Of a stretch of 64,000 nucleotides of DNA, positions 1-64,000 are shown in pieces (within the stretch, counting starts at the first letter, position 1; every line of letters starts with the position of its first letter). The notes beneath the pieces are model-generated. The model worked only from the letters and a program-made list of their open reading frames with translations, was not told the DNA's origin and ran no database searches. This DNA comes from Actinomyces weissii (GTDB lineage: Bacteria; Actinomycetota; Actinomycetes; Actinomycetales; Actinomycetaceae): positions 1,240,001 through 1,304,000 of the forward strand of contig NZ_CP066802.1 of NCBI RefSeq assembly GCF_016598775.1, given 5' to 3'. Both the position numbers and the translations under genes were made by a program.

Positions 1-1
1 G

Positions 2-241
2 GACGCTCCCGTCTACGCCTCCATCTCCCTGGGCCGGAGCACGGACGAGGTGCTGGTGGGCGACTGGAACGGGAACGGTTACGAGACCCTGGCGCTGCGC
101 CGCGGCACCACGGTGCTGACGCAGGACCGCCTGACCAGCACAGCCACCACGCGGGTGGCGGTGCCGGGGATCACCCGCAGCTCCCAGCTGGTGGTCAAGC
201 GGGAGCAAGGCAAGCCGGACGTGATCGAGCTGGCCAAGTGA
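2..241 (+). CDS. C-terminal fragment of a repeat-domain (FG-GAP-like) cell-surface or secreted protein
   Basis: The frame is open from the first bases of the window and closes at a TGA, leaving 79 residues. The readable segment contains VGDWNGNGYETLALRRG, a Gly/Asp/Trp-rich repeat of the kind found at the C-terminus of secreted actinobacterial proteins, such as peptidoglycan amidases with FG-GAP or VCBS-like beta-propeller blades. The catalytic or leading part lies outside the window, so no enzyme function can be given. A strong hairpin follows the stop codon, so this is probably the last gene of its transcript. Confidence 0.6.
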   Translation, partial: DAPVYASISLGRSTDEVLVGDWNGNGYETLALRRGTTVLTQDRLTSTATTRVAVPGITRSSQLVVKREQGKPDVIELAK

Positions 242-257
242 CCCGCTGAGCTCCCCG

Positions 258-307
258 CCCGCCGGGCCCGGTACCCCCTCCTGTGCGGGGAGTGCCGGGC
301 CCGGCGG
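258..307 (+). terminator. GC-rich hairpin terminator after the partial gene
   Basis: CCGCCGGGCCCG (258-269) pairs with CGGGCCCGGCGG (296-307), and the stem continues inward through CCCC/GGGG with a small bulge. It begins about 17 bases past the stop codon. There is no T-tract, as is usual for actinobacterial terminators. Confidence 0.65.
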
Positions 308-655
308 CGTCTTTGGCCAGGAGGGCGGGGCCCTGCGACCAGTCTCGGTGGTCCAGGACCAGGAAGATGAGGGCTGCGGGGGGGGGAGAGAGAGAGAGAC
401 GAGCGCGCCTACGCCGTCGGCAGGCCGGGCCGTGGCAGCTAGTTCGGGTGCTGGTTGGGGGTGTAGAGGGTGTCATCTGGGTGAGATGGCGTGTGGCCGG
501 GGTGTGGGGTGACTTGGGCGCGGTGGTGTGTGCTTGTGAGAGGTGCCTGGAGCATGGCCGTGAGCCGGTGAGGGTGCGGGGCGCGTCGTAGGCGTGGTGG
601 GCCTGTTGGTGGTGCACGTGGATCTCACGGTAGGCGGTGTGCCTACCACCCCCCG
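308..655. other. Non-coding stretch with a G/GA-rich tract
   Basis: I see no credible gene. Open frames here have no ribosome site, no family resemblance and unnatural composition. A run of eight G followed by alternating GA (about 379-400) is a simple-sequence tract. The stretch leads into the inverted repeat at 656-718. Confidence 0.5.
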
Positions 656-718
656 ACTTGTGCATTTCGGCGCGAGTGGTGCGGTTTTCCGGCACCACTC
701 GCGCCGAAATGCACAAGT
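656..718. repeat. 27-bp perfect inverted repeat with 9-base loop
   Basis: The arm at 656-682 (starting ACTTGTGCATTTCGGCG) is the exact reverse complement of 692-718, separated by GGTTTTCCG. A 27-bp perfect stem in an otherwise gene-free region is stronger than a normal terminator and less GC-rich than its surroundings. It could be a dispersed palindromic repeat, a miniature element or a very stable terminator. No second copy was noticed in the window. Confidence 0.85.
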
Positions 719-830
719 GGAGGCGAGGGAGGTCCAGGTGGCTACGGCGACGGCAACGGTGTCGCCGGTCCGGGCCTGCCTGCCACACCTTCTGGTCCCG
801 CAGTCCTGGGTGGGGGCGGACCTAGGGCGC

Positions 831-836
831 TAGGGT
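831..836 (+). promoter_or_regulatory. -10 box of a leaderless promoter for the HAD gene
   Basis: TAGGGT ends six bases before the ATG at 843 and no Shine-Dalgarno sequence lies between them, so transcription should start at or next to the start codon. Confidence 0.6.
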
Positions 837-842
837 CGGCCC

Positions 843-1520
843 ATGAGCAGTGCCAGTACCCACCCCGGTCAGCCGGTCCAGGCCGTCGTCTTCGACTACG
901 GCAACGTCATGATCACCTGGGACCCCGTAGGTGCCGTATCCGGCCGGGTGCCCCTGGAGGAGTGGGACGCCTTTGCCCAGGGGGCGGGCTTCCACGAGCT
1001 GAACCTGCGCTCTGACGCCGGGGAGGACTTTGAGACGATCGTGGCGGACCTGGCCGCCGCCCACCCCGAGCACCCGCAGTGGCCCGGGATACTGCGGACC
1101 TACCGGGCGAACTTCCCGCACTCGATCACCGGTCACGTGCCCGGCACGCTCGCCCTGGTCCGCGAGCTGCTGGAGGCCGGGGTGCCCCTGTACCTGCTGT
1201 CCAACTTCGACGTCGAGCCCTTCGAGTACGCCCGCAGGCTCGTGCCCGAGCTGGACCGCTTCCAGGGGCTGGTGGTCTCTGGCCGGGAGCACATGGTCAA
1301 GCCCGACCACCGCCTCTACCGGATCGCCCTGGAGCGCTACCACCTGGACCCCGCCACCACCTTGTTCATTGACGACTCGCCCCAGAACGTGGAGGCCGCC
1401 CGGGCCGTGGGTATGCAGGCACTGCAGTTCACGGGGGCAGGCAGGCTGCGGGCCGAGCTGACCGAGCTGGGCCTGCTGACGGGACCGGCCCAGCAGCCCC
1501 CGATCACGCCCGTAGACTGA
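843..1520 (+). CDS. HAD-superfamily phosphatase (YihX-like, subfamily IA)
   Basis: This is a 225-residue cytoplasmic hydrolase. HAD motif I is present as FDYGNV with the nucleophile at Asp18. The second motif-I acidic residue is replaced by Gly20, as in the YihX type (DLGNV). Motif II is the Ser in LLSNFD, motif III is Lys153 in VKPDHRLY, and motif IV is IDDSPQN at Asp177/Asp178. YihX-type enzymes dephosphorylate sugar phosphates such as glucose-1-phosphate, but the substrate cannot be read from sequence. The ATG is chosen because TAGGGT sits six bases upstream, a leaderless arrangement. The gene ends four bases before fmt, whose own -10 box lies inside this gene's 3' end. Confidence 0.85.
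   Translation: MSSASTHPGQPVQAVVFDYGNVMITWDPVGAVSGRVPLEEWDAFAQGAGFHELNLRSDAGEDFETIVADLAAAHPEHPQWPGILRTYRANFPHSITGHVPGTLALVRELLEAGVPLYLLSNFDVEPFEYARRLVPELDRFQGLVVSGREHMVKPDHRLYRIALERYHLDPATTLFIDDSPQNVEAARAVGMQALQFTGAGRLRAELTELGLLTGPAQQPPITPVD
1513..1518 (+). promoter_or_regulatory. -10 box of a leaderless promoter for fmt, inside the HAD gene
   Basis: TAGACT ends six bases before the fmt ATG. It overlaps the last codons of the upstream gene, so fmt may be expressed alone as well as by read-through. Confidence 0.55.
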
Positions 1521-1524
1521 GCCC

Positions 1525-2487
1525 ATGCGAGTCCTTTTCGCCGGAACACCCGAGGTCGCTCTGCCCGTCCTGCAAGCCCTCATGCAGGAGCAGTCCCATG
1601 AGGTCGTCGGTGTGCTTACCCGGGCTGACGCCCGCCGTGGGCGCGGGCACAGCCTCCAGCCCTCACCGGTGGCTGCCGTGGCCCGGGAGGCCGGGCTGGA
1701 GGTGCGCACCCCCAGGACATTGCGGGACCCGGAGGTCCAGGAATGGGTGCGCTCCCTGGACGCGGACGTGGCCGTCGTCGTGGCCTACGGGCGGCTGGTG
1801 CCCCCGGAGCTGCTGGACGTGCCCCGCCACGGCTGGCTCAACCTCCACTTCTCCCTGCTGCCCGCCTGGCGGGGGGCCGCCCCGGTGCAGTGGGCGGTGA
1901 TCAACGGGGACCAGGTCACTGGAGCCTGCGTGTTCCGCCTGGAGGCGGGACTGGACACCGGCCCCGTCTACGCCCGCCTGAGCCGTCCCATCGGCGCCCG
2001 GCAGACCGCCGGGGAGCTGCTGGCAGAGCTCTCCCAGGAGGGCGTGCAGCTGGTCACCAGCACCTTGAGCGCCCTGGAGACCGGGCAGGCAGCCCCCCAG
2101 GAGCAGGACCACTCCCAGGCCACCACCGCCCCGACCCTCTCCAGCCAGGACGGTGAGATCCGCTGGAGCGACCCGGCCGTGGCCATTGACCGGCGCATCC
2201 GGGGGGTCACCCCCGCCCCCGGGGCCCACACCACCTACGCCGCCACCCGCCTGCGCCTGGGGCCGGTGACCCTGGCGCCTGAGACCACGGACCTGACGCC
2301 CGGCCAGGTGCGCGCCACCAAGCGGGAGGTACTGGTGGGCACCGGCTCCCACGCCGTGCGCCTGGGGCGGGTGGCGCCCGCAGGCAAGCAGTGGATGGAC
2401 GCCGCCGCCTGGGCCCGCGGCGCCCAGGGCCTCTCCGCCACCGTGCTAGGTACCACAGGCAGCAGCCACGACGGCGGGGCCGCCTGA
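1525..2487 (+). CDS. fmt: Methionyl-tRNA formyltransferase
   Basis: This 320-residue enzyme transfers a formyl group from 10-formyltetrahydrofolate to initiator Met-tRNA. The N-terminus (RVLFAGTPEVALPVL) is the Rossmann-like formyltransferase fold. The signature LHFSLLPAWRGAAPVQW contains Asn106 and His108, and Asp144 lies in LDTGPVY; these match the E. coli catalytic triad numbering exactly. The C-terminal third is the OB-like tRNA-binding domain. The stop codon overlaps the rsmB start (TGATG), so the two are translationally coupled. There is no peptide deformylase gene in the window. Confidence 0.96.
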   Translation: MRVLFAGTPEVALPVLQALMQEQSHEVVGVLTRADARRGRGHSLQPSPVAAVAREAGLEVRTPRTLRDPEVQEWVRSLDADVAVVVAYGRLVPPELLDVPRHGWLNLHFSLLPAWRGAAPVQWAVINGDQVTGACVFRLEAGLDTGPVYARLSRPIGARQTAGELLAELSQEGVQLVTSTLSALETGQAAPQEQDHSQATTAPTLSSQDGEIRWSDPAVAIDRRIRGVTPAPGAHTTYAATRLRLGPVTLAPETTDLTPGQVRATKREVLVGTGSHAVRLGRVAPAGKQWMDAAAWARGAQGLSATVLGTTGSSHDGGAA

Positions 2488-4112
2488 TGGCCGCCGCAGC
2501 CGGGCGAGGCGGAGGCCACCACGCAGGCCGGGGCGGGGGACGCCCCCACGGGAACAGCCCCAAAGCCAAAGGCAACCGTGGTGGGAGCGAGCCACGTCGT
2601 CGTCCCCAGGGGGACCAGGCGGGGGCCCAGCGTCGCGGCCAGGGGCGGGAGAAGGGCGCGCACGGCTCCGGTGGCCGCCAGCGCCCGGCCCGCTCCGGCC
2701 CCGGCCCGCGCTTCACCGACCAGGCCCGCCTGTGCGCCTACGAGGCCGTCACCGCGGTGCGGGAGGACGGCGCCTACGCCAACCTGGCACTGCCCCCGCT
2801 GGTGGAGGCCCACCGGCTGGACCAGCGTGACGCCGCCTTCGCCACCGCCCTGACTTACGGCACCCTGCGCCTGCAGGGCCGCTACGACGCGGTTATCGCC
2901 CAGTGCGTGGACCGGCCCCTGCAACAGGTGGACCCCCGGGTCCTGGACCTGCTGCGCCTGGGCACCCACCAGCTGCTGTCCATGCGGGTGCCCAGCCACG
3001 CCGCCGTCAGCGCCACAGTGGACCTGAGCAGGCTGGTGGTGGGCAGAGGCGCGGCCACCTTTGTCAACGCGGTCCTGCGGCGTGTGAGCCAGCAGGACGC
3101 CCAGGTCTGGCTGGACCGGCTGGGACAGGAGGACGACCCTCTCAGTGCCCTAGCCACCCGTGGTTCCCACCCGCTGTGGGTGGTGCAGGCCCTGCGCCAG
3201 GCCCTGATCGACAACGGCCGCGACCCGGCAGAGCTGGAGGCCCTGCTGGAGGCGGACAACGCTGAGCCCCAGGTCACACTCTGCGCCCGTCCCGGCCTGG
3301 TCACGCCGCAGGCCCTGGCCAAGGAGGTCCTCAGGACCACTGGTCTGCGGCCCCGGGCCGGGGACCTGAGCCCCTACGCCCTGGTGCTGGAAGGCGGGGA
3401 CCCGGGCCGGATCGCCTCCGTGCGGCGGTCGCGAGCCGGGGTGGAGGACGAGGGCAGCCAGCTGGTGGCCCTGCTCCTGTCCGAGACCCCCCTGCAGGGC
3501 CGTGACGAGCGCTGGCTGGACATGTGTGCCGGCCCAGGCGGCAAGGCCGCCCTGCTGGGGGCGCGCGCGGAGCAGCGCGGCGCGCACCTGGTGGCCAGTG
3601 AGGTCGCCCCGCACCGGGCTGACCTGGTGGACGACTCCGTACGGGCCCTGTCAGAGCAGGCCGTGGAGGTGCGCTGCGCGGACGGCCGCAGCTACGGTAC
3701 CCAGGAGCCCGGCGCCTACGACCGGGTGCTGGTGGACGCCCCTTGCTCGGGGCTGGGCTCGCTCAGGCGGCGCCCCGAGTCCCGCTGGCGGCGCAGCCCC
3801 CAGGACGTCGTCGAGCTGGCCGGGCTGCAGCGCGAGCTGCTGGTCTCCGCCCTCAAGGCCGTGCGCAAGGGTGGCCTGGTGGCCTACGTGACCTGCTCGC
3901 CCCACGTGCTGGAGACCCGCCTGGTGGTGGAGGACGTGACCCGCGCCCTGGAGCGGGAGGGCCTGGGGACCGAGCTGCTGCACGCCGGGGACGCCGCCAC
4001 CCGCGTGGCCCCCCGCCCCCCGGCCGGGGCCGACCGCCAGCTGCTGCAGCTGTGGCCCCACCTGGACGGCACCGACGCCATGTTCTGCGCACTGCTGCGC
4101 CGTACCCGCTGA
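2487..4112 (+). CDS. rsmB: 16S rRNA (cytosine-967-C5)-methyltransferase RsmB (Sun/NOL1 family)
   Basis: The 541-residue product methylates C967 of 16S rRNA using SAM. The first 60-70 residues are a low-complexity Gly/Arg-rich basic extension. A NusB-like RNA-binding domain follows ([26 protein letters not shown] onward in outline), then the Rossmann methyltransferase domain. Visible motifs are MCAGPGGK at 346-353 (SAM binding), DAPCSG with Cys420 (release) and VTCSPH with Cys470 (nucleophile). The ATG at 2487 is preferred over an upstream in-frame ATG because it overlaps the fmt stop codon. fmt-rsmB adjacency is common in bacteria. Confidence 0.94.
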
Positions 4113-4180
4113 GGGGTGCCTGCCTGCTCCCCAGACCCGCTAAGGACTCCGCCACCGCAACCGCCACCGTCAGGAGCACC

Positions 4181-4849
4181 ATGAGCCACCCAGCCAGCAT
4201 CACCCCCTCCATCCTCAACTGCGACGTCGCCCACCTGGCCACCGAGCTGGAGCGGATCGCCAACGCCGACGGCGTGCACGTGGACGTGATGGACAACCAC
4301 TTCGTGCCCAACCTGTCCTGGGGCCTGCCGGTGGCTGAGGCAGTGGTCCGCTCCACCCGCCTGCCGGTGGACGCCCACCTGATGATCGAGGCCGCCGACC
4401 GCTGGGCCCCCGCCTACGCGGAGGCCGGCTGCCAGGTGGTCACCCCGCACGTGGAGGCTACCCAGGCCCCGGTGCGCCTGGCGCGCGAGCTCCACCGGCT
4501 CGGGGCCCAGGCGGGCCTGGCGCTGCGCCCCGCCACGCCCCTGGAGGCGGTGGAGTCCGTGCTCGGTGAGCTTGACCTGCTGCTCGTAATGACCGTGGAG
4601 CCGGGATTCGGCGGCCAGCAGTTCATTGAGGCGATGCTGCCCAAGATCAAGCGGGCTCGTAATCTCATCAGCGAGCAGAACCTGTCGGTGCGGCTACAGG
4701 TCGACGGCGGCGTGTCCCGCCAGACCATTGAGCGGGCCGCCGAGGCCGGGGCAGACACCTTCGTGGCCGGCTCTGCCGTCTACCGCGCTGACGACGCCCT
4801 GGCCGAGGTCCAGGCCCTGCGTGAGCTGGCCTCCGCCCACCAGCACTGA
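4181..4849 (+). CDS. rpe: Ribulose-phosphate 3-epimerase
   Basis: This 222-residue TIM-barrel enzyme interconverts ribulose-5-phosphate and xylulose-5-phosphate in the pentose phosphate pathway. Metal and catalytic acids are visible as Asp35 in [12 protein letters not shown] and Asp175 in LQVDGGVS, and the phosphate-binding [10 protein letters not shown] loop is intact. The start follows an AGGAG four bases upstream, a rather short spacing. The gene follows rsmB by 68 bases and probably belongs to the same transcript. Confidence 0.95.
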
Positions 4850-4867
4850 GCCCCAGATCGCTACCCG

Positions 4868-4912
4868 CCTCCGGACTGCTGACAGCACAGCCGTCAGGCC
4901 CTGTCCCGGAGG
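4868..4912 (+). terminator. Candidate terminator after rpe
   Basis: CCTCCGG (4868-4874) pairs with CCGGAGG (4906-4912). An inner CTGAC/GTCAG pair gives a two-part stem soon after the rpe stop codon. It is moderate in strength and has no T-tract. Confidence 0.45.
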
Positions 4913-5300
4913 GAATCACCCGGCCCAGGTCCCGCCCAGTTTGTATGACATCCACAAATTGGGTGGGGTTGACTTTCTTGATGCTCCGACTTTGACGGAA
5001 TGGTGCCACTTTCTGCTGCGACAGGTCCCGATTTCAATCAGGTAGCAAGACTTTGTCATGAATTCACAAGCTGTCTCCGGCTACTGCTCCTAATAGCGTG
5101 GTTCTGCAGCCGGCGCCCTGACCATGCTTTGTATGAACACGGGTGCCGCAGGGCAGGCCGGTCTGGGCCGACCTGCCTGGTGAGGCCTTGCGGGGCCACC
5201 GGAACTGGTAGGTGCTCCAGCCAGCGTCTAGTGCATAACCACAACACGGACTGCTGGTGTGAGAACAGACAGGGACGGTTCCCGCCCCCCATCTGACCTG
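4913..5300. other. Long upstream region of the acyl-CoA carboxylase-FAS cluster
   Basis: About 390 bases without a gene, noticeably AT-richer than the neighbours between roughly 4938 and 5100. The 9-mer TTTGTATGA occurs twice, near 4940 and 5129. Promoter-like words occur (TTGACT at 4969, TAATAG at 5091) but none pair at a convincing spacing. It probably carries the promoter and control sites for the lipid gene cluster. Confidence 0.45.
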
Positions 5301-5312
5301 AGGAGCACACCG

Positions 5313-7187
5313 TTGACCACCCGCAAGCTCAACCGGATCCTCATCGCGAACCGTGGTGAGATCGCCCTGCGTGTCCTGCGCACCGTCCGGGACCTAGGAG
5401 CCACCTCGATCCTGCCCTACACCCCGGAGGACCTCCTCAGCCCCGCCGCCGAGCTGGCCGACGAGGCCTACGCCCTCCCGGAAGGCTCCACCTACACCGA
5501 CGCCGCCGCCCTGCTCGCGCTCGCCCAGGCCCAGGGCGTGGACGCCATACACCCCGGATACGGCTTCCTGGCGGAGGACCCCGCCTTCGCCCGGGCGGTC
5601 ATCGCCGCCGGGATCACCTGGGTAGGGCCCTCGCCGGTGGCCATGGAGGCCCTGGGGGACAAGCTCTCCGCCCGGGCCACGGCCGAGCGGGCCGGCGTCG
5701 CCCCCGTCCCCGGCATCACCAGCCCTGTCACCAGCCCCCAGACCGTCATCGACTTCGCGGCCCTGCACGGCTACCCGGTGGTGCTCAAGCGCACCGACGG
5801 CGGGGGCGGGCGGGGTATCACCGTGCTGCACAGCGACGACGAGGCCCGCAGCACCCCGGCCTTCGACTCCGCCCAGGCCGGAGGCGCCACCCTGGTGCTG
5901 GAGAAGCTCGTGACCGCCGCCCGGCACGTGGAGACCCAGTGCGCCCGTGACGGCGCGGGCGCCTTCGCCGTCGTCTCCACCCGGGACTGCACCCTGCAGC
6001 GCCGCAACCAGAAGCTCCTGGAGGAGGCACCTGCCCCCTTCCTGCCCGCCGGCGTCCACGAGCGCCTGGTGGAGGCCTCCCGCAGCCTGCTGGAGACGGT
6101 GGGCTACGTGGGGGTGGCCACCTGCGAGTTCCTGCTGACGCCCGCCGGGGAGCTGTGGTTCCTGGAGGTCAACCCCCGCCTGCAGGTGGAGCACTGCGTC
6201 TCCGAGGAGGTCACCGGCACCGACCTGGTGGAGACCCAGCTGCGTATCGCCGCAGGCGGCCCCCTGGGGGAGGTGCCCGCCCCGCGCGGCCACTCCATAG
6301 AGCTGCGCATCACCTGCGAGGACCCCTTTAGGGGGATGGCCCCCGCCACCGGCGCCATCACGCGCCTGCGCTGGCCCGCCGGGCCCGGCATCCGGATAGA
6401 GTCCGGCGTCAGCGAGGGGGACGAGGTCACCCCCCTGTTCGACCCGCTGCTCGCCAAGATCGTGGTTACCGGCAGCAGCCGGGAGCAGGCCCTGTCCCGC
6501 TGCCGCCGTGCCCTGGCCGAGACCGTGGTGGAGGGCGTCACCGTCTGCACCCCCCTGCACGAGCACGTCCTGACCCGGCCTGAGCTGACCGGGGTGGACG
6601 CCCAGGGCGGGCTAGGGGTTACCACCCGCTGGATCGAGGAGGAGGTGCTGCCCGTGCTCGCCGCCCCCGCGGCGGAGGGCGAGGTACCCGGCCTGGGCAC
6701 CGTACCCACCCCGCCGCTGCCCCAGAGCGGCCCCGGCCAGCGCACCCGCTCCACCTACGTGATCGAGCTCAACGGTCGGCGCCTGTCCCTGACCCTGCCC
6801 GACGGCATCCTCGGCGGCCCGGGCGCCCGCCACAACGTGGGCGCCCGCCCGCACCGGGCCCCCCAGCCCCTGCGCGGCCGTGCCTCCCGCCTGCCCCGGG
6901 GGACGGCTGAGGCCGCGGGGGCGGCCGGGGCCACCGGCGACGCCGACGGCACGATCGTGGCCCCCATGCAGGCGATCGTCACCCGTATCAGCACCTCGGA
7001 AGGCTCCCGGGTCCGCCAGGGCGACCTGCTGGTGGTCCTGGAGTCCATGAAGATGGAGAACTACGTCCACGCCCCCCACGACGGCCAGGTCACCGCCGTC
7101 CCGGTGACCGCAGGGCAGACCGTAGGCGCCGGAGACCCCCTGGTGACCCTCGCCCCCCAGTCCGAGACCAGCCAGCAGGAGGCCTGA
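5313..7187 (+). CDS. accA3-like: Acyl-CoA carboxylase alpha chain: biotin carboxylase fused to biotin carboxyl carrier domain
   Basis: This 624-residue protein carboxylates its own biotin with ATP and bicarbonate, for transfer to acetyl- or propionyl-CoA by the next gene's product. The N-terminal biotin carboxylase starts ILIANRGEIALRV. The ATP-grasp loop is seen as GGGGRG and the active site as EVNPRLQVEH. After a linker of about 100 residues, the C-terminal carrier domain holds ESMKMENY with the biotinyl Lys580. The TTG start at 5313 is chosen over an upstream GTG because AGGAG lies seven bases before it and the family N-terminus begins just after. It is four bases upstream of the carboxyltransferase gene. 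Confidence 0.92.
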   Translation: MTTRKLNRILIANRGEIALRVLRTVRDLGATSILPYTPEDLLSPAAELADEAYALPEGSTYTDAAALLALAQAQGVDAIHPGYGFLAEDPAFARAVIAAGITWVGPSPVAMEALGDKLSARATAERAGVAPVPGITSPVTSPQTVIDFAALHGYPVVLKRTDGGGGRGITVLHSDDEARSTPAFDSAQAGGATLVLEKLVTAARHVETQCARDGAGAFAVVSTRDCTLQRRNQKLLEEAPAPFLPAGVHERLVEASRSLLETVGYVGVATCEFLLTPAGELWFLEVNPRLQVEHCVSEEVTGTDLVETQLRIAAGGPLGEVPAPRGHSIELRITCEDPFRGMAPATGAITRLRWPAGPGIRIESGVSEGDEVTPLFDPLLAKIVVTGSSREQALSRCRRALAETVVEGVTVCTPLHEHVLTRPELTGVDAQGGLGVTTRWIEEEVLPVLAAPAAEGEVPGLGTVPTPPLPQSGPGQRTRSTYVIELNGRRLSLTLPDGILGGPGARHNVGARPHRAPQPLRGRASRLPRGTAEAAGAAGATGDADGTIVAPMQAIVTRISTSEGSRVRQGDLLVVLESMKMENYVHAPHDGQVTAVPVTAGQTVGAGDPLVTLAPQSETSQQEA

Positions 7188-7191
7188 GACC

Positions 7192-8835
7192 ATGACCAGC
7201 ACCGCCACCCCCACGCCCGGCGCGGCCCCGCAGCCCGCCCGAGCCACCCAGGGAGCAGGTACCACCATGGCGGGGTCGGTACAGACCCGCGCCTTCCGGG
7301 AGCGGGTGGAGCAGGTGGGCCGTGCCTGCGAGGAGCAGGCGGCCGCGCGCCAGCACGCCAAGGGCAAGCAGACCGCCCGCGAGCGCATCGACATGCTCCT
7401 GGACGACTCCACCTTCCTGGAGATCGGCCGCTACACGGGCTCCGGGGCGGGGGAGCAGGCCCGTCCCTCCGGCGTGGTCACCGGATTCGGGCAGATCGAC
7501 GGACGACAGGTGGCCGTGTACTCCCAGGACTTCTCCGTCTCCGGCGGGGCCCTGGGGGAGGTGGAGGGGGACAAGATCGTCCGCCTGCTGGACGACGCCC
7601 TGCGCCTGCGTATCCCGGTGATCGGCCTGATCGACTCGGGGGGCGCCAAGATCCAGGAGGGAGTGGGTGCGCTGCGCCAGTACGGGCGTATCTTCAACCG
7701 CACCTGCGCCGCCTCAGGGCTGGTGCCCCAGATCAGCGTGATCCTGGGCCCCTGCGCGGGCGGCGCCGTCTACAGCCCCGCCCTGACGGACTTCGTGATC
7801 GCCACCCGGGAGGCCTCCCACATGTTCGTCACCGGGCCGGACGTGGTGCGGGCCGTCACCGGTGAGCGCATCAGCGCCGAGGACCTGGGCGGCGCGGACA
7901 TCCACGGCTCGGTGTCCGGGGTGGTGCACTACGTGGCCGCCGACGAGGAGGACGCCCTGGCCCAGGTGCGCACCCTGCTGGCCTACCTGCCCTCCTGCGT
8001 CCAGCAGGAGGCCCCCAGCTACGCCTACGACGATGCTGACCGGGTGGCCGACGAGCGCAGCGCCGCCGGGGTGGGGGACCTGGTGCCCGCCTCCCCGCGC
8101 CAGCCCTACGACGTCGTGCAGGTGGTCTCCGCGCTGGTGGACCACGGTGAGCTGGTGCAGGTGCAGGAGGACTTCGCCGCCAACGTGGTGGTGGGCTTCG
8201 CCTGCCTGGAAGGGCGCCCCGTGGGGGTGGCCGCCAACCAGCCCCTGGTGGACGCCGGGACGCTGGACGTGGACGCCTCCGAGAAGCTGGCGCGCTTTGT
8301 GCGCTTCTGTGACGCCTTCGGCCTGCCGGTGGTCACCTTCGTGGACGTGCCCGGGTACCGTCCTGGGGCCGAGCAGGAGCACGCGGGCATCATCCGCCGC
8401 GGTGCGAAGGTGATCAACGCCTACGCCACCGCCACCGTTCCCCTGGTGACCGTGGTGCTGCGCAAGGCCTACGGCGGGGCGTACATCGTGATGGGCTCCA
8501 AGGCGATCGGGGCGGACCTGAACTTCTGCTGGCCCGGGGCGCAGATCGCGGTCCTGGGTGCCCAGGGGGCGGTCAGCATCATCCACCGCCGCGACCTGGC
8601 CCAGGTGCGTCAGGAGCAGGGCGAGGAGGCGGCGGCCGTGGAGCAGGAGCGCCTGGTCCGGCAGTACGAGGAGTCGGTCATCAACCCGGACAAGGCCGTG
8701 GCCATCGGGGAGATCGACGCCGTGATCGCCCCGGAGGAGACCCGCCAGGTTCTCGTCGACTCACTGGCAGCCCTGTCAGCCAAGCGTGGCGGCGTTCCCG
8801 CTCCCGGCAAGAAGCACGACAACGTGCCCCTGTAG
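7192..8835 (+). CDS. accD: Acyl-CoA carboxylase beta chain (carboxyltransferase)
   Basis: The 547-residue protein has the fused two-lobe carboxyltransferase fold (N lobe about 30-290, C lobe about 290-530). It moves CO2 from biotin to acyl-CoA. Family segments include GQIDGRQVAVYSQDFSVSGG, LIDSGGAKIQEGV, the oxyanion-type GPCAGGAVYSPAL, and FVDVPGYRPGAEQEHAGIIR in the C lobe. An in-frame ATG at 7267 would remove a disordered Ala/Pro/Thr-rich leader and is an alternative start. Position directly before fas suggests it supplies malonyl-CoA to the synthase. Acetyl versus propionyl preference cannot be decided here. Confidence 0.92.
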   Translation: MTSTATPTPGAAPQPARATQGAGTTMAGSVQTRAFRERVEQVGRACEEQAAARQHAKGKQTARERIDMLLDDSTFLEIGRYTGSGAGEQARPSGVVTGFGQIDGRQVAVYSQDFSVSGGALGEVEGDKIVRLLDDALRLRIPVIGLIDSGGAKIQEGVGALRQYGRIFNRTCAASGLVPQISVILGPCAGGAVYSPALTDFVIATREASHMFVTGPDVVRAVTGERISAEDLGGADIHGSVSGVVHYVAADEEDALAQVRTLLAYLPSCVQQEAPSYAYDDADRVADERSAAGVGDLVPASPRQPYDVVQVVSALVDHGELVQVQEDFAANVVVGFACLEGRPVGVAANQPLVDAGTLDVDASEKLARFVRFCDAFGLPVVTFVDVPGYRPGAEQEHAGIIRRGAKVINAYATATVPLVTVVLRKAYGGAYIVMGSKAIGADLNFCWPGAQIAVLGAQGAVSIIHRRDLAQVRQEQGEEAAAVEQERLVRQYEESVINPDKAVAIGEIDAVIAPEETRQVLVDSLAALSAKRGGVPAPGKKHDNVPL

Positions 8836-8892
8836 ACGGCCTAGAGGCCCCTGAGACCAGTAGCTACCACGCAATCCCACACGGAGACGTAT

Positions 8893-11800
8893 ATGACTAG
8901 CAAGACCGCCCCCCGCCCGATCGCCACACGCCTGACCAGCGGTGAGCCCTATGTGCTCGCCTTCAGAGGGCAAGCCAGTCCCTGGCGCGAGACCCTGCAG
9001 GAGCTGGTCGCCTCCGACCGGTCCCTGGCGGGACACCTGGTGCAGGTAGACAAGCAGGTAGCGGCGGTCCTCGCCCCGGTGGCCACCGAGCTGCTGACCA
9101 TCACCCCCCGAGGATCCCGGATGCTTGACGACCTCGCGGCGCCGGTCAGTCCCGTGCCGTCAGCCAGACGGCAGGCCGACGGCACGGACGTGTCCGTGCC
9201 CGGCATCCTCCTGGCCCAGCACGCGGTGCTGGCCAGCCTGGAGGGGCTGGGCCTGGGGCCCAGCAGGCACGCCCCCGCCGCGGTGGTGGGACACTCCCAG
9301 GGGGTGCTGGCCGTGGCCCTGCTGGAGGCCCTGGGACAGGCAGGGGCGGAGCCGGAGGGAGATGAGCCGGCCCCTGCCGTGGTGCAGGTGCACGCCCTGG
9401 CCCGCCTGATCGGGGCGGCCGCCGCCCGCACCACCGCCCGCGGTGGCCTGGCCGCGGTCGGCGCGGCCACCCCGATGCTCTCCGTGCGGGGTGTCACCCG
9501 CCCGGTCCTGGACCGGGTGCTGGCGGAGCTGCCCGCCGCCGCCCGCGTGAGCGTAGGCGTGGCCAACGGGCGCACCGCGCACGTACTGTCCGGCCGCCCC
9601 GCCGACCTGGAGACCGTGGTCCGGGCGCTGGAGCGGGCGGCGGAGCGCAGCACCCAGGCCCGCAAGGAACGGCGTCGTGGCGGCTCCGTGCTGGCCCCGG
9701 TGACCGAGTACCTGCCCGTGTCCGTCCCCTTCCACAGCAGCCTGCTGAGCCAGGCCGTCACGGACGTGGTCGGCTGGGCCGGGCGCTGCGGCCTGGACAC
9801 CAGCCTGGCCCAGGACCTGGCGGCCGCCGTCCTGATCGACCCTGTGGACTGGCCCGCCACCGTCCTGCACGCGCTGGAGGCTCCCGGCCAGCCCCGCCTG
9901 GTGGTGGACCTGGGCCCCGGCACGGTCCTGAGCCGCCTGACCGAGGCCGCCCTGGCCGGAACCGGGGCCACCGTGGTTCCCGCCGGGACCGCCGCGGCCC
10001 TGGACGACCTGCTGCGCCAGGGGGCCGCCCCGGAACCGACCGTGGACCGTAGCCGTTTCGCCCCTCGCCTGACCCGCCTGCCGGACGGCCGCCTCAGCCT
10101 GGACACGGCCTTCACCCGCCTGACCGGCCGCTCCGCCGTACTGCTGGCCGGCATGACCCCCACCACCGTGGACCCGGAGATCGTGGCGGCCGCCGCCAAC
10201 GCCGGGTACTGGGCCGAGCTGGCCGGAGGCGGCCAGGTCACCCCGGGCGTGCTCGCCCAGAACCTGCAGGGCCTGCAGCGGCTCCTGGAGCCGGGCCGCA
10301 CCGCTGCCTTCAACGCCATGTTCATGGACCGCTACCTGTGGAACCTGCACCTGGGCACCCAGCGCCTGCTGTCCAAGGCCCGCGGCTCGGGGGCCCCGGT
10401 GGACGGCGTGGTCGTCTCCGCCGGCGTCCCCGAGCTGGAGGAGGCCGTCGGGCTGCTGCGGCGCCTGCAGGCGGAGGGCTTCCCCTACGTGGCCTTCAAA
10501 CCCGGCACGGTGGACCAGATCCGCCAGGTGCTGGCCATCGCCCAGGCGGTGCCGGACTCCCCGGTCATCATGCAGGTGGAGGACGGCCACGCCGGTGGCC
10601 ACCACTCCTGGGAGGACCTGGACACCATGCTGCTGGCCACCTACGACGCCGTGCGCCAGTGCGAGAACGTGGTGCTGGTGGTCGGCGGCGGCATCGGCAC
10701 CCCGGAGCGGGCCGCCGACTACCTCACGGGCCGCTGGGCCCTGGCCCACGGCGCCCTGGCCGCCCCCGTTGACGGCGTCATGGTGGGCACCGCCGCCATG
10801 ACCGCCCTGGAGGCCCGGACCAACGAGGACGTCAAGCAGCTGCTGGTGGACACCCCTGGCACCGACCCGGACCGGGAGGGGGGCTGGGTGGCCTCCGGCG
10901 CCTCCGTGGGCGGCATGACCTCCGGCCTGTCCCACCTGCGCGCCGACCTGTACGAGATCGACAACTCCTCCGCCCGCGCCTCCCGCCTGATACAGGAGCT
11001 CGCCGGTGACGAGGACGCCATGCGCGCCCGCCGCCAGGAGATGATCGCCGCCCTGGCTAAGACCGCCAAGCCGTACTTCGGTGACGTGGAGAAGATGACC
11101 TACCTGGCCTGGGCCACCCGCTACGCCGGGCTGTGCGTGGCCCCGCACCAGGGGCGCCCCGCCACCGCGGACGACTGGGCCGACGAGGGCTGGTACGACC
11201 GCTTCCTGGACCTGCTGCACCGCGTGGAGGCCCGCCTGGCCGCCGTCGACACCGGCGAGATCCCCACCCTGTTCCCCGACCACGCCGCCGTCATCGACGC
11301 GGACGCCGCCCTGGCCGCCCTGGAGCAGGCCTACCCGCAGGCCGCCACCGTGCTGGTGGAGCCCGCCGACGCCGCCTGGTTCGTGGACCTGTGCCGCAAG
11401 CACCCCAAGCCGGTGCCCTTCGTGCCCGTGGTGGACGCCGACATCCTGCGCTGGTGGGGCACCGACTCCCTGTGGCAGTCCCAGGACCCGCGCTACAGCG
11501 CCGACCAGGTGCGGATCATCCCCGGACCCGTCTCCGTGGCCGGTATCACCACCGTCAACGAGCCGGTGGGACAGCTGCTGGGCCGCTTTGAGGCTGCCGC
11601 CGTGGAGGCCCTGCAGGCCGCAGGCGCCCCGGAGACCCCTGCCGCCAGCCGCCTGGGCTGCCAGGTGGCCGCAGGCAGCCGCCCCGTGGCCGACGCCGAG
11701 GAGCTGGTGCGCTGCGCCCCCCACGTGCTGTGGAACGGGCACCTGACCACCAACCCGGCCCGCGTCCTGGATCCGGGTGCCTACACGGTCACGCCCCGCC

Positions 11801-14800
11801 CCGACGTCGCCCCGGACGCCTACGACCTGGACATCCACCTGGACACCCACTGGGACCACACCCCCGGCGGGGAGCAGGTCCACGCGGTACGCCGCCTGGT
11901 GGTGCCGCTGCGCCTGCAGCGCGCCAGCGACGGCGCCGTGCCGGTGGTGGACCCCGGGCGGGTGCCCCAGACCATGAACGAGCTGCTGCGCACCACCGCC
12001 GGCGTGGGGGCCGTGTCCATCACCGGGGACCTGGTCTCCCGGCTGCCGCAGGTGGTGCCCGCCCGGCCCGGGGCCCGTGACGCCCGTGGGCGGGAGGCCA
12101 GCCAGCCCTTCGGCACGGTGCACGCCCGCTTCACCCTGGCCAGCACCCTGGGCGCCGACCACGCGGCGGTCACCGCCGACGCCCTGCCCACCAGCCTCAG
12201 CGCCGCGCCCCTGGTGCCGGACGCGCTGCTGGGCCCCTGCTGGCCCGTGGTCTACGCCGCCCTGGGCAGTGTGGTGGAGGACGGCATGCCCCTGATCGAG
12301 GGGCTGCTGGGGGCCGTGCACCTGGACCACACCATCGACCTGCGCCGTCCCCTGGCACAGCTGGTCCAGTGGGCCGGGCCCCAGGCCCAGGTGCAGGTGG
12401 ACGGCTGGGTGTCCGCCCTGGAGGAGTCCAGCGCCGGACGGGTGGTGGACGTGCGCCTGGAGCTCACGGACGCCGCCACCGGCGAGCTGGTGGCCCTGAT
12501 GCGTGAGCGCTTCGCGATCCGGGGACGCGCCCAGGGCACGGCAGTGCCCTCCGCCCCCGAGCTGGCGGGCGGGACCGGCCGGGAGACCGTCCCCGCCGCC
12601 CGTCGTCTGCTGCGGCGCGTGCGGGTCAGCGCCCCGGCGGACATGACGGCCTTCGCCCGGGTCACCGGTGACTTCAACCCGATCCACACCAGCTACCACG
12701 CCGCCAAGGTCGCGGGCATGCAGGCCCCCCTGGTGCACGGCATGTGGCTGTCGGCCACCGCCCAGCAGGTGGCTGCCTCAGCTGCCGCCGACGGCGGGGC
12801 CGGGGCGGTCCTGGCTGGGTGGACCTACACCATGCACGGCACCGTGGAGCTGCTGGACGAGGTGGAGGTCTCCGTGGAGCGCACCGCACTGGTGCGCGGC
12901 GGCGGGCAGCTGATCGAGGTGACCTGCCGGGTGGACGGCGAGGTGGTATCCCGGGGAACCGCCGTCACCGAGAGCGAGCCCACCGCCTACCTCTACCCGG
13001 GCCAGGGCATCCAGGCCCAGGGCATGGGGCTGGACGAGATGAACGTGTCCAGGGCCGCCCGGGAGGTGTGGGAGCGGGCCGACGCCCACACCCGCGCTGA
13101 GCTGGGCTTCTCCGTGATCGCCCTGGTGCGCGACAACCCCACGGAGATGACCGCCCGGGGAGTGACCTACCGCCACCCGGAGGGCCTGCTGAACCTGACC
13201 CAGTTCACCCAGGTGGCCCTGGCCACCGTGGCCCTGGCCACCACCGCCCGCCTGGCTGAGGCCGGGGCGCTGGTGGAGGGGGCGGCCTTCGCCGGGCACT
13301 CCCTGGGCGAGTACACCGCCCTGTCCGCCTACGGGCGGGTCATGCCGGTGGAGACGACCCTGTCCATCGTCTTCCAGCGCGGCTCGACCATGCACACCCT
13401 GGTGGAGCGTGACGAGCAGGGGGCCTCCCGCTACCGCATGGGCGCCCTGCGCCCCAACCAGGCGGGGGTCAGCGCCGAGCAGGTGGAGGGCTACGTGGCC
13501 GAGGTCTCCCAGCGCACCGGCGAGTTCCTGCAGATCGTCAACCACAACCTGGCCGGGGTGCAGTACGCCGTGGCCGGGACCGTGGAGGGGCTGGAGGCCC
13601 TGGCCGCAGACGCCCGCGCCCGCGCCCAGGCCCGGGGCGGCAAGAACCCCTTCATGTACGTGCCCGGCATAGACGTGCCCTTCCACTCCGAGGTGCTGCG
13701 TCCCGGCGTGCCGGAGTTCCGGGAGCGCCTGCTGTCCCTGGTGCCCCAGGACCTGGACCACGAGCGGCTGGTAGGCAGCTACGTGCCCAACCTGGTGGCC
13801 CGGCCCTTCGCACTGAGCCGTGACTTCGCCGAGGCGGTCCTGGAGGTGGTGCCCTCAGAGCCCGTGCGGGAGCTGCTGGCCGACTGGGACGGCTGGGCCA
13901 GCCGCCCCACGGAGCTGGCCCGGGTGCTGCTGGTGGAGCTGCTGGCCTGGCAGTTCGCCTCCCCGGTGCGCTGGATCGAGACCCAGGACGTGCTTCTCCG
14001 GGAGCCCGCTGAGGGCGGCCTGGGCATCCGGCACGTGGTGGAGGTGGGCCTGGCGGCCTCCCCGACCCTGGCCAACCTGGCCAGCCAGACCCTGGCCCTG
14101 CCCGCCCACGCCGGACGGCAGGTGGTGGTGCGTAACGCCCGCCGGGACGAGGCCCGCGTGCTGGCCACCGACACCGACCCCGCCGTCGAGGAGCCTGCGG
14201 AGGAGCCGGTGGCTCAGGGCCCCTCCGCCACGCCGGAGCCGGAGGCCACCCAGGAGGCGGCCTCTGCGTCTGCATCTGCCCCCGAGCCGGTGGCCGACAG
14301 TGCTGCCGAGGTGCCTGAGGTACCTGCGGCACAAGCAGCACCGGCTGGTCCAGCCGCAGCCAGCGGCCCGGTGGAGGACATCGTCTACGGGGCCACCGAC
14401 GCCCTGACCTTCCTGCTGGCGCACTCCGCCCGCATCCGCCCCGAGCAGATCGGTGCCACCGACACCACCGAGACCCTCACCAACGGCGTCTCCTCCCGGC
14501 GTAACCAGCTGCTCATGGACCTGGGCACCGAGCTGCAGCTGGCCAGCATCGACGGCGCCGCCGACGCCGACATGACCGCCCTGGCGGCCACGGTCGCCAA
14601 GGGGGCCCCCGGCTACAAGCCCTTCGGCCCGGTGCTCACCGAGGTCGTGCGCACCGGCCTGGGCCGCCTCCTGGGCCCCTCCGGGGTGCGCGCCAACCGC
14701 GTGGCTGAGCGGGTCAAGGGCACCTGGGGACTGGGGGAGGGCTGGGTCTCCCACGTGACCGCCGCCCTGGTGCTGGGCACCCGTGAGGGCTCCTCCATGC

Positions 14801-17800
14801 GCGGTGAGGACCTGGCCTCCCTGGGCTCCTCCGCGCCCGCCACCAGCGCCGCCGCCGTGGACGCGCTGATCGACGCCGCCGTCCAGGCCACCGCCTCCGC
14901 CCGGGGCGTGGCCGTCGCCCAGGCCAGCGCCGCAGGCGGGGGCGGGGGAGGTGTGGTGGACTCCGCCGCGCTGGACGCCTTCGCGGCCTCCGTCACCGGG
15001 GAGAGCGGCGTGCTGGCCCGCACCGCCCGTACCATGCTGGCGGCCCTGGGGCTGAGCGCGCCCGCCCACCTGGACGCGCAGGCCGGGGACGAGGCCGCCA
15101 CCACCCAGGCGCTGGTCGCCGCGGTGGACGCCGAGCTGGGCAGCGGCTGGCTGGCCTCCGTGACCCCCGCCTTCGACCCGGAGCGGGCCGTGCTGATCGA
15201 CGACCGCTGGGCCAGCGCCAGGGAGGACCTGGCCCGCCTGGGCAACGGCGAGACCAGCCTGGAGCAGGCCCGCGCCGGGCTGGAACCGGCCCGCTTCACC
15301 GGCCTGGGCCAGGCGGTGGCCGACCAGGCCGCCTGGTGGGCGCAGCAGCTGCGGTCCAGCCGCCTGGCCGACGCCACCGAGCGCGCCGAGCTGGCGCAGG
15401 CCATCAGCCAGGCCGCCAGGCGGGAGCCTGCCGCCGGGGAGCCCAGCACCCGCTGGGCGCAGGAGGTCGCCGTGGTCACCGGAGTGGCACCGGGGTCGAT
15501 CGCCGCCGCCGTAACCGGCGAGCTGCTGGCGGGCGGGGCCACCGTCGTGGCCACCAGCTCCCGGCTGAGCCACGAGCGCCTGGCCTTCGCCACCAGCCTG
15601 TACCGGCAGCACGCCAGCGCCGGGGCACGCCTGTGGATCCTGCCCGCCAACCTGGCCTCCTACCGGGACGTGGACGCCCTGGCCGACTGGATCGGCCACG
15701 ACCAGGTGGTCACCGCCGGAGGCGTCTCCACCCTGGTCAAGGAGGCCCTGGTACCCACGCTGCTGTTCCCCTTCGCGGCGCCGCGCGTCTCGGGCAGCCT
15801 GGCGGACGCCGGGCCGGCAGCCGAGTCGCAGACCCGTCTGCTGCTGTGGAGCGTGGAGCGCAGCATCGCCGCCCTCAGCGCGATCGGCACGGACACGCAC
15901 GTGGACCACCGCCTGCACGTCGTGCTGCCGGGCTCGCCCAACCGGGGCGTGTTCGGCGGGGACGGCGCCTATGGTGAGGTAAAGGCCGCCCTGGACGCCG
16001 TCGTGAACCGCTGGCACGCGGAGAAGGCCTGGGCCCAGCGCGTCACCCTGGCCCACCCGCGTATCGGCTGGGTGCGCGGCACTGGGCTGATGGGCGGCAA
16101 CGACCCGCTGGTGGCGGCCGTGGAGGCCGCCGGGGTGCGCACCTGGTCCACCCAGGAGATCGCTGGCGAGCTGCTGGCGCTGTGCAGCCCGCAGGCCCGC
16201 GCCCAGGCGACCGTTACGCCCCTGCTGGCGGACCTGACCGGCGGGCTGGGCGACGGCGTCGACCTGGTGTCCCTGCGCGAGGAGGCCCTGGCCTCCGCCG
16301 CCGCAGAAGCCCCCGAGCAGGCGGAGCCGGCCCCCACCATCAAGGCCCTGCCCACGCCCGCCGTGCCCACCCAGCCCACCGCCCCGCACTGGGGCGAGGT
16401 GCGTGCCCGGCTGGAGGACATGGTGGTGGTGGTCTCCACCGGTGAGGTCTCCACCTGGGGCTCGGGCCGCACCCGACGGGAGGCCGAGCTGGGCATGAGT
16501 GGCGGCGAGGCCGTCGCCCTGACCGCCGCCGGAACCCTGGAGCTGGCCTGGGCCATGGGCCTGCTCACCTGGTACGACAGCCCCCAGGCAGGCTGGTACG
16601 ACACCGACGGCGAGCTGGTGGAGGAGTCGCAGATCGCTGAGCGCTACGCAGACGAGGTCGCGGCCCGCTGCGGTATCCGCGAGTTCGTGGACGACGGCGT
16701 GATCGCCCCGGTCGCTGAGGAGGAGGTGCCCGTGTACCTGGAGCGGGACATCACCTTCACGGTGGCTGACGAGGCCCTGGCCCGTTCCCTGGAGGAGGCC
16801 GACCCGGAGCGCACGCGCGTGGCCCCCGAGGTGGTAGACGGCAGCCCCACCGGGGAGTGGCAGGTCACCCGCCTGGCGGGCTCCCTGGTGCGGGTGCCGC
16901 GGCGCGCCGCCCTGTCCCGCACCGTGGGCGGGCAGCTGCCGCAGGACTTTGACCCGGCCCGCTGGGGTATCCCCGCCTCCATGGTGGAGGGCATGGACAA
17001 CCTGGCGGCCTGGAACCTGGTGACCGCGGTGGACGCCTTCCTGTCCGCGGGATTCAGCCCGGCCGAGCTGCTGCGGGCCGTGCACCCCAGCGACGTGGCC
17101 TGCACGCAGGGCACGGGCTTCGGGGGCATGGAGTCCATGCGCAAGATGTTCGTGGGGCGCCTGCTCGGTGAGGAGCGGCCCAGCGACATCCTGCAGGAGG
17201 CGCTGCCCAACGTGGTGGCCGCCCACGTCATGCAGTCCTTTATCGGCGGCTACGGCGCCATGGTGCAGCCGGTCTCGGCCTGCGCCACCGCCGCGGTCTC
17301 GATCGAGGAGGGCTGGGACAAGATCGCGCTGGGCAAGGCCGACGTGGTCGTGGCCGGGGCTATCGACGACATCTCGATCGAGTCGGTGGTGGGCTTCGGT
17401 GACATGAACGCCACCGCCGAGGCGGCCGCCATGTACCGCCAGGGCATCTCGGCCCGCCACTTCTCCCGGGCCAACGACCGCCGTCGCGGGGGCTTCGTGG
17501 AGGCGGAGGGCGGCGGCACGGTGGTGCTGGCGCGGGCCACCGTGGCCGCCGAGCTGGGCCTGCCGGTGGCGGGCGTGCTGGGCTTCGTGTCCTCCTACTC
17601 TGACGGCGCGCACACGTCCATCCCGGCCCCCGGCCTGGGGGCCCTGGGGGCGGGGCGTGGGGGGCGCGGCTCCCGCCTGGCGCGGGCGCTGGCAGACCTG
17701 GGAGTGGAGGCCGACGACGTGGCCGTGGTCTCCAAGCACGACACCTCCACCAAGGCCAACGACCCCAACGAGTCTGAGCTGCACACCCGCCTGGCGCGGG

Positions 17801-18378
17801 CGCTGGGGCGCACCGAGGGCAACCCGCTGGTGGCGGTCTCCCAGAAGACCGTCACGGGGCACGCCAAGGGTGGTGCCGCCGTGTTCCAGGTGGCCGGGCT
17901 GACCGAGATCCTGGCCACCGGCGTGGTGCCGGGCAACGCCAGCCTGGACGTGGTGGACGCGCCCCTGGCCAAGGACGCCTTCTGGGTCTGGCCGCGCACG
18001 CCGATGCGCCTGGCGGGCCGGGGCGGCGAGGGCGGTCGGGTGCCCGGGGCCGGGCCGGTGCGCGCGGGGCTGCTCACGAGCCTGGGCTTCGGGCACGTGT
18101 CGGGGCTGATCGCCCTGGTGCACCCGGGGGCCTTTGAGGCGGCACTGCGCCAGGAGGGCGGGCCGGAGGCGGTAAGCCGCTGGCTGGAGAGCGCGAACGC
18201 CCGCCTGGCTGCCGGTACCCGCCGTCGCCGGGCCGCGATGATCGGCCGGGAGGTGTTCTTCGAGCCGGTGCAGGCGCGCCGTCTGGGGGAGGCCACGGAG
18301 GTCCGCGACCCGCACGAGGTGGAGGCGGCGATGCTGCTCGACCCGGCCGCCCGCCTGGGCGCCGACGGCACCTTCTGA
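8893..18378 (+). CDS. fas: Type I multifunctional fatty acid synthase
   Basis: One 3161-residue chain carries all activities for long-chain acyl-CoA synthesis. In order: acetyltransferase (GHSQG, Ser135); FMN-dependent enoyl reductase (LAGMTPTTVDPE from 417, GGGIGTPERA from 598); dehydratase with a MaoC-like hot-dog (GDFNPIH, 1259-1265); malonyl/palmitoyl transferase (GHSLGE, Ser1470); an Ala/Pro/Glu linker (about 1757-1825); an acyl carrier domain (NGVSSRRNQ, probable phosphopantetheine Ser1867); ketoreductase (VVTGVAPGS near 2195); and ketosynthase (Cys2797 in SACATAA, His2949 in SKHDTS, Lys2985, His2990 in TGHAKGG). No phosphopantetheine transferase domain is fused; acpS follows. Start at ATG 8893 with GGAGA upstream. 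Confidence 0.97.
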   Translation: MTSKTAPRPIATRLTSGEPYVLAFRGQASPWRETLQELVASDRSLAGHLVQVDKQVAAVLAPVATELLTITPRGSRMLDDLAAPVSPVPSARRQADGTDVSVPGILLAQHAVLASLEGLGLGPSRHAPAAVVGHSQGVLAVALLEALGQAGAEPEGDEPAPAVVQVHALARLIGAAAARTTARGGLAAVGAATPMLSVRGVTRPVLDRVLAELPAAARVSVGVANGRTAHVLSGRPADLETVVRALERAAERSTQARKERRRGGSVLAPVTEYLPVSVPFHSSLLSQAVTDVVGWAGRCGLDTSLAQDLAAAVLIDPVDWPATVLHALEAPGQPRLVVDLGPGTVLSRLTEAALAGTGATVVPAGTAAALDDLLRQGAAPEPTVDRSRFAPRLTRLPDGRLSLDTAFTRLTGRSAVLLAGMTPTTVDPEIVAAAANAGYWAELAGGGQVTPGVLAQNLQGLQRLLEPGRTAAFNAMFMDRYLWNLHLGTQRLLSKARGSGAPVDGVVVSAGVPELEEAVGLLRRLQAEGFPYVAFKPGTVDQIRQVLAIAQAVPDSPVIMQVEDGHAGGHHSWEDLDTMLLATYDAVRQCENVVLVVGGGIGTPERAADYLTGRWALAHGALAAPVDGVMVGTAAMTALEARTNEDVKQLLVDTPGTDPDREGGWVASGASVGGMTSGLSHLRADLYEIDNSSARASRLIQELAGDEDAMRARRQEMIAALAKTAKPYFGDVEKMTYLAWATRYAGLCVAPHQGRPATADDWADEGWYDRFLDLLHRVEARLAAVDTGEIPTLFPDHAAVIDADAALAALEQAYPQAATVLVEPADAAWFVDLCRKHPKPVPFVPVVDADILRWWGTDSLWQSQDPRYSADQVRIIPGPVSVAGITTVNEPVGQLLGRFEAAAVEALQAAGAPETPAASRLGCQVAAGSRPVADAEELVRCAPHVLWNGHLTTNPARVLDPGAYTVTPRPDVAPDAYDLDIHLDTHWDHTPGGEQVHAVRRLVVPLRLQRASDGAVPVVDPGRVPQTMNELLRTTAGVGAVSITGDLVSRLPQVVPARPGARDARGREASQPFGTVHARFTLASTLGADHAAVTADALPTSLSAAPLVPDALLGPCWPVVYAALGSVVEDGMPLIEGLLGAVHLDHTIDLRRPLAQLVQWAGPQAQVQVDGWVSALEESSAGRVVDVRLELTDAATGELVALMRERFAIRGRAQGTAVPSAPELAGGTGRETVPAARRLLRRVRVSAPADMTAFARVTGDFNPIHTSYHAAKVAGMQAPLVHGMWLSATAQQVAASAAADGGAGAVLAGWTYTMHGTVELLDEVEVSVERTALVRGGGQLIEVTCRVDGEVVSRGTAVTESEPTAYLYPGQGIQAQGMGLDEMNVSRAAREVWERADAHTRAELGFSVIALVRDNPTEMTARGVTYRHPEGLLNLTQFTQVALATVALATTARLAEAGALVEGAAFAGHSLGEYTALSAYGRVMPVETTLSIVFQRGSTMHTLVERDEQGASRYRMGALRPNQAGVSAEQVEGYVAEVSQRTGEFLQIVNHNLAGVQYAVAGTVEGLEALAADARARAQARGGKNPFMYVPGIDVPFHSEVLRPGVPEFRERLLSLVPQDLDHERLVGSYVPNLVARPFALSRDFAEAVLEVVPSEPVRELLADWDGWASRPTELARVLLVELLAWQFASPVRWIETQDVLLREPAEGGLGIRHVVEVGLAASPTLANLASQTLALPAHAGRQVVVRNARRDEARVLATDTDPAVEEPAEEPVAQGPSATPEPEATQEAASASASAPEPVADSAAEVPEVPAAQAAPAGPAAASGPVEDIVYGATDALTFLLAHSARIRPEQIGATDTTETLTNGVSSRRNQLLMDLGTELQLASIDGAADADMTALAATVAKGAPGYKPFGPVLTEVVRTGLGRLLGPSGVRANRVAERVKGTWGLGEGWVSHVTAALVLGTREGSSMRGEDLASLGSSAPATSAAAVDALIDAAVQATASARGVAVAQASAAGGGGGGVVDSAALDAFAASVTGESGVLARTARTMLAALGLSAPAHLDAQAGDEAATTQALVAAVDAELGSGWLASVTPAFDPERAVLIDDRWASAREDLARLGNGETSLEQARAGLEPARFTGLGQAVADQAAWWAQQLRSSRLADATERAELAQAISQAARREPAAGEPSTRWAQEVAVVTGVAPGSIAAAVTGELLAGGATVVATSSRLSHERLAFATSLYRQHASAGARLWILPANLASYRDVDALADWIGHDQVVTAGGVSTLVKEALVPTLLFPFAAPRVSGSLADAGPAAESQTRLLLWSVERSIAALSAIGTDTHVDHRLHVVLPGSPNRGVFGGDGAYGEVKAALDAVVNRWHAEKAWAQRVTLAHPRIGWVRGTGLMGGNDPLVAAVEAAGVRTWSTQEIAGELLALCSPQARAQATVTPLLADLTGGLGDGVDLVSLREEALASAAAEAPEQAEPAPTIKALPTPAVPTQPTAPHWGEVRARLEDMVVVVSTGEVSTWGSGRTRREAELGMSGGEAVALTAAGTLELAWAMGLLTWYDSPQAGWYDTDGELVEESQIAERYADEVAARCGIREFVDDGVIAPVAEEEVPVYLERDITFTVADEALARSLEEADPERTRVAPEVVDGSPTGEWQVTRLAGSLVRVPRRAALSRTVGGQLPQDFDPARWGIPASMVEGMDNLAAWNLVTAVDAFLSAGFSPAELLRAVHPSDVACTQGTGFGGMESMRKMFVGRLLGEERPSDILQEALPNVVAAHVMQSFIGGYGAMVQPVSACATAAVSIEEGWDKIALGKADVVVAGAIDDISIESVVGFGDMNATAEAAAMYRQGISARHFSRANDRRRGGFVEAEGGGTVVLARATVAAELGLPVAGVLGFVSSYSDGAHTSIPAPGLGALGAGRGGRGSRLARALADLGVEADDVAVVSKHDTSTKANDPNESELHTRLARALGRTEGNPLVAVSQKTVTGHAKGGAAVFQVAGLTEILATGVVPGNASLDVVDAPLAKDAFWVWPRTPMRLAGRGGEGGRVPGAGPVRAGLLTSLGFGHVSGLIALVHPGAFEAALRQEGGPEAVSRWLESANARLAAGTRRRRAAMIGREVFFEPVQARRLGEATEVRDPHEVEAAMLLDPAARLGADGTF

Positions 18379-18387
18379 CCGCCCCTT

Positions 18388-18618
18388 ACCGGTCTCGCGG
18401 TACCGATGTCCCGGTCTCGCGAGACCGGGACATATGGCTCGCGAGACCGGCAAGGGTATCCTAAGTAACGGGCGGTGGTTCGAGCCTGCCAGCACCGGCA
18501 GTGCCCCTTCTGACAGTGCCTGGCGCCGCCCGCCGTCGTCTTACGCCGTCAGCCGCCGCCTGTTCCTCCGTCATCCTCACTGGTCTCGCAAGACCGGGAG
18601 CTACCTCGCGAGACCGGT
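18388..18618. repeat. Cluster of five CTCGCGAGACC palindromic motifs between fas and acpS
   Basis: A perfect 28-bp palindrome spans 18406-18433 with core GGTCTCGCGAGACC. Partial or imperfect copies lie at 18388-18400, 18438-18450, 18581-18598 (GGTCTCGCAAGACC) and 18603-18618 (CTCGCGAGACCGG). The last covers the expected -35 region of acpS. A 33-bp part (18418-18450) recurs with three mismatches at 24733-24765. Possible roles are operator array, terminator or dispersed REP-like repeat. Confidence 0.85.
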
Positions 18619-18633
18619 ACGGCAGAAGCAGGG

Positions 18634-18639
18634 GAGAAT
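18634..18639 (+). promoter_or_regulatory. -10 box of a probable leaderless promoter for acpS
   Basis: GAGAAT ends six bases before the acpS ATG and there is no Shine-Dalgarno sequence between. The matching -35 position (about 18611-18616) falls inside the last CTCGCGAGACC copy. Confidence 0.45.
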
Positions 18640-18645
18640 GCTGGC

Positions 18646-19194
18646 ATGAGCGAGCCACAGCTGCCACCGGTGCCCCCAGGCCGGGGAGAGCCCCCAACCG
18701 GGGCCGGTCTGGACCTGGTCAGCGTGCCCGCCTTCGCCCACCAGCTCACGATCCCCGGCACGGTGTTCGCGGAGCGGGCCTTCACCCCTCGCGAGCTGCG
18801 TGAGGCGGTGCGTCGCTCGGACGCCACCGGCTCGCTGCAGGCTGAGCACCTGGCGGCCCGCTGGGCGGCCAAGGAGGCCTTCATCAAGGCCTGGTCGCAG
18901 GCCGTCAACCAGGTGGCGGGCGCCGCGGTGGCCCCGCTAATCGACCCAGAGCTGGTGGACTGGCAGCAGATCGAGGTGGTCTCTGACCGCTGGGGCCGTC
19001 CGGGCCTGCACCTCAGCGGCCAGGTGGCGGCGGCGGTGGCAGCCTCCCTGGGCCCTGATGCCGCAGACGGCGCCCGCTGGCTGGTCTCCCTCACGCACGA
19101 CGGCGGCTGGGCCGCCGCGATCGTGCTGGCACCCTGCGGAACCCCAGTGACAGGACGGATCGAGCTCCGTACTGTAGAGGAGTCTTCCGAATGA
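18646..19194 (+). CDS. acpS: Holo-[acyl-carrier-protein] synthase, with a replaced C-terminal tail
   Basis: The 182-residue enzyme transfers 4'-phosphopantetheine from CoA to the carrier serine of FAS I. The magnesium-binding Asp23 (GLDLV) and Glu77 (WAAKEAF) are present, and the end of the fold reads WLVSLTHDGGWAAAIVLAP. After that the protein continues with about 15 residues (CGTPVTGRIELRT...) that are not the family's usual ending. A second copy of the 3' end at 19809-19889 finishes with HRG and a stop, which looks like the original terminus. The stop codon overlaps the next ATG (ATGA). The catalytic core is intact, so activity is expected. Confidence 0.92.
   Translation: MSEPQLPPVPPGRGEPPTGAGLDLVSVPAFAHQLTIPGTVFAERAFTPRELREAVRRSDATGSLQAEHLAARWAAKEAFIKAWSQAVNQVAGAAVAPLIDPELVDWQQIEVVSDRWGRPGLHLSGQVAAAVAASLGPDAADGARWLVSLTHDGGWAAAIVLAPCGTPVTGRIELRTVEESSE
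19066..19134 (+). repeat. Left copy of the 69-bp direct repeat (within acpS)
   Basis: Bases 19066-19134 are identical to 19809-19877, an offset of 743 bases. This copy encodes the end of the AcpS fold in frame. Confidence 0.97.
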
Positions 19195-19877
19195 GTGCCT
19201 TGGTCATATACGTGCATGGCAACGGGGGCAGCCCGGAGGAGGCTATGCACTATCAGTCCTTTTTTACTGGGGACGATGTAATCGGACTGGACTATGAGGC
19301 GAAGGTCCCGTGGCAGGCAAAGACGGAGTTCGCAGACTTTTATGACCGGCATAGGCAGGGGCATGATGCTGTCGTCCTGGTCGCCAGCAGTATCGGTGCT
19401 TACCTTTCCATGCATGCTTTTGCCGATAAACTGATTTCTCAGGCGCTGTTCATCTCTCCGGTTGTGGACATGGAGCGGCTGATAACGGAAGCAATGGCTT
19501 GTTCGGGTGTCACGGAGACTCAGCTGCGCAGGCAGAAAGTTATTAATATAGGATCCGGGCAGTCCCTATCTTGGGAGTATCTCAGCTACGTGCGGACGAA
19601 CCCGGTGCACTGGAATGTCCCCACGTCGATCCTCTACGGCGGGAAGGACCACATCACCTCCAGAGAGACAATGTCCGAGTTCGCGGAGCACATTGGTGCG
19701 CAGCTCACGGTGGCGGAGGACTGCGAGCACTGGTTCCACACCGCGGAGCAGGTGCGAGTTCTTGACAGCTGGGTGAGGTGCGCAATTAGTTAGCTCAGTA
19801 GGGCCATCGACGGCGCCCGCTGGCTGGTCTCCCTCACGCACGACGGCGGCTGGGCCGCCGCGATCGTGCTGGCACCC
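19135..19877. mobile_element. 743-bp insertion in the 3' end of acpS carrying one gene
   Basis: The segment between corresponding ends of the two 69-bp repeats is one repeat unit plus a 674-bp foreign piece (19135-19808). That piece holds a complete alpha/beta hydrolase gene with visibly lower GC than acpS or dhaK. The left junction keeps acpS open with a new tail and the right junction retains the old acpS terminus. The arrangement resembles integration into a gene's 3' end with a duplicated attachment segment, or recombination with a circle carrying acpS sequence. No integrase or transposase is encoded, so the mechanism is unknown. Confidence 0.7.
19191..19793 (+). CDS. Small alpha/beta hydrolase carried by the acpS insertion
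   Basis: The product has 200 residues and no signal peptide. The N-terminal HGNGG (9-13) forms the oxyanion region. The nucleophile elbow is ASSIG with Ser67, a variant of GxSxG with Ala in first place. The acid is probably Asp153 in GGKDH, and the base is His180 or His183 in CEHWFH. Length and motifs suit an RBBP9/YdeN-type or short esterase-like hydrolase; the substrate is unknown. Its ATG overlaps the acpS stop codon, so translation is coupled to acpS. The first two thirds use codons such as TTT, TAT, ATA and AAA that neighbours avoid, pointing to horizontal transfer. Confidence 0.85.
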   Translation: MSALVIYVHGNGGSPEEAMHYQSFFTGDDVIGLDYEAKVPWQAKTEFADFYDRHRQGHDAVVLVASSIGAYLSMHAFADKLISQALFISPVVDMERLITEAMACSGVTETQLRRQKVINIGSGQSLSWEYLSYVRTNPVHWNVPTSILYGGKDHITSRETMSEFAEHIGAQLTVAEDCEHWFHTAEQVRVLDSWVRCAIS

Positions 19878-19889
19878 CACCGGGGCTGA
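19809..19889 (+). pseudogene. acpS': Displaced original 3' end of acpS
   Basis: The first 69 bases duplicate 19066-19134. Read in the acpS frame, the fragment continues with CCC CAC CGG GGC TGA, giving APHRG and a stop, a normal short end for AcpS. There is no start or ribosome site, so it is not expressed as a protein. It marks the right boundary of the insertion. Confidence 0.85.
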
Positions 19890-20067
19890 GTCTCCTGGCC
19901 CACGGGCTGCCTGGCCGCCGTCCGGCCCCGTCTGGGCCACCGCGTCCTACAATCCGGCCAGCCACCCAGACCGCACGGTGGTGCGGAGCCGCAGGCGGAC
20001 CCTGCACATAGTTGCAGCCGGGCTGGAACCGGCTCCCACCGGCCTGTGACGGCCACCTCATCTCAGC

Positions 20068-20073
20068 TACCGT
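20068..20073 (+). promoter_or_regulatory. -10 box of a leaderless promoter for dhaK
   Basis: TACCGT ends six bases before the dhaK ATG, with no Shine-Dalgarno sequence. It is the only promoter-like signal between the acpS remnant and the dha operon. Confidence 0.55.
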
Positions 20074-20079
20074 TGGGGC

Positions 20080-21084
20080 ATGAAAAAGCTGATTAACGCC
20101 GTTGACGACGTAGTCACGGACTCGCTCAGAGGCATGGCCGCCGCCCACCCGGACACCCTGCAGGTTGATGTGGAGCAGCACATCGTCTACCGGGCCGTCC
20201 CCAAGGAGCCGGGCAAGGTGGCCCTGGTCTCCGGGGGCGGCAGCGGGCACGAGCCCCTGCACGCGGGCTTCGTGGGCACGGGGATGCTGGACGCCGCCTG
20301 CGCGGGCGAGGTCTTCACCTCCCCGGTGCCCGACCAGGTCGCGGCCGCCACCGCCGCCGTGGACCGGGGCGCGGGCGTGCTGCACATCGTCAAGAACTAC
20401 ACCGGCGACGTCATGAACTTTGAGATGGCGGCCGAGCTGGTGGCCGCCGAGAGCGGCACGGAGGTGGCCACCGTGGTGACCGCCGACGACGTCGCCGTGG
20501 AGGACTCCCTGTACACCGCCGGACGGCGCGGCGTGGGGGTGACGGTGCTGGTGGAGAAGATCGCCGGGGCGGCCGCAGAGGCGGGCCTGAGCCTGGCCCA
20601 GGTGGCGGAGGTCGCCCAGCGGGTGAGCAGCAACGGCCGCTCTATGGGCATGGCCCTGACCTCCTGCACCGTGCCCGCCAACGGCAGGCCCTCCTTCGAC
20701 CTGCCGGAGGACGAGATGGAGATCGGCATCGGGATCCACGGTGAGCCGGGCCGCCACCGGGAGAGGCTCCTGCCCGCCCGTGAGATCGCCGAGCGCCTGG
20801 TGGAGCCGGTCCTGGCCGAGCTGCCCGCCGGGGACGGCCACGGCGTGATCGCCTTCCTCAACGGCATGGGCGGCAGCCCCCTGATCGAGCTGTACCTCAT
20901 GTACGCGGAGGTAGCCAGGCTGCTGGAGGCGGCCGGGGTCAAGGTGGAGCGCTCCTTGGTGGGCAACTACATCACCAGCCTGGACATGGCTGGCTGCTCC
21001 CTGACCCTGCTGCGGACCGATGAGCAGGTCCTGCGCCTGTGGGACACCCCGGTACGCACCGCGGCTCTGCGCTGGGGGGTGTGA
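20080..21084 (+). CDS. dhaK: Dihydroxyacetone kinase, substrate-binding subunit DhaK
   Basis: The 334-residue subunit binds dihydroxyacetone covalently and presents it to DhaL. The N-terminal segment [16 protein letters not shown] and the block [17 protein letters not shown] are family hallmarks. His220 in GIGIHGEPG is the hemiaminal-forming residue. dhaK, dhaL and dhaM form an operon with overlapping stop and start codons. The phosphoryl donor is the PTS through DhaM, so DHA phosphorylation draws on phosphoenolpyruvate, not ATP. Confidence 0.96.
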
Positions 21085-21725
21085 GCGTGGCCTTGACACA
21101 GCTGGACGCCGCGGCGCTGCAGGCCTGGCTACGGCGAGCGTCCGCGCTCATCACGGAGCACGCGGACGAGCTGACAGCCCTGGACGCCGCCATCGGTGAC
21201 GCCGACCACGGCGCCAATATGCGCCGCGGCCTGAACGCGGCGGTGGAGGCCCTGGACGGGGGCAGCCTGGAGACGCCGGAGGCGGTGCTCAAGCAGGTGG
21301 CCATGACCTTGATCTCCAAGGTGGGTGGGGCCTCCGGGCCGCTGTACGGCACCTTCTTCCTGCGCCTGGCCAGCAGCGTGAAGGGCCTGGAGCACCTGGA
21401 CCTGGCCACCTTGGCCCAGGGCGTGGAGGCCGGGGTCGGCGGCATCGTGCAGCGCGGCAAGGCCCAGGCGGGGGAGAAGACCATGCTGGACGCCTGGTTC
21501 CCCGCCCTGGAGGCGCTGCGTGGCGGCACGGACCTGGCTGCCGGTCTCCTGGCCGCCCAGGCGGCAGCCGAGGCCGGACGGGCCGCCACCGAGCCGATGC
21601 TGGCCACCAAGGGGCGCGCCTCCTACCTGGGGGAGAGGTCCATCGGGCACGTGGACCCGGGGGCTGCCTCCACGGCCCTGATCGTGCGGGCCCTGGCCGA
21701 GGTCGTGGCAGGGGGTGGCGCATGA
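21081..21725 (+). CDS. dhaL: Dihydroxyacetone kinase, ADP-binding subunit DhaL
   Basis: The protein has 214 residues from the GTG at 21081, which overlaps the dhaK TGA (GTGA). A second GTG lies six bases later. An upstream in-frame start would add unrelated residues and is not used. The nucleotide-magnesium motif [14 protein letters not shown] (Asp35, Asp40, Asp42) and the loop [14 protein letters not shown] are present. The C-terminus has [21 protein letters not shown], typical of DhaL. It transfers phosphate from DhaM to dihydroxyacetone held on DhaK. Confidence 0.95.
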
Positions 21726-22132
21726 CCGGGATCGTGCTGGTCTCTCACTCCCTGCCGCTGGCGCAGGCGGCCCTGGACCTGGCGCGCGGCCTGGTGCCGG
21801 GCCTGGAGGTGCCGGTGGAGCTGGCGGCCGGGCTGGAAGGTGGCGAGCTGGGCACGGACGCCGTGGCGGTGGCGGAGGCGGTGGCCCGGGCTGACGACGG
21901 CGGGGGAGTGCTGGTGCTCGCGGACCTGGGCAGCGGGGTGCTCAGCGCCTTGACTGCCTTGGAGCTGCTGGACCCTGAGCTGGCACCCCGGGTCCGTCTG
22001 AGCCCGGCGCCGCTGGTGGAGGGCCTGGTGGGTGCTTATGCGGCCGCCGGTACGGGCCGGTCGCTGGAGCAGGTGGCCCAGGAGGCGGAGACGGCGGTGG
22101 AGGCCAAGCGCCAGCAGGTCCTAGGGGGCTAG
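21722..22132 (+). CDS. dhaM: PTS-dependent dihydroxyacetone kinase phosphotransferase subunit DhaM (EIIA domain only)
   Basis: This 136-residue protein is an EIIA-mannose-type domain with phospho-accepting His9 in VLVSHS and the loop VLVLADLGSGVLSA. It receives phosphate from HPr and passes it to the nucleotide on DhaL. It lacks the HPr and EI-like domains fused to E. coli DhaM, so it relies on general PTS proteins encoded elsewhere. The ATG overlaps the dhaL stop codon. The last codons and the stop codon are duplicated in tandem downstream. Confidence 0.93.
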   Translation: MTGIVLVSHSLPLAQAALDLARGLVPGLEVPVELAAGLEGGELGTDAVAVAEAVARADDGGGVLVLADLGSGVLSALTALELLDPELAPRVRLSPAPLVEGLVGAYAAAGTGRSLEQVAQEAETAVEAKRQQVLGG

Positions 22133-22154
22133 CGCCAGCAGGTCCTAGTGGGCT
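22107..22154 (+). repeat. 24-bp tandem duplication spanning the dhaM stop codon
   Basis: The unit 22107-22130 is repeated at 22131-22154 with one mismatch (AGCGCCAGCAGGTCCTAG then GGGGCT-like tail). The first copy ends the gene; the second is non-coding. Confidence 0.9.
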
Positions 22155-22261
22155 GAGCCGCCGACTGCCTACGACGTCGCCTGGCCCGTGGTGCCTCTGG
22201 CGTGGGCTGAGGAGGGGCTGTCTGGCGGCTGAGCATGGCGTGCCCCACCAGCAATACAGTT

Positions 22262-22291
22262 TTGCTTCACGGCCTATGAAGTGGTGATATA
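22262..22291 (+). promoter_or_regulatory. Candidate sigma-A-type promoter for the putP-like gene
   Basis: TTGCTT (22262-22267) and GATATA (22286-22291) are separated by 18 bases, in an AT-richer patch about 70 bases before the start codon. Confidence 0.4.
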
Positions 22292-22359
22292 GGTAGGGTT
22301 CTGCCGTGCCCGGCACGTGCAGGCCCCGTGCCGCCCACACCCCAGGCCAAGGAGCAGCA

Positions 22360-23832
22360 GTGTCTGACGTCACCTTCCAGGCGATCGCCATGGTCGTCTA
22401 CTTTGCCGCGATGGTCGCCATCGGCTGGTGGGCCTACGGGCGCAACGAGAGCCTGGACGACTACATGCTGGCCGGGCGGGGGCTGGGGCCCTTCGTGACC
22501 GCCCTGTCAGCCGGGGCCTCGGACATGTCCGGCTGGCTGCTCATGGGCCTGCCGGGGGCCTTGTACGTCTCGGGCCTGGTGGAGGGCTGGATCGCCGTCG
22601 GCCTGACGGTGGGGGCGCTGCTGAACTGGATGCTGGTGGCGCCGCGCCTGCGCACCTACACGGAGGTGGCCGCCAACTCGATCACTATCCCCAGCTTCCT
22701 GGACAACCGCCTGCACGACTCCCGCCACCTGCTGCGCTGGGCCAGCGGCGTCATCATCCTGGTGTTCTTCACCTTCTACGTGTCTTCCGGCATGGTCTCC
22801 GGGGGGACCTTCTTTGAGTCCTCCTTCGGCCTGGACTACCGCCTGGGGCTGGTGCTGGTGGCGGCGATCACCGTGCTGTACACCCTGGTGGGTGGCTTCC
22901 TGGCGGTCTCCTACACGGACCTGGTGCAGGGCCTGATGATGGTGGCCGCGCTGGTGGCGGTGCCGGTGACCGGGGTCATCCACCTGGGCGGCCTGGGCGC
23001 CACCGTCGACGCCGTGACCGCGGTGGACCCCGCGTACTGGGAGGTGGTGGGCCCCACCACCTCCGCTATCGGCATCCTCTCCTCCCTTGCCTGGGGGCTG
23101 GGCTACTTTGGCCAGCCGCACATCATCGTGCGCTTTATGGCGCTGCGCTCCCCGAAGGAGGCCGTATCGGGAGCGGCGATCGGCATCTCCTGGATGCTGT
23201 TCGCGGTGCTGGGGGCCGCCGCCACCGCGGTGGTGGGCGTGGCTGTCTACCAGCAGGACAAGGGGCGGCTGGACAACCCGGAGACGGTGTTCATCGAGCT
23301 GGGCAAGATGCTGTTCCACCCGCTGGTTGCCGGGCTGATGCTGGCGGCGATCCTGGCGGCGATCATGTCTACCGTGGCCAGCCAGCTGCTGGTCACCTCC
23401 TCCGCCCTGATTGAGGACCTCTACCAGCAGGTGCTTAAGACGGAGGTGCCGCAGCGGCGGCTGGTGACCTACTCGCGCCTGTCCGTGCTGGGGATCGCCT
23501 TGGTGGCGGCTGCGATGGCCTGGAGCCCCAGTGACACGATCCTGAAGCTGGTGGCTTTTGCCTGGGCCGGGTTCGGGGCGTCCTTTGGGCCGACTGTCAT
23601 CCTGTCCCTGTACTGGCGGCGGCTGACCGCCACGGGGGCGGTTGCTGGCATGGTGGCCGGGGCGGTGGTCGTGATGCTCTGGGGCAACCTGGACGGCGGT
23701 GTGTTCGACCTCTACGAGATCCTGCCTGGTTTCCTGGCCAACCTGACGGTGGCGGTTGGCGTCTCGCTGCTGGGCCGCCCCCACGAGGATGTGGCCGCGG
23801 AGTTTGATGCTGCGGTGGCCGCGACCCGTTGA
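22360..23832 (+). CDS. putP: Sodium/proline symporter (PutP, sodium:solute symporter family)
   Basis: The 490-residue inner-membrane protein has about 12-13 hydrophobic segments. PutP marks include LDDYMLAGRGLGPFVTALSAGASDMSGWLLMGLPGA near the N-terminus (sodium-binding region), LGYFGQPHIIVRFMA in the middle and AGFGASFGPTVILSLYWRR late. The GTG at 22360 is preferred because AAGGAG lies six bases upstream; an earlier in-frame start would add a Pro/Arg-rich piece. Length and motifs match proline symporters best, though pantothenate or other substrates are possible within the family. No proline catabolic genes are adjacent. Confidence 0.9.
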   Translation: MSDVTFQAIAMVVYFAAMVAIGWWAYGRNESLDDYMLAGRGLGPFVTALSAGASDMSGWLLMGLPGALYVSGLVEGWIAVGLTVGALLNWMLVAPRLRTYTEVAANSITIPSFLDNRLHDSRHLLRWASGVIILVFFTFYVSSGMVSGGTFFESSFGLDYRLGLVLVAAITVLYTLVGGFLAVSYTDLVQGLMMVAALVAVPVTGVIHLGGLGATVDAVTAVDPAYWEVVGPTTSAIGILSSLAWGLGYFGQPHIIVRFMALRSPKEAVSGAAIGISWMLFAVLGAAATAVVGVAVYQQDKGRLDNPETVFIELGKMLFHPLVAGLMLAAILAAIMSTVASQLLVTSSALIEDLYQQVLKTEVPQRRLVTYSRLSVLGIALVAAAMAWSPSDTILKLVAFAWAGFGASFGPTVILSLYWRRLTATGAVAGMVAGAVVVMLWGNLDGGVFDLYEILPGFLANLTVAVGVSLLGRPHEDVAAEFDAAVAATR

Positions 23833-23996
23833 GCAGGAGGCCTCACCTATAGTGTGTCTCGCGTCCCGCAGGTACTAGCGGTCTGCCGTACAGCGACTGA
23901 AGCCGAGCCTTCCCTGGTGCCCGGTGACAGGGCTGGCTGCGGTCTGGGCAGGCAGCCTGTACTCGCATTGTTTCCCTGAGCGATGAGAGGCACCCC

Positions 23997-24695
23997 ATGC
24001 AACCTCCTGTGAACCATCCCGGTAACCAGCCTGACTCGGCCTACGGTGGAGCTGGCTACGGCGGAGCGTATGCTGCGCCGAGTGGTGGGGCAGGGGCCCC
24101 GTACGGTGGTGCCTACGGCACCAGCACAGCGGGATACCCGCCCCAGTCCGCCTATGGCGCCCCTGACGGCTGGGTGTACGGGAGCCCGTATGAGGGTGGG
24201 GCAGCGAGCGCGTTGCCTGCCTACCCCGTTCTGGCGACTATGCCCTCCAGCCAGGAACTGGCTGAGGCGCGGATGGTTCCAGAGCACCTGGCCCCGGCCT
24301 ACGGGGTCTCCATGGTGGAGGCTTACAAGCGCTTCTTCCGGCGTGCCTTTACCTTTAGCGGGTACGCCTCCCGCTCGGAGTTCTGGTGGGCGACGCTGGT
24401 TAATGTCCTGATCGACATCTTGCTGATTGCGCCAATGGGCACTCTGCTATCTATTGACGGAGGCGCTGGCGCCAGCGCGGAGAGTGTCGCGGTCGTCTTC
24501 GCTGCTCTCCTGATGATCTTTCAGTTTGTGATCCTCGTTCCTGGAATCTCGCTGTATATCCGTCGTCTACATGACACGGGACGCCCCGGCTTGTGGTTGC
24601 TGCTAGTTCTTGTGCCTTTCGGGAGGATCATTTTAACTATCATGGCCTGCCTGGACTCCCGTCCGGAGCAGTGGCGCCCTGAGTGGAGCCGCTGA
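23997..24695 (+). CDS. DUF805 membrane protein with Gly/Tyr/Ala-rich N-terminus
   Basis: The first 85 or so residues are disordered and rich in Gly, Tyr, Ala and Pro with repeated YGG/YG words. The remainder (about 105-230) is a DUF805 (YhaH-type) domain: an amphipathic lead-in MVEAYKRFFRRAFTFSGYASRSEFWW in outline, then hydrophobic segments and the conserved RRLHDTGRPGLW before the last one. The function is unknown. Such proteins are inner-membrane proteins and the N-terminal tail probably stays in the cytoplasm. A GAGAGG lies upstream of the ATG. A copy of the CTCGCGAG-type repeat follows 38 bases after the stop codon. Confidence 0.85.
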   Translation: MQPPVNHPGNQPDSAYGGAGYGGAYAAPSGGAGAPYGGAYGTSTAGYPPQSAYGAPDGWVYGSPYEGGAASALPAYPVLATMPSSQELAEARMVPEHLAPAYGVSMVEAYKRFFRRAFTFSGYASRSEFWWATLVNVLIDILLIAPMGTLLSIDGGAGASAESVAVVFAALLMIFQFVILVPGISLYIRRLHDTGRPGLWLLLVLVPFGRIILTIMACLDSRPEQWRPEWSR

Positions 24696-24732
24696 GACTA
24701 GCGACCACAGGAGGCTGCCCACCCCACCCCTC

Positions 24733-24765
24733 CGCGAGACCGGGACATATGGCCCGCGAGTTCGG
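24733..24765. repeat. Second copy of the 33-bp CGCGAGACC repeat
   Basis: This matches 18418-18450 at 30 of 33 positions, including CGCGAGACCGGGACATATGG. Like the first copy it begins about 40 bases downstream of a stop codon. Confidence 0.85.
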
Positions 24766-24875
24766 TTAGGTCAGCCTAAGTTGCCGAGCCTGTTGCTGCG
24801 CCCTCATTGGCGTGCGGTCTGCTGCGGAGGCTGAGCTTTGAGATCTGGCTGGTATCGCACGCACCTGCAGACTTT

Positions 24876-24997
24876 TGTCACTGGCGGAGGCTTAGAACTG
24901 TTCGTAAGCCCCATACCATCACCGCCACTGTTGAAATCATGCGGTTCTTCACCGCCTGTCCCCACCGGACACCTTCTCTAATCCTCCGCCAGTGACA
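24876..24997. mobile_element. 122-bp MITE-like element with 21-bp terminal inverted repeats
   Basis: TGTCACTGGCGGAGGCTTAGA at the left end (24876-24896, quoted here by its first 20 or so bases) is the reverse complement of 24977-24997 with one mismatch. The interior is short, AT-richer and encodes no protein. No clear target-site duplication was found. It is too small for a transposase and would need one elsewhere in the genome. Confidence 0.65.
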
Positions 24998-25220
24998 GAA
25001 CAAAGTGCGGGCGGCATCAGCATCGTCACTTCCCTGGCCATTCAAGCCGCTAGAAAGCCATTCAAGCGGATTGACCAGGCAGACACAGGCATCGGCTACC
25101 AGGTCACCCGAACACGGAGCGCCTGGCAAGCCTGTGACGAGCCGGACCTCCAATACCGTATCCCCTGCGGGGTCCACTACAGGCTCTCAGTGGCCTTGCG
25201 TCCTTCGGCTTCCTACACCT
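24998..25220. other. Unassigned accessory stretch
   Basis: No credible gene is seen. The 11-mer GCCATTCAAGC occurs twice (25037-25047 and 25057-25067). Composition is less GC-rich than average. It may be decayed sequence between the MITE-like element and the small membrane protein gene. Confidence 0.4.
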
Positions 25221-25415
25221 TCATCGGCTTCTTTGCCGTAGGTAGGTGAACAAGGTCAAAGTGGCGGCAACCAGGACTGCCGCTGGCAGGCCCGCAACAA
25301 GACGCCCATCGCCAGGTCTGCCGACGCTCAGCAGCGCCACGACCAGAAAGGTCACTCCTCCACCAATCAGACCAACCAGCAGCGCCTTACCCAAGGACAG
25401 CATTGTGTTCACCAC
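25221..25415 (-). CDS. Small hydrophobic membrane protein, unknown function
   Basis: The product would have 64 residues from a GTG, or 60 from an ATG at 25403, which has GAGGTGG about eight bases upstream. Two hydrophobic stretches (LLVGLIGGGVTFLVVALLSV and LVAGLPAAVLVAATLTLFTYL in outline) flank a short RPGDGR loop, and the tail LRQRSR is positive. This looks like a two-helix membrane protein with the termini on one side. I recognise no family. It is divergent from the riboswitch-controlled operon, about 145 bases away. Confidence 0.5.
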   Translation of the reverse strand: MVNTMLSLGKALLVGLIGGGVTFLVVALLSVGRPGDGRLVAGLPAAVLVAATLTLFTYLRQRSR

Positions 25416-25433
25416 CTCACTGCCACAGGGGTC

Positions 25434-25461
25434 TTGATCGTGTAACTAGGGACACTATTAG
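25434..25461 (+). promoter_or_regulatory. Candidate promoter for the riboflavin transport operon
   Basis: TTGATC (25434-25439) and TATTAG (25456-25461) are 16 bases apart, in an AT-rich patch about 100 bases upstream of the riboswitch. Confidence 0.45.
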
Positions 25462-25559
25462 GTTTCTTCCCCGGAGGCCGCACCGCCAGCCCCCGCCGCC
25501 CGGCCTACCCGCCCTGTTTGCGCAGCTGGGCTGGTAAGCGCTAACGTCGCCCCAGAGCA

Positions 25560-25697
25560 CGTGCTCCGGGGTCGGTGCAATTCCGAGCCGGCGGTAACAG
25601 TCCGCGACCCGTCCACAGCTCCCCGCCGGGGCGCCTGGACGGCTGACCTGGTGGAACTCCAGGACCGACGGTCAAAGTCCGGATGGGAGGCAGCACG
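25560..25697 (+). ncRNA. FMN riboswitch (RFN element)
   Basis: The conserved RFN words appear in order: CTCCGGGGTCGGTGCAATTC, CCGGCGGTAACAGTCCGCGA, then GGTGGAACTCCAGGACCGAC and AGTCCGGATGGGAGGCAG. The closing P1 helix is CGTGCT (25560-25565) with AGCACG (25692-25697). It senses flavin mononucleotide and normally switches off downstream genes when flavin is plentiful. Confidence 0.93.
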
Positions 25698-25772
25698 GGC
25701 ACCTACGGGCCACGAGCCAGGCGGCGGACGCCGTCCAGACCCAGCCCACAGGTGCTGAACAGGCGTGCCAGC

Positions 25773-25826
25773 CTGTCACCCCGGAGCCGCCCGGGGAACC
25801 TCCCCGGGACCGACCGGGGAAGGAGC
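25773..25826 (+). promoter_or_regulatory. Hairpins masking the ribX ribosome site (expression platform)
   Basis: A CCTCCCCGG arm upstream can pair with CCGGGGAAGG, which contains the start of the AAGGAG Shine-Dalgarno sequence before the GTG at 25831. This would let the riboswitch block translation initiation. A nearby CCCCGG/CCGGGG pair may compete. Confidence 0.45.
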
Positions 25827-25830
25827 AGCC

Positions 25831-26643
25831 GTGAGCGACAGCGGCCCACAGCCCGCACGACGCCCTCGCGCGACCTCACGCAGCGGCCCCCTGCCCGCGC
25901 TCCTGTTCGGTGCAGGCATCCTCCTGGCCTGGTGGCTGCTCGCCCGCTCCGGCAGCCTGCCCCGCTACGTGCTCCCCGACCCGGTAGCGGTGGCCCGCCG
26001 CCTGCTGCTGGGACTTACGCAGGCCCGCCTCCTGCCCGCAGCGGCCACCACCATGCAAGAAGCCCTGCTGGGCTGCCTGCTGGCCGCCGCCCTCGCCCTG
26101 CCCCTGGCCTGGGCGCTGTCCCACTGGCAGCTGTTCTCCCGCACAGTGCTGCCCTACGTGGCGGCCTCCCAGGCCGTCCCCGCGATCGCCCTGGCCCCCC
26201 TGTTCGTGGTCTGGTTCGGCTACGGCACCTGGCCGGTGGTGCTGCTGTGCGCCTTCATGGTGTTCTTCCCCATCACGGTCACCACCCTGGTGGGGCTGCG
26301 TGGCCTGGACCAGGACGTCATCGACGCCGCCCGGCTCGACGGCGCCCACGGCCTCCAGCTGGTCTGGCACCTGGAGGTACCCATGGCCCTGCCCTCGGTA
26401 CTGGCTGGTATGCGCACCGGCTTCACGCTGTCCGTGACCGGCGCGGTGGTCGGAGAGCTGACCATGGGTGGTAGCGGGCTGGGCCAGGTGCTGGCCTCGC
26501 AGCGCCAGAGCGCCGACACCACCGGCCTGTTCGCCACCATCATCCTGCTGTGCCTGCTGGCCACCAGCATCCACGCCTGCCTGCACCAGCTGGAGCGGCG
26601 CAGCCGCGTGGTCGCTGACGTCCGCGGCAGGCAGTCCCACTAA
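25831..26643 (+). CDS. ribX: ABC transporter permease, probable riboflavin transporter RibX
   Basis: This 270-residue inner-membrane protein belongs to the SsuC/TauC/ThiX-type permeases. It has about six hydrophobic segments and the cytoplasmic coupling loop DAARLDGAHGLQLVWHLEVPMALPSVLAG in outline, the EAA-like motif that contacts an ATPase. The GTG start is chosen because AAGGAG lies five to six bases upstream. The FMN riboswitch points to riboflavin or a flavin precursor as substrate, as described for RibXY systems; thiamine-pyrimidine transport would be expected with a TPP element instead. No ATPase gene is present in the operon. Confidence 0.85.
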   Translation: MSDSGPQPARRPRATSRSGPLPALLFGAGILLAWWLLARSGSLPRYVLPDPVAVARRLLLGLTQARLLPAAATTMQEALLGCLLAAALALPLAWALSHWQLFSRTVLPYVAASQAVPAIALAPLFVVWFGYGTWPVVLLCAFMVFFPITVTTLVGLRGLDQDVIDAARLDGAHGLQLVWHLEVPMALPSVLAGMRTGFTLSVTGAVVGELTMGGSGLGQVLASQRQSADTTGLFATIILLCLLATSIHACLHQLERRSRVVADVRGRQSH

Positions 26644-26675
26644 CCCCGTCCCGTCCCATACAGAAAGGCCCCTAG

Positions 26676-27713
26676 ATGACCCCCACCGCCCCCAGCCGCC
26701 GCCACCTGCTCAAGGCCGCACTGGCGGTCCCAGGCCTCGCCCTGCTGTCCTCCTGCGCCAGCGGGACCGGGGCGCAGCAGGCCGCCACCGGCACCAGCTC
26801 CAGCACCCGGGGCGGCACCCCGCTGACAATCGGCCTGACCTACACGCCCAGCATCCAGTTCGCCCCCTTCTACCTGGCCCAGGACCAGGGGCTGCTGGGC
26901 GTCCACCAGCTGCGCCACCACGGCGCGGAGGAGGGGCTGTTCGACGCCCTGCTGTCCGGCACCGAGCACCTGGTGGTGGCAGGCGGCGACGAGGCGATCG
27001 TGGCGGCCTCCAACGGTGCCGATCTGGTGGTCGTAGGCGGCTTCTACCAGCGCTACCCGGTCAGCGTGATCGTGCCGCAGGACTCCCCGGTCACGGACCT
27101 GCCCAGCCTGCGCGGGCACAGCATCGGCCTGCCCGGCCGCTTCGGGGAGAACTGGTACGCCCTCAGGCTGGCCCTGCACAACGCCGGCCTGACCGAGCAG
27201 GACGTGCAGGTCCAGGAGATCGGCTACACCCAGCAGCTGGCGCTGAGCACCGGCAAGGTGGACGCCGTCGTCGGCTACTCCAACAACGACGCCGTACAGC
27301 TGAACCTGGGCGGCACCCCGGTGCGTGAGATCGCCATCGGTGAGCAGGTGCCGCTGCTGGGCGCCTCACTGGTGACCAGCCGCAGCGTCCTGGAGGCGCA
27401 CCGCCCCGAGCTGCAGGCCCTGGTGGTGGCCTGCGCCCAGGGCATGACCCGCTTCTGTGACGACCCTGACGCGGCGGTGGAGATCACCCGGCAGCACCAG
27501 CCGGACCTGCTGGACAGCGAGCAGTCCTCCCGCGCCCGGGCCGTGGCGGTGGCCACCGGCGACCTCATCCGGCCCGACGACGCCACCACGGTAGGTGCCC
27601 TGGTGCCCGAGCAGGTGGGGCAGACCATCGACTTCCTGCGCAGCCACGAGCTGCTGGGGACCACTGCCGTCAGCACCGACACGGTCTGCGACGCCCTGCT
27701 GACGGTCGGCTGA
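26676..27713 (+). CDS. ribY: Lipoprotein substrate-binding protein, probable riboflavin-binding RibY
   Basis: The 345-residue protein has an N-terminal export signal with a twin arginine (SRRHLLKA) and a lipobox LSSC, so Cys27 should be lipidated and the protein held outside the membrane. The body is an NMT1/THI5-like binding protein: LTIGLTYTPSIQFAPFYLAQDQGL near the N-terminus in outline, then GGDEAIVAASNGADLVVVGG and GYSNNDAVQLN. It lies 32 bases after ribX in the same FMN-controlled transcript. The flavin assignment rests on the riboswitch, because this family also binds thiamine precursors and sulfonates. Confidence 0.85.
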   Translation: MTPTAPSRRHLLKAALAVPGLALLSSCASGTGAQQAATGTSSSTRGGTPLTIGLTYTPSIQFAPFYLAQDQGLLGVHQLRHHGAEEGLFDALLSGTEHLVVAGGDEAIVAASNGADLVVVGGFYQRYPVSVIVPQDSPVTDLPSLRGHSIGLPGRFGENWYALRLALHNAGLTEQDVQVQEIGYTQQLALSTGKVDAVVGYSNNDAVQLNLGGTPVREIAIGEQVPLLGASLVTSRSVLEAHRPELQALVVACAQGMTRFCDDPDAAVEITRQHQPDLLDSEQSSRARAVAVATGDLIRPDDATTVGALVPEQVGQTIDFLRSHELLGTTAVSTDTVCDALLTVG

Positions 27714-27896
27714 ACCAGGTCGACGGCGTCCGGCCGGCGCTGGGCCACAGCTGCGGCCGCAGCCCCGGCCGGGCCGCACCCGCCGGTGCAGGCCGCACCG
27801 GTCGGTACAGGTGCGTGCAGGCCGGTCCGGAGCCGTTCGCCTCCGCGCCCGCCAGCGCAGGGGGCTGCACGTCCGCGCCCGGCCGGGGCAGGCGGC
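27714..27896. other. Convergent intergenic region between ribY and hisG
   Basis: About 180 bases, very GC-rich, with scattered GCAGGCCG and CCGGTC words and only weak hairpin potential (GCACC/GGTGC near 27803). No clear terminator or gene. Confidence 0.4.
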
Positions 27897-28742
27897 TCAG
27901 AGCCGGCAGGCCAGCAGCGAGGAGACCAGGATCGCGCGGGCCCCCAGCGCGTAGAGCTCGTCCATGACCCGGTTCATGTCCTTGCGGGGCACCATGGCCC
28001 GCACCGCCACCCAGTCCGGGTTCTGCAGCGGGGAGACGGTGGGGGACTCGATCCCCGGTGTCAGGGCGCTGGCTTGGTCCAGCAGGTTCATGGGCACGTC
28101 GTAGTCCACCAGCACGTAGGAGCGGGCCCGCAGCACGCCCTCCAGGCGGCGCACCAGCGTGGCCAGGGCGGGCTCGTGCTGGAACTGCTCGGTGGTCACC
28201 AGCACCGCCTCGGAGACCAGCAGGGGCTCCCCGAAGACCTCCAGGCCCGCGGCGCGCAGGGTGGTGCCGGTCTCCACCACGTCGGCGATCAGGTCGGCCA
28301 CCCCCAGGTGCACGGAGGACTCCACGGCGCCGTCCAGGTGCACCGTGGTGGCCTGCACCCCCTGGGCCTCCAGGTAGCCGCGCACCAGCACGTCGTAGGA
28401 GGTGGCCACCCTCTTGCCCGCCACGTCAGCCAGGCTGGACATGGTCCCGGCGGGGGCGGCCAGGCGGAAGGTGGAGCGGGCGAAGCCCAGCGGCAGGTGC
28501 TCCAGGGCCTGCACCCCGGAGTCCAGCAGCAGGTCACGGCCGGTGATCCCGGCGTGGACCGTGCCCTGGCCCACGTACACGGCGATGTCGCGGGGCCGCA
28601 GGAAGAACAGCTCGACGTCGTTGTCGGCGTCCACCAGCACCAGCTCGCGGCCGGAGCGCCGGGTGCGGTACCCGGCCTCCTTGAGCAGGGTGATGGCCGG
28701 GTCGGAGAGGGAGCCCTTGTTGGGGACGGCTAAGCGCAGCAC
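27897..28742 (-). CDS. hisG: ATP phosphoribosyltransferase (long form)
   Basis: The 281-residue enzyme joins ATP and PRPP in the first step of histidine synthesis. The N-terminal LRLAVPNKGSL and FLRPRDIAVYVGQGTVHAGITGRDLL in outline are catalytic-domain marks, and the PRPP loop appears as ADVVETGTTLRAAGL. The C-terminal part contains the regulatory ACT-like domain of the long form, so feedback inhibition by histidine is expected. It starts at GTG and lies 42 bases downstream of hisE in the same minus-strand operon. No other his genes are in the window. Confidence 0.95.
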   Translation of the reverse strand: MLRLAVPNKGSLSDPAITLLKEAGYRTRRSGRELVLVDADNDVELFFLRPRDIAVYVGQGTVHAGITGRDLLLDSGVQALEHLPLGFARSTFRLAAPAGTMSSLADVAGKRVATSYDVLVRGYLEAQGVQATTVHLDGAVESSVHLGVADLIADVVETGTTLRAAGLEVFGEPLLVSEAVLVTTEQFQHEPALATLVRRLEGVLRARSYVLVDYDVPMNLLDQASALTPGIESPTVSPLQNPDWVAVRAMVPRKDMNRVMDELYALGARAILVSSLLACRL

Positions 28743-28784
28743 GGGTACAGGCCTGTCTGTTCAGTTCGGTTGGGGGAGGGGCGG

Positions 28785-29048
28785 TCACAGGAAGCGGTAG
28801 ACGTCCTGGAGGGTGTAGCCCTTGGCGACCATCATGCACTGGGTGTGGTAGAGCAGCTGGCTGATCTCCTCGCAGGCGGCGGCGTCGCTCTCGTGCTCGC
28901 AGGCCATCCAGGTCTCTGCCGCCTCCTCCACCAGCTTCTTGCCGATGAAGTGCACGCCCCGGTCGAGCTCGGCGACGGTGCCGGAGCCCTCCGGGCGGGT
29001 GGTGGCCTTCTCCTGCAGCTCAGCAAAGAGCTCCTCGAATGTCTTCAC
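28785..29048 (-). CDS. hisE: Phosphoribosyl-ATP pyrophosphatase
   Basis: The 87-residue protein hydrolyses phosphoribosyl-ATP to phosphoribosyl-AMP, the second histidine step. It is the stand-alone HisE form, not fused to HisI. The MazG-like helical motif is visible in [18 protein letters not shown] (Glu-rich metal site). The GTG start at 29048 has TAGACT six bases upstream on the minus strand, indicating a leaderless mRNA. The hisE-hisG order is common in actinobacteria. Confidence 0.94.
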
Positions 29049-29054
29049 GCGGCG

Positions 29055-29060
29055 AGTCTA
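29055..29060 (-). promoter_or_regulatory. -10 box of a leaderless promoter for hisE-hisG
   Basis: TAGACT on the minus strand ends six bases before the hisE GTG. No Shine-Dalgarno sequence. Confidence 0.6.
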
Positions 29061-29170
29061 TGGCAAGGCCCTGGGCCCGCTACGGCCCCACCCACCAGGC
29101 AAGATGCACGAAGGTGAGCCAACGCCCCTCACACGCGCCACATTCGCTCGCCATGGGGCATGATGGGGTT

Positions 29171-30124
29171 ATGCCGCAGATCGTCGTAGCCACCCCGAAC
29201 CCCGCCATCGACATCACCTACGCGGTGCCGCAGCCGCGTCTGGGCCAGGTGCACCGCGTAAGCAGCATCGTGCGGCGCGCGGGCGGCAAGGGGCTGAACG
29301 TGGCCGCCGTGCTGGCCCAGCTCGGTGTGCGCAGCCGAGTCACCGGCTTCCTGGGCGGCCGTGGGGGCGGGGAGCTGCGAGAGCTGGTGCGGGACTGGCC
29401 GGTGGACCAGGACTGGGTGGACCTGGGGGAGGCCTGCCCCACCCGCTCCTCAGTGGCCGTACGCGCCGACGACGGCAGCGTCACCGTCTTCAACGAGGCC
29501 GGTCCCACCACCACCTCAGACCACTGGGATGCTCTCACCAGGACCGTCAGCCAGGCCCTGGCGCCCCAGGACGTGCTGGTGGTCTCCGGCTCCTGCCCAC
29601 CCGGGACCAGCAGCCAAGACCTCGCCTCCCTGCTCACTGCCGCCCGGGAACGCGGGGCCCGCACGGTCCTGGACACCTCCGGGCCCCTGCTGGTGGCCTG
29701 CTCCGGCCTGGCCGACGTCGTAAAGCCCAACCGGGAGGAGCTGTCCCAGGCCACCGGCACCACGGACCTGGCCGCTGGTGCCAAGGCTCTGCTGGAGAAC
29801 GGGACCGGAGCCGTGGTGGTCTCGGACGGGCCGCGGGGCATGTACCTGTTTGCTGGTGGCAGCGCCGGTGGTGCTTGGCACGCTGACGCGCCCGACGTGC
29901 CGGTGGTCAACCCCACCGGGGCGGGGGACTCCGCGGTGGCGGCCCTGGCCGCCGGGCTGTGGCGCAGCCCGGGGGTGCTGGGCGCTCGGGCGCTGGTGGA
30001 GGCGGTGGCGCTTTCCGTGGCCGCCGTGGTCACCCCCGTGGCCGGGGTGGTGGACCTGCCCACCTACGAGCGGCTGCGCAGCCAGGTGACCGCCCAGGTG
30101 GTGGACGCCGCGGCGCAGGCATAG
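29171..30124 (+). CDS. 1-phosphofructokinase or related PfkB-family sugar-phosphate kinase
   Basis: The 317-residue protein starts PQIVVATPNPAIDITYAVP, the LacC/FruK subgroup signature. The substrate-side segment is RRAGGKGLNVAAVLAQLG, and the catalytic base is Asp253 in NPTGAGDSA. Members phosphorylate fructose-1-phosphate or tagatose-6-phosphate; fructose-1-phosphate is the likeliest substrate but no fructose PTS gene is adjacent. The ATG at 29171 has CATGAT six bases upstream and no ribosome site, consistent with a leaderless transcript. It diverges from hisE. Confidence 0.85.
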   Translation: MPQIVVATPNPAIDITYAVPQPRLGQVHRVSSIVRRAGGKGLNVAAVLAQLGVRSRVTGFLGGRGGGELRELVRDWPVDQDWVDLGEACPTRSSVAVRADDGSVTVFNEAGPTTTSDHWDALTRTVSQALAPQDVLVVSGSCPPGTSSQDLASLLTAARERGARTVLDTSGPLLVACSGLADVVKPNREELSQATGTTDLAAGAKALLENGTGAVVVSDGPRGMYLFAGGSAGGAWHADAPDVPVVNPTGAGDSAVAALAAGLWRSPGVLGARALVEAVALSVAAVVTPVAGVVDLPTYERLRSQVTAQVVDAAAQA

Positions 30125-30133
30125 TCAGCCAAG

Positions 30134-30256
30134 CTGGTCTCCCGGCCCCGCACCCGGTGCTCTGGCCTCGCTGAGCGCGTTAGCAGCCCCGTGAGCCCGC
30201 CCGCCTAGCCCGATCTGGTCTTCCGGCCCCAACCTTGTGCTCTGGTGTCACTAAGC
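30134..30256 (+). repeat. Two imperfect copies of a roughly 42-bp sequence, 81 bases apart
   Basis: CTGGTCTCCCGGCCCCGCAC at 30134 and CTGGTCTTCCGGCCCCAACC at 30215 begin two copies that both continue through GTGCTCTGG and end CTGAGC or CTAAGC. They fill the space after the kinase gene. No gene is seen in this 240-base gap. Confidence 0.6.
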
Positions 30257-30368
30257 GGCTCGGCGGCACCATGGTCATGCCTGCCTGGTACGTCGAGCCA
30301 GCGCCTGCTTGTTCTCCCCGACCCCGCTGGTGCTGCCAGGCTCACCCAGCCCTGTGCAGGCTGCCCCG

Positions 30369-31526
30369 CTAGGCGCCAAGCAGCGCGGCCGCGTGGCGTC
30401 CGGCCGCCGCCGCGGACAGGAAGGCCGCCGCGTCGTCGTCCAGCCCCCGCCCCATGGTGGACAGGCGCAGGCCCGCCAGGCGCTCCACCTGCTCCAGGGC
30501 CGCACGCAGGCCCGCCGTCTCCACCTCCACCAGCTGGTGCTGGGCCCCCACAGCGCGTGGCGCCCCCAGGGCCTGGGCCTGCTCCCGCACCTGCTTGCCC
30601 AGCACCCCCGGAAGCACCGGCACCACCACGTCCGCCGTCAGCAGGGCCACCTGCCCGTAGGCCGTCAGCGAGTGGTGCGAGAGGCCCCGGTGCCGGGAAC
30701 GCTTGTCCGCCTCCGAGACCCGCAGGCAGGCCACCGGCCTGCCCCCCAGCACCGCGGCCGCGTTGACCGCCTCGCCGCAGGAGGTGCCCGAGAAGCCCCA
30801 GGGGGTGTCCGTGCCCAGGTTGCCCGGCCCCTGCGTCACGACAGCGATATCGGCCCCCAGCACCAGGCGGGCCGCCAGCAGGCCGTTGTGCAGCGAAACC
30901 GCCTCCACGTCACCGCCCCAGGCCTGCCCCGTGGTCACCGTGCCCGCCAGCAGCCCGGCTGCCTGCAAGGCCGCCACGGTGCGCGAGTAGGCCAGGGGCA
31001 GCGCCCCGCCGTCGGTCATGACGTACACCACCCGGGGCCCGCCCTTACCGGAGGCCGGGAGCGTGCCCGCCACCAGCGCAGGCAGTGAGGAGTGCAGGTC
31101 CGCCACCACCACCGGCATGCCCTCCAGGCTCAGCTGCCCCTGCGCTCCGCTGAGAACCTGGTGGTGCTCCGTGCCCTGCTCGTCCACCCCCTGAACCAGC
31201 AGCTGGTCGGGCGTGTAGCGGCACTTGACCAGGTGCCCGGGGGCGCGCTGGTCGGCGGCCAGCGGGCCCAGCACCGCCGTGACCATGGCGTGCCCGCCGG
31301 TGCCCAGGCCCTGCACCAGGGCCGACACCTCCAGGCGCACCTCCTGGCCCGGCTGCGGCAGCCCGTGCAGCTGCTCGTAGACCACCGCCCGGAGCCGGGC
31401 CCCTGCCTTCAGCAGGGTGGCTCCCGGTGGGCAGGCAGCCACCTCCACCTCCAGCTCGCTGCAACGGCGTCCCACCGGCCCCCAGGACCTACGCACTGCC
31501 TGCACCACGCCGTCGCGCCACATCAT
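30369..31526 (-). CDS. DUF3866 family protein
   Basis: The product has 385 residues. It matches an actinobacterial family of unknown function, with landmarks VKCRYTPDQLLVQGVDEQG, VVYVMTDGGALPLAYSRTV and VTQGPGNLGTDTPWGFSGT followed by RVSEADKRSRHRGLSHHS. The glycine-rich and DGGAL-type segments suggest a globular cytoplasmic protein, but no activity is established that I know of. The ATG at 31526 is selected because TACCGT lies six bases upstream on the minus strand; an adjacent ATG at 31523 is the alternative. It diverges from pafB with overlapping promoters, an association also seen in other actinobacteria. Confidence 0.82.
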   Translation of the reverse strand: MMWRDGVVQAVRRSWGPVGRRCSELEVEVAACPPGATLLKAGARLRAVVYEQLHGLPQPGQEVRLEVSALVQGLGTGGHAMVTAVLGPLAADQRAPGHLVKCRYTPDQLLVQGVDEQGTEHHQVLSGAQGQLSLEGMPVVVADLHSSLPALVAGTLPASGKGGPRVVYVMTDGGALPLAYSRTVAALQAAGLLAGTVTTGQAWGGDVEAVSLHNGLLAARLVLGADIAVVTQGPGNLGTDTPWGFSGTSCGEAVNAAAVLGGRPVACLRVSEADKRSRHRGLSHHSLTAYGQVALLTADVVVPVLPGVLGKQVREQAQALGAPRAVGAQHQLVEVETAGLRAALEQVERLAGLRLSTMGRGLDDDAAAFLSAAAAGRHAAALLGA

Positions 31527-31532
31527 GGCTCC

Positions 31533-31558
31533 ACGGTACCGGCCCGAGGTCCTAGCCT
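31533..31558. promoter_or_regulatory. Overlapping divergent leaderless promoters for DUF3866 and pafB
   Basis: TACCGT on the minus strand (31538-31533) precedes the DUF3866 ATG by six bases. TAGCCT on the plus strand (31553-31558) precedes the pafB GTG by six bases. The start codons are only 38 bases apart, so each -10 box lies in the other's -35 region and both cannot be occupied at once. Confidence 0.6.
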
Positions 31559-31564
31559 GTGCCA

Positions 31565-32770
31565 GTGAGCTCCTCAACCACCCCGGTGCCCCCTGCCACG
31601 ATCCCCGCCGAGCAGCGCCAGCTCAACCTCCTGCACGCGCTGCGCCACAGCCACCGAGGGCTGACCGCCGTCGAGCTGCTGGAGAGCGTGGAGGGCTACG
31701 AGGGCAACAGTCCCTCCCAGCGCCGCAAGTTCGAGCGTGACAAGGACGTGCTGCGCGAGCTGGGTATCACTACCCGCACCGAGCCGGAGGGGGCGGCTGC
31801 CGAGGGCCTGGAGGTCCGCTACCGGGTGGAGGACGGCGGCTACACCCTGGCCCCGCTCCGGCTCGACGCCGCCCAGGCGCAGGTGCTGGCGCTGGCGGCA
31901 CGCTCCTGGCAGGAAGGCAGGCTCCCCTCCGCGGCCCGCCGGGCCGTCACCAAGCTGCTGGCGGTCGCTGAGGCGGCAGAGGACGCCGGCGGCCCGCAGG
32001 ACCTTAGCCTGAGCGTGGACCCGAGCGTCCCCACAGAGCTGGTGGACGCCGTAGACCAGCAGCAGGTGGTGGCCTTCGACTACACCTCGCCCTCCTCCGG
32101 GCGGGTCTCCTGCCGCACCGTGGAGCCCCACGCCCTGGAGCTGCGGGAGGGCCGCTGGTACCTGCTGGCGGTAGAGACCGGCTCCCGCCGGGAGCTCACC
32201 TTCCGGGTGGAGCGGATCAGTGGCCCGGTCACGCCCCTGAGTGCTCCCCGGGCCTTCACCACCCGGACGGCGACCGCGCCCCCGGAGCACCGGCGGGCGC
32301 TGCTGGCCCTGCGGCCAGGCAAGGGCCTGGCGCTGCGCGGGGCCGCCAGCCGCCCGCTCAGCCCCACCGACCTGCCCGCCGCACCAGGCCCGGTGGTCCA
32401 GGGGCGGGACCTGCTGGAGCTGACCTACCAGGACCGGGACCAGCTTTCCCTGGCCGGGCTGCTGGCCTCACTGGGGCCGGACGTGCTCGTGCTGGAGCCG
32501 CCTGCCCTGCGGGAGGCGGTACGCACCCACCTGCGGGCCGTCGCCAGCCTGGGACCGCGGGGCGCAACCGACCCGGCACACATGGGTCCCCCCAGGGACC
32601 AAGCCGTAGCAGATCAGGCCCCGGCAGACCAGGCCAGAGAAGGTCTGCGACCAGCAGCTCTGGAACCGGCAGGTCCAGGCCCAGCGGATCAGGCCCCGGT
32701 GGGCGGCGCCCCGCACGACGAGGTCCCACCCACCACGACCGGCACTCCCAGCACGGTTAAGGAGCAGTGA
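31565..32770 (+). CDS. pafB: PafB-type WYL-domain transcriptional regulator
   Basis: The product is about 401 residues, beginning MSSSTTP. A winged-helix domain lies at about 15-75 (LLHALRHSHRGLTAVELLESV), followed by a WYL domain carrying LELREGRWYLLAVETGSRRELTFRVERIS. The C-terminal 60 residues are a disordered Ala/Pro/Asp-rich tail with repeated ADQAP, not usual for the family. PafB and PafC together activate DNA-damage genes in mycobacteria. The GTG at 31565 is supported by TAGCCT six bases upstream; an earlier GTG at 31559 lies too close to that box. Its stop codon overlaps the pafC start. Confidence 0.88.
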   Translation: MSSSTTPVPPATIPAEQRQLNLLHALRHSHRGLTAVELLESVEGYEGNSPSQRRKFERDKDVLRELGITTRTEPEGAAAEGLEVRYRVEDGGYTLAPLRLDAAQAQVLALAARSWQEGRLPSAARRAVTKLLAVAEAAEDAGGPQDLSLSVDPSVPTELVDAVDQQQVVAFDYTSPSSGRVSCRTVEPHALELREGRWYLLAVETGSRRELTFRVERISGPVTPLSAPRAFTTRTATAPPEHRRALLALRPGKGLALRGAASRPLSPTDLPAAPGPVVQGRDLLELTYQDRDQLSLAGLLASLGPDVLVLEPPALREAVRTHLRAVASLGPRGATDPAHMGPPRDQAVADQAPADQAREGLRPAALEPAGPGPADQAPVGGAPHDEVPPTTTGTPSTVKEQ

Positions 32771-33801
32771 GCATGGCCCGACCCTCCGGCCCCGAGCGCC
32801 TGGCCCGGCTTATGGCCCTGCCTGCCTGGGTGGGGGCGCACCCCGGTGCCACCCTGGCCCAGGCCGCCCAGCACTTTGACGTGCCCCCGCAGCAGCTCCA
32901 CGCGGACCTGCTGACCCTGTGGATGACGGGGCTGCCCGGCATGGCCGGGGGAGACCTGGTGGACTTCGACTTCGCGGCCCTGGAGGAGGACGGCGAGCTC
33001 TACCTGACCCAGGGCCTGGGCCTGGACCTGCCCGTGCGGCTCTCGCGCCACGAGGCCGCCAGCCTGCTGCTGGTGCTCGGTGTCCTGCGGCAGGTCCTGG
33101 CCGCTGACCCCCAGGCCGCCGCTACCCTGGAGCGCACCCGTCAGGCGCTGCTGGAGGCCATGGGGGAGGCCCCTGCCACCCAGCGTCAGTCGCTGGCTCC
33201 AGCCGGTGCCACAGGCGAGGCGCAGGCGTCGGGCCCGCGGCACCTGGGGGAGGTGGACCCAGCCGTGCTGGGGGCCGTCCGCCAGGCCCTGCGCCGGCAC
33301 CGCCGTCTGCACCTGGAGTACGTGTCCGCCACGGACCAGCGCACCAGCCGCCAGGTGGACCCCCTGCTGCTGCAGGGCGACGGCAGCCACCTGACCCTGA
33401 GCGCCTGGTGCCACGAGGCGGGCGCGGAACGCAGCTTCCGCCTGGACCGGGTGCTGGAGGCGCGGGTGCTGGAGGCTCCCGCCAACCACCAGGCACCTGC
33501 CCGACGTCGTAGGCCCACGGCGGACGAGCGCCCCCGGGCGGTGCTTACGCTCGCCCTCACCGGACGCTGGCTGGTGGAGGAGATCCCCTGGGAGTCCGCC
33601 ACGGAGACGGACGACGGCCGCTGGCGCGTGACCGTGCGGGGCCGGGACGAGGAGTGGCTGGTGCGCCTGGTACTGTCCGCGGGGCAGCACGTGCTGCAGG
33701 TTGAGCCCCAGGCGCTGAGGCAGCAGGCTGCCCAGCTGGCGCAGGCCGCCCTGCGGGCATACGAGGCACATGAGGGGCCCACCGTGGCCGACCTTCCCTG
33801 A
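32767..33801 (+). CDS. pafC: PafC-type WYL-domain transcriptional regulator
   Basis: The protein has 344 residues, with a winged-helix N-terminus (RLMALPAWVGAHPGATLAQAAQHFDVP) and a WYL domain in the second half (RRHRRLHLEYVSATDQRTSRQVDPLLL, then GSHLTLSAWCHEAGAERSFRLDRV). It partners PafB. The GTG overlaps the pafB stop codon (GTGA); an ATG six bases later is an alternative. The order pafB-pafC-tatA-tatC-dgk-helY matches the arrangement in other actinobacteria, here without the proteasome ligase gene in view. Confidence 0.88.
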   Translation: MSMARPSGPERLARLMALPAWVGAHPGATLAQAAQHFDVPPQQLHADLLTLWMTGLPGMAGGDLVDFDFAALEEDGELYLTQGLGLDLPVRLSRHEAASLLLVLGVLRQVLAADPQAAATLERTRQALLEAMGEAPATQRQSLAPAGATGEAQASGPRHLGEVDPAVLGAVRQALRRHRRLHLEYVSATDQRTSRQVDPLLLQGDGSHLTLSAWCHEAGAERSFRLDRVLEARVLEAPANHQAPARRRRPTADERPRAVLTLALTGRWLVEEIPWESATETDDGRWRVTVRGRDEEWLVRLVLSAGQHVLQVEPQALRQQAAQLAQAALRAYEAHEGPTVADLP

Positions 33802-33935
33802 CCGGCTGGGGCTGGCAGGCAGGGCCCCAGTACGCCTTGCGTGGAACCTCACGCCCGCGTTTACGGCCCGGGCCGCTGGTAACGCTAGACTCGCCGTGTT
33901 CCGCTATCGCCCACAAACTTGGAAGAGGTACTCAC

Positions 33936-34214
33936 ATGGGAGCCATGAAGCCTTGGCACTGGATCGTCGTTCTCGTTGTCGTCCTCCTCGTCTTCGGTGG
34001 CAACAAGCTGCCTGAGCTGGCTGGCAGCATCGGCAAGTCGATGAAGGTCTTCAAGAAGGAGGTCAAGGAGCTGCGTGAGGACGAGGACGCCCCCGCCGCC
34101 CAGGCCCCCGCGCAGATCCAGCCGCAGCAGGGCACCTACTACACCCAGCCGACCCAGCCCGGGCAGGCTGCTCCCCAGGTGGGCCCGCAGGACGGCGCCG
34201 CCCCCCAGGCCTGA
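33936..34214 (+). CDS. tatA: Twin-arginine translocase subunit TatA
   Basis: The 92-residue protein has a single N-terminal membrane helix (WHWIVVLVVVLLVFGG), the hinge NKLPELAGSIGKS and an amphipathic helix KVFKKEVKELRED, followed by a Gln/Pro-rich tail. It forms the export pore for folded proteins with TatC. The start follows GGAAGAGGT at 33921-33929; an ATG nine bases later (MKPWHW) is also possible. No tatB is seen nearby. The RibY precursor's twin arginine is one possible client. Confidence 0.92.
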   Translation: MGAMKPWHWIVVLVVVLLVFGGNKLPELAGSIGKSMKVFKKEVKELREDEDAPAAQAPAQIQPQQGTYYTQPTQPGQAAPQVGPQDGAAPQA

Positions 34215-34243
34215 GCCCCGGCCCCTGCAGGGGCACTCATCAA

Positions 34244-34279
34244 CCCTGGCGGCGCTGGCTTGAGCACGTGCCGCCAGGG
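34244..34279 (+). terminator. Intercistronic hairpin between tatA and tatC
   Basis: CCCTGGCGGC (34244-34253) pairs perfectly with GCCGCCAGGG (34270-34279). A GCCCCTGCAGGGGC palindrome precedes it. It may partly end or stabilise the tatA message, giving more TatA than TatC. Confidence 0.5.
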
Positions 34280-34308
34280 AGCAGGTCAACCCGGAGAAAG
34301 GACCAGCA

Positions 34309-35133
34309 GTGCCGAGTCTGCCGAAGGTGTCAGTATCCAGGCGCAAGGACAACCCCGAGGCCCGGATGGCTATCGGGGACCACCTGCGCGAGCTGCGCAA
34401 CCGTGCGGTCATCGCGGCCGTGTCAGTGGCCCTGGGCTCCGTGGCTGGCTACTTCCTGTCTGACTGGGCCTACACGGTGGTCACCCAGCCGATCATTGAG
34501 GCCAACGCCCGGGGGGCGAACCTCTCCATAAACTTCGACACCGTCATGTCGTCCTTCGACTTGAAGCTGCGCCTGTCCATGTGGCTGGGCGTGCTGATCT
34601 CCGCACCGATCTGGACCTACGAGTTCTGGGCCTTTGTGGCCCCGGGCATGACCAGCCGGGAGAAACGCTTCGTCTGGGGCTACGGCCTGGCGGGCCTGCT
34701 GCTGTTCAGCGCCGGTATCGCCCTGGGGATCTACATCATCCCCCACGCCGTGATCGTGCTGACCAGCTTCATGCCCAACAGCATCGCGGTAACCGGTGTG
34801 ATGTCCGTGTCCACCTACCTGTCCTTCGTCATGCGGATCGTGATGGCCTTCGGGATCGCCTTCCTGCTGCCTGAGGTCATGGTGGGCATCAACCAGCTGG
34901 GCCTGGTCAAGGGCAGCACCATGCTCAAGGGCTGGCGCTGGGCCGTGGTCGGGATCGTGGTGTTCATGGCGATCGTGAACCCCCTTCCGGACCCCTGGTC
35001 GGTGATCTTCATGTCCGTCCCGATCGTGGGACTGTACCTGGGGGCCTGCTTCATCTCCATCCAGCACGACAAGCGGCGCGCCAAGCGCCTGGCGGCGGAG
35101 GAGGCCGCCCTGGACGCGGCCCTGGCCAAGTAG
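34309..35133 (+). CDS. tatC: Sec-independent protein translocase subunit TatC
   Basis: The 274-residue inner-membrane protein has six hydrophobic segments. It opens with the conserved cytoplasmic motif GDHLRELRNR, which recognises twin-arginine signals, and contains SAPIWTYEFWAFVAPGMTSREKRF in outline and FLLPEVMV. The start is GTG at 34309, with GAGAAAGGA about seven bases upstream. It follows tatA after a hairpin. Confidence 0.95.
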   Translation: MPSLPKVSVSRRKDNPEARMAIGDHLRELRNRAVIAAVSVALGSVAGYFLSDWAYTVVTQPIIEANARGANLSINFDTVMSSFDLKLRLSMWLGVLISAPIWTYEFWAFVAPGMTSREKRFVWGYGLAGLLLFSAGIALGIYIIPHAVIVLTSFMPNSIAVTGVMSVSTYLSFVMRIVMAFGIAFLLPEVMVGINQLGLVKGSTMLKGWRWAVVGIVVFMAIVNPLPDPWSVIFMSVPIVGLYLGACFISIQHDKRRAKRLAAEEAALDAALAK

Positions 35134-35181
35134 GCCCTAGGCACCTTTGATCCTTTCTCTGAAGCAGACGGAGCTGCATCC

Positions 35182-36129
35182 ATGCGCGTAGGGCTGGTCG
35201 TCAACCCCACCTCGGGACGAGGCCGCCACGGCGGTGCCGCCCGCGTGGTCACCACGGCGCTGGTCACCGCCGGGCACGACGTCGTAGAGGCCTACGGCGG
35301 CGACTACGAGGAGTCCCGCCGCAGCGCCACCGCCCTCCTGGAGGACCGGGTGGGCCTGGACGCCCTGGTGGTGGTAGGGGGCGACGGCACGGTGCACCTG
35401 GGGCTCGACGTGGTGGCCCAGACGCCGGTGCCGCTGGGTATCGTGGCCGTGGGTACCGGCAACGACGTCGCCCGCCACCTGGGTCTGCCCGCCCGTGACC
35501 CGCTGGCCGCCACCGCCGTAATCACCGAGGCCCTGGAGGGCCGGGGACGCAGCGTGCGCCTGGACGCCATCCACGCCACCCGCCCGGACGGCAGCCGGGT
35601 GCCCGACCAGCACGAGTGGTCCTTCGCGGTGCTCTCCGCCGGGGTGGACGCTGCCGTCAACGCCCGGGCCAACACCCTGTGCTGGCCTGCCGGGGAGGGG
35701 CGCTACGTGCGGGCGGTACTGGCTGAGCTGGCCCGCCTGTCGCCCTACGGCTACCGCCTGACCACCGACTCGGGCACCTGGGAGGGACCGGCCCTGCTGC
35801 TGGCCGTCGCCAACACCCGCTACTTCGGTGGTGGCATGGACCTGTCCCCGCAGGCCTCCGCCACCGACGGTCTCCTGGACGTGCTGCGGCTGGACCCTGT
35901 CTCCCGCCCCCGCCTGCTGCGGCTGCTGGGCCAGCTGTTCAAGGGCAGGCACCTGTCCGACCCGGCGGTGCACCTGGAGCGCAGCCGGGTGCTCACCATT
36001 GAGGCCCTGGAGCCGGAGACTGGCTGGCGTCGGCCCCCGCTGCCCATGGCCGACGGCGAGGCCGTGGCGGACCTGCCCCTGCGTCTGGAGGCCGTGCCCG
36101 AGGTGGTCAGCGTGCTGCTGCCTGCCTGA
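35182..36129 (+). CDS. Diacylglycerol kinase family protein (YegS/DagK-like lipid kinase)
   Basis: The 315-residue enzyme starts VGLVVNPTSGRGRHG and carries the nucleotide-binding GGDGTVHLGLD, followed by GTGNDVARHLGLP, both diagnostic of the DAGK catalytic domain. The C-terminal half is the beta-sandwich typical of DgkB-type soluble kinases. It probably phosphorylates diacylglycerol or a related lipid for reuse in phospholipid synthesis. It lies between tatC and helY, as in other actinobacteria. The ATG has a weak ACGGAG upstream. Confidence 0.88.
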   Translation: MRVGLVVNPTSGRGRHGGAARVVTTALVTAGHDVVEAYGGDYEESRRSATALLEDRVGLDALVVVGGDGTVHLGLDVVAQTPVPLGIVAVGTGNDVARHLGLPARDPLAATAVITEALEGRGRSVRLDAIHATRPDGSRVPDQHEWSFAVLSAGVDAAVNARANTLCWPAGEGRYVRAVLAELARLSPYGYRLTTDSGTWEGPALLLAVANTRYFGGGMDLSPQASATDGLLDVLRLDPVSRPRLLRLLGQLFKGRHLSDPAVHLERSRVLTIEALEPETGWRRPPLPMADGEAVADLPLRLEAVPEVVSVLLPA

Positions 36130-36160
36130 GCCCTGCCAGCGAGCCGGTCGGGCAGCCGCG

Positions 36161-36166
36161 TAGGCT
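36161..36166 (+). promoter_or_regulatory. -10 box of a leaderless promoter for helY
   Basis: TAGGCT ends six bases before the helY ATG, with no Shine-Dalgarno sequence. Confidence 0.6.
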
Positions 36167-36172
36167 GGGACC

Positions 36173-39133
36173 ATGAGCGCTCCCGCAGAACGCTACGCCG
36201 CCGCGCGCCGCCGTCAGCAGGCCCTGCGCACCGAGCTGGCCCGGTTCCGCCACACCCTGTCCTTCGAGCTGGACGAGTTCCAGGAGGCTGGCTGCCAGGC
36301 GCTGGAACGGGGCGAAGGCGTGCTGGTGGCCGCCCCCACGGGCGCGGGCAAGACCGTGGTGGGGGAGTTCGCGGTGCACCTGGCCCTGTCCCAGGAGCTC
36401 AAGGCCTTCTACACCACCCCGATCAAGGCCCTGTCCAACCAGAAGTACCTGGACCTGTGCCAGCGCTTCGGCACCGAGCAGGTGGGGCTGCTCACCGGGG
36501 ACACCTCCTTGAACCCGCACGCGCCAGTGGTGGTGATGACCACGGAGGTGCTGCGCAACATGCTCTACTCCGGCTCCAGCGACCTGGAGCGCCTGGGCTT
36601 CGTGGTCATGGACGAGGTCCACTACCTGGCTGACCGCTTCCGAGGGCCGGTTTGGGAGGAGGTCATCATCCACCTGCCGCCCCAGGTGCAGGTGGTCTCC
36701 TTGTCAGCCACCGTGTCCAACGCCGAGGAGTTCGGCGACTGGCTGGACCAGGTGCGCGGGCGGACCACGGTGGTGGTCTCGGAGCACCGGCCGGTGCCCC
36801 TGACCCAGCACATGATGGTGGGCCGCAAGCTGATGCCCCTCTACTCGGTACCCGTGCGCGTGGAGGACGCCGCCACCGAGGCCGCCCTGAGCGCCCAGCC
36901 GCCCCTGAACCCGGACCTGGTAGACGCCCTGCGGCAGGCCCGGCGGGCGGCGGCGGGAGAAGGAGGCCGTGGCCGGGAGGCTCGCGGCGGAGCGGCCCAC
37001 GGCCTGCGCCAGCCCTGGCGGCGGGGCTCCCGTGCCGCAGGGGGAGCGCGGGCCCCGCGCCGGGGCGAGGGCGGGGCCCGGGTGGCCCGGCTGCGCCCGC
37101 CCTCCCGGACCACGGTCATCCGGGCGCTGGAGGACGCCCACCTGCTGCCGGCCATCGTCTTCGTCTTCTCCCGGGCGGGCTGCGAGCAGGCTGTGGCCCA
37201 GTCCCTGGCCGGGGGAGTGGAGCTGACCACGGAGGCGGAGGCCCAGCGCATCCGGGAGGTGATCGAGCGGCGCGTCGCCGACCTGCCCGGTGCGGACCTG
37301 GCGGTGCTGGGCTTCCACGCCTGGGCCCGGGCCCTGGAGCGGGGAGTGGCGGCGCACCACGCCGGCCTGCTGCCGGTCTTCAAGGAGACCGTGGAAGAGC
37401 TGTTCAGCGCCGGGCTGGTCAAGGTCGTCTACGCCACCGAGACCCTGGCGCTGGGCATCAACATGCCTGCGCGCACGGTGGTGCTGGAGTCCCTGCGCAA
37501 GTGGAACGGCTCCGCCCACGTGAACCTGACGCCGGGGGAGTACACCCAGCTCACGGGCCGGGCCGGACGGCGGGGCATTGACGTGGAGGGGCACGCCGTC
37601 GTCCTGGCGGTTGACGACCTGGAGCCCAGCACCGTCTCCTCCCTGGCCTCCCGGCGCACCTACCCGCTGGTCTCCGCCTTCCGTCCCACCTACAACATGG
37701 CGGTGAACCTGCTGGCTCGCACCAGCCGGGAGCGGGCCCGGGAGGTGCTGGAGTCCTCCTTCGCCCAGTTCCAGGCGGACCGGGGCGTGGTGGAGCTGGC
37801 CGCCCAGGCCCGGCGCAAGCGGCAGGGCCTGACGGGGCTGGAGTCGCAGATGGCCTGCCACCTGGGGGACTTCCGCGAGTACGCCCGCCTGCGCCAGCAG
37901 CTCTCTGCGGCAGAGACCGAGCTCAGGCGGGACGCCTCCGCCAGCCGCCGCACGGAGGCGGGGCGCAGCATGTCCGCGCTGCTTCCCGGGGCCGTGGTGC
38001 TCCACCAGCGGGGAAGGCGCGCCAGGCACGCCCTGGTGCTGGAGGTGGGGCAGGACCGTACCGGCACCCCGGCCCTGACGGTTCTGGGGGAGGACGGGCG
38101 CGTGCAGACCCTCAGCCCGGACACCACGCCCCAAGGCGTGACCAAGGTGGGAGAGCTGCGGATCCCAGCCGGTGCGGATCTGCGCCGCCCCCGGGAGCGC
38201 GACCGGCTGGTCGGCCGCCTGGTCCGCGCCATACGGGAGGGCAGCCTGACACAGCAGGGTGGCCGTCGACGTCGTCGTGGCGGCCGGGAGGACCGGGCCC
38301 GGCAGGAGGCCACAGAGCGGGTGGAGGCGCTGCGCCAGCAGCTGCGTGACCACCCCTGCCACGCCTGCCCGGACCGGGAGGAGCACGCCCGCACGGGCCG
38401 CAAGTGGGCCAAGGCCCTGGCCGAGGTGGAACGCCTGCAGGCGCGGGTGGTGACCCGTACCGGCACGATCGCCCGCCAGTTTGACGCCGTCTGTGAGGTG
38501 CTGCTGAGCCTGGGCTACCTGGAGCTGAAGGACCCGGGGCGGCCGGAGGGCGGCCTGCGGGTGACCTGGGCGGGCCGGATGCTGGCCCGCGTCTACGCGG
38601 AGCGCGACCTGCTGATCGCCGAGTGCCTGCGCCGGGGCACCTGGGAGGGGCTGGGACCGGCGGACCTGGCTGCGGCGGTCAGCGCCTGCGTCTACGAGCC
38701 CCGCCTGACGGCCAGCACCCTGGGCCTGCCGGTCTCGCCGGGCTCCCGCCTGGGGCAGGTACTGCGCGACGAGCTGGCCGTCTCCCGGCACATAAACGAG
38801 CTGGAGGCGCTGGCCCGCCTTGAGCACTCCACGGGGGCGGAGGCCGCCCTGGCCGGGCCGGTCCGCGCCTGGGCCCAGGGCGCCGACCTGGCCGAGGTGC
38901 TGGAGGACAGTGAGCTGACGGCGGGGGACTTCGTACGCTGGTGCAAGCAGCTGCTGGACGTGCTCACGCAGATCGCCTCCCTGCCCTCCGAGACACTGCC
39001 CTCTGAGAGCGGCTCGGGGGCCCCGCGCGCCGGGGACCGGCCTGATAGGGACGGCAGGCGGCCGCTGAACGTGCTGGCGGCCCAGGCCAGCCTGGACGTG
39101 GCGCGCGGAGTCGTGTCCTGGTCCTCGCTGTAG
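36173..39133 (+). CDS. helY: DEAD/DEAH-box RNA helicase HelY (Ski2/Mtr4-like)
   Basis: The 986-residue helicase has Walker A at AAPTGAGKT (Lys60), the DEVH box at 147-150, motif III as SLSATVSNAEEF and motif VI as LTGRAGRRGID. The C-terminal half contains the Ski2-type helical region and DSHCT-like end. A basic low-complexity insert rich in Arg and Gly (about 253-315, bases 36930-37115) separates the two RecA lobes and is longer than I recall for mycobacterial HelY. Such helicases act in RNA turnover. A TAGGCT box six bases before the ATG supports leaderless expression. Confidence 0.92.
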   Translation: MSAPAERYAAARRRQQALRTELARFRHTLSFELDEFQEAGCQALERGEGVLVAAPTGAGKTVVGEFAVHLALSQELKAFYTTPIKALSNQKYLDLCQRFGTEQVGLLTGDTSLNPHAPVVVMTTEVLRNMLYSGSSDLERLGFVVMDEVHYLADRFRGPVWEEVIIHLPPQVQVVSLSATVSNAEEFGDWLDQVRGRTTVVVSEHRPVPLTQHMMVGRKLMPLYSVPVRVEDAATEAALSAQPPLNPDLVDALRQARRAAAGEGGRGREARGGAAHGLRQPWRRGSRAAGGARAPRRGEGGARVARLRPPSRTTVIRALEDAHLLPAIVFVFSRAGCEQAVAQSLAGGVELTTEAEAQRIREVIERRVADLPGADLAVLGFHAWARALERGVAAHHAGLLPVFKETVEELFSAGLVKVVYATETLALGINMPARTVVLESLRKWNGSAHVNLTPGEYTQLTGRAGRRGIDVEGHAVVLAVDDLEPSTVSSLASRRTYPLVSAFRPTYNMAVNLLARTSRERAREVLESSFAQFQADRGVVELAAQARRKRQGLTGLESQMACHLGDFREYARLRQQLSAAETELRRDASASRRTEAGRSMSALLPGAVVLHQRGRRARHALVLEVGQDRTGTPALTVLGEDGRVQTLSPDTTPQGVTKVGELRIPAGADLRRPRERDRLVGRLVRAIREGSLTQQGGRRRRRGGREDRARQEATERVEALRQQLRDHPCHACPDREEHARTGRKWAKALAEVERLQARVVTRTGTIARQFDAVCEVLLSLGYLELKDPGRPEGGLRVTWAGRMLARVYAERDLLIAECLRRGTWEGLGPADLAAAVSACVYEPRLTASTLGLPVSPGSRLGQVLRDELAVSRHINELEALARLEHSTGAEAALAGPVRAWAQGADLAEVLEDSELTAGDFVRWCKQLLDVLTQIASLPSETLPSESGSGAPRAGDRPDRDGRRPLNVLAAQASLDVARGVVSWSSL

Positions 39134-39193
39134 TCTCTTCCCAGCCGGGGAGACATTCCTCGTCCCTGGCCCGATCCCCAGGAAGGGTGCCTC

Positions 39194-40117
39194 GTGTCCG
39201 GCTTCTTCGCCCTGCTCGATGACATCGCCACGCTAGCCAAGCTCACGCTGTCCACCATTGACGACACCGCCTCCATCGCGGTCAAGACCACCGCCAAGGT
39301 CTCCGCCGCGGCCGTGGACGACGTCGCCGCCACCCCCCAGTACGTCACCGGAATCACCCCCGACCGTGAGCTGCCGATCATCAAGCGCATCGCCCTGGGA
39401 TCCCTGCGCAACAAGTTCCTGATCATCCTGCCCCTCGGGCTGCTGCTCACCGCCGTCGCCCCGGCCCTGCTGCCGGTGGCGCTGATCGTGGGCGGCAGCT
39501 ACCTGTGCTTCGAGGGCGGGGAGAAGCTGCTGGCACCGCTGCTCGGCCACCACGACCACGACGACGAGGCCCTGCTGGGGGACGAGGACGCCATAGTCAG
39601 GCGCGCCACCACCACGGACTTCATCCTGTCCACCGAGATCCTCCTGCTGGCCATGGCCTCCGTGGAGGAGACCCAGCTGCGGCGGGTGATCGTGCTGTCC
39701 ATGATCGCGCTCCTGGTCACCTTCGCCGTCTACGGCCTGGTGGCCCTGCTCATCAAGGCCGACGACCTGGGGGTGCACCTGGCCCGCAGCGGGCGCAGCC
39801 GGTTCGGGAAGGCCTTCGGGCGAGGCATCGTGCGGATCGCCCCTGGGACCTTCAAGGTCATCGGCTACATCGGCACCGTGGCGATGCTGTGGGTGGGTGG
39901 GGAGATCCTGGCCCACAACCTGGAGCACTTCGGTCTGCACTACCCCTACGGGTTCATAGAGCACGCCAGCCACCTCTTCACCAACCCGGTGCTGTCCTGG
40001 GTCGCCAAGACCGCCGTGGCCTGCCTGGTGGGAGCGGTGATCGGCAGCCTGCTGGCCCTCCTGTGGACGGGCGTGCACAGGCTCCTGCCGCAGCGTCACC
40101 ACGGCCAGCAGGCATGA
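39194..40117 (+). CDS. DUF808 family inner-membrane protein (YedI-like)
   Basis: The 307-residue protein starts SGFFALLDDIATLAKL, the characteristic DUF808 opening, and continues with DDVAATPQYVTGITPDRELPIIKRIALGSLRNK in outline. About five to six hydrophobic segments follow, including an extended C-terminal pair. Function is unknown in the family. The GTG has AGGAAGG about seven bases upstream. Its stop codon overlaps the lnt start (ATGA), suggesting coupled translation. Confidence 0.88.
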   Translation: MSGFFALLDDIATLAKLTLSTIDDTASIAVKTTAKVSAAAVDDVAATPQYVTGITPDRELPIIKRIALGSLRNKFLIILPLGLLLTAVAPALLPVALIVGGSYLCFEGGEKLLAPLLGHHDHDDEALLGDEDAIVRRATTTDFILSTEILLLAMASVEETQLRRVIVLSMIALLVTFAVYGLVALLIKADDLGVHLARSGRSRFGKAFGRGIVRIAPGTFKVIGYIGTVAMLWVGGEILAHNLEHFGLHYPYGFIEHASHLFTNPVLSWVAKTAVACLVGAVIGSLLALLWTGVHRLLPQRHHGQQA

Positions 40118-41823
40118 GCCGCCAGGACCGGGCAGGTAGGCGTGCACAGGGCGCAGGCAAGAAGGCTGCCGGAGTACCCCTAAGGCACTACCAGCCGCTG
40201 CTGGCCCAGGTGCGCTACCCGCTGCTGGCCCAGTCCGCCGGGGCCCTGCTGGCTGGCCTGGTGGTCTACCTGGCCTTCCCCCCGCCCCTGCGCGGGGTCC
40301 TGCCGCTCCAAGGCAGCTGGTGGCTGGCCCCCTTAGGCACGGCCCTGTTCCACAGCCTGCTTAGGGGGCAGCGGGCCGGGCGGGCCGCCTGGCTGGGGCT
40401 GCTGTCCGGCCTGGGACTCTTCACCCCGCTGCTGCACTTCGCAGCCGTAGCCATGGGCAACGCGATCGGCTGGACGGCCCTGACCCTCACGGAGGCCGCC
40501 TACCTCAGCGCCCTGGGACTGGCCTGGGCACTGACCAGTCGCCTACCGGCCCTGAGCAGCCAGACCGGCTGGCGGGCCAGCCTGTGGCGGCTGGCAGCCT
40601 TCACCCTCCTGTGGTGCGGGGTGGAGGAGCTGCGCTCCTCCTGGCCCCTGGGCGGCCTGCCCTTCGGACGGCTGGCCTTCGCAGCCGCCGACGCCCCCAT
40701 GCTGCCGGTGGCTGCCTACGGGGGCTCGATCGCCCTGACCGCCTGCCTGGCCAGCCTGGGCGCGGCCCTGGCCGAGCTGGCCCTGCTGCTGGGCACACGC
40801 CATCTGCGGGCCGCCCTGCCCGTGGCCGCCTGCGCGGGGCTGGCCGTGCTGGCCCCCGCCTACCTGCCCCTGGACTCCCAGGCACAGACAGGCAGCATCC
40901 GGGTAGCAGCCGTGCAGGGAAACGTGGCGGAGGACTTTGAGGACGCCTTCGGCCGGGCCCTGGAGGTCACCACCAACCACCTGGAAGGCACCCGCGGCTT
41001 CGTGCAGGACACCGGCCCCGGCGCCGTAGACGTCGTGATCTGGCCGGAGAACTCCGCCGACCTGGACCCCCGTGACGACCCCCGCTCAGCCAGCCTCGTG
41101 CAGCAGGCGGCCGGTGACGCCGGGGCGCCGGTGCTGGTCGGGGCGGTGCGCTACGGCCAGGACGAGCACACCGGTGCGCGCGTCCGCTACAACGACCTGC
41201 TGCTGTGGGACCCGGAGCAGGGGCCGGGGGAGTACTACCGCAAGCACCAGCCGGTGCCTTTCGCCGAGTACATCCCCTGGCGCGACCTGGTCCGCAAGGT
41301 CACCACCCAGGTGGACCGCATAGGTGTGGACCTGCTGCCCGGCACAGGCGGCTACACCCTGGAGGTGCCGGTGGCCGAGCAGTCCCGCCAGGTGCCGTTG
41401 GCGGTAGGGATCTGCTTTGAGGTCGCCTACGACTCCGCCCTGCGCGCCGGGGTGCTTGAGGGGGGCGAGCTGATCGTCGTACCCACCAACAACGCCAGCT
41501 TCCTGTACTCCTCGGAGGCCACCCAGCAGCTGGCGCAGGGGCGGGTCCAGGCGGTGGTCCACGGCCGCGCCGTCGTGCAGGTCTCCACGGTGGGGATCAC
41601 CGCCCTGATCTCCCCGCAGGGGCGGGTGGAGCAGTCCACCAGGGCCTACACGCAGGCGGCGCTGGTGGGGCAGGTGCCCCTACGCACGTCCCTGACCTGG
41701 GCGGACCGCCTGAGCCCCTGGCCGGGCCTGCTGCTGGAGCTGGGGGCGGGGCTGCTCACGGCGGCAGGTATCCTTGGGGGAGTAAGGGACCTCGGGAAGC
41801 GCTGGCGAGCCCGACGTCGTTGA
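40114..41823 (+). CDS. lnt: Apolipoprotein N-acyltransferase
   Basis: The 569-residue integral membrane enzyme adds the third acyl chain to lipoproteins. Several N-terminal transmembrane segments precede a nitrilase-like domain with the Glu-Lys-Cys triad: Glu312 in WPENS, Lys377 in YYRKHQPVPF and Cys434 in GICFE. The ATG at 40114 overlaps the preceding stop codon; much longer upstream in-frame extensions read through another gene and are rejected. It is followed 22 bases later by the polyprenol-phosphate mannose synthase gene. In mycobacteria these two activities are fused as Ppm1; here they are separate neighbours. Confidence 0.93.
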   Translation: MSRQDRAGRRAQGAGKKAAGVPLRHYQPLLAQVRYPLLAQSAGALLAGLVVYLAFPPPLRGVLPLQGSWWLAPLGTALFHSLLRGQRAGRAAWLGLLSGLGLFTPLLHFAAVAMGNAIGWTALTLTEAAYLSALGLAWALTSRLPALSSQTGWRASLWRLAAFTLLWCGVEELRSSWPLGGLPFGRLAFAAADAPMLPVAAYGGSIALTACLASLGAALAELALLLGTRHLRAALPVAACAGLAVLAPAYLPLDSQAQTGSIRVAAVQGNVAEDFEDAFGRALEVTTNHLEGTRGFVQDTGPGAVDVVIWPENSADLDPRDDPRSASLVQQAAGDAGAPVLVGAVRYGQDEHTGARVRYNDLLLWDPEQGPGEYYRKHQPVPFAEYIPWRDLVRKVTTQVDRIGVDLLPGTGGYTLEVPVAEQSRQVPLAVGICFEVAYDSALRAGVLEGGELIVVPTNNASFLYSSEATQQLAQGRVQAVVHGRAVVQVSTVGITALISPQGRVEQSTRAYTQAALVGQVPLRTSLTWADRLSPWPGLLLELGAGLLTAAGILGGVRDLGKRWRARRR

Positions 41824-41845
41824 CCGCCCTGCGGAAGGCCATTTT

Positions 41846-42631
41846 GTGAAGACCCTGGTAGTCATCCCCACCTTCAACGAGATCGACTCCCTGCCCCGGG
41901 CCCTGGACGGCGTCCGCCAGGCGCTGCCCTCCGGGCACGTCCTGGTGGTTGACGACGCCTCCCCGGACGGCACCGGCGCCTACGCTGACCAGCGGGCTGC
42001 CGCCGACGAGCACGTCCACGTGCTGCACCGCACCGGGAAGAACGGCCTGGGGCCCGCCTACCTGGCCGGTTTCGAGTGGGCGCTGCGTGAGGGCTACGAG
42101 CTGGTCTGCGAGATGGACGCCGACGGCTCCCACCGCCCCGAGGACCTGGCCCTGCTGGTCCAGCGGGCACAGATGGCGGACGCCCCCGACCTGGTGATCG
42201 GCTCCCGCTGGGTCTGTGGTGGCGCCACACAGGGGTGGGACGCCAAGCGGGTGGCCCTGTCCCGGGCCGGGAACCTGTACATCTCCGCCATGCTGGGTAT
42301 GCGGGTCAAGGACGCCACCGCCGGGTTCCGGGTCTACCGCGCCGACCTGCTGCGCCGTCTGGACCTGAGCCAGGTGGAGGCCCTGGGCTACGGCTTCCAG
42401 GTCAATATGACCAAGCTGGTGGACGAGGCCGGGGGGCGGATCGTGGAGATGCCCATCACCTTCCTGGAGCGGGAGGCGGGCGAGTCCAAGCTCTCGGGCG
42501 GGATCTTCACCGAGGAGCTCTCACTGGTCACCCGCTGGGGGCTGGCCAAGCGTGGGGGACAGGCCCTGGACCTGGCTCAGAAGGGCCTGGACGCCGCCGC
42601 CGACGCCGTGTCCCGGCTGCGTCAGGGCTGA
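41846..42631 (+). CDS. ppm1: Polyprenol monophosphomannose synthase (dolichyl-phosphate mannosyltransferase family)
   Basis: The 261-residue GT2 enzyme transfers mannose from GDP-mannose to polyprenyl phosphate, the donor for lipoglycans and protein mannosylation. Marks are VIPTFNE, the nucleotide-sugar DDASPDGTG, the catalytic EMDADGSH and GSRWVCGG. The fold lacks C-terminal membrane helices, so the enzyme is peripheral. It starts at GTG with GGAAGG upstream. Adjacent lnt mirrors the fused gene of mycobacteria. Confidence 0.93.
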   Translation: MKTLVVIPTFNEIDSLPRALDGVRQALPSGHVLVVDDASPDGTGAYADQRAAADEHVHVLHRTGKNGLGPAYLAGFEWALREGYELVCEMDADGSHRPEDLALLVQRAQMADAPDLVIGSRWVCGGATQGWDAKRVALSRAGNLYISAMLGMRVKDATAGFRVYRADLLRRLDLSQVEALGYGFQVNMTKLVDEAGGRIVEMPITFLEREAGESKLSGGIFTEELSLVTRWGLAKRGGQALDLAQKGLDAAADAVSRLRQG

Positions 42632-42679
42632 GCCGCGCCGCCCCGCCGCCATTGCCCGGTCAGTCCCTGCCAGCACTAA

Positions 42680-42724
42680 CGGTGCCGGTGCCCTCCTGGT
42701 AGCAGGGGAGAGGCACCGGCACCG
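42680..42724. terminator. Bidirectional terminator between ppm1 and rbpA
   Basis: CGGTGCCGGTGCC (42680-42692) and GGCACCGGCACCG (42712-42724) form a perfect 13-bp stem with a 19-base loop between converging genes. Confidence 0.8.
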
Positions 42725-42813
42725 CCGTCGTCTGTATGTCTACATGGCTACTGGGGCGCTCAGGGACCTGAGCCTCTGGACGCCGCCTGCGCCGTCGGTC
42801 CTAGAACCGCGGC

Positions 42814-43167
42814 TCACATACGCTCGCGGTAGATCTCCCCGCTGCGCAGCATCTCCAGGCGCTCCTCCAGCAGCACCTTGAGCTCGTCCATGCTGCGGCG
42901 CTCCAGGAGCATGTCCCAGTGGGTGCGGGGAGCCTTCTTGGGGGCCTCTGTCTCCGGCTCCTCCTCACCGCGCAGGCTGGCGGCCTGTCCGCACTCCGGG
43001 CACTCCCAGGTAGGGGGCACCTCCGCCTCCACCGACATGGGCACGGTGGTCACGTGCCCCAGCTGGCACTCGAAGGTGACGTTCATCCGCTCAGCGAACT
43101 CAACGCCCTCCTCGGTCTCCATCGACTTGGCGCCAATGGTCATGCCTCGCAGTGCGCGGTCAGCCAT
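42814..43167 (-). CDS. rbpA: RNA polymerase-binding protein RbpA
   Basis: The 117-residue actinobacterial factor binds RNA polymerase and the principal sigma factor and stabilises the open complex. Sequence landmarks are MADRALRGMTIGAKSMET at the N-terminus (core-binding tail), a zinc-ribbon-like core with Cys34, His38 and a CPECG pair, and the sigma-interacting C-terminus THWDMLLERRSMDELKVLLEERLE in outline. The ATG at 43167 has AGGAGAGG seven bases upstream and matches the family start; a longer reading frame upstream has no support. Confidence 0.96.
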   Translation of the reverse strand: MADRALRGMTIGAKSMETEEGVEFAERMNVTFECQLGHVTTVPMSVEAEVPPTWECPECGQAASLRGEEEPETEAPKKAPRTHWDMLLERRSMDELKVLLEERLEMLRSGEIYRERM

Positions 43168-43348
43168 GCTCTTGCCTCTCCTAGGTTCGTGGGACCAGCG
43201 GCCCACAGGCCACCAGGCAGGCAACGCCCCGGTGGGTCCTTTTGTTCCCGCTGAGCGCGCCAGCAGGCATCCTACCGGTTCTGACACGCTGCCCGGGAAC
43301 TGCTGGTAGCAGCCCGCCCAGCGGGCCACGCAGGCCGGGGCTTTCAGT

Positions 43349-43354
43349 GATACT
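43349..43354 (+). promoter_or_regulatory. -10 box of a leaderless promoter for pfkA
   Basis: GATACT ends six bases before the pfkA ATG, with no ribosome site between. Confidence 0.55.
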
Positions 43355-43360
43355 TGTCCC

Positions 43361-44485
43361 ATGACAACCAAGCGCATCGGCATCCTGACGGCTGGCGGAG
43401 ACGCCCCTGGGCTCAACGCCGCGATCCGTGGTTTCGGCAAGGTCGCCATCCAGGACTACGGGTGGGAGCTGGTCGGCTTCCGTGACGGTATGCGTGGCCT
43501 GGCGGAGAACCGCACCGTCACGCTGGACGGCAGCGCGCTGGCGGGCATCCTCACCCTCGGGGGGACCATGCTCGGCACCAGCCGGGACAAGGTGCACCGG
43601 ATGCTGGTGGACGGCCAGGTGCAGGACATGGTGCCCACGATCGTGGAGAACTACCAGGCGAACAACCTGGACGCGCTGGTGTGCCTGGGCGGGGGAGGCA
43701 CCGCCAAGAACGCCAAGCGGCTGATGGAAGCCGGGCTGAACGTGCTGCACCTGCCCAAGACCATCGACAACGACATCGTGGGCACGGACTCCTCCTTCGG
43801 CTTCTCCACGGCCCTGGAGATCGCCACGGAGGCGGTGGACCGGCTGCACTCCACCGCGCACTCGCACCACCGCATCATCCTCACGGAGATCATGGGGCAC
43901 CGGGCGGGCTGGCTGGCGCTGGGGGCTGGTATCGCTGGCGGGGCGGACGTGATCCTGCTGCCGGAGATCCCCTACGACGTCGACGCGATCGCGGAGCGCA
44001 TTGAGCGCCGTCGCTCCTACGGCTCGAGCTTCTCGGTGGTGGCGGTGGCGGAGGGCGCCTTGAGCAAGGCGGACCGGGCGGAGGTCGACGACGCGCGCGC
44101 CCTGGTGGCGGACGCCTCCACCCCGGAGGCCAAGGCGGCGGCCAAGCGGGGCGTGAAGCGCCTGGAGGCCTCCCACCGGGCCAACACCTTCACCCTGGCC
44201 GAGCAGCTGGAGCAGCGCACCGGGCTGGAGGCGCGGGTCACGATCCTGGGCTACGTGCAGCGCGGTGGCACCCCGAACGCCACCGACCGCCTGCTGGGCA
44301 CCCGTCTGGGCGTGGCCGGGGCGCAGGCGGTGGCCGAGGGGCACTTTGGCGTGATGGTGGGGGACCGGGGCACTGGCACCGAGCTGGTGCCGCTCAAGCA
44401 GGTGGCCGGGAAGGTCAAGTACGTGCCCCGCGACCACGAGTGGATCCAGGCGGCCCGTTCCGTGGGCACGGCCTTGGGGGACTGA
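43361..44485 (+). CDS. pfkA: 6-phosphofructokinase with mixed ATP/pyrophosphate-type active-site residues
   Basis: The 374-residue enzyme phosphorylates fructose-6-phosphate. The opening [18 protein letters not shown] is the phosphoryl-donor loop, and [15 protein letters not shown] is the catalytic segment. Two specificity positions are informative. Where E. coli PfkA has Asp103-Gly104, this protein has Gly112-Gly113 (LGGGGT). Where E. coli has Gly124, this one has Lys133 (PKTIDND), a residue typical of pyrophosphate-using enzymes. The donor is therefore uncertain, and PPi use is plausible for Actinomyces. The last codons and stop are tandemly duplicated downstream. Transcription looks leaderless. 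Confidence 0.92.
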
Positions 44486-44502
44486 GGCCTTGGGGGACTG
44501 AG
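44471..44502 (+). repeat. 16-bp tandem duplication spanning the pfkA stop codon
   Basis: GCCTTGGGGGACTGAG occurs at 44471-44486 and again at 44487-44502 without mismatch. The first copy contains the stop codon. Confidence 0.95.
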
Positions 44503-44570
44503 GCGGCGCTGCCGGAGCACCTGGAAGCGCTTGTGGAAGCACTTAGACGGTCATGACGAGGGGGACGACG

Positions 44571-44915
44571 ATGAGCGGCGCGCCCGGTGGCGGGCTCCTT
44601 GAGGTTCCGGGGGCCGCGCCGTTGAGGCGTCCGCGAGTATCAGACGGCCCCGCGGTCCTTGACGCCTTCAGGTCCGACACGCAGATGTCCCGCCAGGGGA
44701 CGGTGCGCACGGTCGAGGAGGCTCACACTTATGTCAAACGGCTCCTGGACGATCCGCAGGCGCATCAGGTCTGGGCCGTCACCGACGATGACGACCGTCT
44801 CATCGGCCTCATCGACGGCGAGCGCATCGACGTCCTGACCTACGGACGCCTGCGCTCTGACCCACAGCCGCCGCCGTGGCAGGGACCGACGGCAGACGAT
44901 TGTCAGCGAGCCTGA
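44571..44915 (+). pseudogene. Internally deleted GNAT-family acetyltransferase
   Basis: The frame encodes 114 residues. The first part reads as the N-terminus of a RimJ/RimL-type GNAT (LRRPRVSDGPAVLDAFRSD, then VWAVTDDDDRLIGLI). It then jumps directly to DGERIDVLTYGRLRSDP, which resembles the last strand and tail of the same family. The acetyl-CoA-binding core (Q/RxxGxG/A) that should lie between, roughly 70-80 residues, is missing. An in-frame internal deletion best explains this, and the product should be inactive. The ATG at 44571 has GAGGGG seven bases upstream; an ATG at 44553 is an alternative. A small novel protein is possible but less likely. Confidence 0.6.
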
Positions 44916-45322
44916 GCGGGGCCGCGGCTCGCCAGAGACCTGGCCGGTCCCAGCCGTTCCCAACCAGTCCAGCATCGCCGATAATGTACATTATGTCATT
45001 CTGTCTGAGAGGAGCGCCCGCCCAGCCGCCCGCCTGCCTCCCCTCGCCACCTCCCCTAGTCCTTCTTTCCAAGCCCTTCTCCCCAAGCCGCTCCCGTCTC
45101 CTTCCGACTCACCTCTGCGGCCCCTGTCCCGTTCCTAGGCACAGCGACTGATGCGCTTTCTGGTGCCAGCCCCGCGCAGCCTCATCCGTGCCTGTGGCAG
45201 ACGCGCCGCCCTGGCGGTCAGAACCAGCAAGCCGCCGCCACATTGCGCTGGTGTAGCCTGAGCCACAGCCGGTATCTTGGTGCGGTGCCCGGACGCACGG
45301 ACCGGGCCGCATAAGGAGCCGC
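44916..45322. other. Upstream region of the ABC exporter pair
   Basis: About 400 bases without a supported gene. It contains an AT-rich palindrome (44981-44994), a pyrimidine-rich tract (45010-45110) and a ribosome site (AAGGAG) just before the permease ATG. Confidence 0.5.
44981..44994. promoter_or_regulatory. AT-rich 14-bp perfect palindrome, candidate operator
   Basis: ATAATGTACATTAT is perfectly self-complementary and stands out in very GC-rich surroundings. It resembles PadR-type (ATGT/ACAT) or TetR-type operators. No regulator gene is adjacent; the exporter genes start 330 bases downstream. Confidence 0.5.
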
Positions 45323-46456
45323 ATGTTCTTGGCCCTCAGAGAGATCAAGCACCAGCCATCGCGCTTCGTGCTGATCGTCCTGGTCATCACCCTGGTCGCC
45401 TACCTGACCTTCTTCCTGGCCGCACTGGCCGTGGGGCTGGCCCACTCCTACCGGGCCGCCATCGACTCCTGGGACGCCCGGGCCGTGGTGCTCACCGCCG
45501 CCTCCAACCAGAACCTCAACGCCTCCCGCCTCAGCCCCGAGCAGATCGAGCGTGTGCGCCAGGAGGCCGCCGCCGTAGACGCCCAGGCGCACCCGCTCAA
45601 GGTGCAGGGCGTGGTGCTGGAGCGGGTGCCCGCTGACGGCGACGGCACGGCAGGCACCTCCCAGACCCCGCTGCGCTCCGACGCCTTCGCCCTGGGTGTA
45701 GGGTCCACCGGCCCCCTGGCCTCTCCCCCGTCCCAAGGCTCCCCGATCAGCGACCCCGCCTCGGAGGTGCTGCTGGACGACAGCCTCGTGGAGGACGGCT
45801 GGGCCGTCGGTGACCGGCTGCGCCTTTCAGGTTCCACGCAGGTCCTGCGCGTGGTGGGCCTCACCCACGACCAGACCCTCCAGGCCGCGGGCACCGTCAC
45901 CATCGACCCAGGCACCCTCCAGGAGGCGCTGGGGACCGGTGGGAGTATGCCGCCCAACGCCGTCGTCATCACCTCTGCCCAGGACCAGTCCCCGCCCGCG
46001 GGCCTGGCTGAGAGCCTGGACCCGCAGGAGCTGGAGCTGCTCACCCCGGCCGAGCTGGTGCAGACCCTGCCGGGATACTCCGCCCAGGTACTGACCTTCA
46101 CCCTCATGATCTCCGCCCTGGTGGTGATCGCGGCACTGGTGCTGGGCATCTTCCTGTACGTGCTCACTCTGCAGAAGCGCCCGGTACTGGGCGTGCTCAA
46201 GGCCCGCGGGGTGCCCACCCGTTACCTGGTGGCCTCCGGCAGCGCCCAGACGCTGGTCCTGGCCGGAGGCGGCGTCGGTGCCGGGCTGCTGCTGGTCCTG
46301 CTCACCGGTCAGGTGCTGCCGGCAGCGGTGCCCTTCCGCCTCTCCCCCGTGCTGACCGCAGCCGTCACCGCCGCCTTCGTGGTGGTGGCGCTGCTGGGCG
46401 GCCTGATCTCCGTGCGGGTGGTCACCCGCATCGACCCCGTGGAGGCCATCGCATGA
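45323..46456 (+). CDS. ABC transporter permease (FtsX/MacB-like, exporter type)
   Basis: The 377-residue membrane protein has one N-terminal membrane helix (FVLIVLVITLVAYLTFFLAALAV), a large extracytoplasmic domain of about 200 residues, and three C-terminal helices (about 245-375). This is the four-helix FtsX topology of MacB/LolC/HrtB-type mechanotransmission exporters. It starts at ATG with AAGGAG eight bases upstream and overlaps the ATPase gene (ATGA). A substrate such as a peptide, haem or lipid cannot be assigned. Confidence 0.87.
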   Translation: MFLALREIKHQPSRFVLIVLVITLVAYLTFFLAALAVGLAHSYRAAIDSWDARAVVLTAASNQNLNASRLSPEQIERVRQEAAAVDAQAHPLKVQGVVLERVPADGDGTAGTSQTPLRSDAFALGVGSTGPLASPPSQGSPISDPASEVLLDDSLVEDGWAVGDRLRLSGSTQVLRVVGLTHDQTLQAAGTVTIDPGTLQEALGTGGSMPPNAVVITSAQDQSPPAGLAESLDPQELELLTPAELVQTLPGYSAQVLTFTLMISALVVIAALVLGIFLYVLTLQKRPVLGVLKARGVPTRYLVASGSAQTLVLAGGGVGAGLLLVLLTGQVLPAAVPFRLSPVLTAAVTAAFVVVALLGGLISVRVVTRIDPVEAIA

Positions 46457-47151
46457 GCCCGGAGCAGCCACTGATGACCTTGGAGTCCGTCTCCAAGTCC
46501 TACACGCAGGGCAGTGAGACCGTGCAGGCACTCGCCCCCACCAGCCTGGAGCTCCTGCCAGGGCAGATGGTGGGGATCCTGGGGCCCTCGGGCTCGGGCA
46601 AGTCCACGCTGCTGACCATCATGGGGGGCCTGCGTACCCCCAGCCAGGGCGCGGTGCGCATCGGCGGGGAGCCCTTCTCCGAGCTGGCGGAGCGTGAGCG
46701 TGCCCGGCTGCGCCACCGGCGCCTGGGCTTCGTGCTGCAGGCCTCCGGGCTGGTGCCCTTCCTGCGTCTGCGCGACCAGCTGGCCCTTTACGACAAGGTC
46801 GAGCGCACCCGGCCCCGCCCGGAGCGCCAGGCCCACCTGGTCAGCGAGCTGGGGATCGAGGAGCTGCTGGACTCCTACCCCGAGCAGATGAGCGGGGGCG
46901 AGCGGCAGCGCGCCGCGATCGCCGTGGCCCTCTACCACGAGCCGGACATCGTGCTGGCTGACGAGCCGACCGCCGCCCTGGACTCCTCACGCGCCCGCGA
47001 CGTCGCCCGGCTGCTGGCCCAGCAGACCCACGAGCAGGACAAGGCCACCGTCATGGTCACCCACGACGAGCGGCTGCTGCCGGTGTGCGACCGGGTGCTG
47101 GTCATGGAGGACGGGGTCCTGAGGGAGGCGGTTGCCGGTGAGCACCACTGA
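46453..47151 (+). CDS. ABC transporter ATP-binding protein (MacB/LolD-type)
   Basis: The 232-residue ATPase carries Walker A GPSGSGKST, the signature MSGGERQRAAIA, Walker B IVLADEPTAALD and the switch His in MVTHDE. It pairs with the preceding permease by overlapping start and stop codons and probably powers export. The SGNH hydrolase gene overlaps its 3' end by 14 bases, forming a three-gene unit. Confidence 0.93.
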   Translation: MSPEQPLMTLESVSKSYTQGSETVQALAPTSLELLPGQMVGILGPSGSGKSTLLTIMGGLRTPSQGAVRIGGEPFSELAERERARLRHRRLGFVLQASGLVPFLRLRDQLALYDKVERTRPRPERQAHLVSELGIEELLDSYPEQMSGGERQRAAIAVALYHEPDIVLADEPTAALDSSRARDVARLLAQQTHEQDKATVMVTHDERLLPVCDRVLVMEDGVLREAVAGEHH

Positions 47152-47809
47152 CGGCGGCCTGCCTGCGCCCACCGGCGGCAGCTTCCCCACGGCGGTGTTC
47201 CTGGGCGACTCGGTGACCGCTGGCGCCTGCTTCCTGAGCCACCCCCGCAACCGCTGGCCCTCCCTGCTGTGCGAGCACCTGCGCTGGCGGGAGGTGAACC
47301 TCTCGACACCGGGCCTGGGCTTCTTCTGCCGTCGCGGGGGCCACCTGCCCGGGGGCTCCCGCTCACCCTCCGCCAGGGACCGCAGCTGGCTGGAGGTGGT
47401 GCTGCGCAGCGAGCCTGACGTGGTCACTGTGTGCCTGGGCCTGAACGACGCCGCCCTGCTGCCCTCCCAGCTGGAGCTCGTGCGCGCCGCGGTCCAGCAC
47501 GACCTGGGCTTCCTGCGCCAGCGCCTGCCGGGCACCCCCGTGCTGGTGGCCCCGTTCTTCCCCTTCCTGGACCGCGGGCCGCGCTTTGCCGTGGTGCGCA
47601 CGATGGTGCACGACACCGCCACCTCCCTGGGCCTGCAGTCCACTGACGCCGCCAGCCAGGCGGTGGACGGTGACGAGCGCAAGCTGCACCAGGACCTGAT
47701 CCACCCCAACGACGCCGGGCACGCCGCCATCGCCCGCGCCATGATCCAGGTCTACCGCAGCCTGGTGCCCGGGATGTGCCCGCCTGAGCACGGCCCGGCC
47801 GCGGAGTAG
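47138..47809 (+). CDS. SGNH/GDSL-family hydrolase
   Basis: The 223-residue esterase-like enzyme has block I FLGDSVTAG (nucleophile Ser in GDS), block III GLND and block V DLIHPNDAGH with the catalytic Asp and His. No signal peptide is seen, so it should act in the cytoplasm. The GTG at 47138 is chosen, with AGGGAGG about eight bases upstream; a TTG six bases earlier is less likely. It overlaps the ABC ATPase gene, so a role linked to the exporter (for example deacylating its substrate) is possible but unproven. Confidence 0.85.
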   Translation: MSTTDGGLPAPTGGSFPTAVFLGDSVTAGACFLSHPRNRWPSLLCEHLRWREVNLSTPGLGFFCRRGGHLPGGSRSPSARDRSWLEVVLRSEPDVVTVCLGLNDAALLPSQLELVRAAVQHDLGFLRQRLPGTPVLVAPFFPFLDRGPRFAVVRTMVHDTATSLGLQSTDAASQAVDGDERKLHQDLIHPNDAGHAAIARAMIQVYRSLVPGMCPPEHGPAAE

Positions 47810-47862
47810 TCCAGATTAGGTTGCGGTAGCCGGGCCAGCCGGGTGGGATCTGATGCGGCCCC

Positions 47863-47868
47863 TATGAT
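47863..47868 (+). promoter_or_regulatory. Candidate -10 box for the LacI-family gene
   Basis: TATGAT lies 45 bases before the start codon, with no good -35 match. A leadered mRNA is expected because GAGGAG precedes the start. Confidence 0.4.
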
Positions 47869-47912
47869 GGGCGGGTACCCAGGACCGTGCTGGAACACCA
47901 TGAGGAGTGTCT

Positions 47913-48914
47913 GTGCCCGAGCGCCACGAACCCACGCTCGCTGACGTCGCCAAGCTGGCTGGCGTGTCCCTGACCACAGTCTCCCGTGTGCTCAACAACC
48001 GCGGCTACCTGTCCCAGCGCACCCGGGAGGCAGTGGCGGAGGCCATCGCAGAGCTGGGCTACCGCCCTAACCAGCTGGCGCGGGCCCTGCACGGCAAGTC
48101 CACCCAGACCGTCGGGCTGATCGTGCCCTCCACCGCCCTGCCCTTCTTCGGGGAGCTGGCGGTGGGGGTGGAGAACTCCCTGGCGGAGCACGGCTACCGG
48201 GTGCTGATCTGCTCCTCCATGGGCAACGTGGACCGGGAGAAGCAGTACCTGGACCTGCTGCTGTCCAACCGGGTGGACGGCATCATCACGGGAGCCCACA
48301 ACGAGAACATCGCGGAGTACGCGAACGTGCGCATGCCGCTGGTGTCGATCGACCGGGAGATCTCCCCCAGCGTGCCCAATATCCGCTGCGACAACCTGGC
48401 TGGAGGGCGCCTGGCCACCCAGCGCCTGCTCGACGCCGGGGCCCGGCGTCCCGCCCTGCTGACCTCCAGCTCCGGTCCCCGCAACCTGCGGGAGGCTGGC
48501 TACCGTGAGGTGCTGGAGGCTACTGGGTTGCCGCCCGTGGTACTGACGGTGCCTTTCCATACGCCGGATGCTTTGCGTGAGCAGCTGGTCTTTGCCGGGC
48601 TGGACTCGGTGGCCGACCAGGTGGACGCGGTCTTTGCCACCGACGACCTGACGGCGGCCACGGTGCTGGAGTGGGCACGTCGTCGGGGGCTCCTGGTCCC
48701 GGAGCAGCTGAAGGTGATTGGTTTTGACGGCACGACGGCGTTGCGTCGGGCCCTGCCGGGCCTAACCACCGTCTGCCAGCCGATTGCCGAGCTCGCCGAC
48801 CGGGCGGTGGACGCGCTGGTGGAGCAGATCGCGGCCCGACAGGCTGGTACTACCGCCCCGGCCCTGGCCGACTGCGTGCTGCCGGTGGAGCTGGCCGTGG
48901 GCCGGACCGCCTGA
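47913..48914 (+). CDS. scrR: LacI-family transcriptional regulator, probable sucrose regulator
   Basis: The 333-residue repressor starts with the LacI helix-turn-helix and hinge (TLADVAKLAGVSLTTVSRVL, then YRPNQLARAL). A periplasmic-binding-protein-like effector domain follows (VGLIVPSTALPFFGELAVGVE in outline; VFATDDLTAA; VIGFDGT). GTG at 47913 is preferred over GTG 47907, which would lie inside the GAGGAG ribosome site. It converges on the sucrose PTS gene across a strong terminator. Matching palindromes with a central CG upstream of scrA and scrB are good candidates for its operators. Confidence 0.88.
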   Translation: MPERHEPTLADVAKLAGVSLTTVSRVLNNRGYLSQRTREAVAEAIAELGYRPNQLARALHGKSTQTVGLIVPSTALPFFGELAVGVENSLAEHGYRVLICSSMGNVDREKQYLDLLLSNRVDGIITGAHNENIAEYANVRMPLVSIDREISPSVPNIRCDNLAGGRLATQRLLDAGARRPALLTSSSGPRNLREAGYREVLEATGLPPVVLTVPFHTPDALREQLVFAGLDSVADQVDAVFATDDLTAATVLEWARRRGLLVPEQLKVIGFDGTTALRRALPGLTTVCQPIAELADRAVDALVEQIAARQAGTTAPALADCVLPVELAVGRTA

Positions 48915-48985
48915 GCGGCTGAGACGGCTACAGCCCTTGCCGGAGCCCTTCCGACCTTGGCCGCTGGCCCGGCCTGCTTGACCTG

Positions 48986-49031
48986 AGCCAGTCCGGTCCG
49001 CCCTGCTGCGGTGAGGCGGACCGGACTGGCT
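48986..49031. terminator. Bidirectional terminator between scrR and scrA
   Basis: AGCCAGTCCGGTCCGCC (48986-49002) and its exact complement at 49015-49031 form a 17-bp perfect stem with a 12-base loop between converging genes. Confidence 0.9.
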
Positions 49032-49079
49032 GGTACCGGCTGTCAGGGGCCTGGTTAGCCCGTGGTGGCGCGTCTGCGG

Positions 49080-51107
49080 TCAGGCCTCGACGGCGGCCGC
49101 CTCCACGCTGAACAGCGCCTGCCCGCGCTGCACCTCACCAGCAGCCTGAGGGCTGAGGCTGCCAGGCTGTGCCCCCTTGGTGACGACCACCGGGGTGACG
49201 GTCTGGTAGCCCGCCGCCTTGACGGCCTCCCAGTCAACCTCTACCAGCGTCTGCCCGGCAGCCACGCGGTCTCCCTGCTGGACCTTTGGGGTGAAGCCGC
49301 GCCCCTCCAGCCGGACCGTGTCCAGGCCCACGTGCACCAGCACCTCAAGCCCGTTGGCGGCCCGGATGCCGTAGGCGTGTCCGGTGGGGAAGGCCAGCAC
49401 CACCTCGCCGTCCAAGGGGGAGACGACCTCTCCCCCGCTGGGCTCCACCGCCAGGCCCGGCCCCAGGGCGCCGGAGGCGAAGACGGCGTCCTCAACCTGT
49501 TCCAGGGCCAGGACCTGCCCGGCCAGCGGGGACAGCACCCGGGGCTCCGGCGTGGCCTCAGCCAGGGGCTGCGAGGCGGCAGCTGCGGGCACTTCCGCAG
49601 GGAGCACGGGGGCGGCCTCAGTGCTGGCGCCAGCGACCTCCGTAGCCGCACCGAGGCTGGCTCGGCCCCTGGGGGTGGTGGCGTAGGCGAAGGCCACCCC
49701 GAAGGCGACCAGAAAGGTCAGCGCCTCCAGCACCAGGTACATCGGGATGCTCTCGGGCTTGATCGACACCAGCCCCACGAATCCCGCGGCTCCCAGCGCC
49801 TGACCGCGTACGTTGAACAGGGCCACGCCCATGGAGCCCAGGGCCGCCGCCCCCATGCCGATGAAGAAGGGCCAGCGCAGCCGCAGGTTCACACCGAAGA
49901 TCGCCGGCTCGGTGATACCGAAGACGGCGGAGGCGCCACCGGCCCCGGCCAGGCCCTTGAGCTTGGCGTCGCGGGCCTTGAAGAACACCGCCAGGGCCAC
50001 AGCACCTTGGGCGATATTGGCCATTGAGGCGATGGGGAAGATAAAGTCCCCGACGCCGCTGGTGATCAGGGGGATCTCCACGGCCGGGAAGGACTGGTGC
50101 AGGCCGGTGACGACGATGGGTGAGTACACCAGGCCGAAGAGCAGCCCGCCCAGGGCCCCGAGGTGGTCGTAGCCCCAGGAGATGCTGTTGGTCAGGCCCT
50201 CGGCCAGGAGCCGGGTCACGGGGCCGATAGCGATAAAGGCCAGGAAGCCGGTAACCAGCATCGTTACCAGCGGGGTCAGCAGGAAGTCGACGGTGCCCTT
50301 GAGCCGCTTGTGCAGCTGCTTCTCGATCAGGCACATGACGTAGGTGACCGCCAGGGTGGGGATCACCTGGGCCTGGTAGCCGATCTTGGCTACGTCCATG
50401 CCGAACAGGTGCCAGTACTCCACCTGGGCCTGCCCGGCCAGGGCGGCGCCGGTGCTCCAGGCGTTGAGCAGCTCCCCGGAGACCATGGCCCCGCCGATGG
50501 CCGCCCCCAGGTAGACGTTGCCGCCGAAGCGCTTGGCGGCGGAGAAGCCGATCAGTATGGGCAGGAAGGAGAAGGCGGCTGCCGAGATCATGTTTATCAG
50601 GGCGGCGTAGTCGGTGAGCCAGGACCACCTGTCCACCAGGGAGTAGAGGCCCTCAGGGTTCTCGGCGGTGACGTGGGCGGCGTCGGAGAAGAAGTCGGCG
50701 GTCAGGACGTTGTTGATGGCCATCATCAGGCCGCCGGCGATCAGGGCCGGCAGCACGGGCACGAAGATGTCGGCGATCATCTTGACGAAGCGGGAGAAGG
50801 GGTTGCCGCCCTGTTCGGCCTCCTCCTTGGCGGCGTCCTTGGAGACCTCGCGCACTCCCCCGTCAGTGACCATGTGCCGGTAGACGACGTCGACGTCCCC
50901 GGGGCCGACGATGATCTGGTACATGCCACCTGCCACGAAGGTGCCCTTGAGGTCCGGGTCGGCGTCCAGGGCCTTCTGGTCCACCTGCTCCAGGTCCGCC
51001 AGCACTAGGCGCAGGCGGGTCGCGCAGTGCGCAGCAGCCGTGATGTTCCCTGCTCCACCGACGTGCTTGATGACGTCCCTCGCCACACGGGCGTGATCCA
51101 TTGCCAC
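49080..51107 (-). CDS. scrA: Sucrose-family PTS permease EIIBCA
   Basis: The 675-residue permease imports and phosphorylates a glucoside, most likely sucrose. Domains in order: EIIB with phospho-Cys28 (AAHCATRLRL), EIIC with about ten membrane segments (FVPVLPALIAGGLMMAINNVL, PIVVTGLHQSFPAVE), an Ala/Pro linker, and a glucose-type EIIA with the phospho-His in VLVHVGLDT. The GTG at 51107 has AGGAG six bases upstream; an ATG at 51101 is 12 bases from it. It is read on the minus strand after scrB, with its own promoter and operator. Confidence 0.9.
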   Translation of the reverse strand: MAMDHARVARDVIKHVGGAGNITAAAHCATRLRLVLADLEQVDQKALDADPDLKGTFVAGGMYQIIVGPGDVDVVYRHMVTDGGVREVSKDAAKEEAEQGGNPFSRFVKMIADIFVPVLPALIAGGLMMAINNVLTADFFSDAAHVTAENPEGLYSLVDRWSWLTDYAALINMISAAAFSFLPILIGFSAAKRFGGNVYLGAAIGGAMVSGELLNAWSTGAALAGQAQVEYWHLFGMDVAKIGYQAQVIPTLAVTYVMCLIEKQLHKRLKGTVDFLLTPLVTMLVTGFLAFIAIGPVTRLLAEGLTNSISWGYDHLGALGGLLFGLVYSPIVVTGLHQSFPAVEIPLITSGVGDFIFPIASMANIAQGAVALAVFFKARDAKLKGLAGAGGASAVFGITEPAIFGVNLRLRWPFFIGMGAAALGSMGVALFNVRGQALGAAGFVGLVSIKPESIPMYLVLEALTFLVAFGVAFAYATTPRGRASLGAATEVAGASTEAAPVLPAEVPAAAASQPLAEATPEPRVLSPLAGQVLALEQVEDAVFASGALGPGLAVEPSGGEVVSPLDGEVVLAFPTGHAYGIRAANGLEVLVHVGLDTVRLEGRGFTPKVQQGDRVAAGQTLVEVDWEAVKAAGYQTVTPVVVTKGAQPGSLSPQAAGEVQRGQALFSVEAAAVEA

Positions 51108-51195
51108 CCGGGGCTCCTTTCTCGTATGTGTTGGATGTCTGCTCTTCATTGAGCCCGGCTGGGCCATACCTCGGTGACGTGACCGCCCCGGAAGG

Positions 51196-51242
51196 TATGT
51201 CAAACGTATGACATAGTATGTTGTGGCACAGACCACCCGCAA
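51196..51242 (-). promoter_or_regulatory. scrA promoter with overlapping LacI-type operator
   Basis: On the minus strand TTGCGG (51242-51237) and TACTAT (51218-51213) are 18 bases apart. The near-perfect palindrome TATGTCAAACGTATGACATA (51196-51215) overlaps the -10 box, a classic repressor position. It shares TGTCAAACGTA with the site before scrB. Confidence 0.7.
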
Positions 51243-51307
51243 GACCTTGATCCAGGAGCAGCAGGCTGCGGCCCGAACGGCGCGCCCACAGCCTGCGACA
51301 GCCGCCT

Positions 51308-52843
51308 TCAGCCCGCCGCGCTGTGCAGGCGCACCCAGGCTGCCGCGACCTCCAGCCCTGACGGCGTCAGCAGGGTGGCCCCGCTGGCCCGCGGTTCCAG
51401 GAAGCTGCGCAGGGTGAGGACCAGCTCCCCCTGCCCCAGGTACAGCTCAGTGACCGAGGCGTCGTGCAGCACCTCCAGGCGGTCCGCCGCCCCCGCGGGC
51501 AGGGTCACCTGCCGCCTGGTGGCGTAGCGGGTCAGCCTGGAGGTGGAGCGGTCCACGGTCAGCTGGTCGCCGTCTAGGGTGATGTCCACGTGGCAGCCTT
51601 CGGTTCCTAGGCGCAGCGTCCAGGCGGGCCGCGCGCCCGGGGCCGGTTCCAGGACCAGCTGCCAGTGCCGCGAGCCCTCCAGCTCGGGGAGCCGGTGCGA
51701 CCCTGCGGGCAGGCAGGCGCCCGCCAGGACCGACCGCACCGCCCCTGGGGCCTGCGTAGGCACGGCCGGACGCTGCAGCAGCCGTCCCCCCCGCAGCGAC
51801 AGCACCCGCGGCACCGTCATGGTGTGGAGCCAGCCACCCGGGTCCAGGCTGGGGTGCTCGTCCTCCGTGGCGTTGCCCGCCCAGCCCATGAGCAGGACCG
51901 GCCCGGGCTCGCTGGGGCGCCGGGCAAATACCTGTGGAGCGTAGAACTCAAAGCCCCGGTCCAGCTCCGCCAGGGTGCCGTCGCACTCGCGCAGAGCGCA
52001 GCCCTCCAGCCTTCCGACGACGTAGACGCAGGGGAAGACGTTCTCGTAGCCCTCAGCCTGCGGCTCCATGCCCTGAGGGCAGAAGACCAGCACGTCCCGC
52101 TGCTGGCCGGTCTGCTCGTCGGTCAGGCGCACCAGGTTCGGGCACTCCCACATGTAGCCGAGGCTCTCCAAGGCCCCACCGGCGTCCGGGAAGACCAGCT
52201 CCCCCTCGAAGGTCCACTCCAGCAGGTCCCTGGAGCGGTAGAAGACGGCGGCGCCGGTGCGGTCGGCTCTCTGGGCGCCCACCAGCATCCGGTACTCCCC
52301 GGGCCGGTCGGGGTCACGGAAGACCTGCGGGTCCCGGTAGTGGGCGGTGAAGCCGGGCTCCGGCTGGGGAACTACCGGGTTGCCGGGGTGCTTCGCGAAG
52401 GTACGCAGGTCCGCACTGGTGACCAGGCACTGGGAGGCGTGCCGCTCGCTGGTGCGCGGATCCTTGAGGTTGCCGGTGTAGAAGAGCTGGAACGGCGCCT
52501 CCTGCGGGGCACGGGCCGCCTCCTCCGGCTCCAGCACCAGGGCGGTGCCGGAGTAGGCCCCGTTCGCGTCGTAGGCACTGTCCGGCACGATGGCGGGCTC
52601 GTGCTGACGCCAGCTGAGCAGGTCCGTGGAGCTGGCGTGCCCCCAGTAGACGAGCCTGCGCCGCGGGTGGAAGGGACCGAGCTGGAAGAAGGCGTGGTAC
52701 GTGCCCCGGTCCACCAGCAGGCCGTTGGGATCGTTCAGCCTTCCGACGGCCGGAGCCAGGTGGTAGCGCGGGTAGTCGGGGTCCACCTGGGCCCGCGAGC
52801 CCGCCAGGGCCTGGAGCGCCTGGGCCTTGAGGTCCTTAGCCAT
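51308..52843 (-). CDS. scrB: Sucrose-6-phosphate hydrolase (glycoside hydrolase family 32)
   Basis: The 511-residue enzyme should split sucrose-6-phosphate from the PTS into glucose-6-phosphate and fructose. GH32 marks are RLNDPNG with nucleophile Asp38, YRDPQVF (transition-state stabiliser) and MWECPNL (acid/base Glu). The five-blade propeller is followed by a C-terminal beta-sandwich. There is no signal peptide, consistent with an intracellular phospho-sugar substrate and not a secreted levanase. TAGCCT six bases before the ATG suggests a leaderless mRNA. It precedes scrA by 200 bases on the same strand. Confidence 0.9.
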   Translation of the reverse strand: MAKDLKAQALQALAGSRAQVDPDYPRYHLAPAVGRLNDPNGLLVDRGTYHAFFQLGPFHPRRRLVYWGHASSTDLLSWRQHEPAIVPDSAYDANGAYSGTALVLEPEEAARAPQEAPFQLFYTGNLKDPRTSERHASQCLVTSADLRTFAKHPGNPVVPQPEPGFTAHYRDPQVFRDPDRPGEYRMLVGAQRADRTGAAVFYRSRDLLEWTFEGELVFPDAGGALESLGYMWECPNLVRLTDEQTGQQRDVLVFCPQGMEPQAEGYENVFPCVYVVGRLEGCALRECDGTLAELDRGFEFYAPQVFARRPSEPGPVLLMGWAGNATEDEHPSLDPGGWLHTMTVPRVLSLRGGRLLQRPAVPTQAPGAVRSVLAGACLPAGSHRLPELEGSRHWQLVLEPAPGARPAWTLRLGTEGCHVDITLDGDQLTVDRSTSRLTRYATRRQVTLPAGAADRLEVLHDASVTELYLGQGELVLTLRSFLEPRASGATLLTPSGLEVAAAWVRLHSAAG

Positions 52844-52849
52844 GCTGCG

Positions 52850-52878
52850 AGGCTAGCACTGTGTCAAACGTACGTCAT
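52850..52878 (-). promoter_or_regulatory. scrB leaderless promoter and LacI-type operator
   Basis: On the minus strand the -10 box TAGCCT (52855-52850) ends six bases before the ATG. The operator-like TGTCAAACGTACGTCA (from 52862 on the plus strand) lies just upstream, between the -35 and -10 positions. It shares the 11-mer TGTCAAACGTA with the scrA site. Confidence 0.65.
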
Positions 52879-52930
52879 GGATATGGGTACACGCCCCGGG
52901 CTGCTCCGCTCCCCGCTCACTGCACGGCGA

Positions 52931-52936
52931 TAGGCT
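52931..52936 (+). promoter_or_regulatory. -10 box of a leaderless promoter for the Hsp70-like gene
   Basis: TAGGCT ends six bases before the ATG at 52943, with no Shine-Dalgarno sequence. Confidence 0.6.
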
Positions 52937-52942
52937 CCCCTC

Positions 52943-54544
52943 ATGGTCACCAGCACACCCAAGAGCCGCGTTCCTCGCCCACTGGGTCCCGCCGCCAGCG
53001 GCACCGCCGTGGACCTGGGTATCGACTTCGGTACCACCCGCACCGTGGTAGCCCGCGCCGACCGCGGCAACTACCCGGTGGTCCTGTTCCCGGACACCTA
53101 CGGGGACCTTAAGGAGTACCTGCCCTCGCTGACGGCGCTGACGGATGCCGGGCTGGTGCACGGCTTCGCGGCCGCCCAGGCGGCGCGGGACGGCGCCCCC
53201 TACCTACGCAGCCTCAAGCGGGTGCTGGCCTCCCCCACCGTCCGGGCTGAAACGCCGGTGCGCATAGGCGAGCAGAGCCTCTCCGTGCTGGAGGTACTGG
53301 TCTCCTTCCTGCGGCACCTGCACAACGAGCTGGTGGCCAGCCCGCAGGTGGGGGCCCAGGCCCTGAAGGACCCCGGAACCCAGATTGTCGCCGCCGTACC
53401 GGCACACGCCTTCAGCGCGCAGCGCCTGCTCACCCTGGAGGCCTTCCGCCTGGCCGGGCTGGGCGTGACCGCGCTGCTGAACGAGCCCAGCGCCGCCGGC
53501 TTCGAGTTCACCCACCGCCGCGCCTCCGAGGTGACCTCCAACCGCACCCAGGTGCTGGTCTACGACCTGGGCGGCGGCACCTTTGACACCTCCGTGGTGC
53601 GGGTGGACGGCACCAGCCACCAGGTGCTGGACTCACGGGGCCTGAGCGACCTGGGCGGCGACGACGTCGACCTGGTCCTGGCCGACCTGGCCCTGAAGGC
53701 AGCGGGTTTACGGGAGGAGGAGCTGGCCGCCAACGAGCTGGACGCGCTGCTGGACCAGTGCCGGGAGGTCAAGGAGGGGCTGTCCCCACAGACTCGCCGG
53801 GTGCTGGTGGAGCTGCGCGGGCAGGACGTGGTGGTGCCCACCCAGACGCTCTACGAGGCCTGCAGGCCCCTGGTCAACCGGAGCCTGGAGGCCATGGCCC
53901 CGCTCGTGGACCTGCTTGACGACGGTCGGCCGGACCTGTCCGAGGTGGCGGGCGTGTACCTGGTTGGCGGCGGCACCCGGCTCCCCCTGGTCGCCCGCAC
54001 CTTGCGGGAGCGTTTCGGGAGGCGGGTGCACCGCTCCCCCTACCCCAGCGCCTCGACCGCTATCGGCCTGGCCGTGGCGGCGGACCGCACGGGCTCCTAC
54101 GAGCTGGTGGACCGTCTTTCACGCGGCTTTGGCGTGTTCCGGGAGCAGGACTGCGGCTACCGCACCTCCTTTGACCCGATCCTGCTGGAGAGCTCGGTGC
54201 TGCCGGGAGTCAAGCGCAAGACCCCGGGAGCCGTGGCGGAGCGGACGTACCTGTCGGCGCACAACGTTGGCTGGTTCCGCCTGGCTGAGTGCACCGCAGT
54301 CAACGACCTGGGCGAGCCCTGCGGCGAGATGGCCCCCTACGAGGAGATCGTCTTCCCCTTCGACCCGGGGCTGCGGGGCCTGCCGGACCTGCGCGGCGTG
54401 GAGGTGCGGCGCGGTGAGGCTGGTTCTGGCCGACCGATCAAGGAGCGCTACGAGGTCACCTCGGCCGGGGTCGTACAGGTCTCCCTGACGGACGCCACCG
54501 ACGGCTACACCCGCTCCTACGTGCTCGGTAAGCGCACCAGCTGA
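52943..54544 (+). CDS. Hsp70-family (DnaK-like) ATPase of unusual architecture
   Basis: The 533-residue protein has the actin-like Hsp70 ATPase domain: phosphate-1 motif GIDFGTTRT, phosphate-2 VYDLGGGTFDTSVVRV, the NEPSAAGFEF segment and the adenosine motif VYLVGGGTRLPLV. It is shorter than DnaK (about 600-640). The region after about 390 does not read as the normal substrate-binding domain plus helical lid; it is a beta-rich piece of about 140 residues ending TDGYTRSYVLGKRTS. This suggests a specialised chaperone-like or sensing role, not DnaK itself. It diverges from scrB. No grpE or dnaJ is adjacent. Confidence 0.82.
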   Translation: MVTSTPKSRVPRPLGPAASGTAVDLGIDFGTTRTVVARADRGNYPVVLFPDTYGDLKEYLPSLTALTDAGLVHGFAAAQAARDGAPYLRSLKRVLASPTVRAETPVRIGEQSLSVLEVLVSFLRHLHNELVASPQVGAQALKDPGTQIVAAVPAHAFSAQRLLTLEAFRLAGLGVTALLNEPSAAGFEFTHRRASEVTSNRTQVLVYDLGGGTFDTSVVRVDGTSHQVLDSRGLSDLGGDDVDLVLADLALKAAGLREEELAANELDALLDQCREVKEGLSPQTRRVLVELRGQDVVVPTQTLYEACRPLVNRSLEAMAPLVDLLDDGRPDLSEVAGVYLVGGGTRLPLVARTLRERFGRRVHRSPYPSASTAIGLAVAADRTGSYELVDRLSRGFGVFREQDCGYRTSFDPILLESSVLPGVKRKTPGAVAERTYLSAHNVGWFRLAECTAVNDLGEPCGEMAPYEEIVFPFDPGLRGLPDLRGVEVRRGEAGSGRPIKERYEVTSAGVVQVSLTDATDGYTRSYVLGKRTS

Positions 54545-54553
54545 GGCCAGGCG

Positions 54554-54591
54554 GCCCGCCCGGGGCTGGCTGCCGCTGGCTCTGGGCGGGC
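54554..54591 (+). terminator. Terminator after the Hsp70-like gene
   Basis: GCCCGCCC (54554-54561) pairs with GGGCGGGC (54584-54591), starting ten bases after the stop codon. Confidence 0.6.
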
Positions 54592-54852
54592 AGTGAGGTG
54601 CTGGCTGCGGCGTCAGCCGTGGCCAGCTAGGGTCTCTAAAGGTCTAGGCAACCCAAGGGCCCTGGAGGTCGGTGGCGCGCCGGTCACGCCCTGGGGCTGA
54701 CGGCTGCCCGTGAACAGGGGCGGCTCTCGTTTCAGCTACTGCTATCCAGCCAAAGGAAGCGGGCCGTTTGCGTTCTGAGGGTGGCCTGCTGGGTGGCACC
54801 CACGGTGCCACGGCGCGCGAGGAGCTAGCTGTGTCCTGACTCCTGAGGCTGG
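54592..54852. other. Convergent intergenic region
   Basis: About 260 bases between the Hsp70-like gene and the MerR-family gene. GGTCTCTAAAGGTCTAGG near 54632 holds two GGTCT words. No gene or clear second terminator is seen. Confidence 0.4.
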
Positions 54853-55425
54853 TCACATGGCCCGCAGGCGGGCGTTGCGGCGCTTGGCCAGCTCGTCCTC
54901 GACCACGGGGGCGTCCCCGGCGTGCTCCACGGGCAGGGCGGCCAGCGAGCCCTCAACCTCCCGCCAGACCCGACCCACGGCGATCCCGAAGACCCCCTGG
55001 CCGCCAAGCACCAGGTCGATGACCTCGTCGTTGCTGGTGCACTCGTAGACGGAGGCGCCGTCACTCATCAGGGTGATGGAGGCCAGGTCGTCCACCCCGC
55101 GCTGGTGCAGGGCGTCGACGGCGGTGCGGATCTGCTGCAGCGAGACACCGGTGTCCAGCAGGCGCTTGACGACCTTGAGCACCAGGATGTCCCGGAAGGA
55201 GTAGAGCCGCTGGGAGCCGGAGCCCTTGGCACCACGCACGGAGGGCTCCACCAGCCCGGTGCGGGCCCAGTAGTCGAGCTGGCGGTAGGTGATGCCCGCA
55301 GCCCGGCAGGCGATGGGGCCGCGGTAGCCGGAGTCCGCACCCAGCTCAGGCAGGGGGTCACCAAAGAGCATTCCTTGGCTGCGCTGCTGCTGCGGGAGTG
55401 TGGCTCGGGCCTCGTTCGCGCTCAC
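54853..55425 (-). CDS. MerR-family regulator (Rv1830-like)
   Basis: The 190-residue regulator has a short disordered start (SANEARATLPQQQRSQGMLFGD), then a MerR winged helix (CRAAGITYRQLDYWARTGLVEPS, then SGSQRLYSFRDILVLKVVKRLLDTGVSL in outline). The C-terminal part (CTSNDEVIDLVLGGQGVFGIAV) is the domain of the actinobacterial Rv1830 group, not a metal sensor. The GTG at 55425 has AGGAG six bases upstream; a longer frame has no support. It ends the garA-ftsR-nuclease-MerR series, separated from the nuclease gene by 324 bases with its own likely promoter. Confidence 0.87.
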   Translation of the reverse strand: MSANEARATLPQQQRSQGMLFGDPLPELGADSGYRGPIACRAAGITYRQLDYWARTGLVEPSVRGAKGSGSQRLYSFRDILVLKVVKRLLDTGVSLQQIRTAVDALHQRGVDDLASITLMSDGASVYECTSNDEVIDLVLGGQGVFGIAVGRVWREVEGSLAALPVEHAGDAPVVEDELAKRRNARLRAM

Positions 55426-55562
55426 GGCTTGCTCCTGTCGGGGGTTGATCGGCGTCGGGGCGCCGGGTGCCGCCCTGTTTGGGGCACGTGAGAAACGATA
55501 GGTCCGAGCCCGCCCGGCCTCAATCAGTGGCTCGCGGGGTGTCGCACATGGCAAAGTTCTCA

Positions 55563-55577
55563 ACCTGAACTTCAGGT
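55563..55577. promoter_or_regulatory. Palindrome ACCTGAAcTTCAGGT upstream of the MerR-family gene
   Basis: A perfect 7-1-7 inverted repeat lies 138 bases before the GTG, in an AT-richer patch of the 324-base gap (55426-55749). It could be the regulator's own operator. The rest of the gap holds short CAC/GTG-rich words and no gene. Confidence 0.5.
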
Positions 55578-55749
55578 CCATTCGCTCGCAGCAGGCGCCA
55601 GAGAAAACGTTGATATGGCCAGCTTCCACGACACACACCCCCAACACCACCTGTGACTCATCTCACAACAGGGGTCACAGTAGACACACTGGTAACAGGG
55701 GGGCGGGCTTTGCGTCAACACGCGGCCGGACTTGTCCCGGTCGTCTGGA

Positions 55750-56220
55750 TCACGGCAGGAAGTCGTCGACCCGGGCCCCTTGCAGCTGGTCACGCATGCG
55801 CGCCACCGTCTCGTGCACAGAGGGCTCCCCCAGGTCCACCCCCTGCTGGGCCAACAGGCGGTCACTAACCCGGATGCCCAGCTCTGTCTGGCTAGCGAAG
55901 ACGATAGCCTCTCCCGGGGTGCAGTGCACCAGGGGCGCCTGCCCGTCCCCCGCTGTCAGCTCCAGGGAGGCCAGCAGCTCGCCGTCCGGCCCCACCTCCA
56001 CCAGGCCCCCGATCACCTGAGCCCGTACCGCCGTCAAGCAGCGGTGCAGCAGGTCCAGCCAGGACGGCGGCATACCCTGAGCCATGCCGGAGAGGGCCAG
56101 CCCCTCACGGGCGGTCACAGGTACGGCGATCATCCCGGGGCCGCCCTCCTCAAGAAGCACAGCCACGAGTCCGTCATCAGTGGCGGTCGAGCGCACACCA
56201 ACGATCCTCATCGGTCGCAC
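55750..56220 (-). CDS. Bifunctional nuclease (DUF151) family protein, Rv1829-like
   Basis: The 156-residue protein matches the BFN/DUF151 family: LLHRCLTAVRAQVIGGLVEV in the middle, then the conserved TPGEAIVFASQTELGIRVSDRLL and the C-terminal acidic-helix end. Members have been reported to have nuclease activity in plants; the bacterial role is unclear. The GTG at 56220 has TAGCCT six bases upstream on the minus strand, favouring it over an ATG nine bases later. It sits in the conserved order garA-ftsR-BFN-merR. Confidence 0.87.
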   Translation of the reverse strand: MRPMRIVGVRSTATDDGLVAVLLEEGGPGMIAVPVTAREGLALSGMAQGMPPSWLDLLHRCLTAVRAQVIGGLVEVGPDGELLASLELTAGDGQAPLVHCTPGEAIVFASQTELGIRVSDRLLAQQGVDLGEPSVHETVARMRDQLQGARVDDFLP

Positions 56221-56226
56221 GTGCCA

Positions 56227-56232
56227 AGGCTA
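56227..56232 (-). promoter_or_regulatory. -10 box of a leaderless promoter for the BFN gene
   Basis: TAGCCT on the minus strand ends six bases before the GTG at 56220. Confidence 0.55.
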
Positions 56233-56292
56233 CGGCCTGGAACCCGGCTTGTCTGAGGAATGGCGTGGGGTATTGGTCGCCCCGCTGGGCTC

Positions 56293-57036
56293 TCAGCCCA
56301 GGGAGCTCACGGAGCGGCGCAGCAGCGCCCCGTGCAGCTCGGCCAGCGCCCCGGCCAGGACAGCAGCCCGGTCCGCGGCCGCCGAGCTGGAACGCGCCCG
56401 GGCGGGGATGACTGCCTGGTCGATCATGTCGGCCTGCCGCTCTGCCGCCATCCGCACACCGCGCAGGTTGCGCAGCGGGATCCCACCACGCACGGCCGCC
56501 ATTGCGGCACTGACCACCCGCACGCTGTCCGCCCCGAACAGTCCCCGGGCGTTAGGCGAGACCAGGCCGATCTCGATCAGCTGCTCGATCTGGCTGACAC
56601 TGGCCCCACAGCGCTCCACCAGGTCCTGGAGGCCCAGCGGGCCGTCCGCAACCGTCTGGCCGTGACGCGCCACCACACGCGGGCCCTGCTTGGCCTGGGT
56701 GTCCTGGTCCAGCTGCTCCAGCCTCTCCCGGATCACTGACAGGGGCAGGTACTCGTCACGCTGGGCGCTCAAGGCGTAGCGTAGGCGCTCCACGTCCGCC
56801 CGTGAGTAGCGGCGGTAGCCGTTGCCTACACGGTGCGGGGCGATCAGCCCCTCGGTCTCCAGGTAGCGGACCTTGGAGATAGACAGGGCCGGGAACTCGC
56901 GCTTGAGCTCGTCCACGACCTGCCCGATCTTCATCTCGGGCTCGTGGGAGAGGGCGTGGGGCCAGGAACCACCTTGTGCTGGCTGACTGGCTGCGGCAGT
57001 GCTCGCCTGCCGCGCTCTGGCCGCGGAGGCGCTCAC
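56293..57036 (-). CDS. ftsR: MerR-family cell-division regulator FtsR (Rv1828-like)
   Basis: The 247-residue regulator has a disordered Ala-rich start, then a MerR winged helix (MKIGQVVDELKREFPALSIS, then KVRYLETEGLIAPHRVGNGYRRYSRADVERLRY in outline). The second half (about 150-247) is the helical effector region of the Rv1828/FtsR group. FtsR activates ftsZ expression in Corynebacterium. The GTG overlaps the garA stop codon (GTGA), so the two are translationally coupled. Confidence 0.9.
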   Translation of the reverse strand: MSASAARARQASTAAASQPAQGGSWPHALSHEPEMKIGQVVDELKREFPALSISKVRYLETEGLIAPHRVGNGYRRYSRADVERLRYALSAQRDEYLPLSVIRERLEQLDQDTQAKQGPRVVARHGQTVADGPLGLQDLVERCGASVSQIEQLIEIGLVSPNARGLFGADSVRVVSAAMAAVRGGIPLRNLRGVRMAAERQADMIDQAVIPARARSSSAAADRAAVLAGALAELHGALLRRSVSSLG

Positions 57037-57485
57037 CGGTCCCCGGCCGGGGCGATCGGCCCGGGGTGGTAGGTCATGCGGTACTTGCCGATCTGCACCT
57101 CGTCACCGGCGTTGAGCTGTGCCAGCTCCACCCGGGAGCGGTTCACGTAGGTGCCGTTCAGGGAGCCACACTCCCGCACGGCGTAGCCGCCCTCGGGGAC
57201 CTTGACGAACACGGCGTGCTTGCGTGAGACGGTCACGTCGTCCAGGAAGATGTCCGCCCGGGGGTGGCGTCCCACAGTCGTCTCCGGGGCGTCGAGCAGG
57301 AAGCGGGCACCGGTGTTGGGGCCGTGCTGCACGATCAGCAGCGCGGTGCCCGCAGGCAGCGCCTGGATAGCCGCCAGGTCCTGACCGCTGAGGCCCACGG
57401 CCACGTAAGTAGTCTCAGGCGCGGTGTCGACAGCACCGATCACCTGCGTGGAACTCGGCTCCAGATCCTTCGGCCCGTTTGTCAT
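57033..57485 (-). CDS. garA: FHA-domain signalling protein GarA/OdhI
   Basis: The 150-residue protein has an N-terminal ETTYVAV segment with adjacent Thr25 and Thr26, the kinase target site of GarA. The FHA domain follows: TVGRHPRADIFLDDVTVSRKH (quoted in part) and GSLNGTYVNRSRV, including the phosphothreonine-binding Arg, Ser and Asn. GarA controls 2-oxoglutarate metabolism under PknB/PknG control. The ATG at 57485 has GGGGAGAG five to six bases upstream. It is the first gene of the minus-strand garA-ftsR pair. Confidence 0.92.
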   Translation of the reverse strand: MTNGPKDLEPSSTQVIGAVDTAPETTYVAVGLSGQDLAAIQALPAGTALLIVQHGPNTGARFLLDAPETTVGRHPRADIFLDDVTVSRKHAVFVKVPEGGYAVRECGSLNGTYVNRSRVELAQLNAGDEVQIGKYRMTYHPGPIAPAGDR

Positions 57486-57625
57486 GGCTACTCTCCCCAC
57501 TTAGGCAGTGCTCGGCGCGCTGCTCAATGCCCAACCATAGCGGTGGGGCACGGGTCGCAGGATATCTGTTCCGTGGAAGTCCCGCACGCTCCTTGACGCT
57601 CCAGAAACAGGCTTACGGAGCACAT

Positions 57626-60529
57626 TCACTCCTCCGGGGTGGCTGCCTGCGTACAGACCTCCTGGCAGCGCAGGCACCGTTCCAAGTCGCTCAGGTGCTT
57701 GCGCAACAGGTGGGTCAGTGCCGCGGGGGCCTGCCCGTGGCTTGCCAGCCAGGAGCGAACATCCTGGGCGTCCTGCTGGCTGCCGGCGTGCGGGAACAGC
57801 CCTGACACCAGACGGCTGGCCACCTCCTGGCTGCGCCCGGCCCAGACCTGCTCCAGGTGTTCCAGGTACCGGGTGGTGAAGACGGCGGTGAGGCCGCGGT
57901 GCGCGTCCGGGTTGAAGGCCTGCACCAGGGCGTCCACCTGGTCGTTGCTCAGGGACCGGTCCTCCAGCAGGCGGGTGAAGACCTGCTCCTTGAGCGACGC
58001 CGTAGGCGCGCTGTGCCGCACCCGCAGGGCGGCCACCAGGCCGCTGGAGGAGGGGTCGGCCTGCTCCTGGATCCGCAGGTCCTCCTCCCCCAGGCGCCCG
58101 ATGCGGGCCAGGGAGGTCAGCACCGACCACCGCAGCTCGTGGTCCAGCTCCAGGCCCGCCAGCTCCCCGCCCAGTACCTGCCGCAGGCGCCTCTCCGCCA
58201 GGTCCAGCCACTGGCTGGGGGCCTGGCCCAGTCCGCCGGCGGCCCGCACCCAGGCCCGGGCCCGGACCAGCTGGGCGTCGCTGCCAGCGGCAGCCTGCCG
58301 GAGCAGAGGCCAGGCGCCCAGGCTGGCCGCGCCGACCGCCTGGCTCCCAGACTCCTGGTTCCCGGCCGCCTGGCTCCCAGACTCCTGGTTTCCAGCCTCC
58401 CCCGGCCCGGTCTCCTCCCCCGTGGCCTTCTCCGCTAGCTGCCCGTCCGCCTGGTCCGTCTGCGTCCCGATCTCGTCGAGCACGGTCAGGGGCAGCAGGG
58501 CGGCGAGCCGCTCCGCGGGCGGGCACAGCCTGCTGGCCAGGCGGGCCTGCTCCAGCAGCAGCCCCAGGGTGGCGGGCGCCGTCGAGTCATCGGCCTGGGT
58601 GATGACCGCCTGGATGAACTCCTGGGGGCTGAGCAGCGCGTCCCGCACCAGGTTGTGCAGCACCGACCACCACACGGCCCGGGTCAGCGGGTCGGGCAGG
58701 GCCGCCAGGTGCTCCAGGGCGGTGCGCAGCGAGCGCGGGTCCGGACGGACGACGGCGTAGGTCAGGTCCTCGTCGTTGACGGTCAGCAGGTCAGGCACCG
58801 GCAGTCCTTGGGCCTGGGGCAAGTCGACGGACTCCTGGTCCAGGACGACGGACAGGCTCTGGGTACGCTGCAGCTGCCCCTGCGCGGTGAGCTGGTAGAA
58901 GCCCACCTTCAGGGTGTGGGGCCGCAGCACCTGCTGGCCGGTGCGCGGGTCGGTGCACTCCTGCTCCAGCCGCAGGGAGCGCACGTGCCCGTCCGTGGCC
59001 TCCAGCTGGGGGCGGATGACGGAGGGGCCGCTGGTACGCAGCCAGGCCTGGGCCCAGGCCTCCATGTCCCGTCCGGTGGCCTCGCTGAGCACCCGCATGA
59101 GGTCCGCCAGGCTGGCGTTTCCGAAGGCGTGCTCCTGGAAGAGCCGCTGAGCCGCCGCGGTGAAGGCCTCCTGGCCCACGTGGGCCACCAGCTGCTTGAG
59201 CACCGCGGCGCCCTTGGCGTAGCTGATGCCGTCGAAGGTCTGGCGGGCCGCCTCCACGTCCGCGACCGTGGCCACGATCGGGTGGGTGGTCTCGGGGCGG
59301 GAGTCCTCCAGGTAGGCCCAGGCCTTGCGGCCCGCCGCGAAGGCCACCCAGGCGTCGTCGAAGCCGGTGGCCTCCGCCTGCGCCCAGGTGCCTTGGTGGT
59401 CGGCGAAGGACTCCTTGAGCCAGATGTCGTCCCACCACCGCGGGGTCACCAGGTCCCCGAACCACATGTGGCACATCTCGTGGAGCACCACGTTGGCGCG
59501 GCCGCCCCGCTGGGCCCGGGTGGCGGGGCCCCGGTAGAGGAAGAGGTCCTCGTTGAAGGTCACGCAGCCGGGGTTCTCCATGGCCCCCAGGTTGTACTCC
59601 GGCACCAGCACGCTGTCGTATGAGCCCCAGGGGTAGGGGAAGCCGTAGCTGCGGTCGTACAGGTCCAGACCGGAGCGGGTGGTCTCCAGCAGCTCGGCGG
59701 CGTCCAGGTGCTCAGCCAGGCTGGCGCGGCAGCACCAGGACAGGTCCACCGGCGGGTCCTGGGGGCGCAGGCGGGAGCGCCACTGGCCGGTGACCTGGTG
59801 CCACGGCCCGGCCGCCAGGGCGGTCAGGTAGCTGGGCAGCGGCTTGGTGGGGGCGAAACGGGTGAGCTGATTGCCTGCCGCCGTCGTCCCGGTGGAGGCC
59901 ACGACCCCGTTGCCCAGCAGCAGCCAGCCCTGGGGGTGCTCCACGGTCAGGGTGAAGGGGGCCTTGAGGTCGGGCTGCTCCAGGCAGGGCCAGGCACGGC
60001 GGGCGTCGGAGGGCTCAAAGTGCGTGTACAGGTAGGTGGCCTGGTCCACGGGGTCGTGGAAGCGGTGCAGGCCCTGGCCGCTGTTAGAGAACTGGCCCAC
60101 CGCCTCCACTTCCAGCAGGTGCTGCCCCACGGCCAGTGGCGGCAGCGTGAGCCGGGCCCCGTCCCAGCGGACCTCCACGCGCTGGCCGTCCACCTCCAGG
60201 GACCCGACCGCCTGTCCCAGAAAGTCCACCCAAGCCCCTTCCGAGGACGCCTGCCGGACGTCAACTACCAGCCGGGAACGCACCGGGAACCGGGAATCCT
60301 GCGGCCGGGTAGCCGGGGTCAGGTCCAGGTGGACCTCCAGGGACTCCAGGCGCAGCAGCGCCGAGCGCCAGGCGCACTCCTCCCGACCCAGGTTGCGCGG
60401 GGAGGCGGGCTGGTCAGGCTTAGGGGCGGCGTGGCCGGAAGGAGCCGTAACCGTCTCGGGGATCGTGGTGGTGGCCTCGGCGGCAGGCTCGTTGGCGGTG
60501 GGCTCGGGGGCGGCTTCTGTCTCGTGCAC
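57626..60529 (-). CDS. pepN: Aminopeptidase N (M1 zinc metallopeptidase)
   Basis: The 967-residue enzyme removes N-terminal residues from peptides. The substrate-anchoring GAMEN is at 315-319, and the zinc site is HEMCH (His350, Glu351, His354) with Glu373 eighteen residues on. An N-terminal disordered Ala/Pro/Glu/Thr stretch of about 50 residues is an extension. A near-perfect 10-residue tandem repeat (AGNQESGSQA then AGNQESGSQA-like) lies in a linker around 711-731. The C-terminal ERAP1-like helical domain is complete. The GTG start has TAGGAT six bases upstream. There is no signal peptide. Confidence 0.94.
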   Translation of the reverse strand: MHETEAAPEPTANEPAAEATTTIPETVTAPSGHAAPKPDQPASPRNLGREECAWRSALLRLESLEVHLDLTPATRPQDSRFPVRSRLVVDVRQASSEGAWVDFLGQAVGSLEVDGQRVEVRWDGARLTLPPLAVGQHLLEVEAVGQFSNSGQGLHRFHDPVDQATYLYTHFEPSDARRAWPCLEQPDLKAPFTLTVEHPQGWLLLGNGVVASTGTTAAGNQLTRFAPTKPLPSYLTALAAGPWHQVTGQWRSRLRPQDPPVDLSWCCRASLAEHLDAAELLETTRSGLDLYDRSYGFPYPWGSYDSVLVPEYNLGAMENPGCVTFNEDLFLYRGPATRAQRGGRANVVLHEMCHMWFGDLVTPRWWDDIWLKESFADHQGTWAQAEATGFDDAWVAFAAGRKAWAYLEDSRPETTHPIVATVADVEAARQTFDGISYAKGAAVLKQLVAHVGQEAFTAAAQRLFQEHAFGNASLADLMRVLSEATGRDMEAWAQAWLRTSGPSVIRPQLEATDGHVRSLRLEQECTDPRTGQQVLRPHTLKVGFYQLTAQGQLQRTQSLSVVLDQESVDLPQAQGLPVPDLLTVNDEDLTYAVVRPDPRSLRTALEHLAALPDPLTRAVWWSVLHNLVRDALLSPQEFIQAVITQADDSTAPATLGLLLEQARLASRLCPPAERLAALLPLTVLDEIGTQTDQADGQLAEKATGEETGPGEAGNQESGSQAAGNQESGSQAVGAASLGAWPLLRQAAAGSDAQLVRARAWVRAAGGLGQAPSQWLDLAERRLRQVLGGELAGLELDHELRWSVLTSLARIGRLGEEDLRIQEQADPSSSGLVAALRVRHSAPTASLKEQVFTRLLEDRSLSNDQVDALVQAFNPDAHRGLTAVFTTRYLEHLEQVWAGRSQEVASRLVSGLFPHAGSQQDAQDVRSWLASHGQAPAALTHLLRKHLSDLERCLRCQEVCTQAATPEE
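58338..58397. repeat. 30-bp in-frame tandem repeat within pepN
   Basis: The unit starting GCCTGGCTCCCAGACTCC at 58338-58367 recurs at 58368-58397 with two mismatches. It adds ten residues to a Gln/Ser/Gly-rich linker and leaves the frame intact. Confidence 0.9.
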
Positions 60530-60535
60530 GCGGGC

Positions 60536-60599
60536 ATCCTACGGAGGCGTTCCGGGGCTGTGGACAAGCCTGACCGGCGGCGACGCCCACCACTAGGCT
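60536..60599. promoter_or_regulatory. Divergent leaderless promoters for pepN and the HNH nuclease gene
   Basis: TAGGAT on the minus strand (60541-60536) and TAGGCT on the plus strand (60594-60599) each end six bases before their GTG. Start codons are 77 bases apart. Confidence 0.6.
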
Positions 60600-60605
60600 C
60601 GGGCC

Positions 60606-61676
60606 GTGCTCCTCCCCCAGCCAGTGACTACCATCGCCGTCGGCCTGCTCCTGGCCGCGCAGGCCGCTTCCTCGACCTCACTGACGGACCTCCCGCAGCC
60701 TCCTACCGAGGCGGCCGTCCTGCCCGAGGCGTACGCCTCGGCCCGGCAGCAGCCTCCGGAGACACAGCCTCCTGCGGCGGAGCTGGCCCCGCCCCTGGCA
60801 GGGGAGCTGCTGAGCGCGGAGGCGGCCTTGACGGCGCTGGCCACCCTGCCTGCCGACTCCCCCGCCCCCGAGTCCTGGCACAGCCAGGGCGGCCGCAAGG
60901 GCTGGTTCGGTGAGCCGTGGGCGGACGTGGACGCTAACGGCTGCGACACGCGCAACGACGTGCTGGGCCGGGACCTGCTGGAGGCCGACTACTCCCGCCG
61001 CGACGGACTACAGCCCCGCAGCGAGGGCCGGGGCCAGGGGGCCTACGTCTGCCCGGACGCGACCGTGTGGACTGGCCTGCTCCAGGACCCCTACACCGGC
61101 ACCGAGCTGCGCTACCAGCGCGGGGAGGACACCTCCCCCGAGGTACAGATCGACCACGTGGTGCCCCTGAGCTACCTGTACGCGCACGGGGCCTGGCAGT
61201 GGGACGCGGGCAAGCGCCTCCAGGCGGCCAACGACCCCTTGAACCTGCTGGCCGTGCAGGGGCAGGTCAACCAGGACAAGGGCAGCTGCGGCCCCGCCAC
61301 CTGCCCCTCCGGCACCACCGAGAACGGCACCTGGCGCCCCCAGTCCGGGCGGGGCTGGTGGCCACCCAGCACCGAGTTCCGCTGCCAGTACGCGGCCCGC
61401 TTCGTGTCGGTGGCGGCGGCCTACCAGCTGGGCCTGCCCGAGGCGGACCGCCAGGCGCTCGCGGGGGTGCTCACGGACTGCGCCGCAGGCGGCGACGGCA
61501 GCACCGGCTCCCAGGTGGTTGGAAGCATCCGCCGGGGCGCTGTCAGGCTGTGGGCGGACCCGGCACTGCTGGTCATGCTGGCGGCCGGTCTGGCCTGCCT
61601 GGGGCTGGGGCTGCTGGCCTGGCCGCGGCATCGGCGAGGGCGCCCGGGCCGGGGCCGGGGCCGACGTCGGAGCTAG
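60606..61676 (+). CDS. Exported, membrane-anchored HNH endonuclease family protein
   Basis: The 356-residue protein has an N-terminal hydrophobic export signal (TTIAVGLLLAAQAASS), a Pro/Ala/Glu-rich spacer, and a nuclease domain at about 100-290. Metal and catalytic residues appear as Asp183-His184 in QIDHVVPLS and Asn209/Asn213 in NDPLNLL, the DUF1524/GmrSD-C-type HNH pattern. The C-terminus has a membrane helix (LLVMLAAGLACLGLGLLAW) followed by an Arg/Gly-rich cytoplasmic tail. It should therefore work outside the cell, perhaps on environmental DNA. Secreted HNH nucleases without the tail anchor are common in actinobacteria. Confidence 0.86.
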   Translation: MLLPQPVTTIAVGLLLAAQAASSTSLTDLPQPPTEAAVLPEAYASARQQPPETQPPAAELAPPLAGELLSAEAALTALATLPADSPAPESWHSQGGRKGWFGEPWADVDANGCDTRNDVLGRDLLEADYSRRDGLQPRSEGRGQGAYVCPDATVWTGLLQDPYTGTELRYQRGEDTSPEVQIDHVVPLSYLYAHGAWQWDAGKRLQAANDPLNLLAVQGQVNQDKGSCGPATCPSGTTENGTWRPQSGRGWWPPSTEFRCQYAARFVSVAAAYQLGLPEADRQALAGVLTDCAAGGDGSTGSQVVGSIRRGAVRLWADPALLVMLAAGLACLGLGLLAWPRHRRGRPGRGRGRRRS

Positions 61677-61679
61677 GAT
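61674..61679 (+). promoter_or_regulatory. -10 box of a leaderless promoter for the S4 gene
   Basis: TAGGAT overlaps the stop codon of the nuclease gene and ends six bases before the ATG at 61686. Confidence 0.55.
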
Positions 61680-61685
61680 CCCGTC

Positions 61686-62111
61686 ATGGCATACAGCTCC
61701 CCTAAGGGCCCAGTGACAGCGCCTGTAAGCACGGCTGGCTCGGTCCGGGTTGACGTGTGGCTGTGGAGCGTGCGCCAGCTGAAGTCACGTTCTGCGGCAA
61801 CCAGCGCCTGCAAGGCCGGGCACGTGCGGGTCAACGGAGAGCCCGCCAAGCCTGCCCAGCAGGTACACATCGGGGACGAGGTACGCCTGCGCGTGGACGG
61901 TTTCGACCGTTTCCTACGGGTGGAGGGCCTGCTGGTCAAACGGGTGGGGGCGGCGGTAGCGCAGCAGTGCTACACGGGCTTCTCCCCGCCCCGCCCCTCC
62001 CCCTTGGACGCCCCGGCACCGGTCCTACGGGCACGTGGCTCAGGGCGCCCCACCAAGAAGGAGCGGCGGCAGCTTGACGCGCTCATGGGCGGCGGCAGGC
62101 GCCGCTCCTAG
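61686..62111 (+). CDS. S4-domain RNA-binding protein (HslR/Hsp15-like)
   Basis: The 141-residue protein has an S4 RNA-binding domain at about 18-75 (RVDVWLWSVRQLKSRSAATSACKAGHVRVNGEPAKPAQQVHIGDEV in outline) and a short basic C-terminus with GRPTKKERRQLD. Hsp15 relatives rescue stalled 50S subunits carrying nascent chains. No other function is suggested by the neighbours. Confidence 0.88.
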   Translation: MAYSSPKGPVTAPVSTAGSVRVDVWLWSVRQLKSRSAATSACKAGHVRVNGEPAKPAQQVHIGDEVRLRVDGFDRFLRVEGLLVKRVGAAVAQQCYTGFSPPRPSPLDAPAPVLRARGSGRPTKKERRQLDALMGGGRRRS

Positions 62112-62185
62112 CGCCGTCCCCCACATAACGTTTTGGTATTCATCACGCAGTCAGTTCTCCAGTAGTTAGAGACGGCTCACACAGG

Positions 62186-62191
62186 TAACGT
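62186..62191 (+). promoter_or_regulatory. -10 box of a probable leaderless promoter for the P-loop kinase gene
   Basis: TAACGT ends seven bases before the ATG at 62199, in an AT-richer stretch (62124-62198) that also holds a second AACGTTTT at 62128. Confidence 0.5.
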
Positions 62192-62198
62192 TTAGATC

Positions 62199-62723
62199 AT
62201 GGAAGCGTGTTTGATCGTTGTATGTGGCTTGCCTGCCTCCGGCAAGAGCACCGTCTCCCGGATACTGGCTGAGGACCTGAAGGCCGCCTACCTGCAGGTG
62301 GACACGATCGAGACCGCTATCGCCCGCGCTCAGCACCGCCGGGGGCTGCTCACCGGAGGCGAGGGCTACGAGGTCGCCTACCGGGTGGCCACCGACCAGC
62401 TGCGGACAGGCCTGGACGTGGTCGCCGAGTGCGTCAACCCCCTACAGGTCACCCGTGAGGCCTGGGCGGAGGTGGCGCGGCACTGCTGCTCCCGGCTCGT
62501 GGAGGTCGAGCTGGTCTGCTCCGACCCCGAGCTGCACCGTCAGCGCCTGGAGAGCCGTGCACCACAGTCACCCAGCCTGGGCAACCCCACCTGGCAGGAG
62601 GTACAGGACCGCGAGTACGAACCCTGGCGACGCCCCCACCTGCAGCTGGACACCGCCAGGCTCAAGCCCGTCCAGGCGGCGGCAGCGGTGATGACCTACA
62701 TGAGCCGTCAGGGCGTGTTCTAG
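62199..62723 (+). CDS. P-loop kinase-like ATPase (AAA_33 family)
   Basis: The 174-residue protein begins EACLIVVCGLPASGKSTVSR with a Walker A GLPASGKST, followed by LQVDTIETAI (acceptor/magnesium region) and the late LVCSDPELHRQRLESR, where conserved arginines would form the lid. The family contains kinases for small molecules, polynucleotides and antibiotics; the target is unknown. It is followed 79 bases later by a macrodomain gene on the same strand, both with leaderless promoters, so co-expression is not assured. Confidence 0.82.
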   Translation: MEACLIVVCGLPASGKSTVSRILAEDLKAAYLQVDTIETAIARAQHRRGLLTGGEGYEVAYRVATDQLRTGLDVVAECVNPLQVTREAWAEVARHCCSRLVEVELVCSDPELHRQRLESRAPQSPSLGNPTWQEVQDREYEPWRRPHLQLDTARLKPVQAAAAVMTYMSRQGVF

Positions 62724-62789
62724 ACGCCCCACCCGCCCCACAGGGAGCAGCCAGCCAGCTAACCGGGCCCACCAGGCCGCGCCAGGGTG

Positions 62790-62795
62790 CATCCT
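62790..62795 (+). promoter_or_regulatory. -10 box of a probable leaderless promoter for the macrodomain gene
   Basis: CATCCT ends six bases before the ATG at 62802 and no ribosome site is present. Confidence 0.4.
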
Positions 62796-62801
62796 GGTCC
62801 G

Positions 62802-63368
62802 ATGCAGGTAGAGGCCGTCCTGGGGGACATCACCCAGCAGCACGTGGACGCCGTCGTCAACGCTGCGAACTCCGGGCTGCTAGGTGGCGGGGGTGTTGAC
62901 GGCGCGATCCACCGGGCGGCCGGGCCGGAGCTGCTGCAGGCCTGCCGGGAGCTGCGCCGAGAGCGCTTCCCACAGGGGCTGCCGGTGGGCCAGGCGGTGG
63001 CCACGCCAGGTTTCGCGCTGCCCGCCCGCTGGGTGCTGCACACGGTCGGCCCTAATCGGCACCAGGGGCAGACGGACCCGGGCCTGCTACGCCGCGCCTT
63101 CCTGAGCTGCCTGCGGCTGGCGGCCGATCTGGGCTGCCGGAGCGTGGCCCTGCCTGCGGTCTCCGGCGGCGCCTACGGCTGGGCGGCGGACGACGTCGCC
63201 CGCGAGGCTGCTGGAGCGGTCCGGGACTTCGCCTACGGCCTGGAAGGCGCGCCCGGACCGGTGGGGCTGGTGCGCTTCGTGCTCTTCAACGAGCCGCTGC
63301 TGACCGCGTTCCGCACCCACCTGGACGGCATGGGAGGATCGGGAGCCTGTTTCCGGGAGACGGAATAA
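62802..63368 (+). CDS. Macrodomain protein (O-acetyl-ADP-ribose deacetylase-like)
   Basis: The 188-residue macrodomain binds ADP-ribose derivatives. Its hallmark is DAVVNAANSGLLGGGGVDGAIHRAAG (quoted in outline), where NAAN and the following Gly loop and Asp act in catalysis in MacroD-type hydrolases. The second loop is LPAVSGGAYGW, a variant of PAISTGxYGxP. It may hydrolyse O-acetyl-ADP-ribose or remove mono-ADP-ribose from proteins. No ADP-ribosyltransferase or sirtuin gene is visible nearby. An ATG 15 bases upstream is an alternative start. Confidence 0.88.
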   Translation: MQVEAVLGDITQQHVDAVVNAANSGLLGGGGVDGAIHRAAGPELLQACRELRRERFPQGLPVGQAVATPGFALPARWVLHTVGPNRHQGQTDPGLLRRAFLSCLRLAADLGCRSVALPAVSGGAYGWAADDVAREAAGAVRDFAYGLEGAPGPVGLVRFVLFNEPLLTAFRTHLDGMGGSGACFRETE

Positions 63369-63411
63369 ACACGGCGGGCGGGCGTTGACCCTGCTGCGGG
63401 CATCAGGCCCC

Positions 63412-63417
63412 TATACT
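63412..63417 (+). promoter_or_regulatory. Candidate -10 box for the cupin gene
   Basis: TATACT is a good sigma-A -10 hexamer. TTGACC lies 21 bases upstream, a long spacing, so the -35 pairing is uncertain. Confidence 0.45.
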
Positions 63418-63462
63418 CATACCCAGCACCATGCTTCCTGAGCCAATTAGAAAGGGATACTG

Positions 63463-63927
63463 ATGGAAATCATTGACAACGGCCCCCAGCCCAACGCCTT
63501 CGACATCGAGACCGCCACCACCGAGAACGACACCTACCGCACGGTGGCCTGGACGGGCCGCTACCTGCAGGTGACGCTCATGTCCATCCCGGTGGGTGAG
63601 TCGATCGGCTTGGAGACCCACCCGGAGACCGACCAGTTCTTGCGCATCGACGCTGGTAAGGGCCGCTGCGTCATGGGTCCGAGCGAGCACGACCTGACCT
63701 TCGAGCAGGAGGTCGAGGACGGCTGGTCCATCCAGGTCCCCGCAGGCACCTGGCACGACGTCATCAACACCGGTGACGAGCCGCTGCGTCTGTACACCGT
63801 CTACGCTCCCGTGCACCACGCCCAGGGCATCGTGCAGCGCACCTTCGCCGAGGCGGAGGCGGACGAGGAGGCCGGCCGTGACGAGCCGCCGTCGTGGACC
63901 GTGCAGCCCGAGGGTGCTGCCCACTGA
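63463..63927 (+). CDS. Cupin-domain protein
   Basis: The 154-residue protein has the two cupin motifs: IGLETHPETDQFLRIDAGKGR (first metal-ligand block, His and Glu; quoted in outline) and PAGTWHDVINTGDEPLRLYTVYAP (second, with the third His). A small metal-binding beta-barrel is expected; the reaction is unknown. AAAGGG lies eight to ten bases before the ATG. The C-terminal acidic tail (FAEAEADEEAGRDEPPSW) is not part of the barrel. A strong terminator follows. Confidence 0.88.
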   Translation: MEIIDNGPQPNAFDIETATTENDTYRTVAWTGRYLQVTLMSIPVGESIGLETHPETDQFLRIDAGKGRCVMGPSEHDLTFEQEVEDGWSIQVPAGTWHDVINTGDEPLRLYTVYAPVHHAQGIVQRTFAEAEADEEAGRDEPPSWTVQPEGAAH

Positions 63928-63960
63928 TCCACGTAGCACCGCCCGCTGAGGGCGCAAGCA

Positions 63961-64000
63961 GGGGCTCCCTGGTACCGGCTGAGACCGGCCAGGGAGCCCC
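63961..64000 (+). terminator. Terminator after the cupin gene
   Basis: GGGGCTCCCTGG (63961-63972) pairs perfectly with CCAGGGAGCCCC (63989-64000), and an inner CCGG/CCGG pair extends the stem with a small bulge. Confidence 0.8.

What the first reader, a model, noticed from the sequence alone, without database searches (positions are those of the whole stretch)
19066..19889. A hydrolase gene inserted in the 3' end of acpS between perfect 69-bp direct repeats
Bases 19066-19134 and 19809-19877 are identical. Between them lies a complete, AT-richer alpha/beta hydrolase gene, overlapping the acpS stop codon. The first copy keeps acpS functional with a foreign tail; the second ends in what looks like the original acpS stop. 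This is the layout of an integrating cassette that uses the 3' end of an essential gene as its site, yet no integrase is present. Coupling cargo translation to an essential gene would secure expression. It could be a family of single-gene cassettes at acpS.
Basis: partly seen in the sequence, partly recalled or inferred. Interest (0 to 1): 0.8.

Follow-up and report, generated by a model that had tools for sequence, protein, structure and literature searches.

The report
Foreign gene inserted with target duplication
A single foreign enzyme gene, of a kind common in gut Clostridia, was recently inserted into the tail of an essential bacterial gene and left a 69-base stretch of that tail copied on both sides; the event is real, but it looks like an example of an already described type of gene insertion and not like a new mobile cassette.

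Summary
Two identical 69-bp copies of the acpS 3' end (19066-19134, 19809-19877) flank 674 bp that hold one intact alpha/beta-hydrolase gene (19191-19793; 56% GC). The nearest genome held (G009) has the empty site: one copy, the acpS stop, then dhaK. Of 29 other acpS loci examined in the genus, none has a second copy; dhaK follows acpS within 49-151 bp in 8. The hydrolase falls among chiefly clostridial sequences (98/96), and none of the 48 other genus genomes held has a close one. So this is a recent one-gene horizontal insertion with a 69-bp target duplication. A family of integrating cassettes at acpS is not supported: no integrase in the insert, no other cargo found, and only 1 of 31 listed indels against G009 shows a long duplication. 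The pattern matches "insertion with long target duplication", described for Helicobacter pylori restriction-modification genes. Integrase-free recombination (circle plus single crossover, or template switching) is my preferred, inferred, mechanism. A second locus in the genome (Schlafen/AlbA_2 gene between 256-bp repeats, one copy and no insert in G009) has the same layout.

The parts
18646..19194 (+). acpS (holo-ACP synthase), 182 aa; its frame continues 19 codons into the insert before its stop
   Evidence: Pfam ACPS 49.3 bits over cut-off 25; NF000831 123.8 bits, just under its cut-off of 124
19066..19134 (+). direct repeat copy 1 = coding 3' part of acpS
   Evidence: 67 of 69 identical to the single copy of G009
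19135..19808 (+). 674-bp unique insert absent from the orthologous place in G009
19135..19191 (+). codons for the foreign acpS tail CGTPVTGRIELRTVEESSE (stop 19192-19194)
   Evidence: best tblastn match of the tail in 88 homologue loci is E 0.70
19176..19182 (+). AGAGGAG, ribosome-binding-like motif before the hydrolase start
   Evidence: read; function inferred
19191..19793 (+). alpha/beta hydrolase gene, 200 aa, esterase-like fold; candidate triad S67, D153, H180
   Evidence: the three residues are invariant in 35 aligned sequences; model pLDDT 95.7 matches esterases and lipases of known structure; triad assignment recalled from knowledge of the fold
19809..19877 (+). direct repeat copy 2 = original acpS 3' end, no longer part of the acpS frame
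   Evidence: contiguous with sequence homologous to G009 downstream of acpS
19878..19889 (+). original last codons and stop of acpS (HRG-stop)
   Evidence: HWD-stop in G009
20080..21084 (+). dhaK, downstream neighbour that marks the far side of the empty site
   Evidence: the name is recalled from its sequence and the finding, no family search was run on it

Best explanation
[quoted passage not shown] Shown: foreign affinity, insertion relative to G009, exact duplication, open acpS and hydrolase frames, no recombinase gene in the insert. Inferred: the joining step. The likeliest routes are (a) a fragment with a short acpS end joined to the foreign gene, circularised and integrated by one crossover in the 69 bp, or (b) template switching at a broken fork that copied the foreign piece and restarted 69 bp upstream. 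Also inferred: the hydrolase, a small serine esterase, is expressed from the acpS transcript by coupling (ATGA), and recombination between the repeats can remove the gene cleanly and restore acpS.
For: Exact pair and insert. Empty site in G009; the two matches overlap by about 76 bp on G009 across a 667-bp gap here. acpS-dhaK spacing 49-151 bp in 8 of 29 other loci, 885 bp here. Hydrolase: 1 of 396 phylum genomes, its own; best 80 loci of a species-genome scan 48-61% identical, chiefly Bacillota and Fibrobacterota by title, none titled as an actinobacterium (capped list); an 11-row set at 98/96 in the tree. Recent: 17 of 4258 aligned 69-column windows are perfect between G000 and G009, median 13 differences. 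Precedent: in E. coli 56 of 60 clones had a duplication, 14 sequenced gave 109-950 bp, read by the authors as a single crossover of a circle (PMC3240628, passages). Ku: 0 matches in this genome (control rang in 1 of 14), so Ku end joining is unlikely. ComEC: present, but 10 of 14 controls including E. coli have it, so it says little.
Against: The donor is unknown (best 61% protein identity), so junction microhomology cannot be read and (a) and (b) cannot be told apart. Route (a) needs a molecule in which acpS was already joined to the hydrolase; none was found. Long duplications are rare: 1 of 31 listed indels. One homologue (41% identity) lies on a mobilizable Lactiplantibacillus plasmid with a MobQ relaxase and a site-specific integrase about 3.5 kb away, and two viral-collection contigs carry 47% homologues whose surroundings I did not study, so mobile carriage of this family does occur. 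Only one strain of the species was available.
Confidence: 0.67

Rival explanations
1. A non-autonomous cassette moved by a site-specific integrase acting in trans, with the 69 bp as att core in the acpS 3' end.
For: Use of a conserved gene's 3' end with the core duplicated and the gene kept open is the usual layout of integrative elements (recalled). Homologues occur on a plasmid with an integrase and in two viral-collection contigs.
Against: No integrase in the 674 bp; no second copy in 29 other acpS loci; a 23-base core of the repeat has 0 exact matches in viral contigs; DNA matches in plasmids cover at most 24% of the locus and the only phage match is 16% at E 0.07, inside a phage integrase gene and probably chance. 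Integrases of the own genome were not searched.
Confidence: 0.11
2. A larger integrated plasmid or prophage once sat here and internal deletion left one gene and the att repeats.
For: Would explain repeats plus a lone cargo gene; no call supports it directly.
Against: Outside the hydrolase the insert has only 56 and 15 bp, room for no other gene.
Confidence: 0.08
3. Ancestral state: the gene and repeats are old and relatives lost them by recombination between the repeats.
For: Repeats can delete the gene precisely, so loss is easy (inference).
Against: Needs loss in all 48 other genus genomes held, yet the copies are 69 of 69 identical where G000 and G009 differ by a median of 13 per 69 columns, unless gene conversion kept them equal; affinities are clostridial.
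Confidence: 0.05
4. Transposition by an element of the IS1634/IS1549 kind, which makes long variable direct repeats.
For: Those two elements are reported with direct repeats of 8-514 bp (PMC2266710, passages).
Against: No transposase in the insert, and no inverted repeat of 14 nt or more pairing its two ends.
Confidence: 0.04
5. Assembly artefact.
For: Single genome, reads not available.
Against: Single-contig genome, open coupled frames, coherent empty site in G009.
Confidence: 0.03

Closest known systems
Insertion with long target duplication (Nobusato et al. 2000; known to me through passages of citing papers), described for restriction-modification genes in Helicobacter pylori
   Same: Gene inserted relative to a close relative, long target stretch duplicated, low G+C insert (passage)
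   Different: Cargo is a hydrolase, not a restriction-modification system; other phylum; the target is the 3' end of acpS
HpyAII restriction-modification locus with 80-bp flanking repeats (PMC7494987, passage citing Aras et al. 2001)
   Same: Genes between direct repeats of similar length; recombination at the repeats can delete or restore them
   Different: Deletion and restoration not shown here
Single crossover by a circularised fragment (PMC3240628, passages)
   Same: Leaves a direct duplication of a short shared stretch around foreign DNA
   Different: Laboratory plasmid in E. coli; no donor with acpS homology found here
Integrative elements at gene 3' ends (prophages, ICEs, satellites; recalled)
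   Same: Target gene 3' end duplicated and gene kept open
   Different: No integrase in the insert and no other member found

Membership tests
Insertion with long target duplication | Insert present in one genome, absent from the orthologous place in a close relative | tested here: met
   G009 empty site
Insertion with long target duplication | Long target stretch present once in the relative and twice around the insert | tested here: met
   69 of 69 identical here; one copy, 67 of 69, in G009
Insertion with long target duplication | No transposase or integrase carried | tested here: met
   Only the hydrolase ORF has a family match; 56 and 15 bp remain
Insertion with long target duplication | Frequent link to restriction-modification genes | tested here: not met
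   Cargo is an alpha/beta hydrolase; the passages call this link frequent, not required
Integrase-driven cassette or integrative element | Encodes or is linked to a cognate integrase | tested here: not met
   None in the insert; the rest of the genome was not searched for integrases
Integrase-driven cassette or integrative element | Recurrent use of the same site with other cargo | tested here: not met
   0 of 29 other acpS loci with a second copy; 7 genus genomes with acpS hits not fetched, 12 not searched for acpS
Integrase-driven cassette or integrative element | Excised circle with one att copy | not testable with these tools
   needs PCR or reads
Alpha/beta hydrolase fold | Family profile match, fold and Ser-Asp-His triad | tested here: met
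   Hydrolase_4 28.9 bits over 27, UPF0227 23.6 over 21; S67, D153, H180 invariant in 35 rows; model pLDDT 95.7, pTM 0.91, best matches lipases and feruloyl esterases, TM up to 0.77 on the query, 11-18% identity in the 50 rows shown. No sequence match in the PDB at E 0.001.

The most novel reading that the evidence does not exclude
Integrase-free gene units in this genus: single foreign genes (hydrolase at acpS, Schlafen/AlbA_2 gene beside an aminotransferase gene) bracketed by long copies of the host target, which leave by homologous recombination as circles and re-enter other cells wherever the single-copy target exists, so that ordinary gene 3' ends serve as the 'att site' without any recombinase of their own.
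Probability: 0.12. Interest if true: 0.6.

Novelty: new member of a known kind. Interest (0 to 1): 0.33.

Why it matters
It is a recent, datable example of how one gene from a distant phylum can be added to a bacterial chromosome without breaking an essential gene and with no mobile-element gene in the insert, with the sister genome preserving the empty site. With a second locus of the same layout in the same genome it gives a small, testable case for a process that, in the passages I saw, is discussed for restriction-modification genes of Helicobacter pylori.

Tried and rejected
Hydrolase as phage or plasmid cargo: 1 phage-collection record (MT839130, 49.7%) and 26 plasmid records, all under 60% identity. 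Of the six regions opened, the two Selenomonas plasmids and the Treponema plasmid show ordinary small genes around it; the Lactiplantibacillus plasmid is mobilizable, with relaxase and integrase; two have no annotation. Viral contigs: 0 with the protein, 2 with the alignment (surroundings not studied).

The insert's 56-bp and 15-bp ends as pieces of neighbouring donor genes: only 10-12 base matches in 88 homologue loci, and in 464 kb of the own genome nothing but short chance-level matches besides the locus itself.

Repeats around hydrolase homologues: of 97 other loci, 3 (L064, L067, L107) have an exact pair of 24-26 bp spanning the gene, unlike in sequence and place (many loci have short flanks).

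Other own-genome repeat pairs: the 1963-spacing pair is a gene duplication; 1441866/1442424 lies in one repeat-rich gene; two clusters look like CRISPR arrays; 2366090 and 1473754 lie inside single long ORFs; 391056, 1534052, 1667796 and 2224562 (with 2225432) were looked at only and are not resolved, but I saw no clear low-GC single gene wholly between the copies.

Literature: acpS as integration site, search 72, 4 papers, none relevant from the listing. Searches led to the papers cited; 61 and 73 were seen as listings, 73 also pointing to PMC2869330. PMC5361080 (passages) proposes one-sided homologous plus illegitimate recombination for Vibrio cholerae effector modules; PMC2614495 showed only a reference entry.

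Full report
WHAT IS THERE. The window holds acpS at 18646-19194 and an alpha/beta hydrolase gene at 19191-19793. Bases 19066-19134 and 19809-19877 are identical, 69 of 69, spacing 743. The only other exact direct pair of 24 bp or more within 4 kb in the window is 25 bp long and 30 bp apart. The insert proper is 674 bp (19135-19808). Window GC falls to 0.54 there, against about 0.66-0.79 in the flanks; the gene itself is 56.1% GC.

THE GENES. AcpS keeps the conserved IVL-A-P end and gains the tail CGTPVTGRIELRTVEESSE. Relatives end in short variable tails, except L021 (G019), where the acpS frame has no stop before the locus ends. The tail's stop overlaps the hydrolase start (ATGA), with AGAGGAG 8 nt before it; coupling is an inference. 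The hydrolase matches Hydrolase_4 and UPF0227 over their cut-offs. S67, D153 and H180 are invariant in 35 aligned sequences; calling them a catalytic triad rests on my knowledge of the fold. The predicted structure is confident (pLDDT 95.7, pTM 0.91) and resembles lipases and feruloyl or cinnamoyl esterases of known structure (TM up to 0.77 on the query, 11-18% identity in the rows shown). A small serine esterase is likely; the substrate is unknown. The profile had no PDB sequence match at E 0.001.

THE EMPTY SITE. In the closest genome held (G009; acpS 87% identical by protein) acpS ends HWD-stop and runs on into a sequence homologous to that after copy 2, then dhaK. The 69-bp stretch was found there once, 67 of 69 identical. 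All 36 other genus genomes have an acpS match; 29 of these loci were fetched. None of the 29 has a second copy downstream (best 41 of 69, about chance level in my reading), and dhaK follows acpS within 49-151 bp in 8 of 29. Twelve more genus genomes were not searched for acpS. So acpS-dhaK is the likely older order and this genome has the insertion.

WHERE THE GENE COMES FROM. Hydrolase matches: 11 of 99 nearest genomes counting its own, the best other 36%; 9 of 49 genus genomes counting its own, the others 30-36%; 5 of 213 family genomes at E 1e-30 counting its own, the others 39-45%; 1 of 396 phylum genomes at E 1e-10, its own. In a 95-row tree the window protein sits in an 11-row set at 98/96 with mostly Clostridia, one Lentisphaerota, one unnamed bacterium and one phage-collection record, on a long branch of 0.87 (the bootstrap had not settled). 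Transfer from an unsampled clostridial-type donor is the natural reading. Against a purely chromosomal history: one homologue lies on a mobilizable plasmid with an integrase and two lie in viral-collection contigs.

HOW OLD. G000 and G009 are 79.4% identical over 299,543 aligned columns of the compared stretch; 17 of 4258 windows of 69 columns are perfect, median 13 differences. Two perfect copies therefore mean a duplication much younger than the split, or recent homogenisation.

IS IT A SYSTEM. Comparing 464 kb of this genome with 400 kb of G009, 31 indels were listed (250 bases or more on one side, under 150 on the other); only the acpS one shows a long overlap on the empty side (about 76 bp by BLAST ends), three others 8-16 bp, the other 27 none. 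Scanning 800,000 unique bases of the own genome for exact direct pairs of 24 bp or more, 300-5000 apart, gave one further case of the same layout among those I could read: a Schlafen/AlbA_2 gene (L147 6199-7908) between copies 252 of 256 identical, the right copy covering the 3' end of an aminotransferase gene. A few other pairs remain unresolved, and older, diverged repeats would be missed. G009 has a single copy there. A relative of that gene lies in the same interval in G017 between its own, different, roughly 325-bp repeats, and beside the aminotransferase gene without long repeats in G014. Of 97 other hydrolase homologue loci, 3 have a 24-26 bp exact pair spanning the gene, unlike one another. 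Two loci are a hint, not a family, and nothing ties them to a shared enzyme.

MECHANISM. With no integrase or transposase gene in the insert and no Ku match in the genome (the Ku control rang in 1 of 14, Bacillus subtilis), the routes I rank first are a circularised fragment integrated by one crossover in the 69 bp, or template switching that restarted 69 bp upstream. Single crossovers leaving 109-950 bp duplications were seen in E. coli (PMC3240628, passages). Transformation that bridges sister chromatids can also make duplications (PMC3784515, passages), but those are about 100-900 kb. None of this is shown for acpS. Integrases elsewhere in the genome were not searched, so action in trans stays open.

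WHAT IS KNOWN. The pattern has a name: 'insertion with long target duplication', from Nobusato et al. 2000, which I know only through passages of papers that cite it (PMC1643837, PMC3031569, PMC4978471, PMC2749054). PMC7494987 (passage) describes HpyAII, where 80-bp flanking repeats let recombination delete or restore the genes. PMC2869330 (passages) reports transposed Arabidopsis genes between direct repeats of the target and proposes insertion of circles. The features that I could test are met, apart from the link to restriction-modification genes, which those passages call frequent and not required. I therefore file it as a new member of a known kind. One search for acpS as an integration site found nothing relevant in its listing.

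VERDICT. Observation confirmed; insertion confirmed; cassette family not supported. It is a clean, recent example of a known pattern, with a second locus worth a look.

Noticed in passing
L147 5895-8213 (own genome 2095895-2098213): Schlafen/AlbA_2 gene between 256-bp direct repeats (252 of 256), right copy covering an aminotransferase gene's 3' end; single copy and no insert in G009.
   Followed up: partly
L164 807-3168 (G017): A relative of that AlbA_2 gene in the same gene interval lies between its own roughly 325-bp direct repeats of different sequence, and is read in two overlapping ORFs.
   Followed up: partly
window 18415 (exact motif), near-copies in 18383-18622: TCTCGCGAGA palindrome occurs 13 times in 464 kb of this genome (once in the window) and 0 times in 400 kb of G009; nine other palindromes give 0-3 in this genome. 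Perhaps a lineage-specific dispersed repeat or binding site.
   Followed up: no
L171 11469-13640 (G009): In G009 about 2.2 kb, which seem to hold a membrane protein and a TetR-like regulator (my reading of the ORFs), lie between fas and acpS where the window has about 270 bp.
   Followed up: no
L021 1501-3474 (G019): The acpS frame has no stop and runs on to the end of the locus, ending in what looks like an aldehyde dehydrogenase (my reading): possibly an AcpS fusion.
   Followed up: no
own genome 1377582-1378225 and 1606423-1607540: Two CRISPR-like arrays (repeats of about 28 bp every 61 and about 37 bp every 72) (the label is my reading).
   Followed up: no
L042 (MT839130.1): This 'Bacteriophage sp.' record's hydrolase is almost the same as that of a Faecalibacterium prausnitzii locus (tree branches 0.012 and 0); the record may be bacterial DNA.
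   Followed up: no
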